Source of the DNA: Nitrospiria bacterium
GTDB lineage: Bacteria; Nitrospirota; Nitrospiria; SBBL01; JAADHI01
Direction: 5' to 3'
DNA: 64,000 nucleotides
Assembly: GCA_945787655.1 (NCBI GenBank)
Contig: CALZIJ010000002.1
Span: 6,697-70,696 of the forward strand
The notes under the pieces: generated by a model
Told to the model about the DNA's origin: nothing
Database searches by the model: none
The model's input: only the letters and a program-made list of their open reading frames with translations
In this document: positions 1 through 64,000 of the stretch, piece after piece
Layout of the letters: each line of letters starts with the position of its first letter
Position numbering within the stretch: the stretch's first letter is position 1
Position numbers and translations under genes: made by a program

Positions 1-1497
1 GTAGTAGTGCTCACTGGCGTCATAGCTCACCTTTCCAACTCTGGATTCGATAATCTGTGCCACCAGCCCCCGGCAAGAGCCGCAACCTTGGCCCGCTTTG
101 GTTTTTGTTCCGACACTCGCGACACTGGTGCAGTGATCATTGTCTATCGCGGCGATAATCTCGCCCTTGCATACGCCATTGCAATTACAGATCTGAGCGG
201 AATCAGGCAAATCCGCTACATCAAACAAACGCGAGGCATCGGCTGCGCCAAAGAGTATCTCCCCACGATTATCAGGCAAGACCTGCTCATTTTGAAAAAG
301 CTGCATAAGGGTATCGCTAATTTCCGTATCCCCCAATAAAATGGCTCCATGTATTTTATTGTCCCGGACAATCAGTTTTTTATAAATACCCCGGCTAGGA
401 TCACGGTAAACCAATACCTCGTCATCGGTTTCCAAGCTTTCCTTTTCCCCCATTGAAGTCAGGTCCACACCCATGACTTTCAGTTTGGTGCCAGTGCGTG
501 ATCCATGATATTCCGCACGGTCATTCACCCCGGTTAATATATCCGCCAGCACGGCCACCTGCTCCCAAATGGGATCCACCAGACCATAGGTTCTTCCGCG
601 ATGTTCAATGCACTCTCCAACCGCATAAATATGCGGGTCATTCGTCCGCATCTGGTCATCGCATAGAATACCGCGATTCACTTTTAAGTCACTTTTTTGA
701 GCCACTTCTGTAATCGGAATGATCCCTGCACTAATCACCACCAAATCAGTTTCCAGAAGGCTCCCGTCATTAAAAATGATCCGGCTCACTCTCCCATTAT
801 TTTCTACCAGCTGTGCGGTAAAGGTTGACGTCAACACACGCAAACCCATGGCGCCCATGGCACGTTCCAGGATTTTTGCGGCTTCCATATCTAACTGGGC
901 AGGCATTAATTGATCCGCTGTTTCAATTACGGAAACTTCCAAATCATGGGTCATTAGTCCACGAGCCGCTTCCAGCCCCAGCAAACCTCCCCCAATGACA
1001 GCAGCCCTTTTACACTCTTTTGCATATTCTGCAATGACATCACAATCATCAATGGTGCGAAATAAAAAAACACCCGGCAGGTCACTCCCTTTTATCCGCG
1101 GAACAAAAGGCCGTGCGCCGGTGGCAATAATTAGTTCATCATACTCTGCTTCAATGAAGTCAGCCCCTGATTCTCCCTCAATTCCTGAGCCATAAGGCAC
1201 CGCACTTTTGGATAGTTTTAGCCCAAAAACCTTTTTTTGATTTCGGTCGATGTGTGTCACTTTGACGCCGGCATGCAATGTAATATTATTTTCTTCATAC
1301 CACTGCAGGGGATTGATAAAAATTTCGTCCGGCGGCTGCGTCTGATTGAGCACATTACTCAACAAAATCCGGTTATAATTGCCGTATGGCTCCGCACCAA
1401 ACATCACTATTTCAAAGGCATCGCGGTCCCGCTTCAGGATTTCTTCCACCGCTCTGGCGCCCGCCATTCCGTTTCCAATGACAACCAGCTTCTTCAC
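1..1497 (-). CDS. nirB: NirB-like nitrite reductase large subunit, FAD/NAD(P)-binding N-terminal portion (truncated by window edge)
   Basis: Hand-read minus frame from GTG at 1497-1495 (RBS GAGGAG): MKKLVVIGNGMAGARAVEEIL...; FAD/NAD motifs and a BFD-type Cys cluster (CNCNGVCKG...CGSCRG); open to window edge, so absent from the ORF track. Confidence 0.8.
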   Translation of the reverse strand, partial: MKKLVVIGNGMAGARAVEEILKRDRDAFEIVMFGAEPYGNYNRILLSNVLNQTQPPDEIFINPLQWYEENNITLHAGVKVTHIDRNQKKVFGLKLSKSAVPYGSGIEGESGADFIEAEYDELIIATGARPFVPRIKGSDLPGVFLFRTIDDCDVIAEYAKECKRAAVIGGGLLGLEAARGLMTHDLEVSVIETADQLMPAQLDMEAAKILERAMGAMGLRVLTSTFTAQLVENNGRVSRIIFNDGSLLETDLVVISAGIIPITEVAQKSDLKVNRGILCDDQMRTNDPHIYAVGECIEHRGRTYGLVDPIWEQVAVLADILTGVNDRAEYHGSRTGTKLKVMGVDLTSMGEKESLETDDEVLVYRDPSRGIYKKLIVRDNKIHGAILLGDTEISDTLMQLFQNEQVLPDNRGEILFGAADASRLFDVADLPDSAQICNCNGVCKGEIIAAIDNDHCTSVASVGTKTKAGQGCGSCRGLVAQIIESRVGKVSYDASEHYY

Positions 1498-1549
1498 ACA
1501 CTTCTCCTCAATGTTTTAATTTTTTTTAAATCCCAACAAATCCAAAAAT

Positions 1550-1891
1550 TTATAATTTCACCAATTCGACTGATATTGGACGATATTCGATAAAAAGGAT
1601 CCCTTTTTCAACCCAGGCCGGGAAGGTCCGGACCGACTCGTTTTGGGCCGATCCCGCACCGGTCTTGAGGTCAAATTGGTGACCATGTAAAGGGCAAACC
1701 ACTTTTCCGTTTCCGATAATCCCTTCTGAAAGCGGTCCTCCCGCATGTGGGCAACGATTTTCTATCGCCGTCACCATACCATCTCTGGCCCGAAAAACCG
1801 CAACCCCTTCATCTTCAACCCGATAACAAATGCCTTGGCCCAAGGGCACTTTCTCTATCGGTCCAAGACTTACACGCCATGATTTTTCCAT
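1550..1891 (-). CDS. nirD: Rieske-type nitrite reductase small subunit (NirD-like)
   Basis: MEKSWRVSLGP... with CPHAGG and CPLHGHQFD Rieske motifs; start revised from 1951 to the ATG at 1891, which has AAGGAG upstream. Confidence 0.8.
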   Translation of the reverse strand: MEKSWRVSLGPIEKVPLGQGICYRVEDEGVAVFRARDGMVTAIENRCPHAGGPLSEGIIGNGKVVCPLHGHQFDLKTGAGSAQNESVRTFPAWVEKGILFIEYRPISVELVKL

Positions 1892-1926
1892 TTCATACTC
1901 CTTGATGACAGTTGTATTCTTAAAAA

Positions 1927-1964
1927 AAAGGCGCCTTGATGATATCATCAAGGCGCCTTTGCCT
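1927..1964 (-). promoter_or_regulatory. Leader hairpin/attenuator upstream of nirD
   Basis: Perfect 34-bp palindrome AAAGGCGCCTTGATGAT|ATCATCAAGGCGCCTTT (1927-1960), followed on the minus strand by an 8-T run; overlapping alternative hairpin AGGC-AAAGGC-GCCT (1951-1964). Confidence 0.6.
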
Positions 1965-2170
1965 AAAAAACATTTAAATTCGTTTCAACTCCTTGAATTT
2001 ATAGTAGCAAGTGTTATGCCTAAATTTCATTGCAAATAAATTACATTAAAATACTTGTATTTTCAATACGTTATGAGAAAAAAATGCACTCTAAATTTTA
2101 CCCTGCACCTCCAAAAGTACGACAAAAATGTGTGCTTCGCGACAATAACCGCAGAGATATTCTATACCTT

Positions 2171-4027
2171 TTAATGGTTATCCATTAAAACCCCTACTTG
2201 AGGCCGTTTGGCCAGGCCAGAGGTTCGGGCTAAATCTTCAAAGGAGTGATTTCCCCAAAAGAATCCGCGAGGCACCGTTGTTGGAACCACAGAGACATAA
2301 AAAAGGGCCCTGCCAACCAATTCGTGAATCAGCGTCATTAAAGAGAAAAATGTCCATAAAATGATCCCGCCAACCGTTGTTGGTGGAAAGACCATGAAGA
2401 CCACCACCACACCGATGAGGACTTTCCAGCTCATCAACCTGACCTGAAAGATTTTCCCGTGAGCCTCGGTCAACATCATGCGGGAAACCGCCGCCTCCTC
2501 ACCATATTGTTTTAAATCCCGGAGATGATAATAAAGCGCAATGCGTTGCAATACCAAACCTGCGGTCAGTATCAATGAAAGACCCTGTAATAATGGCCCA
2601 ATTGTTTGCCCCGCCGCCAGACCGGCGACCCCAAAAAACAGGCCCAATGTGCTGCTGCCTAAAATGAGCCCGCTCGCCACAAAGACCGCACCAGAATGCC
2701 AATGATCCCAGAAAGGGCGTGCGGGAATGCGATAGCATCGATACATCGCATAGATCCCCAACGGGCCAAAAATCGCCGCCACACCACCTGTCAATGTCGG
2801 CAGAGTATTTGCAAAAAAATCTGGAAGCCAGGAAAGAGTGACCGGGAAAATGGTCATTAAACCAAAGGCTGTTAATAAACTGTAAAACCCTCCCATCATG
2901 GCGATTTCCCGACTCACCCATGAATGGCGCAAGTTATTCATCGCACGATAAAAATACTGCGGTTTTCCCAAGTGTAAAGTGGAGAGGGCCAAGCCGAAGG
3001 TTTGGAGCACCACCAGGGTCAATAACATCAAACCCAGAGCCAGCGGATGATTTTCAAAAGAAAACAACTCGGCAGCCGATGTGTTCACATAGGGCATTAA
3101 AAACAACATTAAGAAGGCCCCCACGACAAATTGAGAGATTAAAGTGAATAAAACCAGAGGGTCTTCTCGGGAACGAAGCTTCTTCCATCCCATTCCCTCA
3201 GACGGCGGCGCTGTCTTCTCCTTAACTCTGTATTGATTTTTTTCTCCCTGATCAAAAGACTCTTTTACGGTTGATGGGCCTTTATCCTGCTCATAATCAA
3301 GCGGAACATCATCAAGCCGATGAAAGGTGTCCGGCATCTCCGTGTTTAACTGAAAGCGAATATTCGGGCGAGAAATCGACGGATCAGTAAATGACGGGAT
3401 GGTTAATTTGGCTTCCTGTTGCTTCTTGGGGATATCCTCAATCACACCAAAATCAAGTGCGTTTCCCAAACAGGCGTCCACACAGGCAGGTTGCAGTCCC
3501 ACTTCAAGCCGGTCGATACACATATTACATTTTTGTACCTGTCCTTTTTCGGTATCTAGTTGAGGCGCATTGTAAGGACACACCCAGGTGCAGTAACCAC
3601 AGCCAAAACAGATTTCAGGATCTTGCAAAACAGCACCGTATTCCAGATATTTGGTATAGGCCCGCGTGGGACAACCCTTTAAACAAACCGGGTCTTCGCA
3701 ATGATTACACGCCATCGAAATGTTTATTCGAGTGACATCAGGATAACATCCCCCTTCGATGCTCCCGACACGCCTGTAGGCCATGTGCGGCGCGAGATCA
3801 TTCTTTTCGGAACAAGCCGATTCACAGGCATGACATGCAATGCAATTACTCGCATTAAAATGAAAACCGTGCTGCTTGTAGCGATTGGGGTTTTCCCCAT
3901 TGCCCTGGTCATGAACCTGATCATTAATCACAAGAGGCGCATCCTTCAGTTTCGGATAAGCCTGATCAAGGGCAATGGGTGTGCCGTGCTTGCTGTTTAA
4001 AGGAAAAACGGTTTCCGTCTTATGCAT
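2171..4027 (-). CDS. Fused DmsB-like four-cluster ferredoxin and DmsC-like membrane anchor
   Basis: N-terminus with four 4Fe-4S Cys motifs (CIACHACESAC, CNHCEDPVCLKGC, CFGCGYCTWVC, CNMCIDRL..CVDAC); C-terminal half is multi-TM, DmsC-like. Confidence 0.8.
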   Translation of the reverse strand: MHKTETVFPLNSKHGTPIALDQAYPKLKDAPLVINDQVHDQGNGENPNRYKQHGFHFNASNCIACHACESACSEKNDLAPHMAYRRVGSIEGGCYPDVTRINISMACNHCEDPVCLKGCPTRAYTKYLEYGAVLQDPEICFGCGYCTWVCPYNAPQLDTEKGQVQKCNMCIDRLEVGLQPACVDACLGNALDFGVIEDIPKKQQEAKLTIPSFTDPSISRPNIRFQLNTEMPDTFHRLDDVPLDYEQDKGPSTVKESFDQGEKNQYRVKEKTAPPSEGMGWKKLRSREDPLVLFTLISQFVVGAFLMLFLMPYVNTSAAELFSFENHPLALGLMLLTLVVLQTFGLALSTLHLGKPQYFYRAMNNLRHSWVSREIAMMGGFYSLLTAFGLMTIFPVTLSWLPDFFANTLPTLTGGVAAIFGPLGIYAMYRCYRIPARPFWDHWHSGAVFVASGLILGSSTLGLFFGVAGLAAGQTIGPLLQGLSLILTAGLVLQRIALYYHLRDLKQYGEEAAVSRMMLTEAHGKIFQVRLMSWKVLIGVVVVFMVFPPTTVGGIILWTFFSLMTLIHELVGRALFYVSVVPTTVPRGFFWGNHSFEDLARTSGLAKRPQVGVLMDNH

Positions 4028-4040
4028 ATTGCATCCTTAT

Positions 4041-6221
4041 TTAGTATGTTCGTTCCGAGAGAATAGATTCAGCGGCAGTCTTCTGATCGACCACACGTTC
4101 AAGTCGGACAGCAGACTGTTTATAAGCGGGTTGTCGCGAATAGGGATCAAGCAGTCCCAAAACCAGGCGGTTCACGCAATTGTAATAGTGCATTGGAATA
4201 AAAATGGCATCCTCTGCGACACGTTCAGTCAGTTGCGCCAACACGAGGGCGCTGTCACGGCGTGAAACAACCCGGACAATTTCCATTGCCTGTATGCCTA
4301 ATCGCGCTGCAGTTCTGGGATTGATTTCCATGAATGGGGTCGGGCTGAATTTATTCAGGTTTCCAATTTTTCCGGTTTTGGTTCGCGTATGCCAATGTTC
4401 CACGAGCCGTCCGGTATTGAGCCAAAAGGGATAACTTTCATCCGGCACTTCATTATTATCAACAAAGGGAAGTGGAATCAGCTTGGCCTTCCCGTCTTCA
4501 AATTGAAACCGGCCATCGGCATAAAGACGCGGACTCCCTTGGGGCTGCGATGCGTTGCAAGGCCACTGAATCCCACGGGAAGCTTCGATCTTATCGTGAG
4601 TCATCCCCGAATAATCACACAACCGGCCTTTGGACGCCTCGCGAATTTCATCAAAAACAGCTTCGGGCGTTTCTGAAAAATGTATATTTTTGGCACGTTC
4701 AAACTGCTTTGCCAGTTGACTGAAAATCCAGAGATCCGTCTTCGCCTGTCCAGGAGGCTCAACCACTTTTCGAACGATGTTAACACGGCGCTCGGTATTG
4801 GTAAAAACCCCGGTTTTTTCCCCCCACAAGGCGGCAGGAAAATAAACGTGCGCGGACTCTGCGGTTTCAACATCGGCATACGCATCCTGCACGACCAAAA
4901 ATTCAAGTTGCTCCAGCAGTTTTCGAATCTTGGGGCTATTCGGCATCGAGGTCATGGGATTCGTGGCAATGAGCCACAGGCCTTTGATTTCACCCCGTTC
5001 AATGGCAGGGAAGATATCCGTTTCGGTCAAGCCTCTTTTTTCAGGAAAGTGTTGCGCATCCACACCCCAGAAATCTGCGGCGAAGGCCCTGTCTTCGGCA
5101 TTTTCTAAAAGGCGGTAACCCGGCAGACCGGAGCAGGAAGAGAATTCCCGTGTCCCCATGGCATTGCACTGTCCGGTAATTGAAAGAGAGGTGCCGCCCG
5201 GTTTTCCGATATTTCCGGTGATCAAGTTTAAATTGTTGATGGCCACAACACCGTCAGAGCCGTGCGTGGATTGATTGATCCCCATGGTCCAGATCGTCAT
5301 GGCGGCCCCGGCCTCGGCATAAATCCGCGCCACTTTACGGATCATCCTCGCTGAAATCCCGCAAATCGGTTCGGCCACTTCGGGACTGTATTGATCAACC
5401 AGTGCATTGAAGGCTTCAAACCCGTTCGTATGGGTTTGGATATAGTTTCGATCTTCGAGCCCTTCTTTTATAATCACATGGGCCATTGCGTTTAAAAGGA
5501 CAAGGTCCGTACCGGGAGTGATTGGCAAGTGAATATCTGCCAACTGTGCAAACATGGTAACGCGTGGATCAACCACAATAACCGGAAACTTCCTGCGGTC
5601 ATAGGCCTCTTTTAAACGATAATAAATAATCGGGTGCTGCTCTGGTAAATTGGAGCCAATCGCAAGTAAACACCCTGTGTGTTCAAAATCATCATAACAC
5701 CCTGGCGGACCGTCACTGCCGAATGAACGCTTATAGCCGGACACAGCGGATGCCATGCACAAGGTCGTATTGCCGTCGTAATTATTGGTGCCGATGACCG
5801 CCCGAACCAGTTTACCCAGGGTATAAAATTCTTCGGTATAAATCTGACCGGTCGATACAATGGCAAAACTGTCCCGGCCATAGATGGCTTGAACCCTTGA
5901 AATCTCCGAGGCCGTTTTTTTTAAAGCCTCATCCCAACTTGTTTCCTGAAACCCATCGGACCGGTCTTTTCTTAATAAAGGAACAACACCACGGTTCTTC
6001 GATTCAAACACTTCAAACTCATAAATCCCTTTCAGGCAGAGTTTCCCCCGGTTGACATCGGCAGTTTCCACGCCACGGGCGGTTACGGCTTTTCCGGCCT
6101 TGTTCACGCCGACCTCTATAGAACACCCCGTAGAACAATATCCACAGGTGGTGTAAACCCACTTTTCAACCGGTTTAACCGGCAATTGAATCGGGTTTTT
6201 ATGCAGACGTCCAAATAACAT
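4041..6221 (-). CDS. Cytoplasmic molybdopterin nitrate reductase (NasA/NarB-like)
   Basis: CGYCSTGC...CLKG 4Fe-4S motif, TLCMASAVSGYKRSFGSDGPPGCYDDFE (Nas-type, Cys Mo ligand), no Tat signal. Confidence 0.8.
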   Translation of the reverse strand: MLFGRLHKNPIQLPVKPVEKWVYTTCGYCSTGCSIEVGVNKAGKAVTARGVETADVNRGKLCLKGIYEFEVFESKNRGVVPLLRKDRSDGFQETSWDEALKKTASEISRVQAIYGRDSFAIVSTGQIYTEEFYTLGKLVRAVIGTNNYDGNTTLCMASAVSGYKRSFGSDGPPGCYDDFEHTGCLLAIGSNLPEQHPIIYYRLKEAYDRRKFPVIVVDPRVTMFAQLADIHLPITPGTDLVLLNAMAHVIIKEGLEDRNYIQTHTNGFEAFNALVDQYSPEVAEPICGISARMIRKVARIYAEAGAAMTIWTMGINQSTHGSDGVVAINNLNLITGNIGKPGGTSLSITGQCNAMGTREFSSCSGLPGYRLLENAEDRAFAADFWGVDAQHFPEKRGLTETDIFPAIERGEIKGLWLIATNPMTSMPNSPKIRKLLEQLEFLVVQDAYADVETAESAHVYFPAALWGEKTGVFTNTERRVNIVRKVVEPPGQAKTDLWIFSQLAKQFERAKNIHFSETPEAVFDEIREASKGRLCDYSGMTHDKIEASRGIQWPCNASQPQGSPRLYADGRFQFEDGKAKLIPLPFVDNNEVPDESYPFWLNTGRLVEHWHTRTKTGKIGNLNKFSPTPFMEINPRTAARLGIQAMEIVRVVSRRDSALVLAQLTERVAEDAIFIPMHYYNCVNRLVLGLLDPYSRQPAYKQSAVRLERVVDQKTAAESILSERTY

Positions 6222-6238
6222 TAATTTTTCCCATTAAA

Positions 6239-6299
6239 AAGGCGCATAGACCAAATCGGTCTAGGCGCCTTAGCCAAAAGAAACACTTCCTTGTGCTTC
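6239..6299 (-). promoter_or_regulatory. Leader of nasA-like gene with candidate dual-hairpin antitermination element plus terminator-like hairpin
   Basis: Minus strand: GAAGCAC-AAGGAA-GTGTTTC hairpin (6280-6299), TTTT, GGC-TAAGGC-GCC (6264-6275) overlapping AAGGCGCCTAGACC-GATTT-GGTCTATGCGCCTT-TTT (6239-6271). Confidence 0.55.
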
Positions 6300-6348
6300 G
6301 AAGAAGTCTAATAGTCTGAAACATGACGAAAAAGAACGGTTTCTTATT

Positions 6349-7272
6349 TCATATCCCTCTTTTCAACTGACTGATCTGTTCGATAATCTCTAAAAAATCT
6401 TGGGAGTCAATTGATTGTATAAATTTCACACCAAAAATATCCTGATGACCGGACATAAATGGCCTCCGGTATCGTATTATCCCAAAAAGTGTCATCTTAA
6501 TGGTTTGGAGACTGCCTTGAGACCGATGTGTTGACAACATGGGAAACTGTAGACAGATTATTTTTCCTGGCTGAGCCATATTCTCCCCCTTTTGCGGGAT
6601 GATGGCTGCACCGGAAACAGAGAGATCATGAAGGCGGCCGGGAATGTTTTTTTGGATAATACCCTCCATCACATCCTTCTCTTCATTAAAATGCGTTACA
6701 GGCGCAGCAGAGTCATCTTTTGACTTTGGTGATACTTGAACATCCGAACAAATGAATTCCTGAATATTTAATAAGCCCGGTTCCTTCTCCTGATCCACTC
6801 GGCGAACCATTTTAAGCTTGAATTGGCCTAACGCTTGGGTCACTTTATCTGAAAGCGTTGTCTGCAGTATCGGATCATCCAGATTCATGGGCCACCGTTT
6901 TTGTATCCTCGGATCAGCAAAGGCCAAGACCACTTTGGGGAACATGAGCTTTTTAACAAAACCCTGAATCACATATTTTCTGGATTCCCGGTACAAAACA
7001 AGAAGAATACGGTCATTAAACCCGACTTTGACTGAATCCGGTAATATAATGACAACCTGTGTTTCATCAGCACTGATAATTCGGGTTTGGCGAACCCGGC
7101 CTTCCGCCGTAATCAATTGGGCAATTTTTTCCTGACGTTCGTATTCTGCCAGGATACGTTTGCACAAATCCTGTTTTAAATTAACTTGATGGACAGATTC
7201 CTCATTCGTTTGAAGTAGTGCCCGGTCAATCGGAAGCTGGATCATTTTGTATCCAGGAGCTGTGCCTGTCAT
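6349..7272 (-). CDS. PilZ-domain (YcgR-like) protein
   Basis: DLSVSGAAI (D/NxSxxG) motif; RIQKR upstream may be the RxxxR motif. Confidence 0.6.
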   Translation of the reverse strand: MTGTAPGYKMIQLPIDRALLQTNEESVHQVNLKQDLCKRILAEYERQEKIAQLITAEGRVRQTRIISADETQVVIILPDSVKVGFNDRILLVLYRESRKYVIQGFVKKLMFPKVVLAFADPRIQKRWPMNLDDPILQTTLSDKVTQALGQFKLKMVRRVDQEKEPGLLNIQEFICSDVQVSPKSKDDSAAPVTHFNEEKDVMEGIIQKNIPGRLHDLSVSGAAIIPQKGENMAQPGKIICLQFPMLSTHRSQGSLQTIKMTLFGIIRYRRPFMSGHQDIFGVKFIQSIDSQDFLEIIEQISQLKRGI

Positions 7273-7292
7273 TACCTTATTGCTTATGAGGT

Positions 7293-9194
7293 TTAAGGGT
7301 TGGAGTTGGAGACTGTTATTTCATAAGTTCCCAGCAGTCCTGCCGAGGGCGGTGCATTTTCAGAATGACGGACTTCAGCTTTATAGGTTTCGGTCCCGGT
7401 CGCGGTAAATGTCACTAAAGAAGCGAGGTTACTCAAGTTGTTTTTGGGACAAGTGTTCACACTGCAAGAGGAAAAATTCCCCCCATTCGCATTGTCATTT
7501 GTCGCGATCGTCAGTCCGGAAGCGTTTTTAATGGTTAGAAAGGTGTCTGTCCCGTTTGTGAGATTGAGGGTTTCTACTGTATAAGATTCTCCTGAAACCA
7601 CATTAAAGGTAAACACATCGACATCGTCTACAGGGTCCAGGGATACCGTCGGGTCCCGATAGAGGGTATATGTGGTGCCCGAAGAAATGGCCGGCTCCGA
7701 CCCTTCTGCGGCATCTGCAAACAGCTTGATTTGCCGTTCTTGCAAAAGGGTCTGAAATGCGGTCTGGTCTCCAGTGGACCTGTCCTGCACAAATTGCGTC
7801 CAAAATGTTTCCATTGTCGTCGGTTTCTGTGTCGGAAAGCTTGCAGAGATTTTAAAAATATCTGAAAAGCTTAAATCCACTGAATCATTTTCCACGAGAT
7901 CCACAGGATCATACAGATCCCACAATAACCCTGAAACCGCAATTTCACTTGTGGTATATTTTATAAAGGAAGAAAAGGTTTGAAACCCAGGCACCGTGTA
8001 ATCTTCCAGGTTGACAGAAATAAAAATTCCTTCGGGCACCGTATCCACGTAATCTTCGCGATTCAACACGGCAATAGCAAAAAAGGTCGCCCACCCTTCC
8101 GACCAGCTCAGTCGAATATCCTGGTCACTTTCGGTTAAGGAATGGTCCCCCCCTAGGGAATCGTCCCGTAAAAACTTGCTGACAATAAAATGGCCGTATT
8201 CATGAACGATCACGGAATCATCATATTCATCGGTATCCCCGCCAGCTGAATCATCGCCCAGTAAGGAAATGGCATCCACCGAGTCATCATAAAACGAGCC
8301 CTTGGTACTTCCAGGCTCCCAATACACGGTAATCAAGGGCGGAACGCAGCCCGGGTATTGTGACGAAGGGCATGGGTCAACATTCTGAACAACCCTGCTC
8401 GCATCCATTATCACATCCAGAATATTAAAAGCTCCCCCTATCCGGCTCGACACTGTGGCGGTGACATCCTGTGTAATCGACAAGGGATCCCCTCCGCTGT
8501 CATCAATACCTGAAGAAATAAACCAGAGAACTTCTTTATTAAGTACATTATCCTTGATTTCAATTTTTGCGTTCTCTGCCGTTCCGGTTTTGCTGTAAAC
8601 CTTGAGATACACCCCTGCACTGTTTCCGCTGTTATCCACGGTCAGGTGATAATCTCCATTTTCATCTGTCGCTGAAGTCCCCAATGTTTTTAGCCCATCG
8701 ATTGCGACCACTTCAACAACCACGTTCCGAATCGGTTTTTCCAAAAGGGTCCCGGTAAATCCATTCGAATCATACAAGCGATCCTCATATCTGGCATTGC
8801 CCGAAAGGGTCAGTGACGCTGCCCCGGGATTAGGACTCTTCGCCCAAATGGTCGCTGAGCCGCTGACACCTCCGGAAGTCGCCGTAATCATAGCGACCCC
8901 GACTTGCTTGGCCGTGACGAGCCCATCCGAGTTGACCGATATTGTGTCAGGATCGTCCGATTGCCATGCAAACAAGACATTTTGTGCCGCGTCACCGGTA
9001 GACAAGGTTAAGGTCGCTGTCAATTGCGCCGTTTCTTCCCCGGCCACCAGCGTTGTGGTACTCGGCGTAATCGTAATTCGGTCGGCTTGAGAGGATGGAT
9101 TATTGTTACTACTGCTGCAAGCCGTACTGAAGACCCAAGTAACAAACAAAAGTGTGAGGCGTTTCTTCAATCGATTATTTCTTTCTAAAATCAA
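7293..9194 (-). CDS. Lipoprotein with BIG2-like domain, gluzincin-type metalloprotease signature and C-terminal PPC-like domain
   Basis: Lipobox-like FSTACSS; Ig-like repeat; VHEYGHF (HExxH) followed by SWSEGWATFF; PPC-like C-terminus. Confidence 0.6.
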   Translation of the reverse strand: MILERNNRLKKRLTLLFVTWVFSTACSSSNNNPSSQADRITITPSTTTLVAGEETAQLTATLTLSTGDAAQNVLFAWQSDDPDTISVNSDGLVTAKQVGVAMITATSGGVSGSATIWAKSPNPGAASLTLSGNARYEDRLYDSNGFTGTLLEKPIRNVVVEVVAIDGLKTLGTSATDENGDYHLTVDNSGNSAGVYLKVYSKTGTAENAKIEIKDNVLNKEVLWFISSGIDDSGGDPLSITQDVTATVSSRIGGAFNILDVIMDASRVVQNVDPCPSSQYPGCVPPLITVYWEPGSTKGSFYDDSVDAISLLGDDSAGGDTDEYDDSVIVHEYGHFIVSKFLRDDSLGGDHSLTESDQDIRLSWSEGWATFFAIAVLNREDYVDTVPEGIFISVNLEDYTVPGFQTFSSFIKYTTSEIAVSGLLWDLYDPVDLVENDSVDLSFSDIFKISASFPTQKPTTMETFWTQFVQDRSTGDQTAFQTLLQERQIKLFADAAEGSEPAISSGTTYTLYRDPTVSLDPVDDVDVFTFNVVSGESYTVETLNLTNGTDTFLTIKNASGLTIATNDNANGGNFSSCSVNTCPKNNLSNLASLVTFTATGTETYKAEVRHSENAPPSAGLLGTYEITVSNSNP

Positions 9195-9645
9195 AAATAG
9201 AACGTTGCTTCCTCTTGCCGTTATCTGGGGGGGTCAAAGACCGCTCAGGGATTTCACCTTCCAAGGTCAGGCTGTTTATTTGCGTATAAGCGGCACCATT
9301 TGGAAAATGCACGATCGCCCTGCCTTCCACAACAGGATTGACACCACTGCTGCTCACCACTCTGATTTTTATCTGATGGGATTCTCCGGCTTGAAGCTGT
9401 CCTTTCCATGCCGGTGTTCCTCCGACCAGTACAACATTTCGCGGAAGATCAATTAAAAGTTCAATCGACGCCGTATCCGTATGAACCCGGGCGGTCAGAA
9501 TAATTTCCGTTTCCTCCGAATGAAGGGTATGTTGTTGAAATATGAGGTGAACCGGCGGACGCGGTTTGGCCCCAAGGCTTTCTTGAGCAACAAAAGCGGT
9601 ATAAACCACCATGAGAAAAAAGAGCAATTTGCCTTTTATCATCAT
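9175..9645 (-). CDS. Small secreted protein of unknown function
   Basis: N-terminal signal peptide; overlaps start of the 7293..9194 gene by 20 bp. Confidence 0.5.
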   Translation of the reverse strand: MMIKGKLLFFLMVVYTAFVAQESLGAKPRPPVHLIFQQHTLHSEETEIILTARVHTDTASIELLIDLPRNVVLVGGTPAWKGQLQAGESHQIKIRVVSSSGVNPVVEGRAIVHFPNGAAYTQINSLTLEGEIPERSLTPPDNGKRKQRSIFDFRKK

Positions 9646-9703
9646 CCCCTCTTAAAATTTATAAAACAGAACGCAGTCCGGATGTCAGATGAATGACTGG
9701 ACT

Positions 9704-10669
9704 TTATTTTATCACAAAATGAGGCAGGGGTTTCCCTTCAAACCTTGCTTTCAGGTTTTCAAGAACAATAAACCCCATTTTAACGCGGGTTTCCTTAGAG
9801 GCCGACCCAATGTGCGGTAAAGTCACCACATTGTTCATTTTGAGCAATGCGGAAGAAATCACCGGCTCTGCTTCAAAAACATCAAGCCCTGCACCCGCAA
9901 TCTCTTTTTCCAGCAAAGCCGTGCAAAGCGCCTGCTCATCCACAACCGGCCCGCGGGAGGTATTAATCAGAAACGCATTTTTTTTCATCCGATGCAAGGC
10001 AGGCGCATCAATCAAATAACGGGAATCCATATTTAATGGCAAATGTAATGTCACAAAATCCGAGGCTTCCAGTAATGCCGTCAAAGGCTGAAATACAAGG
10101 CCAAGGGATTGTTCTTCTGCCGGACTCAACGGCCTTCGGCTGTAATAAATTGTTTTCATATTAAACCCCGCGGCCCGACGTGCGACGGCTTTTCCAATCC
10201 GGCCCATGCCTATAATCCCCAGGGTTTTTCCAAAGATGTCAGCGCCCATCATTTCGGTCGGCGCCCACCCGGTCCATTGTCCGGACTGAACCCATTGATG
10301 GGCTTCACAAATCCTGCGTGAAACCGCCATAAGAAGGGCCCAGGTTAAATCCGCTGTCGTTTCAGTCAAGACTCCCGGAGTATTGGTTACTGCGATTCGA
10401 TGTTTTTGAGCCGCTTTTAAATCAATATTGTTGTACCCTACCGCATAATTTGCCACAATTTTCAATAACGGTCCCGCCTCAAAAACCTCTTGATCAATGG
10501 GATCACTCAACATGGAGATGATTCCGTCCGCCTGCTTGACACCCGCCAAAATTTCTTTCTTTTCAAGAGGGCGGTCGGGAGGATCATAGCGAAAATCAAA
10601 CTCGGTTTTTAGTGCATCCATCACGGGCTTTGGGAGTGCACGGGTAGAAAAAACAACGGGTTTTGGCAT
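9704..10669 (-). CDS. D-isomer 2-hydroxyacid dehydrogenase (glyoxylate/hydroxypyruvate reductase-like)
   Basis: GKTLGIIGMGRIGKAVARRA NAD-binding motif and NTSRGPVVDEQAL. Confidence 0.85.
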   Translation of the reverse strand: MPKPVVFSTRALPKPVMDALKTEFDFRYDPPDRPLEKKEILAGVKQADGIISMLSDPIDQEVFEAGPLLKIVANYAVGYNNIDLKAAQKHRIAVTNTPGVLTETTADLTWALLMAVSRRICEAHQWVQSGQWTGWAPTEMMGADIFGKTLGIIGMGRIGKAVARRAAGFNMKTIYYSRRPLSPAEEQSLGLVFQPLTALLEASDFVTLHLPLNMDSRYLIDAPALHRMKKNAFLINTSRGPVVDEQALCTALLEKEIAGAGLDVFEAEPVISSALLKMNNVVTLPHIGSASKETRVKMGFIVLENLKARFEGKPLPHFVIK

Positions 10670-10697
10670 CGGGATTTCCAGTCAGTTCATTAAAGTG

Positions 10698-12359
10698 TTA
10701 CCGGGCGCTGATCATTTCTGCAGCATGCTGGCGGGTCAAGTCAGTAATGGTGACGCCGCCCAGCATTCGGGCCAATTCTTCTACGCGCTCCGGGTAGGAC
10801 AATTCACGAATAGAAGTCACAATTCTCTTCCCTGCGGTTTTCTTTTCAACAAAATAATGATGGTCTGCCAAAGAAGCAATCTGTGGTAAGTGTGTGATAC
10901 AAAGCACCTGATGTTGTTTGGACAAGGTAAAAAGACGTCGGCCAACCCGCTCCGCGATGCCGCCGCCGACTCCGGCATCGACTTCATCAAAAACAAAAGT
11001 CGGGACAGGGTCTACTTCGGCAAGGACAACTTTGAGCGCCAGCATAATTCGGGACAATTCGCCCCCCGAAGCAATCTTAGCCAAACCTCTCGGTGTTTCA
11101 CCCGGCAAGGCGATCAAAAATTCTACTTGATCAATGCCAGTCAGGGTCGGTTCAGTGCGGGAAATTTCCACTTGAAACACGGTCATCCCCATCCCCAAAC
11201 CGTCGAGCTCTACATTAACTCTGTCTTGTAGTTGACTTCCTTTTTTTGTACGGGCCCCACTGAGATTTTCAGCGGATTCAGCCATTTTTTTCTCGATCGT
11301 CTGTAGTTCACCTTCCACTTCCTTCAGCCTTAGTGCACTTTCAGAATGACCGGATAATCGGTCTTCAAGCTCTTGTTGATAGGTCAATAACTCGGTCACA
11401 GATCGTTGATATTTGCGCTTGAGCTGCTGAATAAGAAACAGGCGTGACGAGACTTCCTCCAACCGGTCCGGATAATATTCATCCTCCTGAATCCGCCCCC
11501 GGAGCAGTGCGGCCAACTCCTTGAGCTGGATTTGTGATTCTTTCCACAGGGCAAGTTCAGTGCCCGCATCTCCCGTGATATTTCCAAGATCCTGAAGCGC
11601 ATGACCAATCTCGTCCAGGTGGGTCAGAATACCGCCTTCGTCGGTCAAACGGGACTGGGCTTCCTGGGTGGTCGATAACAGCTGTTCCCACTGTCTCAGC
11701 GTACGTTCTTCCCGCTCAAGCTCAGCCTCCTCCTCCGGATCAAGTTTCGCGTCTTGAATTTCAGTGAGCTGAAAAGAATAGAATTCAGTTTGTTCCTCCG
11801 ATGCCGCAATGTGCTGTTTCAGCGTCTCCCGTTCTTTTATTAATGCGGACCACCGTTGAAAATCAGATTGGTAGGCTTTTTTGAGTCGGGTCAAAGCACC
11901 AAAATCATCAAGCAAGGTACGCTGCCAATCCAGGCGGGTCAACAACTGCTGGCCTTGCTGGCCATGCACTTCCACCAATTGCTGCCCAACCTCCTTTAAC
12001 ATGCTTAAGGTCGCCATCCCGCCATTTAAGTAGGCACGATTTTTTCCATTTTTACTCAGGATACGCCGAATTAACAACTCGTCGGAATCATCTGTATCCA
12101 ACTGATGTGTTCCAATCAAGCCACTGGACGAGGGGTTTGAAAAAACAGAGGCATCAAAAGCGGCCTCAATCGTTGCTTCTTTTTCACCTTCGCGCACACC
12201 TTCTCCGAGAGATCGCTCTCCAAGAATGAGAGAAAGCGCGCCAATGAGGATGGACTTTCCGGCGCCAGTTTCACCGGTGATGACATTAAACCCTTCAGAC
12301 AGAGGGAGAGAGACTTCATCAATAATTGCATAATTCTTGATATGAAGCTCTCTTAACAT
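10698..12359 (-). CDS. recN: DNA repair protein RecN
   Basis: GETGAGKSILIGAL Walker A, LVEVHGQQGQQLL, FDEVDAGVGG. Confidence 0.95.
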   Translation of the reverse strand: MLRELHIKNYAIIDEVSLPLSEGFNVITGETGAGKSILIGALSLILGERSLGEGVREGEKEATIEAAFDASVFSNPSSSGLIGTHQLDTDDSDELLIRRILSKNGKNRAYLNGGMATLSMLKEVGQQLVEVHGQQGQQLLTRLDWQRTLLDDFGALTRLKKAYQSDFQRWSALIKERETLKQHIAASEEQTEFYSFQLTEIQDAKLDPEEEAELEREERTLRQWEQLLSTTQEAQSRLTDEGGILTHLDEIGHALQDLGNITGDAGTELALWKESQIQLKELAALLRGRIQEDEYYPDRLEEVSSRLFLIQQLKRKYQRSVTELLTYQQELEDRLSGHSESALRLKEVEGELQTIEKKMAESAENLSGARTKKGSQLQDRVNVELDGLGMGMTVFQVEISRTEPTLTGIDQVEFLIALPGETPRGLAKIASGGELSRIMLALKVVLAEVDPVPTFVFDEVDAGVGGGIAERVGRRLFTLSKQHQVLCITHLPQIASLADHHYFVEKKTAGKRIVTSIRELSYPERVEELARMLGGVTITDLTRQHAAEMISAR

Positions 12360-12375
12360 GAGACTTCAGTGCCGG

Positions 12376-12705
12376 TTATGTGGTAAGCACGGCATCAATT
12401 TTTTCCTTGAATTGTTTTTTGGAGGCCGCACCGACGATCTTATCAATCACTTTCCCTTCCTTAAAAAAGAGAAGAGAAGGGATTCCCATAATTTGGTGTT
12501 GACTGGCAATTTCCGGATTTTCATCGGTGTTTAGTTTGCAGACCTTCATTTTTCCCTGGTACTCTTCCGCAAGCTCTTCAATGGTGGGTGCGATCATTTT
12601 ACACGGCCCGCACCAAGCGGCCCAAAAGTCAACCATAACCGGTGTGGAAGACTGCATCACTTCTTGTTGCCAGGTTTGACTGTTCACTTCTACTGCATTT
12701 CCCAT
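12376..12705 (-). CDS. trxA: Thioredoxin
   Basis: VDFWAAWCGPCKMIAP active site. Confidence 0.95.
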   Translation of the reverse strand: MGNAVEVNSQTWQQEVMQSSTPVMVDFWAAWCGPCKMIAPTIEELAEEYQGKMKVCKLNTDENPEIASQHQIMGIPSLLFFKEGKVIDKIVGAASKKQFKEKIDAVLTT

Positions 12706-12855
12706 TCTCTCTCCTTCTTTATACGAATTCGCTTTGATTTAATCCATGCAAAGGCCGCTTCATTCTGACTGTTTGATGAATAGGAGTTCATTCTAAAAAA
12801 AGTCAGTAATGAAGTCAATCTTATGCACCGCTATTTACTTTAGCACAAAGATAAA

Positions 12856-12895
12856 AAAGCCTCCCTTTTCCGAAATCACGGAAAAGGGAGGCTTT
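12856..12895 (-). terminator. Rho-independent terminator downstream of groEL
   Basis: AAAGCCTCCCTTTTCCG / CGGAAAAGGGAGGCTTT stem with T-run on the minus strand. Confidence 0.85.
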
Positions 12896-12923
12896 GGCAT
12901 TCATGAATGCTTGAGGCGTTAAA

Positions 12924-14576
<1,653 letters not shown>

Positions 14577-14661
14577 TCATTCCTCCTAAATGTTTTACTA
14601 CAAAAGCATTCTTATTCAATTTCCTAGGTTCACTTAACTCAAGTCTTCCTGAGAAAAACAA

Positions 14662-14943
14662 TTATCCAATCACGCCTAAAATATCTTCTTCTTTTAGAAT
14701 TAAATATTCTTCATCATCGATGTTGATTTTGCTGCCAGAATATTTATCAAAGAGGACGGTCTCTCCTACCTTCACATCCTTGACTTCACTGCCAATTGCC
14801 TCAATAACCCCTTTTTGGGGTTTTTCTTTAGCAGCATCCGGGATATAGAGACCACTTGCTGTTTTATCCGGTTCTGCAGCATAGCTTACAAACACCCGCT
14901 CTTTTAATGGTCTAAACTTTACTGCTGATTTTGTTTCTCCCAT
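14662..14943 (-). CDS. groS: Co-chaperonin GroES
   Basis: VKFRPLKERVFV...GLYIPDAAKEKPQKG. Confidence 0.97.
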   Translation of the reverse strand: MGETKSAVKFRPLKERVFVSYAAEPDKTASGLYIPDAAKEKPQKGVIEAIGSEVKDVKVGETVLFDKYSGSKINIDDEEYLILKEEDILGVIG

Positions 14944-15053
14944 CTCTTTTACTCCTCCTTAGTTAAAATAAACACTTCTTTATTTAATGATGCGTTCCCG
15001 ATCCTTAGGACTTCAGGATAAAACGCGCCTCATCAACATAGAGCGCCACGATA

Positions 15054-15080
15054 TTAGCACTCTCATTATATGAGTGCTAA
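15054..15080 (-). promoter_or_regulatory. CIRCE element (HrcA operator) upstream of groESL
   Basis: TTAGCACTC-N9-GAGTGCTAA, perfect match; TATAAT-like -10 (minus strand) inside the spacer. Confidence 0.95.
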
Positions 15081-15194
15081 CACCTTATATAATAATCAAA
15101 ATCTTAAAATCAAGGGGGTGGGCTTTATTTTTTTTGAGAAGCCCGCTGGAAGAGAGAAAGATAGGCTATCTAATTGAAATGTATTACTTTTTTA

Positions 15195-16559
15195 CTAGTT
15201 CTTTTGAGCTGAAACGACCTCAGGATCCATTTCCTTGAAGATACGCCACCCTTTCAAAAGGTCAACCGCCTTTTTAAGTTGCGCATCTTCTTCCGGGGAC
15301 ATGTTTTGGGCCTGCGGCAATGGCTCATCACTGTCATCGCCTTCTGTTTGCTCAGGATCTGCAGGATCTGATTCTTCGGAAATGGTTTCATTGGAAAGGT
15401 GGCGCGCCAAGTCTTTTTCCCGGACAATCGGACTTTCCTTGACTTCTTTCGGCAACTCAGGTCGAACAATAATATCCGGGTCAATCCCGGTATTCTGTAT
15501 CGAACGGCCACTCGGGGTATAGTATTTCGCAGTCGTCAACCGAATTGCAGAACCATCTGATAAGGGGAGTATCGTTTGGACAGATCCTTTTCCAAATGTT
15601 TCAGTACCCACTACGACCGCACGCTTCCAATCCTGCAAAGCACCTGCAACAATTTCAGACGCACTGGCGCTGCCTTCATTCACCAATACGATGATGGGAA
15701 TTCTTCCCAGTCGGCTGGACCGACTGGCAATATACTCATCTTCTTTTCCATCACGAGATTTTATGGATACAATTAATTGTCCATTTTCCAAAAATTGCTC
15801 TGAAACTTCTTTAGCAGAATTTAAAAGACCGCCGGGATTATTTCTAAGATCAAGCACAAGCGAATGAATATCCGCGCCCATCAACTTTGCAATGGCTGTC
15901 GAAAGATCCCGAGCCGTATGCTCCTGAAACTGGGTTAATTGAATATATCCGATTCCCGGTTCAAGCAGTCTGGATTTGACGCTTTTAATACGGATGACAT
16001 CCCGTATTAAGGTAAAAACCAGTTCTTCAGGCTCTGATTCCCGATAAATGGTCAGGGTCACCGCCGTTCCTTTTCTTCCCCTCATTTTTTGCACAGCATC
16101 CATCAAGGTCGTCTCTTCTGTCATCACAAAATCATCGACTTTAAGGACCACATCTCCAGGCTTAATCCCCACTTTTGCCGCAGGGGTATCTGCAATTGGA
16201 GCAACGACCACCAGTTTTTTATCCCGGATACCGATTTGCAGCCCTAAACCACCAAATTCTCCCCGTGTATCAACCTGCATTTCCTTGTAAACTTCTGGAG
16301 ACATAAAAGCTGAATGGGCATCCAGCGTATTGAGCATGCCTTTAACGGCACCGTAGACCAGTTCCTTGGTGTCTACCGGTTCGACATAGCTTTTTTTAAG
16401 AGCAGAAAGCACTTCTGAAAAGATTTTAAGATCTTTATAACCATCGGTTTCAGCAGAAACCTTTGTTTCTAGACCCCGGCCCAGAAAAAGAAACGCCCCG
16501 AAAAATCCGAGTGTAGCCAAGAGCAATAAAGTGACACTCATTTTTTTCTTAAATTTCAT
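15195..16559 (-). CDS. ctpA: S41 carboxyl-terminal processing protease
   Basis: PDZ (GGLGLQIGIRDKK), NEGSASASEIVAGALQDWKRAVVVGTETFGKGSVQ. Confidence 0.93.
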   Translation of the reverse strand: MKFKKKMSVTLLLLATLGFFGAFLFLGRGLETKVSAETDGYKDLKIFSEVLSALKKSYVEPVDTKELVYGAVKGMLNTLDAHSAFMSPEVYKEMQVDTRGEFGGLGLQIGIRDKKLVVVAPIADTPAAKVGIKPGDVVLKVDDFVMTEETTLMDAVQKMRGRKGTAVTLTIYRESEPEELVFTLIRDVIRIKSVKSRLLEPGIGYIQLTQFQEHTARDLSTAIAKLMGADIHSLVLDLRNNPGGLLNSAKEVSEQFLENGQLIVSIKSRDGKEDEYIASRSSRLGRIPIIVLVNEGSASASEIVAGALQDWKRAVVVGTETFGKGSVQTILPLSDGSAIRLTTAKYYTPSGRSIQNTGIDPDIIVRPELPKEVKESPIVREKDLARHLSNETISEESDPADPEQTEGDDSDEPLPQAQNMSPEEDAQLKKAVDLLKGWRIFKEMDPEVVSAQKN

Positions 16560-16696
16560 TATAATTCCTCCAAAAACTCCCGGCCGGGTTTTGTCGATTA
16601 AAACCAGTCAGTTTCCGATATTCGGGTTTGACTTTTAACAACTTGACTCATTTAAATTCTATCATAGCAGGCAAAAACAAGACAGTATAACATGCC

Positions 16697-17881
16697 TTAC
16701 TTCCTTTTTTGAAGCCATGACAGGGGGTTTGTGGGTTCACCCTGGTGCCGAATTTCAAAATAAAGCTTGGCCTCGCTCGATAATCCGGTACCGCCCACCT
16801 CACCAATCGTCCTGTTTTTTGAAACCTGGTCCCCCACACCAACCATTAATTTGGCCAGATGTGCGTAAAGCGAATAATAATTTTCTCCATGATCAATCAT
16901 AATCATCATGCCGTAGCCCCTGAACCAATCCGCAAAAACAACCGTTCCCTCAAACACTGATCGCACTTCCCCGCCTTTGGCTGGAGTAATCTCGATTCCT
17001 TTTCTAAAAATGGTTTCATTAAATTTCGGATGTTTTTGACGACCAAATCGCGCAACCACTTTACCGTCGTTTGGCCAGCGCAGCTTGCCTTTTGCTTTTG
17101 AAAACTTTAATGGCAGGTGGCTGTCCTGTTCTTTTTTCTTTTTTTCAAGTGTCTTGATTAATGATTGAACCTGAGCAGACGATTGTGTCATCTCTGATAC
17201 GGCTTTTTTAAAAATGTCGCGGTCTTTTCGAACAGAAGCCAGCAATCGATTTTTTTTCTTTCGTTCGGAACGGCCTTGTACGATCTTTTGTGCCAGCACC
17301 TCGCGATCAACCATCATATGGTCGATCACGTCGGCCAACCGCGCTTTTTTTTCGATTAACTCTTCATTCATGTCTTTAAACTGACTTAACACCTCATCTT
17401 CCCTTTGGGCCACGGTCTTCATATATTGAATTTTTCTTAATAAATCCGGATAACTTTGAGATGAAAAGAGTATTTTTAATGCGGCCCCCTGCTTTTCTTT
17501 GTAAATGGATTTGAGACGCCCCAGGATTATTTCCCGCCCCTTACTGATTTCAAGGTTTACGTCCTCTATCCGGCTGGTCAGCGTCTTGGCCTCTTTTTCT
17601 TTTTCCCGTATTGTATGCTCCAGTAAGCCTGATTCTTTTTTTAAAAGACTAAACTTGCGGTCCATGATTTCAATATCGGCCAACAGGGAACGTTCTTTTT
17701 TTTGTGAGGCAATGGATCGCTGCTTCTTTTCTTTGATCTGGGTTTCAATTTCTTTCAGCGCTTTTTTTTCTTTTATAATTTGCTGATTAATGTCAGCCGC
17801 CTCTTCTGCGCGGCTGCTTGAAAAATTCAATACAAGCAGGAATACACTGGTACCCAATATGATGAAAATCTTGTTTTTCAT
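16697..17881 (-). CDS. EnvC-like M23 murein hydrolase activator with coiled coil
   Basis: Signal peptide, long coiled coil, C-terminal M23-like FRKGIEITPAKGGEVRSVFEGTVVFADWFRGYGMMIMIDHGENYYSLYAHL; adjacent to ftsEX. Confidence 0.88.
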   Translation of the reverse strand: MKNKIFIILGTSVFLLVLNFSSSRAEEAADINQQIIKEKKALKEIETQIKEKKQRSIASQKKERSLLADIEIMDRKFSLLKKESGLLEHTIREKEKEAKTLTSRIEDVNLEISKGREIILGRLKSIYKEKQGAALKILFSSQSYPDLLRKIQYMKTVAQREDEVLSQFKDMNEELIEKKARLADVIDHMMVDREVLAQKIVQGRSERKKKNRLLASVRKDRDIFKKAVSEMTQSSAQVQSLIKTLEKKKKEQDSHLPLKFSKAKGKLRWPNDGKVVARFGRQKHPKFNETIFRKGIEITPAKGGEVRSVFEGTVVFADWFRGYGMMIMIDHGENYYSLYAHLAKLMVGVGDQVSKNRTIGEVGGTGLSSEAKLYFEIRHQGEPTNPLSWLQKRK

Positions 17882-17888
17882 CTGGTGA

Positions 17889-18791
17889 TTATTCCGGATT
17901 TCTTAGCCTTAAAAGATGGTTTAAAGAGATGTAACTGCCAATACCGCCCAGCGTGCTACCGGCGATCACCAATGCGCCTAATAAATCGGGAGAGAGAAAT
18001 TGGAGCCCTTTAAAAGTCCCCAATGTGCCTAAAAACACGCCTATTTTTTCTTCCATATATTGAAAAATTAAAAAAAGGAACACAACGGAGACTCCGCTGC
18101 TCAATGCACCCATTAGAAAACCTTCTATCAAAAAAGGAACCTTGATAAACCCATGTGTTGCCCCGATTAACTTCATAATCTCAATTTCTTCATGACGGTT
18201 ATAAAAGTGGAGACGGACCGTATTCGCAATATTGGTCATCACAGTCACCGTTAAAAACCCCCCGATACCCACTCCAATAATGCGCAACAAAATCAAAAAG
18301 GTATTCAGGTTTTCCAACCATTCAGAACCATATTGCACTTCTTCTACCCCTGAAACTGCTTTAAAATCGTCTATAATCTTTTCCAGCGCTTCCTGATGCT
18401 GGTATTCGCTCTTAACAACCACCTCAAAAGAGGCCGGCAATGGATTTTCTCCCAGCCGTTCTATTATCGTTTTGTCTTCAAAAGACTCATTGAAAATTTC
18501 CAATGCAGCTTCTTTTGAAATGTAATTGGAAGATAAGATACGAGAATCATTCCGGATTAATTTTTTTATTTTTTCAATGGCGTCGCCACCCGCTTCGTCT
18601 TTTAAATAGATACTAAACTGTACACTTTCCCGCATCGTTTGCACAAAGCCTTGTGCATTATGGTACAAGATCAAAAAAAGCCCGAAGAGCATCAAAGTCA
18701 GGCTCAGCGAAATAAGGGAAAAAAATCCCAGTGTCCGATTAATCTGAATATTTTCTATCGCAGACTTAAAGTGGTAAAAAAACTGTCTCAT
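17889..18791 (-). CDS. ftsX: Cell division protein FtsX
   Basis: Four-TM architecture; NRHEEIEIMKLIGATHGFIKVPFLIEG; next to ftsE. Confidence 0.92.
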   Translation of the reverse strand: MRQFFYHFKSAIENIQINRTLGFFSLISLSLTLMLFGLFLILYHNAQGFVQTMRESVQFSIYLKDEAGGDAIEKIKKLIRNDSRILSSNYISKEAALEIFNESFEDKTIIERLGENPLPASFEVVVKSEYQHQEALEKIIDDFKAVSGVEEVQYGSEWLENLNTFLILLRIIGVGIGGFLTVTVMTNIANTVRLHFYNRHEEIEIMKLIGATHGFIKVPFLIEGFLMGALSSGVSVVFLFLIFQYMEEKIGVFLGTLGTFKGLQFLSPDLLGALVIAGSTLGGIGSYISLNHLLRLRNPE

Positions 18792-19456
18792 TCGGGAACC
18801 CCGTCAGAAATAATTCGCCCACCTTTGAGGACCAGCCTGCGTCTCGAAATTCTGGCAAAAAGCTGTCGATCATGGGTCGCCACGACAACTGTCGTGCCCG
18901 CAGTCTGGATGTTACGCAATAAGTCGACAATATCCAAAGAAAGCTCTTGATCAAGGTTTCCCGTCGGCTCATCCGCCAATAAAATGGCCGGTCGATTCAC
19001 CAAGGCTCTCGCAATCGCAACACGCTGTTGCTCCCCTCCGGACAGATAGGAAGGACGCTGGGCCTGTCGGTGTTCGATTCGGACCATTTTAAGCACCTCG
19101 TGCACCCTTTTTTTGATTTCAGTCCGTGATGCACCAATCATTTCAAGCGGCAACGCGACATTATCAAATACCGTTTTACGTTGAATCAATTTAAAATCCT
19201 GAAAGACAAACCCCATGCTGCGACGAAGGAAGGGGATTTGCCGTTCCTTAAGCCGTGAAACATTTTTCCCGCCGATTAATATTTGTCCCTGATCTGCCCG
19301 CTCCTGACAAAACAAAACCTTTAGCAGGGTTGATTTTCCAGCGCCGCTGGAACCCGTCACAAAAACAAACTCTCCCTTTTCGATCTTGAGATTAATATCT
19401 TCTAAGGCAAGAAAATCTTTCTTGTAATATTTATAAACATGAAACAGCTGTATCAT
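18788..19456 (-). CDS. ftsE: Cell division ATP-binding protein FtsE
   Basis: GSSGAGKSTLLK, LSGGEQQRVAIARA, LLADEPTGNLD. Confidence 0.95.
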   Translation of the reverse strand: MIQLFHVYKYYKKDFLALEDINLKIEKGEFVFVTGSSGAGKSTLLKVLFCQERADQGQILIGGKNVSRLKERQIPFLRRSMGFVFQDFKLIQRKTVFDNVALPLEMIGASRTEIKKRVHEVLKMVRIEHRQAQRPSYLSGGEQQRVAIARALVNRPAILLADEPTGNLDQELSLDIVDLLRNIQTAGTTVVVATHDRQLFARISRRRLVLKGGRIISDGVPE

Positions 19457-19555
19457 AATAAAATATCAGGAACCTTAGAATATTATTGGCACACACATTT
19501 TGGAAAAGTTCCAGCAGGTTTTAAAGATAAATTTCCAAGGGACACAAACAAAAAG

Positions 19556-20005
19556 TTAGGCGTGTTCAGCTTCCTTTTGGGTCAAGTATTCTAAAATCAA
19601 GGCGTCCAGGCCTTTCTTGGGCGCCTCATGTTCCTTCGCGCTTCCTTTATGATTTTCTTTTTCGTGCATTGTATGATCAGGCTCATTTGGCACGGCTTCA
19701 GGAGAAACTGATTGGTCTTCGGACATCACAGATCCCGCTTCCGGCCCGCCATTACCTGTGTCCATTTTTCCACGCACCAGGTCTCGCAACATTTGCTTAT
19801 GTTGCTGCTGCATCTTTTCCTTAATCGTTTCTTCATATTTCGCGGTTTTAGGAACATCAAGATAGCTGCTTTTTTTTGAGGAGAGGATAACACCATTTTT
19901 AAATAAAATGGTTGTGAGGGTATGCTGGTCCAAGCCACCATCTTCTGTTTGAACATGGTAGGTTTCGCCTTTATGTTGAATATTCGTATTTATACCGATA
20001 AACAT
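19556..20005 (-). CDS. Conserved-looking hypothetical protein
   Basis: Clean ORF between yraN and ftsE: MFIGINTNIQHKGETYHVQTEDGG... Confidence 0.6.
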   Translation of the reverse strand: MFIGINTNIQHKGETYHVQTEDGGLDQHTLTTILFKNGVILSSKKSSYLDVPKTAKYEETIKEKMQQQHKQMLRDLVRGKMDTGNGGPEAGSVMSEDQSVSPEAVPNEPDHTMHEKENHKGSAKEHEAPKKGLDALILEYLTQKEAEHA

Positions 20006-20032
20006 TGTCTTTAGTATACCGCTTTTTTAAAA

Positions 20033-20422
20033 TTATATGGTCATCTCGAAAGCATTTCTAATCAACTCGACTTGCTTTGCTTTCATTCCAGTCCGAATGG
20101 CAACCACATCAAAACGACAGCAGCAAGACATCAATCCTTTCTCACTGAGGTACGACAATGCCACTTGCGAGATTTTCAACTGCTTTCTATAATCGACCGC
20201 CGCCTGAGGTGCCCCGAAATCGTCGCCCGACCTCGTTTTGACTTCGATAAAGACAAGAACCTCCCCTTCCTGAGCAATGATATCAATTTCTCCGATTCTA
20301 TTGCGATAGTTTTGGGTAATAATACGAAAGCCCTCTTTTTTTAAATAACGGAGGGCAAGGGTCTCTCCTTTTTTTCCTGTGATTAAATGACGCCGCGAAA
20401 CGTCTTTCGGTGCAGATGACAC
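20033..20422 (-). CDS. YraN/UPF0102 family nuclease-like protein
   Basis: GEIDIIAQEGEVLVFIEVKTRSGDDFG. Confidence 0.92.
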   Translation of the reverse strand: MSSAPKDVSRRHLITGKKGETLALRYLKKEGFRIITQNYRNRIGEIDIIAQEGEVLVFIEVKTRSGDDFGAPQAAVDYRKQLKISQVALSYLSEKGLMSCCCRFDVVAIRTGMKAKQVELIRNAFEMTI

Positions 20423-20985
20423 GGACCAAATTCCTTAATTCGAAGCAGATGTTCACGTGTACCATATCCTTTATGCCGATTAAAATGGTACATCGGGTAT
20501 GTTTCATGAAAATCGCACATCATGCGATCACGTGTGACCTTGGCAATCACCGACGCGGCCGCAATGGATAGGGAAAGATCGTCCCCATGAATAATGCCTT
20601 TTTGAGGAATTTCCAGATCCGGAAGGGTCAATGCATCGATTAAAATATAATCGGGTTTTTCAGACAACGCTTCAACACCTTGCCGCATCGCCTTCACCGT
20701 GGCCTGTAAAATATTGATCTGGTCAATGATTTTGTTATCGACAATGCCCACGCCCGTTGCACAGGCTTGTCCATTGATTTGCTCATAAAAAAAATCCCGC
20801 CGGGCAGGAGACAGCTTTTTAGAATCCCTGAGCCCCTCAATAATACATCCCTTGGGCAAAATAACGGCGGCTGCCACGACCGGGCCCGCAAGTGCACCGC
20901 GCCCCGCTTCATCAATGCCACAGACGAGCCGATACCCAGAATCATAAAGGGCATTCTCATAGGACATCATCATAAAAGGAAACAC
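20383..20985 (-). CDS. rnhB: Ribonuclease HII
   Basis: VCGIDEAGRGALAGPVVAAAVIL, DSKKLSP. Confidence 0.96.
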   Translation of the reverse strand: MFPFMMMSYENALYDSGYRLVCGIDEAGRGALAGPVVAAAVILPKGCIIEGLRDSKKLSPARRDFFYEQINGQACATGVGIVDNKIIDQINILQATVKAMRQGVEALSEKPDYILIDALTLPDLEIPQKGIIHGDDLSLSIAAASVIAKVTRDRMMCDFHETYPMYHFNRHKGYGTREHLLRIKEFGPCHLHRKTFRGVI

Positions 20986-21021
20986 CCTGCGGGCTTAGGG
21001 CTTTTCTGAAATGGACTAAGG

Positions 21022-21435
21022 TTAGGCCTCGCCTTCAGAAGGAGTCGATGCTTCCACTGGAGCGGCTTTCGCGGCTTTTGGTTTTGTATAAACACGCTCC
21101 TTTTCTGCAATACGTGCCGCCCGGCCGGTACGGGCACGCAAATAGTACAACTTTGCCCGCCTGACCTTCCCTTCCCTGACGTTCTCAACCTTGTCGACAA
21201 ATGGAGAATTAAAGGGGAATATTCTTTCAACACCCACCCCAAAGGATGTTTTACGTACGGTAAATGTCCGCCTATTCCGTTTTCCCTTGATTCGGATCAC
21301 AATACCTTCGTAAACCTGTATACGTTCCTTCTCGCCTTCTTTAATTCTCACGTGAACCCGGACTGTTTCCCCAATCTTCATCTCAGGTGTTTCCTTGTTC
21401 ACCAGTCCCTCTTCGAGACGCTCTAAACGATTCAT
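21022..21435 (-). CDS. rplS: 50S ribosomal protein L19
   Basis: [26 protein letters not shown]...[13 protein letters not shown]. Confidence 0.97.
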
Positions 21436-21510
21436 GTCTTTCTTCTCCCTTGTCGCTCATTAGCCGCACACGATTTTGGCCCGTGCGTGACCCGTTTTTT
21501 ATATTTTATT

Positions 21511-22242
21511 TTAACTTGGACGGGCCAATCGTTCTTTTTCATCTGCCGTCAACACGGCCTGATTTAACAAGTCAGGTCGTTTTAAATAGGTATTCTTGAC
21601 CGCTTGTGCTCTCCGCCAGGCCCTGATTGCAGAATGGTTCCCGGAAACAAGAACTTCCGGAACCTGCATCCCCTTAAATTCAAAAGGTCTGGTGTAATGT
21701 GGATATTCTAAAAGCGAACCTTCAAAGGACTCTTCCTTAATCGAGTCTGCCCCCCCTAAAACACCGGGAATCAGGCGCGCTGAAGCATCAATCATCATCA
21801 TTGCAGGAAGCTCTCCGCCTGTTAGAATATAATCACCAACCGAGACCTCTTCCGGAGAAATCCCTTCCATCACACGAAAATCAATCCCTTCATAATGACC
21901 GCAAATAAAAACCAGAGGCTTACTTTCTCCTGAAAACGCTTCCGCCATTTTTTGATTAAAGCGCTTTCCCTGGGGTGAGGGCAGAATCACACGGAGGTCA
22001 TTGCCTCTGATGGCTTTCACACGCTCAATCGCAGCAAAAATGGGTTCGGGTTTCAATAGCATCCCCCCGCCACCACCATAGGGAACATCATCCGTCATTC
22101 GGTGCTTATCCTGTGCGAAATCCCTCAACTGGTGGGCAGTTACGTCCAGATACCCCTGGTCCTGGGCCCGGTTTAAAATGCTTTCTCCCAACGCCGCCTG
22201 AACCATTTCAGGAAACAATGTGATAACATCACAGCGCATCAT
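21511..22242 (-). CDS. trmD: tRNA (guanine-N1)-methyltransferase
   Basis: DVITLFPEM, DVPYGGGGGML, GHYEGID, SVGDYILTGGELPAM. Confidence 0.97.
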   Translation of the reverse strand: MMRCDVITLFPEMVQAALGESILNRAQDQGYLDVTAHQLRDFAQDKHRMTDDVPYGGGGGMLLKPEPIFAAIERVKAIRGNDLRVILPSPQGKRFNQKMAEAFSGESKPLVFICGHYEGIDFRVMEGISPEEVSVGDYILTGGELPAMMMIDASARLIPGVLGGADSIKEESFEGSLLEYPHYTRPFEFKGMQVPEVLVSGNHSAIRAWRRAQAVKNTYLKRPDLLNQAVLTADEKERLARPS

Positions 22243-22757
22243 AAATCCAGTAATCCCTCAATGACGTTAATGTCCATCCGCTTTCGTTCTAAATCAATAG
22301 CAAGTACAAACTTTTTAATCGCAGGAATCAGTGACTCGTCCGTCCCCTTCCGGACAACAAACATGTCATTGTTTCCCATTTCAAGAATCTCCTTCACTTG
22401 CCCAATACACTCCCCATCCTGCGTATAAACATGCAAACCAATTAAATCAGAATGGAAGTAACTCTCTTTGGGCAGAGCAACACGCTCTGATTCCGGGACT
22501 TGAAGATAAGCCCCCTTTAGACACTCGACTTCCTCTACGGTATGTAATTCTGAAAACCTCAAATAAACAAATGGTAATCCATAGCGGACGTTGTCGATTT
22601 TAAAACGCAGCCGCTCATGCGCCTGCGTTAAAAGGGTAACTTCATTCAGTGTGTCAAACCGATTTGGGAAATCAGTCAAAAGCCCCACCTTGACCTCTCC
22701 CTGAAGCCCCACCGGCTTGAGGATTTTCCCAATAGTGACCCAATCTTCTACGGGCAC
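22239..22757 (-). CDS. rimM: 16S rRNA processing protein RimM
   Basis: IGKILKPVGLQGEVKV; adjacent trmD with 4-bp overlap. Confidence 0.94.
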   Translation of the reverse strand: MPVEDWVTIGKILKPVGLQGEVKVGLLTDFPNRFDTLNEVTLLTQAHERLRFKIDNVRYGLPFVYLRFSELHTVEEVECLKGAYLQVPESERVALPKESYFHSDLIGLHVYTQDGECIGQVKEILEMGNNDMFVVRKGTDESLIPAIKKFVLAIDLERKRMDINVIEGLLDL

Positions 22758-23003
22758 TTATTCCAAAATCTCAAGGACACACCGCTTCCCTATTTTGGTT
22801 CCTGCGGCATTTAAAATGGTCCGCATTGCTCTAGCCGTCCTTCCCTGCTTCCCAATAACCTTACCCAGGTCTTCCTGGGCCACTCTTAATTCTATTATCG
22901 TCGTTTTTTCACCTTCTGTATCTTTGACTTCAACACTTTCAGGCCGGTCAACCAGTGATTTCGCAATATACTCAATCAAGTCTTTCATCGACGCTACCTC
23001 CAT
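22758..23003 (-). CDS. khpA: KH-domain RNA-binding protein
   Basis: [18 protein letters not shown]. Confidence 0.93.
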
Positions 23004-23060
23004 ACGAGTGTTCAGGAGAGAGAGGGATCTTTAAGGAAAAAGAGATCCTATCTTGCCCGA

Positions 23061-23330
23061 TTATGATGCCTTCTGTTCTGACGCCTGTTTAAACAATTGC
23101 GACTTCTTGAAAATCGATTTTACAGTATCTGAGGGCAATGCGCCCTTATTCAACCAATGAATCGCGCGATCTTCTTGAATTTTCACAACGGCTTCCTCCC
23201 CCAGAGGATCATAAGTTCCTAAAATTTCAATAAACTTACCGTCTCTGGGTGATTCGGAATCGGAAACAACCATTCGATAAAAAGGTCGTTTATGTCGGCC
23301 CATCCGAGCCAACCGAATTCTAACTGCCAT
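23061..23330 (-). CDS. rpsP: 30S ribosomal protein S16
   Basis: [25 protein letters not shown]. Confidence 0.97.
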
Positions 23331-23375
23331 ATATCTGTCCTTATATATTAGGGTTAATAACTGACTTTTTTAAAG

Positions 23376-23402
23376 CACTGTATTTCTATGCAGTGTTTTT
23401 TT
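23376..23402 (+). terminator. Terminator-like hairpin oriented on the plus strand between ffh and rpsP
   Basis: CACTGTAT-TTCT-ATGCAGTG followed by T7 on the plus strand, opposite to the genes. Confidence 0.35.
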
Positions 23403-23437
23403 CAATAAAGCCTGGAATTTGTACAAACTGTATTTTA

Positions 23438-24775
23438 CTAAAAAGGCCGCATTCCACGTCCCATTCCCATCATGCCTCCTTTTCCTGAAGACATGCGCTT
23501 CATCATCTTTTTCGCTTGATAAAATTGCTTTAACAGACGATTTAATTCCGGAACGGAAGTGCCGCTGCCTCTGGAAATACGCTTCCTTCGACTGCCGTTA
23601 ATAATGCCGGGCTCGCGACGTTCCCTAGCCGTCATCGAAGAAATCATGGCCTGAATGGACTTCATTTCACGCTCGACTTTTGCCTGATCAGGAAGTGCTT
23701 TCATGCGTTGCATTCCTGGAATCATTTCCATTAATTTTGCGGCGCCGCCCATTTTTTTCATTGCGCTCAACTGATCACTAAAATCATCCAGCGTAAACTT
23801 GTCTTTTTTTAATTTCTGTTCGAGAAGTGCCGCTTCTTCCTGATCCGCGTTTTGTTCCGCAAGTTCAACAAGAGAAAGCACATCACCCATCCCTAAAATA
23901 CGTGAGGCCATCCGGTCTGGATGAAACAGCTCCAAGGCATCCAGTTTTTCGCCCGTCCCGATAAAACGAACAGGGGCCCCCGTTACAGCACGGATGGACA
24001 ATATTGCACCCCCGCGCGCATCACCTTCCGTTTTGGTTAACACAACGCCGGACAAGCCCAGCTTTTCATGAAAAGTCTCCGCAACACTCACAGCCGTCTG
24101 GCCGGTCATCGCGTCCGCGACCAGCAACATTTCATCGGGAGAAACAGCCGTCTTCATTCGGGCCAGCTCCTCCATCAGGGTGTCATCAATTTCAAGGCGG
24201 CCGGCAGTATCGATAATCACAACATCATGGCCGTTTTCCCTTCCATAGGTTACCCCTTTTTTTGCTGCGGAAACTGGATCAGTTTCGCCCTCAGGAAGGA
24301 CAACTGGCAGTTCCATTGTTTTGGCCAGTGTTTCCAGCTGATCCACGGCCGCCGGACGCTGCAAATCCGCCGCCACCAACACCACCCGCTTTGATTTATT
24401 TTGAAAATAGCGGGCGATTTTCCCCGACGTGGTCGTTTTTCCCGAACCTTGCAAACCCACCAGCATCACAACAGTCGGGGGCTTGGAGGACATGGCAATC
24501 CCCTTGCTTTCCCCTCCCATCAGTTCAGTCAACTCATTCGAAACAATTTTCACCACCTGCTGGCCCGGCGTCAAACTTTCAAGAACAGCCTTACCAACCG
24601 CTTTTTCCCGGACGGCGTCACAAAAAGATTTCGCGACTTTAAAATGGACATCCGCTTCTAAAAGCGCAAGGCGGACTTCCCGGAGGGTTTCATCAATATT
24701 TGCTTCGGTGAGCAGACCCCTGCCCCGGATTTTCTTGAACAGCTTATCAAGTCGTTTGCTAATGTTTTCCAGCAT
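23438..24775 (-). CDS. ffh: Signal recognition particle protein Ffh
   Basis: GLQGSGKTTTSGKIAR, DTAGRLEID, Met-rich C-terminus. Confidence 0.97.
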   Translation of the reverse strand: MLENISKRLDKLFKKIRGRGLLTEANIDETLREVRLALLEADVHFKVAKSFCDAVREKAVGKAVLESLTPGQQVVKIVSNELTELMGGESKGIAMSSKPPTVVMLVGLQGSGKTTTSGKIARYFQNKSKRVVLVAADLQRPAAVDQLETLAKTMELPVVLPEGETDPVSAAKKGVTYGRENGHDVVIIDTAGRLEIDDTLMEELARMKTAVSPDEMLLVADAMTGQTAVSVAETFHEKLGLSGVVLTKTEGDARGGAILSIRAVTGAPVRFIGTGEKLDALELFHPDRMASRILGMGDVLSLVELAEQNADQEEAALLEQKLKKDKFTLDDFSDQLSAMKKMGGAAKLMEMIPGMQRMKALPDQAKVEREMKSIQAMISSMTARERREPGIINGSRRKRISRGSGTSVPELNRLLKQFYQAKKMMKRMSSGKGGMMGMGRGMRPF

Positions 24776-24944
24776 AATACGAGGGAATCTCTACAACGAA
24801 AAATAGGTCGATTATAGTATCAAATTTGAATTAAAGTCAAGATATTTCAAGGGCTTCTCTTTGAAATCGAAATAACACCGGATGTATGTTATGATATAGG
24901 CTCTAAAAGGAAATGTCACCTTACTTTTTTTAATATAGAGCCTC

Positions 24945-25730
24945 ATGCCGGAACCGCCATCCAAAAAACAGCCAGAATCTGACCGTTCAGATCTTCAGGA
25001 AATCGATCTCTCCGAAGCCATCCAACTGATACGACAAGCAGGATATCCTGATCCAAGAGAAACATTCCCTTCTGATCAGCCCGCGAAAATAATGCAACAA
25101 GTGATTAACTGTTTATGCGCCCTGTCTATGCACGACGGTTTAACGGGGCTCTATAATCGCCGCTATTTCCAAATTGCGCTAAAAAGGGAACTGCTTCGAT
25201 CAAAACGCGACAACACTCCCTGCTCACTACTCATGATTGACATCGACCACTTTAAAGAAGTCAATGATCATTTCGGTCATCCCGCCGGGGACAAAACCTT
25301 AAAATTTATTACGCCGCTTCTTAAAAACAGCCTTCGTCCGGGAGATACGTTTTGCCGATACGGCGGGGAAGAGTTTACCGTGATTTTGCCAAACTGCGCA
25401 TTAATTTATGCAATCCAGGTAGCTGAACGCCTAAGAGGTGCTGTCGAGCAGTCCCGTGTTCCAGTGATGCCAGATAAGGCCCTGCCCATTACCGTGAGTA
25501 TCGGGGCTGCCGAAACACGCCCTTTACTTCATTTCACACCCGCAACACTGATAAAAGCTGCGGATGAAGCCCTGTACACTGCAAAATCGAAAGGAAGAAA
25601 CCAAACCTGCTCTCAAAAATGGGAACCAACAGAGGTTTCCATCAAAGAGCGGTCCGCCCTTTTTAATCGAAAGAACCAGAAAAATAAACCGCGCGACCCA
25701 TGGCCGGATGAACCACGATCTCCCGAATAA
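24945..25730 (+). CDS. Diguanylate cyclase (GGDEF)
   Basis: GLTGLYNRRYF, RYGGEEF, I-site-like RPGD 4 residues upstream of CRYGGEEF. Confidence 0.93.
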   Translation: MPEPPSKKQPESDRSDLQEIDLSEAIQLIRQAGYPDPRETFPSDQPAKIMQQVINCLCALSMHDGLTGLYNRRYFQIALKRELLRSKRDNTPCSLLMIDIDHFKEVNDHFGHPAGDKTLKFITPLLKNSLRPGDTFCRYGGEEFTVILPNCALIYAIQVAERLRGAVEQSRVPVMPDKALPITVSIGAAETRPLLHFTPATLIKAADEALYTAKSKGRNQTCSQKWEPTEVSIKERSALFNRKNQKNKPRDPWPDEPRSPE

Positions 25731-25748
25731 ACCCCATTTGAAAACGGC

Positions 25749-26882
25749 CTAGAATAAACTGGGGCGATTATCCAAATCTGGAAGCCTTGAAATAATCTTT
25801 TGGTGTGCTGCTGAAAACGCATAGTCTGAAAGCGCGGGCCGCTTAACCCACTTTAACGGTATCTTCACAGGGACAGGGGTTTTGATTTCCGCAGAAAAAA
25901 CATGAAGAGTCATTTTAAAATGAGTAAAAACATGCCGAATGCTCATACAAAGCCGCGCGTGTTTAATCGTTTGATTAATTTCTTTTTGGAAAAAAGACTC
26001 AAAGCAAGAGAGCATCGTCCCCTCTTTTAACTCCCCTTCAAGGCGGGAACCCGGGAACTCCCATAGCCCTGCCAACAAACCGGTGAGTGGTCTCTGGTGA
26101 ATTAATACACTGTCTTCGCAAGATAACAATCCGGCAAAATAGTCATAATGCGGGATTGTTTTTCTGGGGATCTTACACGGGAGTTCCTGTTGGAGCCCAA
26201 GCTGCCGCGCACTGCAATGTGGACCCACAGGGCAATCTCCACAATTCGGGCGCTTTGGAGTACAAACCGTCGCCCCCAAATCCATAATTGCTTGTAGATA
26301 ATCCCCCGATTCGTGTCTGCGGGGCATTAACTTTTCCGAGCAGGTCCAAAGCCAGGCTTCCACTGCTTTTTCACGCGGGTCTTCTTCAATCGCAAAAAAA
26401 CGGCAAAGCACACGCCGGACATTGCCGTCCAAAATTGGATAACGCTGACCGAAAGCAATGGTCAAAATGGCCCCGGCGGTTGACCGCCCTATTCCAGGAA
26501 GATCGCACAACCCTTCAAGTGTGGCCGGAATTTTCCCTGAAAATTGGGCGACTATTTTCTGAGCAGCCTGATGTAAATGTCGTGCGCGGGCGTAATACCC
26601 CAAGCCTTGCCATAGCTTGAGAACCTTATCCAAATCCGCTTTGGCAAGGTCGAAAACCGTTGGAAAAACACTCAGAAATCGATCGAAATACGGGCGAGCG
26701 GTGGTGACCTGTGTCTGCTGAAGCATAATTTCGGACACCCATACCGTATAAGGGTCAGTATTTTTTCGCCAAGGCAAGTCCCGGCCAGCTGCCTGGTACC
26801 ATTGGAGCAAAGGGCGGGTAAATCGGGTTCTCGTTTTGGCCTCAACAACCCTTTCCATCATCCTGCTCAACCTCGGTTTCAT
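25749..26882 (-). CDS. mutY: A/G-specific adenine glycosylase (start may be internal)
   Basis: [45 protein letters not shown] 4Fe-4S motif. Confidence 0.94.
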
Positions 26883-27531
26883 CGTTTACTTTTTGGTCAC
26901 GCTTTTCGTGCACCTCATGTTTCAATTCCAGCAGCTGAAGCTCCAATAATTTAAAGCGATCGGCAATCGGGTCACGCATTTTAGTGTGATCCAAATCGCC
27001 TTCTGTACTGCGGCGTCGAATGACTTTTCCCGGAATGCCCACAACCGTCGAATGGTCAGGAATCGGCTTTAGCACCACTGAGTTCGCCCCAATACGGACA
27101 TGATGCCCCACTTGAATCGCCCCCAGAACCTTGGCCCCAGCACCGACAATCACATGGTCTCCCAAAGTAGGATGCCGTTTTCCCGGCTCCTTTCCGGTCC
27201 CGCCCAGCGTCACCCCCTGGTAAAGCGTGACATCGTCTCCAATTTCCGTTGTTTCTCCAATGACAACCCCCATACCGTGATCAATAAAAAACCCTCGGCC
27301 AATCACTGCGGCCGGATGAATTTCAATGCCGGTTAAAAACCGGGCAAAATGGGAGATCAATCGGGGCAATACCGGAACACCAATGCGATGAAGCTTATGG
27401 GCCAATCGATGCAGCAAAATGGCGTGCAAGCCCGAATAGGTCAATAATATTTCAAGAAGATTTCTCGCCGCCGGATCTCTGTCACGGGCAGCCTGAATAT
27501 CACCTTTAATCACCTGAAACATCTGTTTCAC
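26842..27531 (-). CDS. cysE: Serine O-acetyltransferase
   Basis: [36 protein letters not shown] hexapeptide repeats. Confidence 0.92.
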
Positions 27532-28006
27532 TCGATTTCTGTATCAGGCTGACCGCCTGGGCGGCAATCCCTTCACCACGCCCAATAAAACCCAACTTTT
27601 CCAGGGTTGTGCCCTTTATATTTATCTGAGCAGGCGTTATAGATAACACCTGTGCAATCTTCTCTTTCATTTTATCCACATGAGGCAATATTTTTGGGGC
27701 TTCTGCCATCACCACACTGTCACAATTGATCACCTGATAGCCTTGCAATGCCATCATGTCCACCACCCTTTCAAGAAGTTTGATACTGGAGATTCCTTTC
27801 CATCGGGCATCCCCCGGCTTAAAATGTCGGCCAATATCACCCAACCCCATTGCCCCCAATAATGCATCCGCAATCGCATGTAACAACACGTCTCCGTCCG
27901 AGTATCCCATTAAGCCTTTTTCAAACGGAATCTCAACACCGCCTATGATACACGGGCGGCCTGTCTCAAGCGGATGCACATCATATCCTATTCCTACACG
28001 GATCAT
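27506..28006 (-). CDS. ispF: 2-C-methyl-D-erythritol 2,4-cyclodiphosphate synthase
   Basis: [31 protein letters not shown]. Confidence 0.97.
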
Positions 28007-28013
28007 AAAATGA

Positions 28014-28709
28014 TTATTCTCCGGATTGCTTTTCTATCCAGGCGGCTGCACGCTTCAAATCTGAAGCCTCTGTAATTTTGATATTCTCCACCAAGCCTTC
28101 CACACAAAATATCGGATGCCCTAACCGTTCAACCATCATGGCATCATCTGTGGCAACCATCGCATCGGCCAACCCTTTTTTATACGCAGCGGACAAGAGC
28201 GACAAGCGAAAAACTTGGGGGGTCTGCATGGCCCACACCCCGTCCCTTGGAATACTTCGACGAATAAAGCCTTCCTTTGAAACCTCCTTTAAGGAATCCG
28301 TCACTGGCCGTGCTGCCACTGCAGCGCCATATTTCTCCGCCTTTTGCATTAACGCATTGACCAATGCAGTGCTTAAAAAAGGGCGCGCACCATCATGGAC
28401 CAGGACAAGATCATCCGGAGATTTTTCTTTTTCGAGACCCGACAGAGCAACGGCGACGGAATCCTGGCGCTTCGCCCCGCCCGGCAGGATATTTTTTACC
28501 TTGGTGAGCGCATATTCAGCAATGATATTTTCAGCGTAACTCTGGTCTTCTTCGGGCACGACACAGATGATTTCTTTGATATTGGGGATTTGTTGAAAAA
28601 GGGACAGGCTGTGAACAAAAACAGGGCGGCAGGCTAAAATTGAAAACTGTTTCTTTCCTCCAAATCGACGACCTGATCCTGCGGCAAGCACAATTGCAAC
28701 AGCAGTCAA
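28014..28709 (-). CDS. ispD: 2-C-methyl-D-erythritol 4-phosphate cytidylyltransferase
   Basis: VLAAGSGRRFGGKKQF, VHDGARPF. Confidence 0.96.
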   Translation of the reverse strand: MTAVAIVLAAGSGRRFGGKKQFSILACRPVFVHSLSLFQQIPNIKEIICVVPEEDQSYAENIIAEYALTKVKNILPGGAKRQDSVAVALSGLEKEKSPDDLVLVHDGARPFLSTALVNALMQKAEKYGAAVAARPVTDSLKEVSKEGFIRRSIPRDGVWAMQTPQVFRLSLLSAAYKKGLADAMVATDDAMMVERLGHPIFCVEGLVENIKITEASDLKRAAAWIEKQSGE

Positions 28710-29791
28710 GGCTTCCCCGCCAAACGGCTGCTTTCTTGTGCATCGGCTTCAGGTTCATGTTCTTCACCCGGTGAGCCCCCATTGGCCGCTTCTTCACGGA
28801 AACGGCTAAAAATCATACGACCGGCCGGGGTTTGCAAAACACTGGTCACCGTGATTTCTATGGTTTTCCCTATCGATTTTCTTGCTTCGTCAATCACAAT
28901 CATTGTGCCGTCATCAAGATAGGCAATCCCCTGGCCCACCTCTTTCCCTTCCTTCAAAACAAATACCCGCATTAATTCTCCAGGAAGCACAACAGGTTTC
29001 AATGCATTACAAAGCTGATTGATATTTAAAACCCTCACCCCTTGCAGTTCGGCCACCTTGTTTAAATTCAAATCATTGGTAATGACCTTGGCGTTAATGG
29101 ACTTGCCCAGCGCGACAATCTTGGAATCCACTTCACGAATTGCAGGAAAGTCCGTATCCACGATACGAATTTCAATATCCGGCATTTGCTGTAAACGGTG
29201 CAGTACATCCAGCCCGCGTCGCCCGCGTGCGCGCTTCATGGAATCTGAAGAATCAGCAATATGCTGCAATTCCTGCAATATAAATTGAGGGGTAATAAAG
29301 ACCCCTTCTAAAAAGCCGGTTTCACACAAATCCCCGATACGTCCGTCAATGATCACGCTGGTATCCAGAATTTTAAGGCTTTCTACAGGGGTAACGTCAG
29401 AAACCGGGGCAGGCCGTACCCGTGCCGAAAAAAAACGGGGATCGTCTTCAACCCGCAAGAGCACCACTGTGCCCACATAGGAGAAAAATAGAAGAGACAA
29501 GCCTTTCCAGGCAAAAGAAGTAACGGGTGAAACCCCCAGAAAAGGACTGATCATGGTATTTACAAGCGTACCCGCAAACAACCCGCCAACAAATCCAATT
29601 GCGCCCCAACCAATCCGTTTGATATTTTTTTTCTTTAGAAAAATAGAGAAATAGACCAGGGCTACCCCGAAGACAAAACCTATCCCCGCTCCGGGAAGTC
29701 CCCATTCTTTTTGAGTTTCCGAAGCCATGGAATACCCGACAAAGATACTGATTAGAACAAAGCAGAAATGAATAACATAATCAACTTTCAT
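28706..29791 (-). CDS. PIN/TRAM domain membrane protein (YacL-like)
   Basis: N-terminal TMs, ILDTSVIIDGRIGDLCETGF PIN motif, TRAM-like tail; start revised to MKVDYV with AAGGAG upstream. Confidence 0.9.
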   Translation of the reverse strand: MKVDYVIHFCFVLISIFVGYSMASETQKEWGLPGAGIGFVFGVALVYFSIFLKKKNIKRIGWGAIGFVGGLFAGTLVNTMISPFLGVSPVTSFAWKGLSLLFFSYVGTVVLLRVEDDPRFFSARVRPAPVSDVTPVESLKILDTSVIIDGRIGDLCETGFLEGVFITPQFILQELQHIADSSDSMKRARGRRGLDVLHRLQQMPDIEIRIVDTDFPAIREVDSKIVALGKSINAKVITNDLNLNKVAELQGVRVLNINQLCNALKPVVLPGELMRVFVLKEGKEVGQGIAYLDDGTMIVIDEARKSIGKTIEITVTSVLQTPAGRMIFSRFREEAANGGSPGEEHEPEADAQESSRLAGKP

Positions 29792-29884
29792 AGTATTGCT
29801 CCTTTTCACTTTTATGAAAAAGACAGGAAACGAGCACCTAATAATGTACATTTAAATACAGTATATAGAACTTGTATTATTTTG

Positions 29885-31378
29885 TTAAGGGGTGACTGTT
29901 AAAAATAATGTTCGATCCCCTCGGCGAACAAGCAACAGCACCGGTTCATTCCGATCAGCATTTTCGAGTGCGCTCTCATATGCATCCAGATTTTCAATGG
30001 GCTCCCGGTTAATTTCGAGAATAACATCCCCGCGTCTGATACCGGATTCCCCGGCCGGGCTGCCCGGCTCTACCGACATCACCACGACGCCCATTAAACT
30101 GGATTCCAATTCCAATTCTTCCATCAATGCTTCGGTTAGCGGGCTTACCGTCAATCCGCCCAAAAGGGTATTTTTTTTCGGTTTTTGATCCGTTGACCTA
30201 TTCCGTTTTGAAAATAGGTTTTGGGGCTGCACCTCAATAATGACTTTCAGGTCCACCTTCTGCTGATCGCGCATCACCTCGACTTGGATATGATCTCCCG
30301 CCAGGGCTTTCGCAACAATATGCCGTAATTCATTGGTATCCTCCACCGGCTGGCCGTCAAATGAAAGAATGATATCCCCGGTTTGAAATCCGGCTTTTTC
30401 GGCTGGGCTTTTCAACATCACTTCACTGACCAAGGCCCCCTTGGCTTCTTTTAAACCAAAACTTTTTGCAATTTGAGGAGTGACTTCCTGAATGGCAACC
30501 CCCAGCCAACCTCTGACGACCTTGCCGGACTTCACCAGGTTACCCACAATCGAACGGACCATATCACTCGGAACGGCAAAGCCGATCCCCATGTAACCAC
30601 CGCTTCGTGTAAAAATGGCGGTATTGATTCCGACAAGTTCTCCCTGAATATTCACCATCGCACCACCGGAATTTCCCGGATTAATCGCGGCATCGGTTTG
30701 TATAAAATCCTCGTAATCCGCCAAGCCGATATTGGCCCGGCCCACAGCAGAAATAATCCCCATCGTCACCGTCTGGGTCAGGCCAAAAGGATTACCTACC
30801 GCCAAAATGTATTCCCCAACCCTTAGTGTGGAAGAGTCACCCCAGGGAATGGTTGGTAAACCCGTCGCATTGATGCGGAGAACCGCCAAATCCGTTTTAG
30901 GGTCCGTTCCGACAACCGTGCCGATAAATTCCCGCTTGTCCGAGAGCAGTACTTTAATTTCATCCGCATCCTCAATCACATGGTTGTTGGTCACGATCAA
31001 ACCGTCGGACTCAATAATCACACCGGAACCCGAACCGTCCCCTTTTCGTTCGTGGGGTTTTCTGCGTTTAAAATTATCTTCAAAAAATCGTTTCAGCGGC
31101 CCTTTCAAGGGCCCGTCTGACGACCCGTTGTCTTCAGGCCGGCGGGTCGTAGAGATATTGACCACAGCGGGAGTGACCAATTCGGAGACAGAGACAAACG
31201 CTTGTTCACTTTTGATGATGCCGTTCGGTTTGATCTGTGGTGCGTCGTTTCCAACGGCTTCTCCCGATGGAACAATGCGAAACTTCGAACTCAACATGAG
31301 CCCGGCCAACACCCCCGCTAATAATAAAAAAGCGGAAAAGACGACTCGCCTCTTTCCGCTCCGACTTTCTTTCGGCAC
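29885..31378 (-). CDS. Do/HtrA-like periplasmic serine protease with two PDZ domains
   Basis: TNNHVIEDAD, TDLAVLRI, NPGNSGGAMV; start revised to GTG at 31378 (RBS-like GAGGGGG). Confidence 0.93.
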   Translation of the reverse strand: MPKESRSGKRRVVFSAFLLLAGVLAGLMLSSKFRIVPSGEAVGNDAPQIKPNGIIKSEQAFVSVSELVTPAVVNISTTRRPEDNGSSDGPLKGPLKRFFEDNFKRRKPHERKGDGSGSGVIIESDGLIVTNNHVIEDADEIKVLLSDKREFIGTVVGTDPKTDLAVLRINATGLPTIPWGDSSTLRVGEYILAVGNPFGLTQTVTMGIISAVGRANIGLADYEDFIQTDAAINPGNSGGAMVNIQGELVGINTAIFTRSGGYMGIGFAVPSDMVRSIVGNLVKSGKVVRGWLGVAIQEVTPQIAKSFGLKEAKGALVSEVMLKSPAEKAGFQTGDIILSFDGQPVEDTNELRHIVAKALAGDHIQVEVMRDQQKVDLKVIIEVQPQNLFSKRNRSTDQKPKKNTLLGGLTVSPLTEALMEELELESSLMGVVVMSVEPGSPAGESGIRRGDVILEINREPIENLDAYESALENADRNEPVLLLVRRGDRTLFLTVTP

Positions 31379-31459
31379 GAACCCCCTCTTTCTTTCAAGG
31401 TAATTTGTGATTATACTATATGCATTTTTCACTTGTAAAGCTTGAGAAGTCCAATAACG

Positions 31460-32845
31460 ATGTCTTTCTCTTCCGACGAAATCATCCGCTGGCAAAAAAC
31501 AGATCAGCGCTACATATGGCACCCTTTCACCCAGATGCAGGAATGGGAACAAACACCCCCTGTCATCATCGTCGAAGGTGAGGGGGTTTGGCTGACCGAC
31601 ATTGAAGGCAACCGGTATCTTGACGGCACCTCATCGCTTTGGGTGAATATTCACGGACACGGCCATCCCAAAATAAATCAGGCATTAAAAGCCCAAATTG
31701 AAAAAATATCCCATTCAACCCTGCTGGGGCTGGCCAACCTGCCTTCCACAGAGCTTGCCCAAAAATTGATCCAAATCGCGCCGATCTCCAGCGAACCCCC
31801 TCATAGATTATCAAAGGTTTTTTATTCTGATAATGGATCAACTGCGGTAGAAATCGCGCTTAAAATGGCCTTTGCTTACTGGCAGCACCGGGGAAAACGG
31901 TTTAACAAAAAAAGAAAATTCATCTCTTTTGTCAACGCTTATCACGGGGACACAATCGGCTCCGTCAGCCTGGGAGGGATCGATCTTTTTCATCAGGCCT
32001 ACCAGGCGCTATTGTTTGACACCATCAAAGTCCCCGCACCCACCTGTTACCGATGCCCGATTGCCCTGGAATATCCATCTTGTGAGATGGCTTGTATCAA
32101 TACGGTTAAAAACGCCATTAAAGACAATCAGGCCGATCTGGCGGGTCTGGTCATCGAACCCTTAATTCAGGCCGCGGCCGGGATGCTGACCGCCCCGCCG
32201 GGTTATCTTAAAAAAATCCGAGCCCTTTGTAGCCAGTATGACATCCTGATGATTGCCGATGAAGTGGCCACCGGGTTTGGGCGGACAGGGAAGATGTTTG
32301 CGTGTGAACATGAAGACGTTGTACCTGATTTAATGGCCCTTTCGAAGGGAATCACCGGCGGTTACCTACCGCTGGCCGCCACCCTGACAACGCAGTCCAT
32401 TTATGATGCCTTTCTGGGGGAATACGCCGCGTTTAAAACATTTTTCCACGGACACAGTTACACAGGCAACCCCTTAGGCTGTGCCGCTGCAGTGGCCAAT
32501 CTGGAGGTTTTTGAAAGTGAGTACACGCTCGAAAAGCTTCAAAGCAAGATCCAATATGTCCAGGACACACTTCTGAACTGGAAAGACTGGCCTCATGTGG
32601 GGGACATTCGTCAGGCAGGATTGATGATCGCCATTGAACTGGTGTCTAATAAGGAAACCAAAACCCCGTATCCACTGGAAAAACGTATTGGTGTGCAGGT
32701 CTGCAATACGGCAAAGACACTCGGACTCATTCTTCGTCCGCTCGGCAATGTCATCGTACTGATGCCCCCGCTCTCTGTATCAAAAGAGGAATTATCCAGG
32801 ATGCTCTCCATTGCAGGGACTTCTATCCGGCAACTCAAAACCTGA
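31460..32845 (+). CDS. bioA: Adenosylmethionine-8-amino-7-oxononanoate aminotransferase
   Basis: YIWHPFTQMQEW, DGTSSLWVNIHGH, DEVATGFGRTGKMFACEH, SKGITGGYLPLAAT. Confidence 0.95.
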   Translation: MSFSSDEIIRWQKTDQRYIWHPFTQMQEWEQTPPVIIVEGEGVWLTDIEGNRYLDGTSSLWVNIHGHGHPKINQALKAQIEKISHSTLLGLANLPSTELAQKLIQIAPISSEPPHRLSKVFYSDNGSTAVEIALKMAFAYWQHRGKRFNKKRKFISFVNAYHGDTIGSVSLGGIDLFHQAYQALLFDTIKVPAPTCYRCPIALEYPSCEMACINTVKNAIKDNQADLAGLVIEPLIQAAAGMLTAPPGYLKKIRALCSQYDILMIADEVATGFGRTGKMFACEHEDVVPDLMALSKGITGGYLPLAATLTTQSIYDAFLGEYAAFKTFFHGHSYTGNPLGCAAAVANLEVFESEYTLEKLQSKIQYVQDTLLNWKDWPHVGDIRQAGLMIAIELVSNKETKTPYPLEKRIGVQVCNTAKTLGLILRPLGNVIVLMPPLSVSKEELSRMLSIAGTSIRQLKT

Positions 32846-32931
32846 ACATCCATCCGGCCGGAGACTTCCACCTCCTTCGTTAAAAATCCAACTGGTGTTA
32901 AAACCCATTGACGGGTTCACTCCCCTTCTTA

Positions 32932-32959
32932 TTGCCAACGGCCAATAGCACGCTATAAT
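32932..32959 (+). promoter_or_regulatory. Candidate sigma70 promoter upstream of the REC-EAL gene
   Basis: TTGCCA-N16-TATAAT. Confidence 0.5.
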
Positions 32960-33007
32960 TGTAAAGATAGCGATATCAGAATTACTATGACTATGACCTT
33001 TTAAGTA

Positions 33008-34288
33008 TTGGATCTTTTAAGCATTATGCAAAGCACCGCCGATAGTCAGTCCATCCTCCGAACTGGGAAAATGTTTATTGTTGAAGATGAACCGGATATA
33101 GCCGGCCTGATTAGCGCCACGGCGGAAATTTCCGGATATGACGTTGAAATATTCTCAGAGGGAGAATCTTTTCGGGAGCGGTATCATCAAGACATCGACC
33201 TCATTTTATTGGACCTGTTACTTCCTCATGTAGACGGTATCGAATTAATCCGGTTTTTAGCGGATATCCAGTATCCCGGCCAACTGATTTTAATCAGCGG
33301 CCTCGACGAAGGCATTCTCCTTTCTGCTGAGAAACTCGCGGAAGAACAAAAGCTGAACTGTTTGGGAATTTTGAAAAAACCCTTCCGGGTCAATGCATTG
33401 CAACATTTGCTGAGTGTCTCATCTGCTTCTCTATCGCGTGAATCCCCTTCCTGGACTAAAGAGAAGGGACAGGTGATTCAGAATCAACGCGAAGACAGTG
33501 GAACAAAATCCATTTCCTCACATGAATTGCAACGCGGCATCCGGGAAAACCAGTTCATCGTTTATTACCAGCCCCAAATTAAAGTGACAGACCAATCCGT
33601 GATCGGAGCTGAAGCCCTGGTCAGATGGCAGCACCCGACACGTGGACTGATTCCGCCTAATCTGTTTATCCCGATTGCAGAAAAATTCGACCTGATTGAT
33701 GATCTAACCTGGGTTGTCTTAAAACAGGCGATCCATCAATGCCAGCACTGGCGGCAGGGGCCTTTGAACTTTCACATTCGAATTAGTGTTAATATTTCCG
33801 CGATCACTTTAAAATCACTGGATCTCCCGGAACGTATACACTCCCTCACACACGAATCCGGGATTAACCCTGACCAGCTTGTACTGGAAATTACGGAATC
33901 CGCTTTAACACAGGAACTCATAAAATCCCTTGAAATCTTGACCCGGTTGCGAATCAAAAAATTTAATTTGTCAATCGATGATTTTGGAGCCGGGTATTCC
34001 TCTATGGTGCAATTACACCGTGTTCCTTTTTCAGAAATTAAGATCGACCGTTCCTTCGTCTTGCAAATGATCAAAGACCACGAGGCGCATGCCATTGTTG
34101 AAACAGTCATCATGTTGGGTAAAAAATTAGGCATGACCGTCATTGCGGAAGGGGTGGAAACAAAAGAAATTTTTACCCGGCTGGGACAATTGGGGTGTGA
34201 TATTGCCCAAGGATATTTTTTTGCCAGGCCCATGCCGGGGCTTGAATTCGAAGAGTGGCTTTACCATAAACACCCAAAAACATCATAA
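33008..34288 (+). CDS. Response regulator with EAL phosphodiesterase domain
   Basis: REC: FIVEDEPD, LLLDLLLP, ILKKPFR; EAL: GAEALVRWQHP, EITESAL, IDDFGAGYSS, EGVET. Confidence 0.92.
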   Translation: MDLLSIMQSTADSQSILRTGKMFIVEDEPDIAGLISATAEISGYDVEIFSEGESFRERYHQDIDLILLDLLLPHVDGIELIRFLADIQYPGQLILISGLDEGILLSAEKLAEEQKLNCLGILKKPFRVNALQHLLSVSSASLSRESPSWTKEKGQVIQNQREDSGTKSISSHELQRGIRENQFIVYYQPQIKVTDQSVIGAEALVRWQHPTRGLIPPNLFIPIAEKFDLIDDLTWVVLKQAIHQCQHWRQGPLNFHIRISVNISAITLKSLDLPERIHSLTHESGINPDQLVLEITESALTQELIKSLEILTRLRIKKFNLSIDDFGAGYSSMVQLHRVPFSEIKIDRSFVLQMIKDHEAHAIVETVIMLGKKLGMTVIAEGVETKEIFTRLGQLGCDIAQGYFFARPMPGLEFEEWLYHKHPKTS

Positions 34289-34298
34289 TTCCCGGTTC

Positions 34299-35072
34299 AT
34301 GCCCTGGAGAATGCCCTTGATCACTTGCAATCGCCCCCTGGTATTCCTCCTCCTTTTTTTGATTCAGTTTGGCACCACACGAGATGGTTACGCCGAGAAC
34401 CGCCTGGTCATTAATACCTCAATGACCTCTCCTCTTTCCAATACCACTCAAACCGGTTTTCTCGATTTAGTCCTTCAAGAGGCCTTGAGGAAAATCGGCT
34501 ACACGGTGGAATCCGTCTTGCTCCCCGCAGAAAGATCGCTTATTAACGCCAACGCCGGTCAGGCTGACGGGGAGCAGCTCCGGATTGCCAGGCTGCAAAA
34601 AACCTACCCCAACCTAATACAGGTCCCTGAACCCCTGATTGATATGGAGTTTGTTGTTTTTACCCGGATGGCATCTTTTGAGGTCAAACATTGGGACAGC
34701 CTTAAACCTTACGCAGTCGCATTTAACACGGGTTGGAAAATACTGGAAAGAAATGTTCCCGATACGGCAGAAAAAATCCTGTTAAACAATGAATACCAAC
34801 TCTTTTCGGTGTTAATGAATGGCAGAACAGATGTGATTATTTACTCCCGCTGGCTGGGCCTCGGATATATCAAACAACATCAACTCACAGGGATTAAAAT
34901 ATTAAACCCGCCTTTGGCACGAAGAAAAATGTACACCTATCTCCATAAAAAATACCAAAACCTCGTCCCTAAACTCGCGAAAGCCCTGCGCGCAATGAAA
35001 TCTGACGGACGATACCAGACGCTTTTTCAACAGACCCTGAGTCCGTATTGCGAGGGCAGTCTGTCATGTTAA
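34299..35072 (+). CDS. Periplasmic substrate-binding protein, SBP_bac_3-like
   Basis: Signal peptide (LVFLLLFLIQFGTTRDGYA); start revised from 34143, which overlaps the EAL gene. Confidence 0.7.
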   Translation: MPWRMPLITCNRPLVFLLLFLIQFGTTRDGYAENRLVINTSMTSPLSNTTQTGFLDLVLQEALRKIGYTVESVLLPAERSLINANAGQADGEQLRIARLQKTYPNLIQVPEPLIDMEFVVFTRMASFEVKHWDSLKPYAVAFNTGWKILERNVPDTAEKILLNNEYQLFSVLMNGRTDVIIYSRWLGLGYIKQHQLTGIKILNPPLARRKMYTYLHKKYQNLVPKLAKALRAMKSDGRYQTLFQQTLSPYCEGSLSC

Positions 35073-37813
35073 AGATTAAACCCCCTTTTTTTAAATCCGT
35101 CCTTGCACAGAAACTGACATTTTATACCGTCTTATTCAGTTCAATGATTACCCTGCTCACCACAGCGTCACAACTCTACCGAACCTATACCAACGATATC
35201 AGCCTCATAGAAGAACATTTAACAGATATTGAAAAAGTCCATCTTAAAAGCCTGACGGCCGATTTATGGGCCACTGACACAGAACAACTTCATACCCACC
35301 TGGAAGGGATTTCCTATACGCAAGACATCCTTTTTCTGGAGGTCAAAGATCAGGAAAAAGTCTGGGCCGTTGTCGGCTCGAAACCCCTGGAAAAGACCAT
35401 CACCCGACAATTTCCCATGCGTTATTTTCATCGAGGGAAAGCCCATGAAATCGGCACTCTGACTGTGACCGCCAGCTTAGCCGGTGTTTATCAACGGTTG
35501 ATCAATCAGACCGGGATAGTCCTCATTCACAACGGTATTAAAACCTTCCTCGTCTCAGGCTTTATTCTGGCTTTGTTTCATTTAATGATCACCCGGCATT
35601 TAAATAAAATAGCCCGTTTTGCAAGCGCATTGGAAATTGACCAGCTCGACCAGCCCTTTAGCCTGGGGCGAAAGGAGAAAGACGATTCAGATCAACCCGA
35701 TGAACTGGATCTTGTGGTCAGTGCCATCCGACAAATGCAAATCAACCTGAAAAATACATTTAAAAATCTCGCCGACAGTGAACACCGTTTTCAAACTTTA
35801 GCGAAGGTTGCACCCGTTGGGATCTTCCAAACGGACTCCACCGGTAACTGTACCTATGTCAATAACCAATGGCTGAAATTTTCAGGATTCAATAAAATGG
35901 AGGATGCCCTCGGCGAGGGTTGGGCGCATGCCATTCACCCGGAAGACCGCGAACGGGTTTTTAGACTATGGCATCAGACCATTGCGGATCATTCTCCTTT
36001 CAATATGGAATGCCGCTTTCAACGACCCGACGGAAAGCTCAACTGGGTATTGGCCTCAGCCGAAGCAGAACTTGATCCGCAAGGAGAGGTCAAAGGCTAC
36101 GTCGGTGCTTTCACGGACATCACGCTTCAAAAAAAGACGGAATCCACGATCCATGATATCGCCACCGGCGTTTCTGCTAAAACAGGAGAGGCTTTTTTTA
36201 AATCCCTCGTCATACAGTTAAGTCACCTCTTTGAAGCGGATTATGTCTTCATCGGTTCATGTAGTGGACATGAAACCAAACTCATCCGTACACTCTCACT
36301 CTGTAAACAAGGCAATATTATCGATAACATCGAATATTCACTGGTGGGGTCTTGCTGTGAAAACGTATTCGGAAAAACCACTTGTTTTTACCCGGATCAT
36401 GTTCAAGAACATTTTCCCAATGACGCACTCCTCAAAAAAATCGGGGCATCCGGCTATATTGGCGCCCCTCTTTTTGCTAGCAATGGCGCACCTTTGGGCC
36501 TTATCGTCGCAATTAGCTGCTCACCAATGGAACGTACAAGCCGCTGGATCGATATTCTCGAAATATTTGCAATACGATCCTCGGCTGAAATCGAACGTCT
36601 GAATACTGAAAAGGCACTTCGACAATCTCAGAAAATGACCGCCATTGGTCAACTATCGGGGGGAATCGCCCACAATTTTAATAATCAATTGGGAATTATC
36701 GTTGGATACCTGGATCTTCTGGATAACCTTATCAGCGGCAAAAAAACACGTCAATGGCTCAAAAAGGCCGTCAACGCCACACTGCACTGCTCCGCACTCA
36801 CCCGCCAGTTGCTCTCTATCTCCCGCCGGAGAGGGGTCACAAAAGAAAGCCTCGACTTAAACGCGACGATTAACAACCTGCATTCAATGATAGAACATGC
36901 GGTCACGCCCGCGATTGATGTGCAGTATGAACTTTCAAGCACCCTCTGGCTGACGATCATTGATCCGGCAGGTTTTCAGGATGCCCTGCTGAACCTTGTC
37001 ATTAACGCCAGGGATGCCATGCCGAACGGCGGCCTGCTTAAAATAAAAACCGCCAATGTCCACGTGGATTTAAATAAAAAAGAATCCCATAAAGAGATCA
37101 TACCCGGAGATTACGTTTTGCTGGAACTCAGTGATACAGGCCTTGGCATGAGCCCTGAAATCATCACTCAAGCCACAGAACCTTTTTTCACGACAAAAAA
37201 GGAAGGGCAAGGAACCGGATTAGGCCTTACAATGGTTCATAAGTTTGTAAAACAATACCATGGCATATTGAAACTGTTATCCGAACCCGAATCAGGCACA
37301 CACATTTTGATCTATTTCCCCCGGCATCAACCGACACGCTTAATAGAAAACAATGAACCACAACTTGAACACAAACCACGGAAAGGACATGAATCCATCT
37401 TGATCGTGGATGATGAACCGGATCAACTCGCTTTGGCCGATTTCTACCTCTCTGAACTCGGCTATCAAACACACACGGCACAAAATGGGCACATCGCCCT
37501 GGAAATGCTTCAGGAAATTCCCAATATCGATCTACTTTTCAGCGATTTTGTAATGCCGGGGGGATTTAATGGAGATAAACTTGCGCAGGAAGCCCTTCAA
37601 CTAAACCCTAAACTCAAAATACTGCTGACTTCGGGACTACATCAAGTGGCTTTGAGGAAATTAGGAATCCCTGAGGATGCACCACCGCATCCAATTTTGC
37701 AAAAACCTTATCGTAAAGACGAACTGGCTCGATATATGCGTGATTTACTGGATGGACATCAAACAACTGCTGTAGAAGCAGGCCTCAAGGGAGTGAACCA
37801 GCACAAACCCTAA
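35066..37813 (+). CDS. Hybrid sensor histidine kinase (periplasmic sensor, PAS, GAF-like, HK, C-terminal REC)
   Basis: AIGQLSGGIAHNFNNQLGIIVG H-box, DTGLGMSPE, GQGTGLGLTMV, SILIVDDEPDQ; ATG overlaps preceding stop (ATGTTAA). Confidence 0.9.
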   Translation: MLKIKPPFFKSVLAQKLTFYTVLFSSMITLLTTASQLYRTYTNDISLIEEHLTDIEKVHLKSLTADLWATDTEQLHTHLEGISYTQDILFLEVKDQEKVWAVVGSKPLEKTITRQFPMRYFHRGKAHEIGTLTVTASLAGVYQRLINQTGIVLIHNGIKTFLVSGFILALFHLMITRHLNKIARFASALEIDQLDQPFSLGRKEKDDSDQPDELDLVVSAIRQMQINLKNTFKNLADSEHRFQTLAKVAPVGIFQTDSTGNCTYVNNQWLKFSGFNKMEDALGEGWAHAIHPEDRERVFRLWHQTIADHSPFNMECRFQRPDGKLNWVLASAEAELDPQGEVKGYVGAFTDITLQKKTESTIHDIATGVSAKTGEAFFKSLVIQLSHLFEADYVFIGSCSGHETKLIRTLSLCKQGNIIDNIEYSLVGSCCENVFGKTTCFYPDHVQEHFPNDALLKKIGASGYIGAPLFASNGAPLGLIVAISCSPMERTSRWIDILEIFAIRSSAEIERLNTEKALRQSQKMTAIGQLSGGIAHNFNNQLGIIVGYLDLLDNLISGKKTRQWLKKAVNATLHCSALTRQLLSISRRRGVTKESLDLNATINNLHSMIEHAVTPAIDVQYELSSTLWLTIIDPAGFQDALLNLVINARDAMPNGGLLKIKTANVHVDLNKKESHKEIIPGDYVLLELSDTGLGMSPEIITQATEPFFTTKKEGQGTGLGLTMVHKFVKQYHGILKLLSEPESGTHILIYFPRHQPTRLIENNEPQLEHKPRKGHESILIVDDEPDQLALADFYLSELGYQTHTAQNGHIALEMLQEIPNIDLLFSDFVMPGGFNGDKLAQEALQLNPKLKILLTSGLHQVALRKLGIPEDAPPHPILQKPYRKDELARYMRDLLDGHQTTAVEAGLKGVNQHKP

Positions 37814-38544
37814 AGCAACTCTTCCTTGATCATGATAGAAGATTTTCTCTTTAATGAAAGGACATAGGCCTTCGCAGCGCGTTCTTTCTTCTGACTAAGC
37901 CGGGCCTCGATCGTTCGACTGGGGTCCGGGCTCTCCGGGGTAGTACTCTCTTCGGCTTCTTTAATTTCAACCGGCGTAAGTGATACCCCGTTTTTCACAA
38001 CAGATTGAGCCTTTTTAATCAACAGGGCTTCCCGTTGTTTTTCTTCAAAGAGCTTGGGGGTAAATTGTTCTCGCGACAAAATTTGCTGGTACCGCACCGG
38101 GTCAAATTGACCATCAGACTGGAATGCGGCCAAAGCCGTTACCGAATCTCTCAACGCCGCATCACTGATCGAAAGCTGCATACGGCGGGCTTCTTGCAGC
38201 CAAAGTTTTTGTTCGACCAAAGCCTCGATCACCCGCTGCCGCAAGGCCTCATCATCGTATTCATCTTGAAAGAGTTCCCGGTAAAACCTAGATTCATTCC
38301 GGTATGCCCGCTTGTATTCATCTATCGTAACGACTTCTTCCCCGATTTGAGCCAGGGCGTTGTCCACACGTTCATCACTTCCAAAACCCCACCAGCCCAT
38401 TGAAACCGCAAAAACAGCGGCAATCCCCAGCATAATCAGCCGGAAAAACCAGGGATTTTCTATTGCCCCTTCTCTAATATTTTTTAGCACAACCGCCTCC
38501 TGAAAACTGAATTTCAGGGTACCATCTGATCCTTTAAAAATCAA
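37810..38544 (-). CDS. SurA/PpiD N-terminal-like membrane-anchored protein lacking a PPIase domain
   Basis: TM followed by VDNALAQIGEEVVTIDEYKRAYRNES...LVEQKLWLQEARRMQLSISD; ends before any rotamase domain. Confidence 0.65.
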   Translation of the reverse strand: MIFKGSDGTLKFSFQEAVVLKNIREGAIENPWFFRLIMLGIAAVFAVSMGWWGFGSDERVDNALAQIGEEVVTIDEYKRAYRNESRFYRELFQDEYDDEALRQRVIEALVEQKLWLQEARRMQLSISDAALRDSVTALAAFQSDGQFDPVRYQQILSREQFTPKLFEEKQREALLIKKAQSVVKNGVSLTPVEIKEAEESTTPESPDPSRTIEARLSQKKERAAKAYVLSLKRKSSIMIKEELL

Positions 38545-38589
38545 ACGGGACCATCAACAGGAATCACCCTTTGTGATCATTATTTCATT

Positions 38590-39186
38590 CTATTTCACTC
38601 TGGTCAGCCTGTTTTTATCAGTATGGTGAAAAAGATCCTCTTTTCCAAAAACTTTTAAAACCGTGTCTTCTGCATAACTGAAACTCCCATCTTCATGCAA
38701 GGTTATCCTTAGGTCATACCTCATCGTTTTAAAGGCCTCATCCAAAAAAGGATTGGAAAGAATACCGTAAATTTCAGATCCCGCTTCCGCCGACATTTCC
38801 AAAATGGTTGAATGCACATCGGCATGGCCTCCCGCATTCACGGTCACACCGCGCGGTACAATAAAGCAGCGCATAATTTGTTGTTCCTTGGCATCCCACA
38901 ACCAATACCCCACTTCTTCGTGAAACGGTTTCTCTTGCCCCAAAGGCCAAGCTGTCGTGGCATATTTCAAGCCGTAAAGCACCTGCGGCCCGTTCACCAC
39001 CGGCCCCAATGGGTCAAGGGTCATCCGTTCACGAAAAGACGTTTCTACGGGACCATTTCTTGAAAGACTCACATCAATCCCCTGGTCTCCCTCCCATGTC
39101 CCCGCCAAGGGTGAAAACGGGCCCAGATTTTTTAAAATATCTTCATCAATAACGGCTGGTTTTTCAAATACGTCCACTATAGGCAC
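38590..39186 (-). CDS. FABP/nitrobindin-like heme-binding beta-barrel family protein
   Basis: LGPFSPLAGTWEGDQGID... pattern and barrel-like composition. Confidence 0.65.
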   Translation of the reverse strand: MPIVDVFEKPAVIDEDILKNLGPFSPLAGTWEGDQGIDVSLSRNGPVETSFRERMTLDPLGPVVNGPQVLYGLKYATTAWPLGQEKPFHEEVGYWLWDAKEQQIMRCFIVPRGVTVNAGGHADVHSTILEMSAEAGSEIYGILSNPFLDEAFKTMRYDLRITLHEDGSFSYAEDTVLKVFGKEDLFHHTDKNRLTRVK

Positions 39187-39210
39187 CTCCTTTGATTTAA
39201 GGCACAGGCT

Positions 39211-40098
39211 TCATCCGGATTTTCGGGGATGGGCTTGGTCGTACACCTCCATCAAGTGATCTATTTGCAAATGGGTATATCGTTGTGTGGTCGACAAACT
39301 GACATGCCCCAACAATTCCTGAACGGCTCTGAGGTCAGCACCGCCTTCAAGCAAATGTGTCGCAAAGCTATGGCGCAAGGTATGAGGGCTTGCTCCGGGT
39401 CGATCAATTTGGTTTAAATACTGTTTGACAATACGTCTCACACTACGGTCCGTGAGCCTTTTACCACGGTAATTTAAAAACACGCCTTTTCCGGAAACCG
39501 GCCGGACTTTCAGATAAGACTGAATCGCCTCAATCGCCCGGCTTCCGATCGGAACGATCCTTTCTTTTCTGCCTTTTCCGAATACGCGCAGGACGCCTGA
39601 ATTAAGGTGAAGATCCGCATCGTCCAAGCCCACCAGCTCCGAAAGGCGAATACCCGTTGAATAAAAGGTTTCCAAAATCGCCAGATCTCTTAAACCACGC
39701 CATTGTTCCGCTTTGGGGAGGTGCATAAGCGCGCAGGCTTGATCCACGGTTAAGCAGCCAGGAAGCGGCTTTTCCAGTTTAGGGCTCGCCACCTGTTTTG
39801 CCGGGTTGAGCGTAATACGCCCGTTTTGAAGTAAAAATTCAAAATAGGAACGCAGCACAGTCAACTTCCGCGCGATGGTTACTTTCCGCAAGCCTTTCTG
39901 TCGGAGCGCCGCCAAAAACCCCCGAATCGCGAGATAATCAATCTTTTCGGGATCATAACTTTCAAGAGAGCAGATCGATTTTGAAACCAGGTACACCCGA
40001 AAATGGGACAAATCGGAGAGGTAGTTACGGAGTGTGTGGGGAGAGACATTTCGCTCTACCGTGAGATGTCTTCCAAAATCCTGTATTGAATCATCCAT
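39211..40098 (-). CDS. xerC: Tyrosine recombinase XerC
   Basis: STGIRLSELVGLDDAD, SPHTLRHSFATHLLEGGADLRAVQELLGHVSLSTTQRYTHL. Confidence 0.93.
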   Translation of the reverse strand: MDDSIQDFGRHLTVERNVSPHTLRNYLSDLSHFRVYLVSKSICSLESYDPEKIDYLAIRGFLAALRQKGLRKVTIARKLTVLRSYFEFLLQNGRITLNPAKQVASPKLEKPLPGCLTVDQACALMHLPKAEQWRGLRDLAILETFYSTGIRLSELVGLDDADLHLNSGVLRVFGKGRKERIVPIGSRAIEAIQSYLKVRPVSGKGVFLNYRGKRLTDRSVRRIVKQYLNQIDRPGASPHTLRHSFATHLLEGGADLRAVQELLGHVSLSTTQRYTHLQIDHLMEVYDQAHPRKSG

Positions 40099-41435
40099 TT
40101 CGAAAGGTCTTCCAGTGCACGATTTACAATTTTTTGATACCGGTCGGCCTTCTTCATTTTTCGACGGCCTTTTTGGAGCGTTTCAACCGGGGGGAACAAC
40201 CCAAAATTTGTGTTAATGGGTTGAAAAAAGGACGGGTCGCTTTTTGTAATATATTGAATTAATGCGCCGTGAGCCGTTGTTTCCGGCGGAACCACCGCAT
40301 CTTCCCCGGACAATATTCTCGCCGCGTTCAGGCCCGCAAGTCCGCCCATCGCAGAAGACTCAACATACCCTTCCACACCCACAATCTGCCCGGCCAAAAA
40401 GAGGCCCGGCTGTGTCCGCAGCTGCAATGTCTCGGATAGAAGACGTGGTGAATTGAGAAAGGTATTGCGATGTAAACTGCCCAGCCTCAAGAAAGAAACA
40501 TCTTCCAGCCCGGGAATGAGTTTAAAAACCCGCCGTTGTTCCGGCCAGGTCAGCTTGGTTTGAAATCCGACCAGACTATATGCTGTACCGTAAGCATTTT
40601 CCGCGCGAAGCTGCACCACAGCAAAAGGTTGTTTCCCCGTGCGCGGGTCCACCAGCCCAACAGGTTTCATGGGGCCAAACAAGGGGGTTTTTTTACCGCG
40701 TTCTGCAAGCACCTCAATGGGCAGGCACCCTTCAAAATAATTAATCTTTTCAAAAGACTTGGCCTTCACCCGCTCCCCGGCCATCAGTGCATCGTAAAAC
40801 CGGTCATACTGTGCCTCATCCATCGGGCAGTTTAAATAATCATCACCTCCCTTGCCGTAACGGGAAGCTCGGAAAACAACGTCCATATTGATGCTGTCCG
40901 CTTCCACAATAGGTGAGATGGCATCATAAAAATAAAGGTGTTCTTCATTGGCGGCCGCTTTTAGTGAGGCGGTCAAGGCTTCCGATGTCAGCGGTCCTGA
41001 AGAAACCACCGCGGTTTGTTCAGAGGACGGAATCTCCTTCACCTCTTCATGTAATACAGTGATATTCGGGTGATTCTTAATCGCATCGGAAATGGCTTTT
41101 GAAAACTGGTCCCGATCCACGGCCAGAGCGCCGCCCGCGGGGACTGCCGCGGCCTCCGCTTTTTCAATAATCAGTGATCCAAGACGCCGTAATTCTTCTT
41201 TTAAAAGGCCGGGACCGCTGATGGGATTTAACGATCCCAGAGAATTACTGCAGACCAGTTCCGCAAGATGACCTGTTTCATGTGCGGGTGTCAGTTTCAC
41301 CGGCCGCATTTCATACAGTGTCACTTCAATCCCGCGTGAGGCCGCCTGCCAGGCCGCTTCGGAACCGGCGAGTCCACCTCCAATAACAATCAATTTTTTC
41401 CCGGAATATTGATCAGGGTTCGTCATCTGGTCCAT
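40056..41435 (-). CDS. trmFO: tRNA (uracil-5-)-methyltransferase TrmFO
   Basis: VIGGGLAGSEAAWQAA, LVCSNSLGS, YFEGCLPIEVLAERG. Confidence 0.96.
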   Translation of the reverse strand: MDQMTNPDQYSGKKLIVIGGGLAGSEAAWQAASRGIEVTLYEMRPVKLTPAHETGHLAELVCSNSLGSLNPISGPGLLKEELRRLGSLIIEKAEAAAVPAGGALAVDRDQFSKAISDAIKNHPNITVLHEEVKEIPSSEQTAVVSSGPLTSEALTASLKAAANEEHLYFYDAISPIVEADSINMDVVFRASRYGKGGDDYLNCPMDEAQYDRFYDALMAGERVKAKSFEKINYFEGCLPIEVLAERGKKTPLFGPMKPVGLVDPRTGKQPFAVVQLRAENAYGTAYSLVGFQTKLTWPEQRRVFKLIPGLEDVSFLRLGSLHRNTFLNSPRLLSETLQLRTQPGLFLAGQIVGVEGYVESSAMGGLAGLNAARILSGEDAVVPPETTAHGALIQYITKSDPSFFQPINTNFGLFPPVETLQKGRRKMKKADRYQKIVNRALEDLSKWMIQYRILEDISR

Positions 41436-41437
41436 TC

Positions 41438-42244
41438 CTATTCATAGCCTTCGGCTTCCGTCGGAAATTTCCCCGAAAGCACGTCGGATTTGTATCGGGC
41501 AAAAGCATCGGAAGCGATGGCCGTCAAATCTGCATATCGGCGGACAAACTTGGGGTGAAAACGGGTAAACAATCCCAGCAAATCATGCATAACCAATACC
41601 TGTCCATCACAATGCGGTCCGGCGCCAATACCAATTGTTGGGATTTTAAGGGTCTGTGTAATTTTTTCCGCAAGGCGATTAGGTATCCCTTCCAAAACAA
41701 TAGAAAAAGCCCCTGAAGATTCAAGCCGTTTCGCATCATCCAAGAGTGCTTTCGCGGCACGGTTCTCCCTGCCCTGGACCTTGTACCCCCCCATGCGATG
41801 AACGGACTGGGGGGTAAGGCCGATATGTGCCATCACGGGAATATCATAACGGCTCAGGGCCTCCACCCGATCCGCCACATTATCCCCGCCTTCAAATTTC
41901 ACAGCGGCAGCGCGGCCTTCCTGGATCAATCGACCCGCGTTTTTAATCGTTTCTTCCACACTGCATTGATACGACATAAAAGGCATATCTGCCACAAGCA
42001 ATGCCTGCTTTGCCGCTCGGCTCACCATTTGGGTGTGATACACCATTTGATCCATCGTGACCGGCAATGTGCTTTCTTCTCCTTGCACGACAATACCCAG
42101 CGTATCTCCAACCAGTATGATGTCTATGCCTGCTTCATCAATCAATTTTGCGAAAGGGTAGTCATACGCAGTCAATGCAGTTATTTTTTCGCCCCGCACT
42201 TTTTTGTTTAATAATTCCGGCACCGTAGCGGCTTTGCTTCCCAT
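41438..42244 (-). CDS. panB: 3-methyl-2-oxobutanoate hydroxymethyltransferase
   Basis: [49 protein letters not shown]. Confidence 0.97.
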
Positions 42245-43194
42245 TATAGGCCTCCTTCAGCGGCTTGGGCGACATTCACGCTGTACGGGAATAAGTCGGC
42301 GCGGTCGAGAATCACAGGCACCTGGCTTTCCGCGCCGATGGCCATAATATGCACTCCATCGCACAAAGGCCGAATCGCTTCAATGGTCGAAACGGCTATT
42401 TCTAATCCCGCTTCAAGCCCGCCTTCTTTTCCGGCCTTGGCTAATTTGCGAATTAATGGATCGGGCACACGAATACCCGGAATATGACGCGTGACATATG
42501 CGGCCATTTTGTCCGACCGCAAGAGTAAAATGCCGGCAATGATTTTCACATCAAACTGTCGTGCAAAATCCATAAAATGCTTAAACTGATCGGGGTTGAA
42601 TACTGCCTGGGTCTGGAAAAATTTGGCACCCGCCATCACCTTTTTTTGAAATTTCACCAACAAGGCGTCAAGTGAATCACTCTCAGGAATAGCCACTGCC
42701 CCGGGGAAAAGGTCTGTCCCGCCCTTCAATTCATGATTCACCATGTCCCGTCCCCGGTTGAGATCACCAAGAACATTCAGGATTTGTACAGATTCCAAAT
42801 CAAATACCGGTTTGGTTTCAACCTGGTTGCCCACAGTCACATAATCCCCGGTGAGGCACAGCACATTCCGGATTCCTAAAATATGCGCACCCAGCAAATC
42901 AGACTGGATCGCCAATCGGTTTCTGTCCCGACCGGTGACCTGAAAAACAGGGTCATGCCCCAAATCGAGTAAAACTTTACTCATCGCCAAAGAACTTGCT
43001 CGCATGATTGCCGCCTGGTTATCTGTGACATTCAAGGCGTGCACCCGGCCAAGCAATTTTTTCGCACGGTCGCAAAAAAGGCTGGTATCGCTTCCTTTCG
43101 GCGGCGCGGCCTCGGCGGTAATAATGAATTCCCCGGCTTCGCATGCCGCTTTCAACGTTTTTATCGGCGTTTTGTTTTTACGTCTTGTGGACAT
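42244..43194 (-). CDS. metF: Methylenetetrahydrofolate reductase
   Basis: [38 protein letters not shown]. Confidence 0.9.
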
Positions 43195-43197
43195 ATT

Positions 43198-43479
43198 TTA
43201 TGACGGTTCATCCCGATTTTTAATCAAGTCCGCGTAAAAATTCGTACTGCGGGGAGGCTGGATTTTCAACAATTTTTCGACGGCATCTTTTTTCTTCATT
43301 TCATTGTATATAGTCACCCAAACACAATCAAAGGCTTCTATCACTTCACATTTTCCGCCATCCCGCACCCCCCCGCAGGGACCGTTGACCAATTCTTTTG
43401 GACACCCGACGATGGGGCAGATTCCTCCGGTTTCTTCACAAAGATGATTGTGGGTGCAATTGGGATACTGATAGGTCAT
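43198..43479 (-). CDS. Methylenetetrahydrofolate reductase C-terminal (MetV-like, Cys-rich) domain protein
   Basis: CTHNHLCEETGGICPIVGCPKELVNGPCGGVRDGGKCEV. Confidence 0.8.
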   Translation of the reverse strand: MTYQYPNCTHNHLCEETGGICPIVGCPKELVNGPCGGVRDGGKCEVIEAFDCVWVTIYNEMKKKDAVEKLLKIQPPRSTNFYADLIKNRDEPS

Positions 43480-43491
43480 AGCGGTGAGACC

Positions 43492-44346
43492 CTATATGCT
43501 TTCTTCATTGTATTTTAAGGACTGGACTGTGTTTGAAAGTAACATGGCGATGGTCATTGGGCCGACACCACCGGGCACAGGGGTAATTGCCCCGGCCACT
43601 TCACTGACACCATCGAAATCAACATCACCGACCAATTTCCCATCGGGCAAACGGTTAATGCCAACATCAATCACAACCGCTCCCGGCTTGACCATGTCCT
43701 GCGTAATAAATTGTGGTTTTCCAATTGCAGCGATGAGGATATCGGCCTCGCGGCAAACAGCCCCCAAATCCCGTGTCCTGGAGTGGCAGAGGGTTACGGT
43801 CGCATTCCGGTGAAGCAAGAGGAGAGCGGCTGGCTTTCCTACGATATCACTCCGACCCACGACAACTGCATTCGCTCCCTCGATTTGAACTTTGGAACGG
43901 TCAAGCAACTCAATAATACCCAGAGGCGTGCAAGAAACAAAACCAGGCTGATTGGCCACCAGTTTACCGACATTTAAATAATGAAAACCATCGACATCCT
44001 TTGCGGGACTCACGGCATCAAGCACCCGCCGTGCGTTAATCCCTTTTGGTAAAGGCAATTGAACTAAAATACCATGGATTTTCGGAATCTGGTTCAGGTC
44101 TTCAATCAACGACATAATTTCCGGTTCCGTGGCGGTTTGGGGCAAACGATATTCTTCAGAATAAATGCCGACTTCACTACACATCTTCCGCTTGTTTCGA
44201 ACATAAATTTGAGAAGCGGGGTCCTCTCCAACCAGTACAACGGCAAGACCAGGCACTTCACTGCCCGTTCGTGATTGAATCTCACGCTGGAGATCCTCAC
44301 GTACTTCCTTCGCAACTTTTTTTCCGTCAATTATTTTAGCTGTCAC
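43492..44346 (-). CDS. folD: Methylenetetrahydrofolate dehydrogenase/cyclohydrolase
   Basis: [50 protein letters not shown]. Confidence 0.97.
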
Positions 44347-44935
44347 ACGCTTCCTCCCTGCAATAAATTGTCCTGTATTCCGTTACGATCATATCCACGG
44401 GGACATCCGTGGATTCGGCTGGTAATTGCGCTACAAGCTGTGTTTCAAATGCCAATCCAAGGACGGGCTTTTCATTTTGAGACAGAGCCCGATCATAATA
44501 GCCGCCCCCATATCCCAAACGGTTTCCATTTTCGTCAAAAGCAATTCCCGGAACCACCCATAGTTCAATCTCGCCAGCATCCACTTTTTTTAAAAATTGC
44601 GGCTTTGGCTGCAAGGTTAAAAACGGACCATATTCCAACTTTTCGGGCTCACCTGGAATATATTCCGAAAAAAAAAGCGTCTTGTTTAGAGCATCAACCA
44701 CTGGGATCACAATCTGTTTCTTAAGGTTTTTCGCCGCCTCAACAAGATATTGCGTGCTAACTTCTTCCCGGACCGACAAATAGATATGCACTGACATTGC
44801 CTCTTGAAACGGTTTTAAATGGATCAAGCGATCCGCTATGTCCCGGCTTTTTTTCAGACGTTCAGCGGCACTGATCTGCTTTCGAAGAAGCACTTGTTCC
44901 GTCCGGATTAATTGTTTCCTGGCAAGTAAGCTCAT
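44336..44935 (-). CDS. 5-formyltetrahydrofolate cyclo-ligase
   Basis: [25 protein letters not shown]. Confidence 0.94.
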
Positions 44936-45197
44936 AGAAATTCGCCAATTTTTTCAGATTAACAACCCCTTAAATCACTTGTCAAGGAACCAGAACCTTT
45001 GCAGACCCGCCTGTCATCACCCCCCTCTTTTGGGGGGATTGTATCAACAAGGCCGTTTGGTTACAATTTTTGTTTGATTGTTGTTTGACATTATAAAGTC
45101 TGGTTTTTATTTTTAGAGTATAATGATGATTCAAATGTATGTGTTATCTTTATTTTTATTGTAATCATCTTTTGTAAAAATGTAAAAAGGAATACTG

Positions 45198-46781
45198 GTG
45201 ATACCCATGCGATTTGGACCATTCAAAACATATCAAATCGGCTTGTTTAGTTTTCTGGCCGGGATTGTCTTTTACTTGTACTACCCTGTCCTTCTGGGTT
45301 TGGCCGACGATTGGTGGAATGACCCCGATTATTCCCACGGCCTGCTGGTTCCAATCATCAGCTTGTATTTTATTTGGGAAAAAAGAGAAGCGCTGAAAAA
45401 CCTCTCCTTTCGTCCGGATTATCGCGGCCTAATCATTTTATTGGGCAGCGTCAGCCTGCTGACATTAGGGAATGCGGGGTCTGAACTTTTTTTAATGCGG
45501 ATCTCTCTCATCATCACCATTGCGGGGCTCATTATTTTCTTACTTGGATTTGACACCTTAAAAGTCATTCTTTTTCCGATTGGCTTTTTATTTTTTATGA
45601 TTCCCCTTCCGGCCATTGTTTTTAATGCAGTGGCTTTTCCCTTACAACTTTTTGCAGCTCAAACGGCTGCATTTTGCCTGCAAGTCGTTAAAATTCCTGT
45701 CCTTCGGGAAGGAAACCTGATTTATCTCGCATCCTCAATCATGGATGTCACCGAAGCCTGCAGCGGAATCCGGTCATTGATGACGCTTTCCGCATTGGGA
45801 ACCCTTTTTGCCTACATTACTCAAAAAACCAATTTAAAACGCGGGCTAATGATGGCCTCCACCATTCCGATCGCTATTTTTTCCAATGCCTTCCGTGTCA
45901 CCGGGACCGGATTATTAGCTCAGTTTGTGGGAGAAGAAGCGGCTCAGGGATTCTATCATACCTTTACAGGATGGCTTGTTTTCATTGTCGCTTTTATTTT
46001 GTTATTGCTTGTTGGTTATATTTTTTCCAAGTTTCCTGACAAACCCGTGATTGCAAAACCCGCCAGCCCGCCAGCCCGCCAGCCTTCTCAAAAACCCAGA
46101 CCCACATGGATTCCATTAACACTTTCCTTGATGGTTTTAGGAAGCGGCATTTATATTAATCAAAACATTCTGCTTCACGGCCAGCCGGTCATGCTGGAGC
46201 AATCATTATCCGGCATGCCCCTTCATCTTGACCAGGGGCGCGGAGACGACCACCCCTTCGAGGAAAAAACAGTCCGTGTTCTCGGGGTAACGGATTATAT
46301 TAACCGGCTGTATGTTTCTGAACCCGATAACTCAGGTCTTTCTGAATCAGTCTGGTTTTATGCCGGATATTACGCAACACAAAGGACCGGGGCGACTTAC
46401 CACAGCCCTAAAAATTGTCTGCCTGGCAGCGGTTGGGAAATTGTTTCCATAGAAGATCACCCGGTATCCATGGTTTCTGCAGGCGGGACAGCCTCAACAG
46501 AAATCATTAACAAGGTCATTGTTCAAAAAGGGCTGGACCGCCAGCTCATCCTTTATTGGTATCAGGACCGGGGGAGAATCATCACCAGTGAGTATTGGGC
46601 AAAGATTTACTTAATTTGGGATTCCATTACAAAAGGGCGGACGGATGGCTCAATGATTCGGGTTTCCATCCCGATTCCTCGGGGGGATTCCCCGGATAAC
46701 GCCTTGGAACTAGGCCTAAAATATATCCAGAAAGTCTCTCCATATCTCGTAGAATACCTGCCAGGCCCGAACATCGCCTAG
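45198..46781 (+). CDS. xrtA: Exosortase (XrtA-type) fused to EpsI domain
   Basis: TEACSGIRSL (Cys), SNAFRVTGTG (Arg), GFYHTFTGW (His); C-terminal GATYHSPKNCLPGSGW EpsI motif. Confidence 0.92.
   Translation: MIPMRFGPFKTYQIGLFSFLAGIVFYLYYPVLLGLADDWWNDPDYSHGLLVPIISLYFIWEKREALKNLSFRPDYRGLIILLGSVSLLTLGNAGSELFLMRISLIITIAGLIIFLLGFDTLKVILFPIGFLFFMIPLPAIVFNAVAFPLQLFAAQTAAFCLQVVKIPVLREGNLIYLASSIMDVTEACSGIRSLMTLSALGTLFAYITQKTNLKRGLMMASTIPIAIFSNAFRVTGTGLLAQFVGEEAAQGFYHTFTGWLVFIVAFILLLLVGYIFSKFPDKPVIAKPASPPARQPSQKPRPTWIPLTLSLMVLGSGIYINQNILLHGQPVMLEQSLSGMPLHLDQGRGDDHPFEEKTVRVLGVTDYINRLYVSEPDNSGLSESVWFYAGYYATQRTGATYHSPKNCLPGSGWEIVSIEDHPVSMVSAGGTASTEIINKVIVQKGLDRQLILYWYQDRGRIITSEYWAKIYLIWDSITKGRTDGSMIRVSIPIPRGDSPDNALELGLKYIQKVSPYLVEYLPGPNIA
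46059..46084 (+). repeat. 8-bp tandem repeat (CCCGCCAG)x3 plus CC within the exosortase-EpsI linker
   Basis: Directly read: CCCGCCAG CCCGCCAG CCCGCCAG CC; encodes KPASPPARQP. Confidence 0.95.
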
Positions 46782-46841
46782 CCAGAATTTCATTCAACTG
46801 CTATTATTCCATAGACCATTAACAACTAGAAGGTCCGTAGA

Positions 46842-48932
46842 ATGGGTTTTTCACCGGCTGCCTTTCCCTTATTGACCAATATTATATTCTCTCTCGGTTT
46901 TGCCATTTTAATCGGAATAAAGGGGGTCCGCCATCCAGCAAATTTGGGCTTCGCTCTGGCCATGCTGGGACAGGCGCTACAGGAAGTCAGTACGTTTTTT
47001 ATCACCACAGCCACACATTCTAATCCAGTGTTTTTTTTAGGAAAGTTTACCCTGCTCTCCTCAGTCATGATGAGTGGGGGATGGTTGATTTTTTCAATCA
47101 CCTTTGCCCGGCCAGACCCGGCTGAAGTACTCAAAAGAAAAGTCCCTTTTATCGGATTTTACCTCTCTCTTCTTCTCTTTCTCTTTTTCCCTGTGTTTGA
47201 AAAAAACCTGTCTGTTGACGGCTTTATACGGACATTATATGTCAGTAACACTGGTTTCGTTTTTTTTATTCTTTACCTGATTCTATTGGTTTCAATACTT
47301 ATGAACCTTGAGCAGACCTTTCGAGAGTCCTCCGGGCTGACACGTTACCGCATCAAGTACATGCTCCTCGGCGCCGGCGCCATTCTCGCTTTAGAAATCT
47401 ATAAAGCCGCTCAAGTGCTTCTTTTTTCTGTTTTTTCACTGGATATTCTTCCTATTTATTCAATCGCCTTGATAATGTCAAACCTGTTGCTCCTTTTTGC
47501 GGTTGTCCGGCACAGGCTGTTAAATGTCGAGGTCTTTGTTTCCCGTTATGTGGTGTATAAGTCCGTGACCCTGCTTGCTGTGGGGGTATATCTGGGTACT
47601 GTCGGTTTAATCATCACAGGGATACAACGTTTTGGAGGAGGGACCTATATTCGACTGGTGCCCATTGTGGTTTTTGCTGCACTTCTGGCCATGATCATTC
47701 TTCTGCTTTCCGACGAATTACGACGAAAAATGCAGACCTTCATCAACGTCCATTTTTACCGGAATAAACATGATTACCGGAATAAATGGCAAGAATTTAC
47801 TTCCTCGGTAGGGTCCAAACTGGCTTTACCTGAATTGCTGCCTTCACTCGTGACCTGGATGTGCGAAACAATGGGCACAAACGACTGCGCCATTTGGTTG
47901 TTAGATAAGGAGCGAAACCGGTATTACCTTGCAAGTCGGCGCGGATTTTCTTCCGCACCTCCCATTTGGTCAGACCAAAGCCAATTAATCGAAACCATTA
48001 AAAAAGGCGGCGGGCCACTAGAATTAACGGATAATAATCTGCGCTTTGAAACGCTTAGCCAGGAAGCGGTTTCATTTTTTGAAGCCAGCCCCGTCACGGC
48101 ATGGATTCCACTTTATTCCAACGAAGAAATGATCGGCGTTTTCTCCCTTGGGAAAAAAATTACCGAAGAGGGCTATGATTACCACGACCTCGAATTATTA
48201 ATGACCATTGCCGACCAGGCGGCCGGTCAAATTGACCGGGTGCGCTTGATTGAAGAGTTAGGCGTCGTTCGTGAACTGAAAGCCATCCATACGCTCTCCT
48301 CTTTTTTTCTGCATGATTTAAAAAACTACACCTCAACCCTGTCTCTTTTAGCTCAAAATGTCACCAAACATGGATCAAATCCCGACTTTCAGAAAGACGC
48401 TTTTAAGACCATTCAAGGCACGGTGGACAAAATGAATCAACTGATCAAACACATCACAGTTGTCGCCAAAGGGCTGGTATTATCCCGATCCGAGGTCGAT
48501 CTGAATGCCCTCATTGAAAGGACGCTTTCAGGCTTGGATGGTGCACTCGGCTTAAAAGGCCGTATTTGTTACCTTTTCGGTGACTTGCCCGTACTTTCAG
48601 CAGATCCCGAACAGCTCGCCAATGTCCTCCGAAACCTGACCATCAACGCCAGTAATGCCAATAAAGAAGGCGGCGTTGTTACTATTGAAACCCGTTTTGA
48701 AAATGAACAGATCTTTTTATCTGTCAGTGACGAAGGGAGCGGGATGACCGAAGAATTTATCTCAACCAAGCTGTTTAAACCCTTACGTACTTCACGGGCA
48801 GCGGGTTGGGGGATCGGACTATTTCAATGCCAACAAATCGTCAAAGCGCATGGCGGGAATATCCTGGTTGAAAGCGAGGTCGGGGTGGGCAGTACTTTTA
48901 CTGTTAAACTGCCCATTGGCGGAGAAAAATAA
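46842..48932 (+). CDS. prsK: PEP-CTERM system histidine kinase PrsK
   Basis: Multi-TM N-terminus, GAF, FFLHDLKNYTSTLSLL H-box, GSGMTEEFI / GWGIGLFQCQQIVKAHGG. Confidence 0.88.
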   Translation: MGFSPAAFPLLTNIIFSLGFAILIGIKGVRHPANLGFALAMLGQALQEVSTFFITTATHSNPVFFLGKFTLLSSVMMSGGWLIFSITFARPDPAEVLKRKVPFIGFYLSLLLFLFFPVFEKNLSVDGFIRTLYVSNTGFVFFILYLILLVSILMNLEQTFRESSGLTRYRIKYMLLGAGAILALEIYKAAQVLLFSVFSLDILPIYSIALIMSNLLLLFAVVRHRLLNVEVFVSRYVVYKSVTLLAVGVYLGTVGLIITGIQRFGGGTYIRLVPIVVFAALLAMIILLLSDELRRKMQTFINVHFYRNKHDYRNKWQEFTSSVGSKLALPELLPSLVTWMCETMGTNDCAIWLLDKERNRYYLASRRGFSSAPPIWSDQSQLIETIKKGGGPLELTDNNLRFETLSQEAVSFFEASPVTAWIPLYSNEEMIGVFSLGKKITEEGYDYHDLELLMTIADQAAGQIDRVRLIEELGVVRELKAIHTLSSFFLHDLKNYTSTLSLLAQNVTKHGSNPDFQKDAFKTIQGTVDKMNQLIKHITVVAKGLVLSRSEVDLNALIERTLSGLDGALGLKGRICYLFGDLPVLSADPEQLANVLRNLTINASNANKEGGVVTIETRFENEQIFLSVSDEGSGMTEEFISTKLFKPLRTSRAAGWGIGLFQCQQIVKAHGGNILVESEVGVGSTFTVKLPIGGEK

Positions 48933-48938
48933 CCGGAA

Positions 48939-49439
48939 TCAATGCCCGCCTTTTTTTAACTGGTATTCCCAGGGCGGGACCGGATCCTTTGTTTTCCATA
49001 ACCCGATTTTCATTTGCCGTGCAGCGTCTTCCAAATCGCCATAGGACATATCATCGGAGCGCTTCCAGGCCCACCAAGCCAGGCCTGCCTTGATCAATTC
49101 CCGGTTGAGGTTGAGACTCTTATCCAACAAAATCACTTCAGCAACCGCCTGTCCCCGTCGATCAAGCTCTTTCACATTGACCTGGACCGGACCGGCAAAA
49201 ACCAGCATGGCGCTAAATTCCTTCGCTTCATTAGAAAATGCTTGACCGGTTTCGGGACAGTCCACATCGGCTAAACGCACCCGAACCAATTTCCCTTTGT
49301 GAAGAATACTGAGTAAATCCCCTTCAATCACATCCATCACCGTGCCATTGAAGGAATACGAAAATGTGGGTCCCGCACCCACGCTCGTAGTTACGAAAAA
49401 AAGAGAAAAAACCAGGACAAAAAGAGGTGTTATTTTCAT
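48939..49439 (-). CDS. Thermonuclease (SNase-like) family secreted protein
   Basis: GTVMDVIEGDLLSILHKGKLVRVRLADVDCPETGQAF. Confidence 0.88.
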   Translation of the reverse strand: MKITPLFVLVFSLFFVTTSVGAGPTFSYSFNGTVMDVIEGDLLSILHKGKLVRVRLADVDCPETGQAFSNEAKEFSAMLVFAGPVQVNVKELDRRGQAVAEVILLDKSLNLNRELIKAGLAWWAWKRSDDMSYGDLEDAARQMKIGLWKTKDPVPPWEYQLKKGGH

Positions 49440-49453
49440 TGGCCTAAAACCAA

Positions 49454-50023
49454 TTATTGCGTTTTGATTGAAGCGAGGTGCCCGTCTTTAAAAAAGAGGA
49501 CTTTACGTTTTGTAAAATAATACCACCGCTCAGTCTTCATAAACGTTCCGATCGCGGGTTTGACTTCCTCAGGTTTTCCCAAACTGGCCTGAACATTTTC
49601 CTGGGTCATGCCGACCAAAACATGACCCCGCCGGATGGCCTCCCGGGTTTCATTATCCAGACCGGGATGTGTTTCAAGATATTGATCTTTTCGTTGTTGT
49701 TCAAAAACACGGTAAGCTTCATTGTACAAGGTATTTTTTTCAGACTTGGAAAGATCCCACCCGGAGATGTAAACAAGATAACCCATCTCTCTCTTTTTCT
49801 TCATATGCGTTAACGTTTCATCACCCGCAACAGGAACAAGCATGGCGATCAATTCTTCCCGCGTTGCTTTTCTACCGGCTTCAAAAAGCCGGTTCAGCAA
49901 TGAAAGAGAGGTCTCATTCAGGGCGTAGGCGGTTGAAGTAACAAAGAAAAAAAACAGGCTATAACATACAATTCGTTTCAAAATGATATCCAGAGGTGAA
50001 TAGATGAGGAACCCCTGATTCAA
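49454..50023 (-). CDS. Secreted protein with BamE/SmpA-like C-terminus (start uncertain; possible TTG at 49981)
   Basis: Hydrophobic signal, GMTQENVQASLGKPEEVKPA motif. Confidence 0.6.
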   Translation of the reverse strand: MNQGFLIYSPLDIILKRIVCYSLFFFFVTSTAYALNETSLSLLNRLFEAGRKATREELIAMLVPVAGDETLTHMKKKREMGYLVYISGWDLSKSEKNTLYNEAYRVFEQQRKDQYLETHPGLDNETREAIRRGHVLVGMTQENVQASLGKPEEVKPAIGTFMKTERWYYFTKRKVLFFKDGHLASIKTQ

Positions 50024-50101
50024 TCTCGAATGTCAATCAAGCAGTTGACGCCGTCAACTTTTCCGCATTCAAGCCAGACTGAATCAGAGGTTCCTCATCT
50101 A
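50001..50101 (-). repeat. ~101-bp nested inverted repeat bounded by TA, MITE-like or structured RNA
   Basis: Arms 50002-50026 and 50076-50100 (25 bp, two mismatches that are G-U wobbles on the minus strand); central palindrome AGTTGAC-GCC-GTCAACT at 50043-50059; TA at both ends. Confidence 0.75.
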
Positions 50102-50168
50102 AAAATTTTATCACAAGCACTGGACAAAATGTCAATATCTCGACAATGAAATGACCCTGATTTTACTT

Positions 50169-50432
50169 TCATCCTGCCACCTGAGTCTTGTCCTGGACTT
50201 GGGGTTCCGCCTGGGTCAGAACAGGTTCTCCCGAAAACGGGGTATCGAGCCTTTTGTAGTCCATCGGGACAGGAATGCCTCTTTTCATAAAGACAAGCAG
50301 TTCACGCGTCACTTCCTTAAAAAGTATACTCAGCTCCGGTCTCAGTTTTTTAAACGCGACAAAAGTCGTTAATGCCAGCAAAAACACAGTTGCAGGGACG
50401 CCTAAACTCACCGCTAAAAATTGGTTAATCAT
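50169..50432 (-). CDS. Small single-TM protein of unknown function
   Basis: Hydrophobic N-terminus FLAVSLGVPATVFLLALTTFVAF. Confidence 0.5.
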   Translation of the reverse strand: MINQFLAVSLGVPATVFLLALTTFVAFKKLRPELSILFKEVTRELLVFMKRGIPVPMDYKRLDTPFSGEPVLTQAEPQVQDKTQVAG

Positions 50433-50577
50433 TTTTTTTCCTCCTTTTATAATCTGTTTTCAGTGATAAACCATGTTGCTCTTATTTATGCCCCAAGATA
50501 TAGCAATTGCTGTGCCAAAAAATTTTACCTTTTTAAATCAGGTACTTACAGAATCTTACTGCCTTCCACCCCATAAT

Positions 50578-50621
50578 AATGTTTCAAATAGAAACAAATA
50601 TGCGTTTCTATTTGAAACATT
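50578..50621. promoter_or_regulatory. Tandem palindromic element, candidate operator
   Basis: 18-bp perfect inverted repeat AATGTTTCAAATAGAAAC-N8-GTTTCTATTTGAAACATT; each arm itself contains GTTTC-N5-GAAAC. Confidence 0.6.
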
Positions 50622-50666
50622 CAATAAAATGAAACACCGCTTTTAATGGCTTGGTGAAATGAGGCC

Positions 50667-52688
50667 TTATTCGCCAGAATAGAGGAAACAGCTTGTTTCG
50701 TGGGATGGGCTTAAAACCGAGAGATCAGGGTACTCTTCCCGGCAAACCGGCATGGACTTCGGACAACGAGGGTGGAAATAACACCCCTTTGGTGGATTGA
50801 TGGGAGACGGGAGATCCCCTTCTACCCGAATAATCATGCGTTTCTTTTTGGGGTCCACTTGCGGAACCGCGGAGAGCAGGGCTTGTGTGTAAGGATGTTT
50901 TGGGTTTCCTAAAACCGACTCGACAGAGCCATATTCGACAATGCGGCCCAAATACATGACCGCGACCTCATCGGCAAAATAGTCTACAACTGATAGATCA
51001 TGCGTGATAAATAAATAGGCGAGGCGGTATGTTGACTGTAACTGTTTTAACAAATTCAAAACCTGTGCCTGCACTGAAACATCGAGCGCGCTCGTCGGTT
51101 CATCGCAGATAATCACTTTCGGCTGGACGGCTAAAACGCGAGCGATGCAGATCCGTTGACGCTGACCGCCCGAAAATTCATGCGGGTAACGATCCTTCGC
51201 ATCCGGGGTCAACCCCACCTGGTCCAACAACTCATCCATCCATGTGTCATCATCTTGCGCCTGTTCGACCTTTAGGGCCTTCACCCCTTCCTTTAAAATA
51301 TCTCCCACCAACATTCGGGGATTCAGGGAAGAATAGGGGTCTTGAAAAATGATTTGAAAATCGCTCCGTCTTTGTCGAAGCGCCTCCCTTGAAAGCGTGG
51401 ATAAATCGGTATTTTCCAAAACCACAGCGCCTTCCGTTTGAGGGATTAATTGAAGAATTGCCTTCCCCACAGTGGTCTTTCCACAGCCGGATTCCCCAAC
51501 AAGGGCAACGGTCTTCCCCGGATCGATTTTTAATGACACCCCGTCGACCGCCTTCACATGGCCGACGACCCGCTTAAACAGGCCTTTTTGAACCGGGAAA
51601 TGCACTTTCAAATTCGAAACCTGGAGCAATGTGGACTTTTCATGATCCATACCCGAAACACCCACATCCCCTGTTTTCGAGATATTTTCTTGTAATTTTT
51701 CGGCTTCACGCGCCATTTCCGGCGCATCAACCAGATGACATCGAACCCCGCCCGTTTCAAGGGAGTGCCATTGAGGCACTTCTTTTTCACACCGCTCCCA
51801 CGCATTGTCACAGCGGTTTGAAAAACGGCAGCCCAGAAAAACCTGATTCAGGGCCGGCACCGTGCCCCGGATAATTTCCAGGGCTTCTCCACGCTGTTTG
51901 TTTCCGGGAAGTGAACTGAGCAACTTTTGTGAATAGGGATGGCGTGGATTTTCAAAAAAGGCCTGGCGTTCCGCCATTTCAACAATTTCTCCGGCATACA
52001 TCACCGCCACATGGTCCGCCATTTCTGACACCACTCCAAGGTCATGTGTAATTAACAAAATCGCCATGCCCTTGTCTTTTTGAAGGCGGCGGAGCAAGTC
52101 CAGAATTTGGGCCTGAATCGTTACATCCAAAGCCGTCGTCGGCTCATCGGCGATCAACAAATCAGGTTCTCCCGAAAGTGCAATGGCAATCATCACACGT
52201 TGTTTCATCCCGCCTGAAATTTGATGCGGATACTCATCATAACGCCGGTTTGGATCTGGGATGCCAACCAGATCCAGCAAATCAACGGCACGCGCTCTAG
52301 CCATTTTCGCATCCAGTTTTAAATGATATTCAAGCGTTTCCCGAATCTGCTCCCCGATGCTAATGACCGGATTAAGGCTGGTCATTGGCTCCTGGAATAT
52401 CATCGACATCCGGTTTCCCCGCAAACCCCGCATGGCCACTTCAGGAAGGCCGCATAAATCTTCTCCTTCCAATAAAATCTGTCCCGATTCAATTCGCCCG
52501 GCAGGTTGGGGAACCAGTTTCATAATGGAAAGCGCCGTCATTGATTTCCCGCTACCGGATTCACCCACTAATGCAAAGGTTTCTCCGCGCTGTATATCAA
52601 AAGACACACCATCCACGGCACGGACGATCCCGCCCTCGGTTGAAAACCATGTTTTAAGGCCCTGAATGGATAACAAACTTTGACTCAT
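50667..52688 (-). CDS. Fused two-ATPase oligopeptide ABC transporter subunit (OppDF/YejF-like)
   Basis: Two Walker A ([20 protein letters not shown]), two signature motifs, two Walker B. Confidence 0.93.
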
Positions 52689-52757
52689 GAGCTACGCTTA
52701 TTTTTCACTGAGATAAATACCGGTTAAAGAGAATGAAATAATGATGGTCTTCAAGGC

Positions 52758-54179
52758 TCATCTTCCCCTCAAACGAGGGTCAAACGCATCCCGCACCGCA
52801 TCGGAAAATACATTGGCCGCCAACACCAATACAAACATAAAGATAAAAGCCGCCGTAAGCGACCACCATACAACGGGTTCCCTGGCCAGCTCAAGCCGGG
52901 CGCTGTTAATCATATTGCCCCAGGAAATCATGGCCGGGTCCACCCCCACACCCACATAGGATAATATTGCTTCAGCCAAAACCAATCCGCTGAAATCCAG
53001 TACGACCGCGATCAAAACCAGGTGCATCACATTCGGTAGAATATAATGTGTCATAATCCGTTGGTTTCCAACGCCCAGTGCTTTCGCCGCCTGCACATAC
53101 TCCATTTCCCGGAGCTTCAGGGTTTCTCCACGCAACATTCGGCAAAGACCAATCCAGCTCGTTACACCTAAAATCAGACAAAGAAATAACAGCCGGATAT
53201 CCGCACGTTCTGTGATACTCGCAAAGGCGTCTGCATTTTTGTCCATATAAACCTGTAAAATCAACACGGCCGCCGCGATCAGCAGCACACCAGGAATAGA
53301 ACTTAAGGTCGTATACAAGTACTGGATCGCATCGTCTATTTTCCCGCGAAAATAACCGGCGGATATCCCCAGGAAAATAGCGAAAGGCAGCATCACTAAA
53401 GTCGTCAAGGTCCCGATTACCAGTCCGGTGCGTACCCCCTTGAGCGCCAAATACAAAACATCTTGCCCGACTTTGTCCGTTCCAAAAAGATGATACTTGG
53501 TACTGAGCGGTCCGGCAATCCCCACCACGATAAACACTAACCCCGCTGTGAGCAGAATCGCACGCCATGCCGTTTCTGTTTCACCGCGAATCATTTTTCG
53601 TGTCATTTCTTTTGGCGGAATCTGGTGTTTTTGACTTAAAACCAACATCACCCAGATATAAAACAACACGATAATGCCAATGCCAAAAACAGCACGTTCA
53701 CCCACCCGGGATAAAAGGTCGGGCCACCGATCCGTTTCAGGGTTCACCAAATGCGCCCCGCCATATTTCAATCGCGGGTAAATCCGTTGCTTTGTTCCGT
53801 CCGGGCCTTCAAGCATCTGCTTGTTAAAGGCATGGGTTGCCAATGGCGCAGAATAGGTTTTCTCTACATTATTTTTCAAACCTTCAAGCAGTACATCCAA
53901 CAAGGAAAGGACTTCAGGGTCATATTGCAGGGCCTTGCTTGTGTCAGTCATCGGCAACTGCTTCCTGAAATGCACGGAGTCCATCAGGCCGATTGAAAGA
54001 TAAAAAAGAAGCAGGACCAAGGCGGACATCGCAAAAGGTCGGCGGCGGATCTGCCGCCAGGGGGCAAGCAGGTGCTCCTTTCTCGAAACATAAAACCCAA
54101 ACCCTACGACCAGCACAAGCAGCAGGTAAATCATGCGGTCCGTCCAGAGCAAAGTCCATTGAAAAGGGAACTCCATCAC
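52758..54179 (-). CDS. Oligopeptide ABC permease (OppC/YejE-like) with extended N-terminus
   Basis: Permease core ...VQAAKALGVGNQRIMTHYILPNV...; ~200-residue extension before it. Confidence 0.9.
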   Translation of the reverse strand: MMEFPFQWTLLWTDRMIYLLLVLVVGFGFYVSRKEHLLAPWRQIRRRPFAMSALVLLLFYLSIGLMDSVHFRKQLPMTDTSKALQYDPEVLSLLDVLLEGLKNNVEKTYSAPLATHAFNKQMLEGPDGTKQRIYPRLKYGGAHLVNPETDRWPDLLSRVGERAVFGIGIIVLFYIWVMLVLSQKHQIPPKEMTRKMIRGETETAWRAILLTAGLVFIVVGIAGPLSTKYHLFGTDKVGQDVLYLALKGVRTGLVIGTLTTLVMLPFAIFLGISAGYFRGKIDDAIQYLYTTLSSIPGVLLIAAAVLILQVYMDKNADAFASITERADIRLLFLCLILGVTSWIGLCRMLRGETLKLREMEYVQAAKALGVGNQRIMTHYILPNVMHLVLIAVVLDFSGLVLAEAILSYVGVGVDPAMISWGNMINSARLELAREPVVWWSLTAAFIFMFVLVLAANVFSDAVRDAFDPRLRGR

Positions 54180-54214
54180 TCAGGCCCCCTGCTTTGCCGT
54201 CATCAGCTTACCGC

Positions 54215-55192
54215 TCATCGCAATCGCACTCTCGGATCAACCCAGGTATAAGATATGTCAGTGAGAATCAATCCGACAATATACAAGACCGACCCCAGGA
54301 ACACCATAGCCCGAACGATGCCAAAATCCTGACTGTTAATGGCGTCAATGGTATAACTGCCCAAACCGGGGATACTGAAAAAAGATTCGGTCACCAAACT
54401 ACCCATAAACAAAAGCGGGATGACAACCACCACCCCTGTTAAAATCGGAACCAGGGCATTTCGAAGAACATGACGAAACAACACCGTCAGTTCTGCCAGC
54501 CCTTTGGCCCGTGCTGTACGGACATAGTCCTTTCCGATCTCTTCCAGAAAGATACTTCGGTACCATCGTGTTCCGCTGCCAATGCCCCCCACCAGAGCCA
54601 CCAATACAGGTAAAACCAAAAACTTGACGGCATTGATCCCCTCATCGTAACCCGAAATCGGCACCAGCCGAAACATTTTACTTAAAAGAAATTGACCGCC
54701 AATAATATAGAACAAAGAGGAAATCGACATCATACCAACGGCCACAATAATGCCCCAGGTGTCAATATAGCTTGCACGAAAAAAAGCAATCAGCATCGCG
54801 ACAGTAATATTGACCAACAGACCAACAATTAAACTGGGCATGGCAATCGCCAAACTGGGCCACATCCGCTCCCGGATATCCGCACCAATGTTCCTTCCGT
54901 CATCTGCGAAGCCAAAGTCAAAAACAAAAAGGCGGACGGACTTCTTAAAAAAGATGGTTTCGCTGATTTTTTGAATCCCTTCAGCGGATGCGTTCCACGC
55001 AACCGGAATATCGTAACCATGATCCGCTTTCCATTTTTCTATCGCTTCCGGGGTCACGCGCTTCATCCCCAAATGAAGGCGGGCCATGTCGTCCGGCGTA
55101 TTCACCACAAAAAACAAAATGAAAGTCAGCAGGTTAACCCCGACTAAAATCGGAATCGCATACAGCACTCGGCGAATAATATAAGTAATCAC
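54215..55192 (-). CDS. Oligopeptide ABC permease (OppB-like)
   Basis: MITYIIRRVLYAIPILVGVNLLTF, YVRTARAKGLAELTVLFRHVLRNAL. Confidence 0.92.
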   Translation of the reverse strand: MITYIIRRVLYAIPILVGVNLLTFILFFVVNTPDDMARLHLGMKRVTPEAIEKWKADHGYDIPVAWNASAEGIQKISETIFFKKSVRLFVFDFGFADDGRNIGADIRERMWPSLAIAMPSLIVGLLVNITVAMLIAFFRASYIDTWGIIVAVGMMSISSLFYIIGGQFLLSKMFRLVPISGYDEGINAVKFLVLPVLVALVGGIGSGTRWYRSIFLEEIGKDYVRTARAKGLAELTVLFRHVLRNALVPILTGVVVVIPLLFMGSLVTESFFSIPGLGSYTIDAINSQDFGIVRAMVFLGSVLYIVGLILTDISYTWVDPRVRLR

Positions 55193-55195
55193 AGT

Positions 55196-57340
55196 TTAAG
55201 TCTCCCGCTCTTTTTTGCGGTAAGTCAACACTGCGGGCAAAGTTCCGGCGAAAATGAGTCCCGCGATTACTAATAAGGGCCACACACGGGGCTTGTTCCA
55301 TTCTTGACGTTTTTGTGTTCGAAGCACAGGGTCTACTTTTGCATACTTTAAGGTGTTATTGGCCATTAAATTGGGTTTTATATTGCCGTACCAGACATGA
55401 TAAAGCCCAAACTGCTTCGGGTGAAACCCTGAAGCCCAGGGCACGTCGTGACGAAAAAGATCAACCATTTCATTAATAATCGCCTGCCGCTCCGGGCTGT
55501 TTTCCATGTTTTTCATCTGTTCAAAAAGGGCATCAAAGCGGTCATTGGCATAATTGGCGGCGTTCTCCCCATTCTTCCCCGCTTTTGCATTCGGCCCATA
55601 TAACAAAAAGAAAAAGTTTTCCGGATCGGGATAATCTGCGTTCCATCCCCACTGAAACATCTGTGCCGTGCCTTTGAGCATTTTGTCCTGAAACCGGTTG
55701 TAATCCGTGTTTCGGATAACCAGCTGGACTTGAATTTTGTCAAATTGTTTGCGTATCCAGTCGAAGCGCGCCTTGACTTCAGGCCCGGACCCGGTCGCAT
55801 CAAAATGCAGTATGAGGGGTTTCCCTGTTTCAGCATCGCGTCCGTTTGGGTATCCTGCTTCAGTCAGCAACCGGCGCGCTTCCGCGATGGGTTTTCTTTT
55901 AGGCCGCCCATTGACATTGTCGTAGACATAAGGGTTGATCCCGGCTTCTCCTTCAAGGTAACCGAAAATCCCCGGTGGAAGCGGACCTTGCATGGCGATC
56001 CCCCGGCCGTTCTGGAAAATTCCGATCGCCTCTTCCTGGTCAATGGCAATGGCAATGGCCTGCCGGATTTTACGAGCCGATTCACTCTGTCCACCCACAA
56101 CTGAATCCAGCATGTTAAAGGCAATATAATACGTCGACGCCGCAGTACTGGTTAAAAGACGGATTCCTTTTTCCGCCATTTCGTCCGTCAAAGCCGTATC
56201 GCCGTTTCCTGTCATGCGGACAGCCTGATCAAAACTATCGGAAGAAATTCCGGAACTGTCATAATATCCCTGTAGAAATTTGTTCCAGATCGGAATCCCT
56301 TCTTTTTCCAGGCTAAACACCACTTTCTCAATAAAAGGCAGGGGTTTTCCGGCATCGGCCAGTAATCCCGCCATTTCGTCTTCGGGCGCCCCTTCTCTCG
56401 GGTAGGTTTCCCGGTGAAAATTCGGATTTTTTTCCAAAACCATCTGGCGGTTCGGATTATTGATGGTCAGCATATAAGGCCCGGTGCCAACGGGATACCA
56501 ATCGAGTGTAATATTTTTTTCCACCAACCCAGGCTGTGCATAAAATTGGTCCGCTTCATAGGGGATGGGAGCAAAAAAAGGCATGGCCAGCCAATAAAGA
56601 AACTGCGGATATTTTCCTTTCACCTTTATGCGATACCTGTAGCGGTCGAGAACCTCCACTCCTTCAAGCGGATAATCCCGAAGGTCAAGAAAACCCTGTT
56701 CTTTGGAAACAACCGACTGAAGCGTTTGACTCAGTTCTTTCAAGCCTGCGATATATTCAGACATAAAACCAAAAATTGGAGAATGAATTTTAGGGTGCGC
56801 GAGCCGCTTGATTTGATAAACATAATCTTCCGCCGTCAGCTCCCTGGATCCTGTCTCTTCAAAATCGCCAAGTTTTTGAATGCCCTCCAGCGCTTCTGTA
56901 GCCAGGTTCAAATAGAGCGGCTCGCCTGAACCCGCTTTGGCAAAAGCAGGATGGGGTTGGTATTGAATGCCGGGTTTAATCTGAATTTCATAGATACTCC
57001 AGGCCACCTCTTCTGAAGAAGAGGCTTCACCCAGTACTTCTCCGACCGCATTTAAATAGATCGGATGTGGCATTTCTTCCGCCGTCAGCGGAACCAACTG
57101 ATAGGGACGTTTTAAATAATGATATTGAAACGGAGGTTCGTAGATCTGTCCCGTAAAAACAATCTCGTTTGATGAGTAGGATTGCGCGGGATCAAGATGT
57201 TTTGGGCGAGCACTAAATGAACTGTAGAGAACATTTTTTTCTTGCTCTTCCGCCGGGTAGGGATTGTTCAGCGGCGTACTAGTACACGCAGTCAGAATAA
57301 AAACCAGAATGAGCCCTAATCTCGCGAAAGACCGATTCAC
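55196..57340 (-). CDS. Extracellular solute-binding protein family 5
   Basis: Lipobox VFILTACTS; SBP_5 pattern; start revised to GTG at 57340 with GAGGAG RBS, removing overlap with secG. Confidence 0.88.
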   Translation of the reverse strand: MNRSFARLGLILVFILTACTSTPLNNPYPAEEQEKNVLYSSFSARPKHLDPAQSYSSNEIVFTGQIYEPPFQYHYLKRPYQLVPLTAEEMPHPIYLNAVGEVLGEASSSEEVAWSIYEIQIKPGIQYQPHPAFAKAGSGEPLYLNLATEALEGIQKLGDFEETGSRELTAEDYVYQIKRLAHPKIHSPIFGFMSEYIAGLKELSQTLQSVVSKEQGFLDLRDYPLEGVEVLDRYRYRIKVKGKYPQFLYWLAMPFFAPIPYEADQFYAQPGLVEKNITLDWYPVGTGPYMLTINNPNRQMVLEKNPNFHRETYPREGAPEDEMAGLLADAGKPLPFIEKVVFSLEKEGIPIWNKFLQGYYDSSGISSDSFDQAVRMTGNGDTALTDEMAEKGIRLLTSTAASTYYIAFNMLDSVVGGQSESARKIRQAIAIAIDQEEAIGIFQNGRGIAMQGPLPPGIFGYLEGEAGINPYVYDNVNGRPKRKPIAEARRLLTEAGYPNGRDAETGKPLILHFDATGSGPEVKARFDWIRKQFDKIQVQLVIRNTDYNRFQDKMLKGTAQMFQWGWNADYPDPENFFFLLYGPNAKAGKNGENAANYANDRFDALFEQMKNMENSPERQAIINEMVDLFRHDVPWASGFHPKQFGLYHVWYGNIKPNLMANNTLKYAKVDPVLRTQKRQEWNKPRVWPLLVIAGLIFAGTLPAVLTYRKKERET

Positions 57341-57356
57341 AGACTCACTCCTCGGC

Positions 57357-57692
57357 CTAATCGGAAGCGGCATCCTCTGGGGTTTCAACCGGTGTCGGGA
57401 TTTCAGTGCTGCCTGAGGGGGTTCCTTCATTTCCGCTCATATCAATGACGGAAGATCCCAAACCGCCGCCGCCTTTTAAAACAGAGAGAGAAAGCGATGT
57501 CAGCATAAAAACAACCGCTGCACCCACGGTCAGTTTGCTCAAAAACGTGGCGGCGCCGCGGCTGCCAAATATCGTCTGGCTTGATCCGCCAAACGCCGCG
57601 CCCATTTCGGCGCCCTTACCGGCCTGGAGCAGCACCACACAGATTAAAATTATACATACAATCACATGAACAACCAAAATAAAGGTATACAT
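57357..57692 (-). CDS. secG: Preprotein translocase subunit SecG
   Basis: VVLLQAGKGAEMGAAFGGSSQTIFGSRGAATFLSKLT. Confidence 0.95.
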   Translation of the reverse strand: MYTFILVVHVIVCIILICVVLLQAGKGAEMGAAFGGSSQTIFGSRGAATFLSKLTVGAAVVFMLTSLSLSVLKGGGGLGSSVIDMSGNEGTPSGSTEIPTPVETPEDAASD

Positions 57693-57709
57693 TGTTCTCC
57701 TTAAAATCC

Positions 57710-58510
57710 CTATAAAGCCGGGTTTTCTTCTTTTTCGCCCAGTTCTATCAGTTTAAAAAAAGTTTCGTGCGAAAGACTTGCCCCGCCGACCAACACCCCG
57801 TCGATGGCAGACGCTTTTAAAAATTCAGCGATATTCTTCTCTGACACACTGCCTCCATAAAGGGTTCGGGGAGTCCCTTTTCCAACCTGATCTGCAATAA
57901 ACGTCCTGATCTGTTGATGCACATCCGTAACTTCTTTAGGTGTCGGGGTTTCTCCTGTTCCGATCGCCCAAACAGGTTCATAGGCGATCACCCAATCCAG
58001 TATATTGTCCGTCAGGCCAGTTTTTATAAGGTCATCTGTCAAGACAGCGGACAGCTGTCCCTGCAACCGATCCCAGGTTTTCCCTGTCCGGCGATCCTTT
58101 AGCGTCTCCCCGATGCAAAGCACCGGCAATACGCCAGCTTTTCGCACAGCAAACACCTTTCGCCGCACAAGATCATCGGTTTCCCCAAACAATGTCCGCC
58201 GTTCCGAATGCCCGATAATAACGTATTTACATCCTATTTCGCAAAGCATTCCACTTGAAATTTCTCCGGTATACGCACCCGAAATGTCATAATGAACATT
58301 TTGAGCCGCAAGGCCAATGTCAATGCCTGACTGTTTTATCGCTTTTGAAACGGCTTGAAGCGCTGTAAAAGGGGGCGCAAGAATCACTTCCCTTGGGGAA
58401 GGAAAAGGAGCAGCTTTGTAGCGTGCCACCAAATCGGCGACATAAGATTCCGCCTCCTGGATACCCTTGTTCATCTTCCAGTTGGCAATAAAACAGGGCG
58501 GACGGGCCAT
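57710..58510 (-). CDS. tpiA: Triosephosphate isomerase
   Basis: ANWKMN, IGHSERRTLFGE, AYEPVWAIGTG, YGGSV. Confidence 0.97.
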   Translation of the reverse strand: MARPPCFIANWKMNKGIQEAESYVADLVARYKAAPFPSPREVILAPPFTALQAVSKAIKQSGIDIGLAAQNVHYDISGAYTGEISSGMLCEIGCKYVIIGHSERRTLFGETDDLVRRKVFAVRKAGVLPVLCIGETLKDRRTGKTWDRLQGQLSAVLTDDLIKTGLTDNILDWVIAYEPVWAIGTGETPTPKEVTDVHQQIRTFIADQVGKGTPRTLYGGSVSEKNIAEFLKASAIDGVLVGGASLSHETFFKLIELGEKEENPAL

Positions 58511-59715
58511 TAAAATAACCGTTCCTTATCCGGCAAAACCGAAAGTCCCGGCAGGGCTTTACCTTCCAGCAATTGAAGGGCCGCTCCGCCGCCAGTTGAA
58601 ATAAACGAAATATTTTCAGACTCGTTGGCCTTGTGGACCGCGAGGGATGTTTCACCGCCACCCACAATCGTCATGGCATATGCATTGGCAACAGCATGTG
58701 CAATGGCTGATGTTCCGCGCGAGTATGCATCAATTTCAAACAAGCCCATCGGGCCATTCCAGAGGATCGTTTTAGCATCTTGCAGGGCTTCAGTAAAAAG
58801 ATGAACCGAGGCTCTGCCAATATCCAGCCCCATCCATCCGGCGGGAATCTCCTGCACCGGAACGGACTTCGCTTCGGCGGAAAGTTCCTTGCCCGTCGCA
58901 ACAATGCAATCCACCGGAAGATAGAACTTGACCCCGCGGGCAATGGCATTTTGCATAATTTCCCGTGCAAATGAAAGCATGGATGTCTCCACCAGCGAAT
59001 TGCCAACATCAATTCCAGACGCCTTTAAAAAAGTAAAGGCCATGCCGCCGCCGACGATCACCTTGTCTACCTTTTTCCCAAGATTTTCAATGACCCCAAT
59101 TTTCCCCGAAACCTTCGCACCGCCCAACAGGGCCACAAACGGACGCGCCGGATTGGAGACTGCCCCAACCAGGTAGGTGATCTCCTTTTTCATGAGAAAT
59201 CCGCAGGCCTTGGTTTTGATCAATTTAGCAAGATGAAAAGTTGAAGCGTGTTCACGATGGGCTGTTCCAAAGGCGTCATTGATGTAAACATCAATCCGCA
59301 ATTTAGCCAGGGCGCTGGCAAAATCTTCGTTATTGTCTTGCTCGCCCTGGTGAAAGCGCAAGTTCTCAAGTAGAAGAATCTCTCCTTTTTTGAGATTCTT
59401 GGCCATTTTTTCTGTTTGCGCACCAATACAATCTGATGCGAACAAGACTTTTTTGCCCAAAAGCCTTTGAAGCCGTTTGGCAACCGGCGCAAGTGAAAAT
59501 CGCGGATCAACACCTTCCGGCCGCCCCAAATGTGACGCCAGTATGACAGACGCCCCTTCATCGATGGCATAATTAATGGTCAGCAGCGCAGACCGAATGC
59601 GGGTGTCGTCCGTAATATTCAGATCATGGTCCAGCGGGACGTTAAAATCGACACGGATAAAAAGCTGCTTCCCTCGAATATCGATGTCTTCAATCGTGAC
59701 TTTGTTGGTGTTCAT
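58510..59715 (-). CDS. pgk: Phosphoglycerate kinase
   Basis: RVDFNVPLD, ASHLGRPEG, GGGMAFTFLKASG, ISTGGGAALQLLEGK. Confidence 0.97.
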   Translation of the reverse strand: MNTNKVTIEDIDIRGKQLFIRVDFNVPLDHDLNITDDTRIRSALLTINYAIDEGASVILASHLGRPEGVDPRFSLAPVAKRLQRLLGKKVLFASDCIGAQTEKMAKNLKKGEILLLENLRFHQGEQDNNEDFASALAKLRIDVYINDAFGTAHREHASTFHLAKLIKTKACGFLMKKEITYLVGAVSNPARPFVALLGGAKVSGKIGVIENLGKKVDKVIVGGGMAFTFLKASGIDVGNSLVETSMLSFAREIMQNAIARGVKFYLPVDCIVATGKELSAEAKSVPVQEIPAGWMGLDIGRASVHLFTEALQDAKTILWNGPMGLFEIDAYSRGTSAIAHAVANAYAMTIVGGGETSLAVHKANESENISFISTGGGAALQLLEGKALPGLSVLPDKERLF

Positions 59716-59727
59716 ATCCTGCTCAAT

Positions 59728-60732
59728 TTACAAACGTTGACCTAAATATACGACCAGGTCTCGGACGCGCGTTGAATATCCCCACTCGTTATCATACCAG
59801 GAGATGACCTTGGCCAAGCGACCGCCCATGACTTTTGTGAGCGTCCCATCCACTATCGAAGAGTGCGGATTGCCATTAAAATCAATAGAAACCAGCGGTT
59901 CTTCAGTATAATCCAATATGCCTTTAAGCGGTCCTTGAGCTGCCGCCTTCAAGGCGGTTTTGACCGCATGATCATCCGTGTCCGTTTCAAGAGTCACGAC
60001 GAGATCAATCACCGAAACATTGGGCGTCGGCACCCGAATCGCCATGCCGTCCAGTTTACCGGACAGGTTCGGTAACACGGCTGAAATGGCTTTGGCTGCA
60101 CCGGTTGTCGTCGGCGCCATGGAATGCGCGGCGGCCCGCGCCCGTCTCAAGTCCTTATGCGGTGCATCCAGCAACTGCTGGTCACGTGTATAAGAATGCA
60201 CGGTGGTCATAAGACCACATTGTATGCCAAATGTTTCATCCAGTACCTTGGCCACCGGAGCGAGGCAATTGGTTGTGCAAGAGGCGTTGGATACAATATG
60301 GTGGTTTTCTGGCTGATACTCTTGCTCATTTACCCCCAAAACCAGCGTCACATCAGGATCTTTGGAAGGGGCGGAAACAATCACTTTTTTAGCGCCTGCG
60401 CTCAAATGTTTCCCCGCAGAAACCCGGTCTGTAAAAAACCCGGTGGATTCAACCGCAATATCCACAGCCAGCTCCTTCCAGGGTAATGCCTCAGGATCTT
60501 TCTCTCTGGTCACCCGGACCGGCTTTCCATCTACGATTAAATGGGTGTCTTTCACTTCAACGGTGTGCGTAAACTGGCCATGCACTGAATCGTATTTAAG
60601 CAAATGGGCCAGGGAGTTGAGGTCGCCAATATCATTGATGGCGACAAGGTCTAATTCGGGATGCGTTATGGCTGTTCGAAATAAATTCCTGCCGATCCGG
60701 CCAAACCCATTGATCCCCACACGTATTCCCAT
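59728..60732 (-). CDS. gap: Glyceraldehyde-3-phosphate dehydrogenase
   Basis: VGINGFGRIGRNLFR, SNASCTTNCLAP, WYDNEWGYSTR. Confidence 0.98.
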   Translation of the reverse strand: MGIRVGINGFGRIGRNLFRTAITHPELDLVAINDIGDLNSLAHLLKYDSVHGQFTHTVEVKDTHLIVDGKPVRVTREKDPEALPWKELAVDIAVESTGFFTDRVSAGKHLSAGAKKVIVSAPSKDPDVTLVLGVNEQEYQPENHHIVSNASCTTNCLAPVAKVLDETFGIQCGLMTTVHSYTRDQQLLDAPHKDLRRARAAAHSMAPTTTGAAKAISAVLPNLSGKLDGMAIRVPTPNVSVIDLVVTLETDTDDHAVKTALKAAAQGPLKGILDYTEEPLVSIDFNGNPHSSIVDGTLTKVMGGRLAKVISWYDNEWGYSTRVRDLVVYLGQRL

Positions 60733-60820
60733 CTTACTGCTGCTCCTTTATTGTCGGTTGTTATTAGAAAAAATGGCGCTGTTGCCGAGTTTAAAATTTT
60801 TAACCTGTTGAGTCAACGAC

Positions 60821-63256
60821 CTAAAACGCGTCAACGTCCTGGTCCAGGCGGAAAAAATCCATGGGGGAAGTTAATGTTTTTTTCTCGTGCTTCGGTTCAG
60901 TCCCTTTCACAAAAATTTCCATCTCCCCGCTTTCTCCTTCTTCGGACAAGTATCCCGTCGTGCGGTTGATCTTAGCATAGATAATATCATCCGGGATAGA
61001 AAAAGGGACAACAGGAAGCAGGGACAGGGCCTGGTCCATAAAAGACACCCAAATCGGCAATGCCGCCCGTCCGCCCGCCTCTCTATGGCCTAAAGATCGA
61101 TTATCATCAAAACCCACCCAGACGCCGGCGGCCAGATTAGGCGTATATCCGACAAACCAGGCATCGGTGTATTCATTGGTCGTCCCGGTTTTTCCGGCCA
61201 CCGGCCGCCCCAAAACACGGGCCCGTTTTGCCGTGCCGCGCTGGACGACATCCTCAAGTATATTCGTGACCACATAGGCTGTTTCTTTAGAAAGGACTTT
61301 TTGAGGATCAATGTTTCGTGATTCCAGAACACGGCCATTTTTGTCTGTGACCGACAAAATAAAAGCCGGGTTCACCCGAACCCCCTCATTGGCATAGACA
61401 CCGAAGGCCGAGGTCAATTCCAGCAGGCTGATCCCGGAAGAGCCCAGCGCCAGTGAAAGATCCTGGGTGAGCGTGCTTTCAATCCCCATCCGGTGTGCAT
61501 AGGACACCACGTTTCGAATGCCGATCTGACGCAATAATTTCACCGTGGCGAGGTTTCTTGAGTGTGTCAGGGCATCCCGCAGTGTCGTCGGGCCGTAAAA
61601 ACGTTTTTCATAGTTTTCCGGTTTCCAGACTTTTTGGGTTTCTTCATCCTTAAAAATAACAGGATTATCAATCAAAATGCTTGCGGGGGTGAATCCACGC
61701 TCAATAGCCGTACCGTAAATAATCGGCTTAAAAACAGAACCCGGCTGCCGCTTGGCCATGACGGCCCGATTATATTCACTGCGTTTAAAATCATATCCGC
61801 CCACCATTGCACTGACCGTCCCTGTAACCGGGTCAAGCGCGATAAACGCCCCTTCCACAATGGGTTCCTGCTCTAACTGAAACAAAAGCCCTTCTTCCGG
61901 CACCATCTCCGTATTTTCCGTATCATGGGATTCAGGAGCGCCAGCCGCTCCGTTTGCTGCCTGCTTGACTTGAACCTGGACAATATCATCCAGATTTAAA
62001 ATATCGTGTGGCCGCGGATGATCAATGGTTGTTCTGTCTTTTCGAATATCAGGTCCGCTTAACTGGCGCGCGGCCCAAAGCATGTCTTCCATTAATATTT
62101 TGCCCACATGCCCTTCAACCTCGACGACGGCATACTCTTCTTTCCGGGCGAGGACACGGGCTTCGTGAAAATCGCCGAGCTTAAACGGTTTTTGACGGAT
62201 GGAGGTTTCTTCTCCGGATTCATCAATCTGGTATTTGCGTATTGGACCACGATAGCCCTGACGTTTATCCAGTTTGCGTAATCCCTCCCGCATGGCCACT
62301 TCAGCCATTTCCTGCATTTCTTCATTAAGTGTGGTGTAGACGTTCAGGCCGCCCTTGTACACCACATCATCCCCATAACGGCTAATCAGGTATTGCCGCA
62401 CATATTCCTTAAAATACTGTGCCGATTTCTCACCGGGATGAAGTTTTTGGAACACCAGATCTTTTTCATAAGCCTTCCGATAGGTTTGATCCGAGATGTA
62501 GTTTTCAACCGCCATACGTTTTAAAACCACACGTTGACGTAGTTTTGATCTTTCGGGATCCCGATAAGGAGAGTAATTATTCGGGGCCTTTGGCAATCCG
62601 GCAAGAAAGGCCGCCTCTTCCAATGTAATCTCCGAAACATTTTTCCCGAAATAGGTTTTGCTCGCGATCTGAACCCCGTACGCCCCGTGTCCGAAATAAA
62701 TTTGATTCAGGTAGATTTCCAGAATTTCATCCTTGGTGAGCATTAATTCCATTTTCCGGGATAAAATGATTTCCTTGATTTTACGCTGTATTGTTCTTTC
62801 CGGCGTCAGGAAAAGAGACCGGGTCACTTGCTGGGTAATGGTGCTGGCCCCTTGCCGGATTTGACCGCTTTCAATATTTTTTAAAAAGGCCCGGACGATA
62901 CGAATCGGGTCAAACCCTCTGTGGTCATAAAAACGGGCATCCTCAACGGCCAAAATGGCTTGAATTAAGTGTTCCGGCATTTCTTCAATGGGAACAAAAA
63001 CCCGCTTTTCGATGAAATATTGTCCAATAATTTCATTTTTATCGGAATAAATACGCGTGGCCTGACTGGGAACGTAGCTGCCTGCAGGGTCTAGCGGGGG
63101 CAGATCCTGTGAAAAATAATAGATCACCCCCCCTGCGGTCGCAATGCCAATGACAAGAAAAACCAAGGAGATCCAAATCCCGATTTTAAGCCATCTCAGA
63201 AAGGTTCCTTTTGGTTTCTGGGCAGGAATTTCACCTGAAAAACTCTTTACTTCCAA
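60821..63256 (-). CDS. mrcA: Penicillin-binding protein 1A
   Basis: EDARFYDHRGFDP, QGASTITQQVTRSLFL, RQPGSVFKPIIYGTAIE, GKTGTTNEYTDAWFVGYTP. Confidence 0.95.
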   Translation of the reverse strand: MEVKSFSGEIPAQKPKGTFLRWLKIGIWISLVFLVIGIATAGGVIYYFSQDLPPLDPAGSYVPSQATRIYSDKNEIIGQYFIEKRVFVPIEEMPEHLIQAILAVEDARFYDHRGFDPIRIVRAFLKNIESGQIRQGASTITQQVTRSLFLTPERTIQRKIKEIILSRKMELMLTKDEILEIYLNQIYFGHGAYGVQIASKTYFGKNVSEITLEEAAFLAGLPKAPNNYSPYRDPERSKLRQRVVLKRMAVENYISDQTYRKAYEKDLVFQKLHPGEKSAQYFKEYVRQYLISRYGDDVVYKGGLNVYTTLNEEMQEMAEVAMREGLRKLDKRQGYRGPIRKYQIDESGEETSIRQKPFKLGDFHEARVLARKEEYAVVEVEGHVGKILMEDMLWAARQLSGPDIRKDRTTIDHPRPHDILNLDDIVQVQVKQAANGAAGAPESHDTENTEMVPEEGLLFQLEQEPIVEGAFIALDPVTGTVSAMVGGYDFKRSEYNRAVMAKRQPGSVFKPIIYGTAIERGFTPASILIDNPVIFKDEETQKVWKPENYEKRFYGPTTLRDALTHSRNLATVKLLRQIGIRNVVSYAHRMGIESTLTQDLSLALGSSGISLLELTSAFGVYANEGVRVNPAFILSVTDKNGRVLESRNIDPQKVLSKETAYVVTNILEDVVQRGTAKRARVLGRPVAGKTGTTNEYTDAWFVGYTPNLAAGVWVGFDDNRSLGHREAGGRAALPIWVSFMDQALSLLPVVPFSIPDDIIYAKINRTTGYLSEEGESGEMEIFVKGTEPKHEKKTLTSPMDFFRLDQDVDAF

Positions 63257-63585
63257 TGTATTACCTTGATATTAAACCAATGAGTAGCCTACCGGGTTCC
63301 CTTGTTAAAAGTCAATCTGAATCAGTGGATTATCAGGCCTCTGTTACCCATTATAAACGATATCCCCTGATGTCGGTAATCCTATTGAACACGGCCACCA
63401 TAAGAAAACCTGGGATACTCCCTTAAAACGCTAAAATATGGTGATGAACCCCAACGCCCCTTAGGCTATAATATTCCAAACACCGGATATTGAGAAGCAC
63501 ACGCGCCATCATCCGTTCACAGACATCTTGACATCCTGGGGGAGTTCGACAATAATATTTTCCTTCAAAATGATTTGGGAGACAG

Positions 63586-63951
63586 ATGAAAATTATCCCC
63601 GCCTTGTTGATTACCGGGTTCGTTAGTTTTCAATCCCTGGTCGGTGCCGGATGGCTGGGCATTATGGTGCAAGACCTCACCCCCCGGCTTGCCATACAGT
63701 ATGGTATTTTAACGACTGAAGGAGTTGTTGTCGTCCGGGTCCAGTTTAACAGTCCTGCAATGGACGGCGGGCTGGAAGAAGGAGACGTTATTTTGGCCTT
63801 AAATGGAAAGAAAATTGTGAATGCGGCGGCCCTGAAAGACAGTGTCTTAAATCATCCCTCCGGTCAGGATATCTCGCTCCTTGTCCTGCGTGACCGGAAT
63901 GAAATGACGCTGACAATCACATTGGGTTCAGGTCCAATGGATGCGGTATGA
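63586..63951 (+). CDS. Small secreted single-PDZ protein
   Basis: Signal peptide, then GWLGIMVQDLTP...SPAMDGGLEEGDVILALNGKKI. Confidence 0.75.
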   Translation: MKIIPALLITGFVSFQSLVGAGWLGIMVQDLTPRLAIQYGILTTEGVVVVRVQFNSPAMDGGLEEGDVILALNGKKIVNAAALKDSVLNHPSGQDISLLVLRDRNEMTLTITLGSGPMDAV

Positions 63952-64000
63952 CACGCGTATTATCGAAAACCTCAAGACGTTCTGGTAAAATGATTGGCAA

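Follow-up and report, generated by a model that had tools for sequence, protein, structure and literature searches.

Attenuators controlled by ANTAR-domain proteins are the closest described relatives of the locus studied here. In Klebsiella oxytoca, the NIT-ANTAR protein NasR controls the nasF operon. Like our locus, this is a nitrate-assimilation operon whose leader carries two C-G-closed hexaloop hairpins, P1 and P2, with P2 overlapping an intrinsic terminator (PMC7496416, PMC3369931). The NasS-NasT system of Paracoccus and Bradyrhizobium, similarly to what we propose, uses ANTAR antitermination for nas and related genes; NasT and NasS together form a two-protein nitrate sensor (PMC3795266, PMC5424462, PMC6759348). 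The eut genes of Enterococcus faecalis, controlled by EutV, share the dual hexaloop and a P2 within the terminator arm (PMC3369931). In the eut system, linkers of 5-12 nt are suitable, and those of 3 and 14 nt are impairing (PMC3369931). In the EutV-RNA structure, the only base-specific contact is to G at loop position 4 (G4), and the minimal motif was redefined as one hexaloop (PMC8934654). A 2012 survey predicted ANTAR nitrogen regulons in Desulfotomaculum, Pelobacter and others. The elements precede PII, ammonium transporter, nitrite reductase, glutamine synthase and nitrogenase genes, and the main text does not name Nitrospira (PMC3369931).

We compared these systems with the leader of a nasA-like gene in the window, which is the whole 64,000-nucleotide stretch of DNA analysed. 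The window belongs to a 3.04-Mb Nitrospirota metagenome-assembled genome that is 98% complete. Searching with nasA led to order mates whose recorded names are Candidatus Troglogloeales and Candidatus Manganitrophaceae. The nasA-like gene (4041-6221, minus strand) encodes an assimilatory nitrate reductase of 726 aa, a molybdopterin oxidoreductase with Molybdopterin, Molydop_binding and Molybdop_Fe4S4 domains; NasC/Fdh-alpha family models score below their cut-offs on this protein. Three further genes lie on the same strand. The first encodes a fused DmsB-like 4Fe-4S and DmsC-like membrane anchor protein (2171-4027, 618 aa). The second is Rieske/NirD-like (1550-1891), and its likely start is ATG at 1891 (MEKSWRV), not TTG at 1951. 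The third, at 1-1494, encodes a NirB-like nitrite reductase large subunit of about 809 aa. It extends beyond the left end of the window, and the protein scores above the TIGR02374 cut-off (L171:5767-8190, minus strand).

The nasA leader has a compact anatomy, read on the minus strand. P1 (6280-6299) is GAAGCAC-AAGGAA-GUGUUUC, with 7 bp, a C-G closing pair and a hexaloop with A at position 1 (A1) and G4. A UUUU linker (6276-6279) separates P1 from P2 (6264-6275), which is GGC-UAAGGC-GCC, with 3 bp, a C-G closing pair and a hexaloop with U1 and G4. The intrinsic terminator (6236-6271) has a 7+6 bp stem interrupted by a C/U mismatch, a GAUUU loop and a U-tract; the stem spans 6271-6239, the U-tract runs to 6236 and the nasA ATG is at 6221. 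The 3' half of P2 is part of the left arm of the terminator. Because P2 occupies this arm, P2 and the terminator are mutually exclusive. The minimum free energy and centroid folds of the leader RNA are both P1 plus the terminator (-29.6 kcal/mol, z = -4.9), and none of 200 shuffles matched this stability. The original prediction had described this sequence, its coordinates and geometry, a terminator stem ending 17 nt before the ATG, and a second hairpin that excludes the terminator. All of this agrees with the window sequence. It had also called U1 in the P2 loop a deviation; most P2 loops in the phylum begin with A or G.

Most features of the dual-hexaloop class are present. The two hairpins follow one another, each with a six-nucleotide loop closed by a C-G pair. 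Both loops (AAGGAA and UAAGGC) have G4, and the terminator is overlapped and excluded by P2. The linker is 4 nt when counted outside the 7-bp P1 stem, and is 2-9 nt in elements with a canonical P1. A1 is found in P1 only. As a strict member of the class, the leader misses this one defining feature, the A1 of the second loop; both eut loops keep it.

The arrangement is conserved in orthologous leaders. P1, P2 and the terminator precede nasA in all four genus relatives examined (G001 = L034, G002 = L033, G003 = L032 and G004 = L035). Canonical P1 hexaloops are AAGGAC in G003, AAUGUC in G002 and AGCGUC in G004. In G001 the P1 loop is AAGGAU and only the apical 3 bp are intact. The P2 loops are UAAGGC or GAAGGC, except in G004. 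The G004 leader is degenerate, with a P2 loop (GAACUG) that lacks G4 and a weak terminator fold (z = -0.3). Further away, the leader of G006 keeps GGC-AAAGGC-GCC and has a longer terminator. No such element was seen when about 70 nasA orthologues of Pseudomonadota and other bacteria were examined. Hence, the leader is not a fixed companion that travels with nasA.

Two covariance models were used. R1 was built from five genus leaders (the window and four relatives) and run over 58 relatives. R2 was built from 19 elements and run over 395 Nitrospirota genomes. Their E-values rest on short calibration. The window leader scores E = 1.1e-15 with R1 in its own genome; as a training sequence, this is only descriptive. 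The 19-element alignment was fitted to P1 and the terminator. Since the R1 and R2 structures omit the P2 pairs, P2 pairing was not imposed. Even so, P2 pairs are standard in 19/19 elements. For P1 and P2 together, 96% of pairs are standard, compared with 88% in shuffles and 31-62% in slid registers. Cells changed on both sides of a P1 or P2 pair number 16, against 4.5 +/- 1.6 in shuffles that ignore relatedness. Compensatory changes include G-C to A-U at the middle pair of P2 (5/19 elements) and C-G to U-A at the P1 pair that is third from the top (4/19). In four elements, the terminator partner of the column shared with P2 co-changes (C-G to U-A); the shared column is paired in both alternative folds. 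Across the phylum, position 1 of the P2 loop is A in 17, G in 18 and U in 2 of 37 loops. G4 is present in 35 of these 37, a count biased upwards by the choice of elements partly through P2.

Both models recovered further elements, mostly before nitrogen genes. Outside the training set, 14 of 15 R1 matches at E < 0.01 are directly 5' of such genes. One is a second, untrained copy in the window (1924-1978, minus strand; E = 2.9e-6), located before nirD-nirB. Its P2 (1952-1963) is GGC-AAAGGC-GCC, with A1 and G4, and has no canonical P1 upstream. Its terminator (1921-1959) is a 16-nt perfect inverted repeat (AAGGCGCCUUGAUGAU / AUCAUCAAGGCGCCUU) followed by a U-tract, and a sigma-54-type promoter core, GGCATAACACTTGC, lies at 2007-2020. 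R1 detects counterparts of this nirD element in G003 and G001. A third candidate in the same genome (L215, G000:C56:9194-9240; R2, E = 0.003) precedes nadE, encoding NAD synthase, and glnA. Its P2 is GAC-GAUGGC-GUC. Again there is no canonical P1, and a sigma-70-like TTGACA-N17-CATACT sequence lies upstream.

Beyond the genus, R1 placed the element before a molybdopterin-oxidoreductase-domain gene in G006, G007, G009, G011 and G012. In several genomes this gene is PII-fused or followed by genes for PII, a NarK-type MFS protein and NirB. The element precedes PII-PII-NarK-NirB in G005, and glnB-nifA or nifA in G031, G034, G036, G038 and G040. R2 added nadE-glnA, amtB-cluster and other copies, including two tandem attenuators before a 396-aa gene and ammonium transporters (G011:C11:632289-632362, L221). 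Downstream gene families were checked for representative loci (PII, NarK, NirB and NifA, and with R2 NadE, GlnA and AmtB). Some matches were left unused: those of R1 in the window's own genome at E > 1, and those in G055, G007 (C18), G002 (C95), G146, G179 and G082 (C7). They lie inside or adjoin genes that have no connection with nitrogen, and some fall within coding sequence. Separately, L178:3274-4377 encodes a molybdopterin-binding oxidoreductase domain fused to PII, and adjoins a second PII gene, NarK and NirB. Similar N-termini occur in L184, L185 and L180. This unusual fusion is probably nitrogen-regulated.

Promoter-like sites are found close to the elements. A sigma-54 core (GG-N10-GC) lies a few tens of nt 5' of the element in the nas and nirD copies of the relatives, and in most molybdopterin-oxidoreductase/PII copies. 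The glnB-nifA copies have sigma-70-like TTGAC..TATAAA upstream. The Klebsiella oxytoca nasF operon has a sigma-54 promoter, like the copies in the Nitrospirota relatives. The window's genome encodes rpoN. At the window nasA, the upstream region (6300-6349) lacks about 100 nt found in G003, the sigma-54 core included. In genus relatives, the segment absent here carries a core of the GGCAC-N7-TTGC type. Either a genuine deletion or an assembly error may account for its absence. The original prediction needed a transcription start upstream of 6299. Judged from their promoter-like sites, a start shortly 5' of P1 is probable in the relatives; transcription of the window nasA, which is without the sigma-54 promoter, may start there too. 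Short palindromes such as GACAAAAATGTC and TCGTCGGACTTCCGAC lie 5' of the sigma-54 cores in L032, L033, L035 and L066, at a considerable distance upstream of the nasA leader. These are possible activator sites.

A domain search of the genome identified exactly one ANTAR protein, an unequivocal match by sequence (86 bits, E = 3.6e-24). It is a 421-aa GAF-GAF-ANTAR protein encoded on contig C41, unlinked to the window or the nas locus, and only GAF, GAF and ANTAR exceed Pfam cut-offs. Residues R369 and K370 align to NasR R340 and K341 (PMC7496416). M399 aligns to EutV M172, a type of residue found in both proteins (PMC8934654). F391 aligns to NasR W362, a position usually occupied by F elsewhere. 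NasR R366 and N373 are Q395 and R402, the same letters as in Rv1626. The gene that follows looks like an oligoribonuclease gene. Domain searches of the genome detected no NIT-ANTAR and no receiver-ANTAR protein. Its sole NIT-domain protein is unrelated and PAS/GGDEF-like by sequence. It carries no ANTAR domain, and a NIT-type nitrate sensor acting via ANTAR was rejected for this genome. A NasT/NasR-like regulator encoded outside the window had been expected; its location held good, and its class did not, since the protein has two GAF domains and neither NIT nor receiver. Membership of the NasR or NasT system fails on the regulator. NasR has a NIT domain, NasT works with NasS and EutV takes its input through a receiver. 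Compared with nasF/NasR, the Nitrospirota P2 loops also have U, A or G at position 1, and the range of targets is broader, with glnA, PII, nifA and amtB. Several attenuators per regulon are a trait common to eut/EutV, which differs in pathway and phylum (PMC3369931).

Presence of the RNA and of the ANTAR gene is correlated across the phylum. An ANTAR gene occurs in 28 of 34 RNA-positive genomes, compared with 151 of 395 overall (Fisher p = 5e-8, ignoring relatedness). With training genomes excluded, the figure is 18 of 24 (p = 9e-5, again ignoring relatedness). All 12 genomes with RNA matches at E < 1e-6 have an ANTAR gene. As a rule, genomes of the class carry a single ANTAR gene. In G031, G034 and G038, the ANTAR domain and the element are on one contig, 1.9 to 4.6 kb apart, and in G390 the element begins 77 nt after the ANTAR domain. 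In order mates G008 and G010, nasA is present and neither ANTAR gene nor element was found.

We are confident that nasA is preceded by an ANTAR-type transcription attenuator, probably opened by the genome's single GAF-GAF-ANTAR protein when active. The original ANTAR-type dual-hairpin reading is thus well supported by conserved pairing, the ANTAR gene and phylum-wide RNA-protein co-occurrence. At the level of sequence, its footing also includes leader anatomy, exclusion between folds and recurrence of the element. The leader would work like the nasF/NasR and eut/EutV attenuators. With the regulator inactive, nascent RNA would form P1 and then the terminator, and transcription would end before nasA. 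An active GAF-GAF-ANTAR dimer is predicted to bind the P1 and P2 hexaloops. P2 would then be held, the terminator left arm occupied, and polymerase would read into nasA. That control is positive is suggested by analogy with EutV and NasR (PMC3369931, PMC7496416). The GAF domains, or a partner, would sense the signal, either nitrogen status or nitrate/nitrite. The same protein probably also controls the nirD-nirB attenuator and the nadE-glnA attenuator (C56).

Several observations count against the ANTAR reading. U1 in P2 does so because position 1 matters for EutV binding (PMC3369931). P2 has just 3 bp in nasA leaders, the G004 loop and terminator are degenerate, the ANTAR gene is unlinked and the window nasA is without the sigma-54 promoter. 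Furthermore, many Nitrospira-lineage genomes (family f6) have one ANTAR gene, of GAF-GAF-ANTAR size, and no R1 or R2 match. Either their targets are divergent or the ANTAR protein has another role there. A minimal motif of one hexaloop contacted at G4 fits both the relaxed P2 position 1 and the P1-less nirD and nadE-glnA elements.

Within the ANTAR reading, one version specifies the signal as nitrate/nitrite, sensed via the GAF domains or a partner. The original prediction had likewise proposed nitrate/nitrite control. Targets that include nasA, nirD-nirB and narK agree with this, and nitrate is the signal for known nas attenuators (PMC7496416, PMC3795266). Set against it, nadE-glnA, PII, amtB and nifA are also targets, for which general nitrogen status is the better fit, and the NIT-ANTAR and receiver-ANTAR classes are missing from the genome. 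Hence, general nitrogen status is no less likely a signal than nitrate/nitrite, and we regard the nitrate/nitrite version as rather unlikely.

Control by something other than an ANTAR protein is improbable. Another RNA-binding antiterminator, a riboswitch ligand or translation-coupled attenuation could act on the leader, and six of the RNA-positive genomes have no detected ANTAR gene. Of these six, two are incomplete (64-70%) and three more have weak matches (E > 1e-3). No Rfam family matched the window at threshold; permissive sub-threshold matches at the nasA leader were chance matches and were discarded. Moreover, the C-G-closed hexaloops with G4 in both hairpins match the NasR SELEX motif and the EutV motif (PMC7496416, PMC3369931).

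Least plausible, and already largely refuted by conservation, is that the element is just the terminator of the upstream PilZ-like gene with P1 and P2 incidental: that gene is co-directional, with its stop at 6349, about 50 nt before P1, and the terminator forms an inverted repeat on the opposite strand too, weakly detected by the model, but G003 keeps the P1-P2-terminator unit behind a different upstream gene that ends 285 nt from nasA, the P2 5' GGC/GAC is outside the terminator yet co-varies with it, and copies precede functionally related genes of other families.

Returning to the ANTAR attenuator, the nitrogen theme is known, because the 2012 survey had already tied ANTAR targets to nitrogen genes outside this phylum (PMC3369931). 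Unlike those regulons, the Nitrospirota elements include P1-less ones and are tied to GAF-GAF-ANTAR. The open papers retrieved on GAF-ANTAR, and on ANTAR in Nitrospira or Leptospirillum, do not describe these targets. Three things appear undescribed in that literature, namely the regulon in Nitrospirota, its GAF-GAF regulator and the single-hexaloop variants that lack P1, where GAF-GAF-ANTAR appears to be a class without known RNA targets. More tentatively, and at somewhat less than even chances, we propose a phylum-wide Nitrospirota nitrogen regulon under a one-component GAF-GAF-ANTAR antiterminator, which would reach nirD-nirB and nadE-glnA via P1-less single-hexaloop attenuators. If true, these attenuators would agree with the minimal motif proposed from the EutV-RNA structure (PMC8934654), and the regulon would take in relatives of manganese oxidisers.

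ANTAR target RNAs have been reported mainly from firmicutes, proteobacteria and actinobacteria. The present elements would add a phylum with few genetic tools. With usually one GAF-GAF-ANTAR protein per genome, this is a clean system of one protein and few targets. It could reveal the signal for GAF-ANTAR proteins, and show whether position 1 of the loop is needed and whether one hexaloop suffices. For the organisms themselves, the finding points to nitrogen control after transcription initiation in relatives of nitrite-oxidising and manganese-oxidising bacteria.
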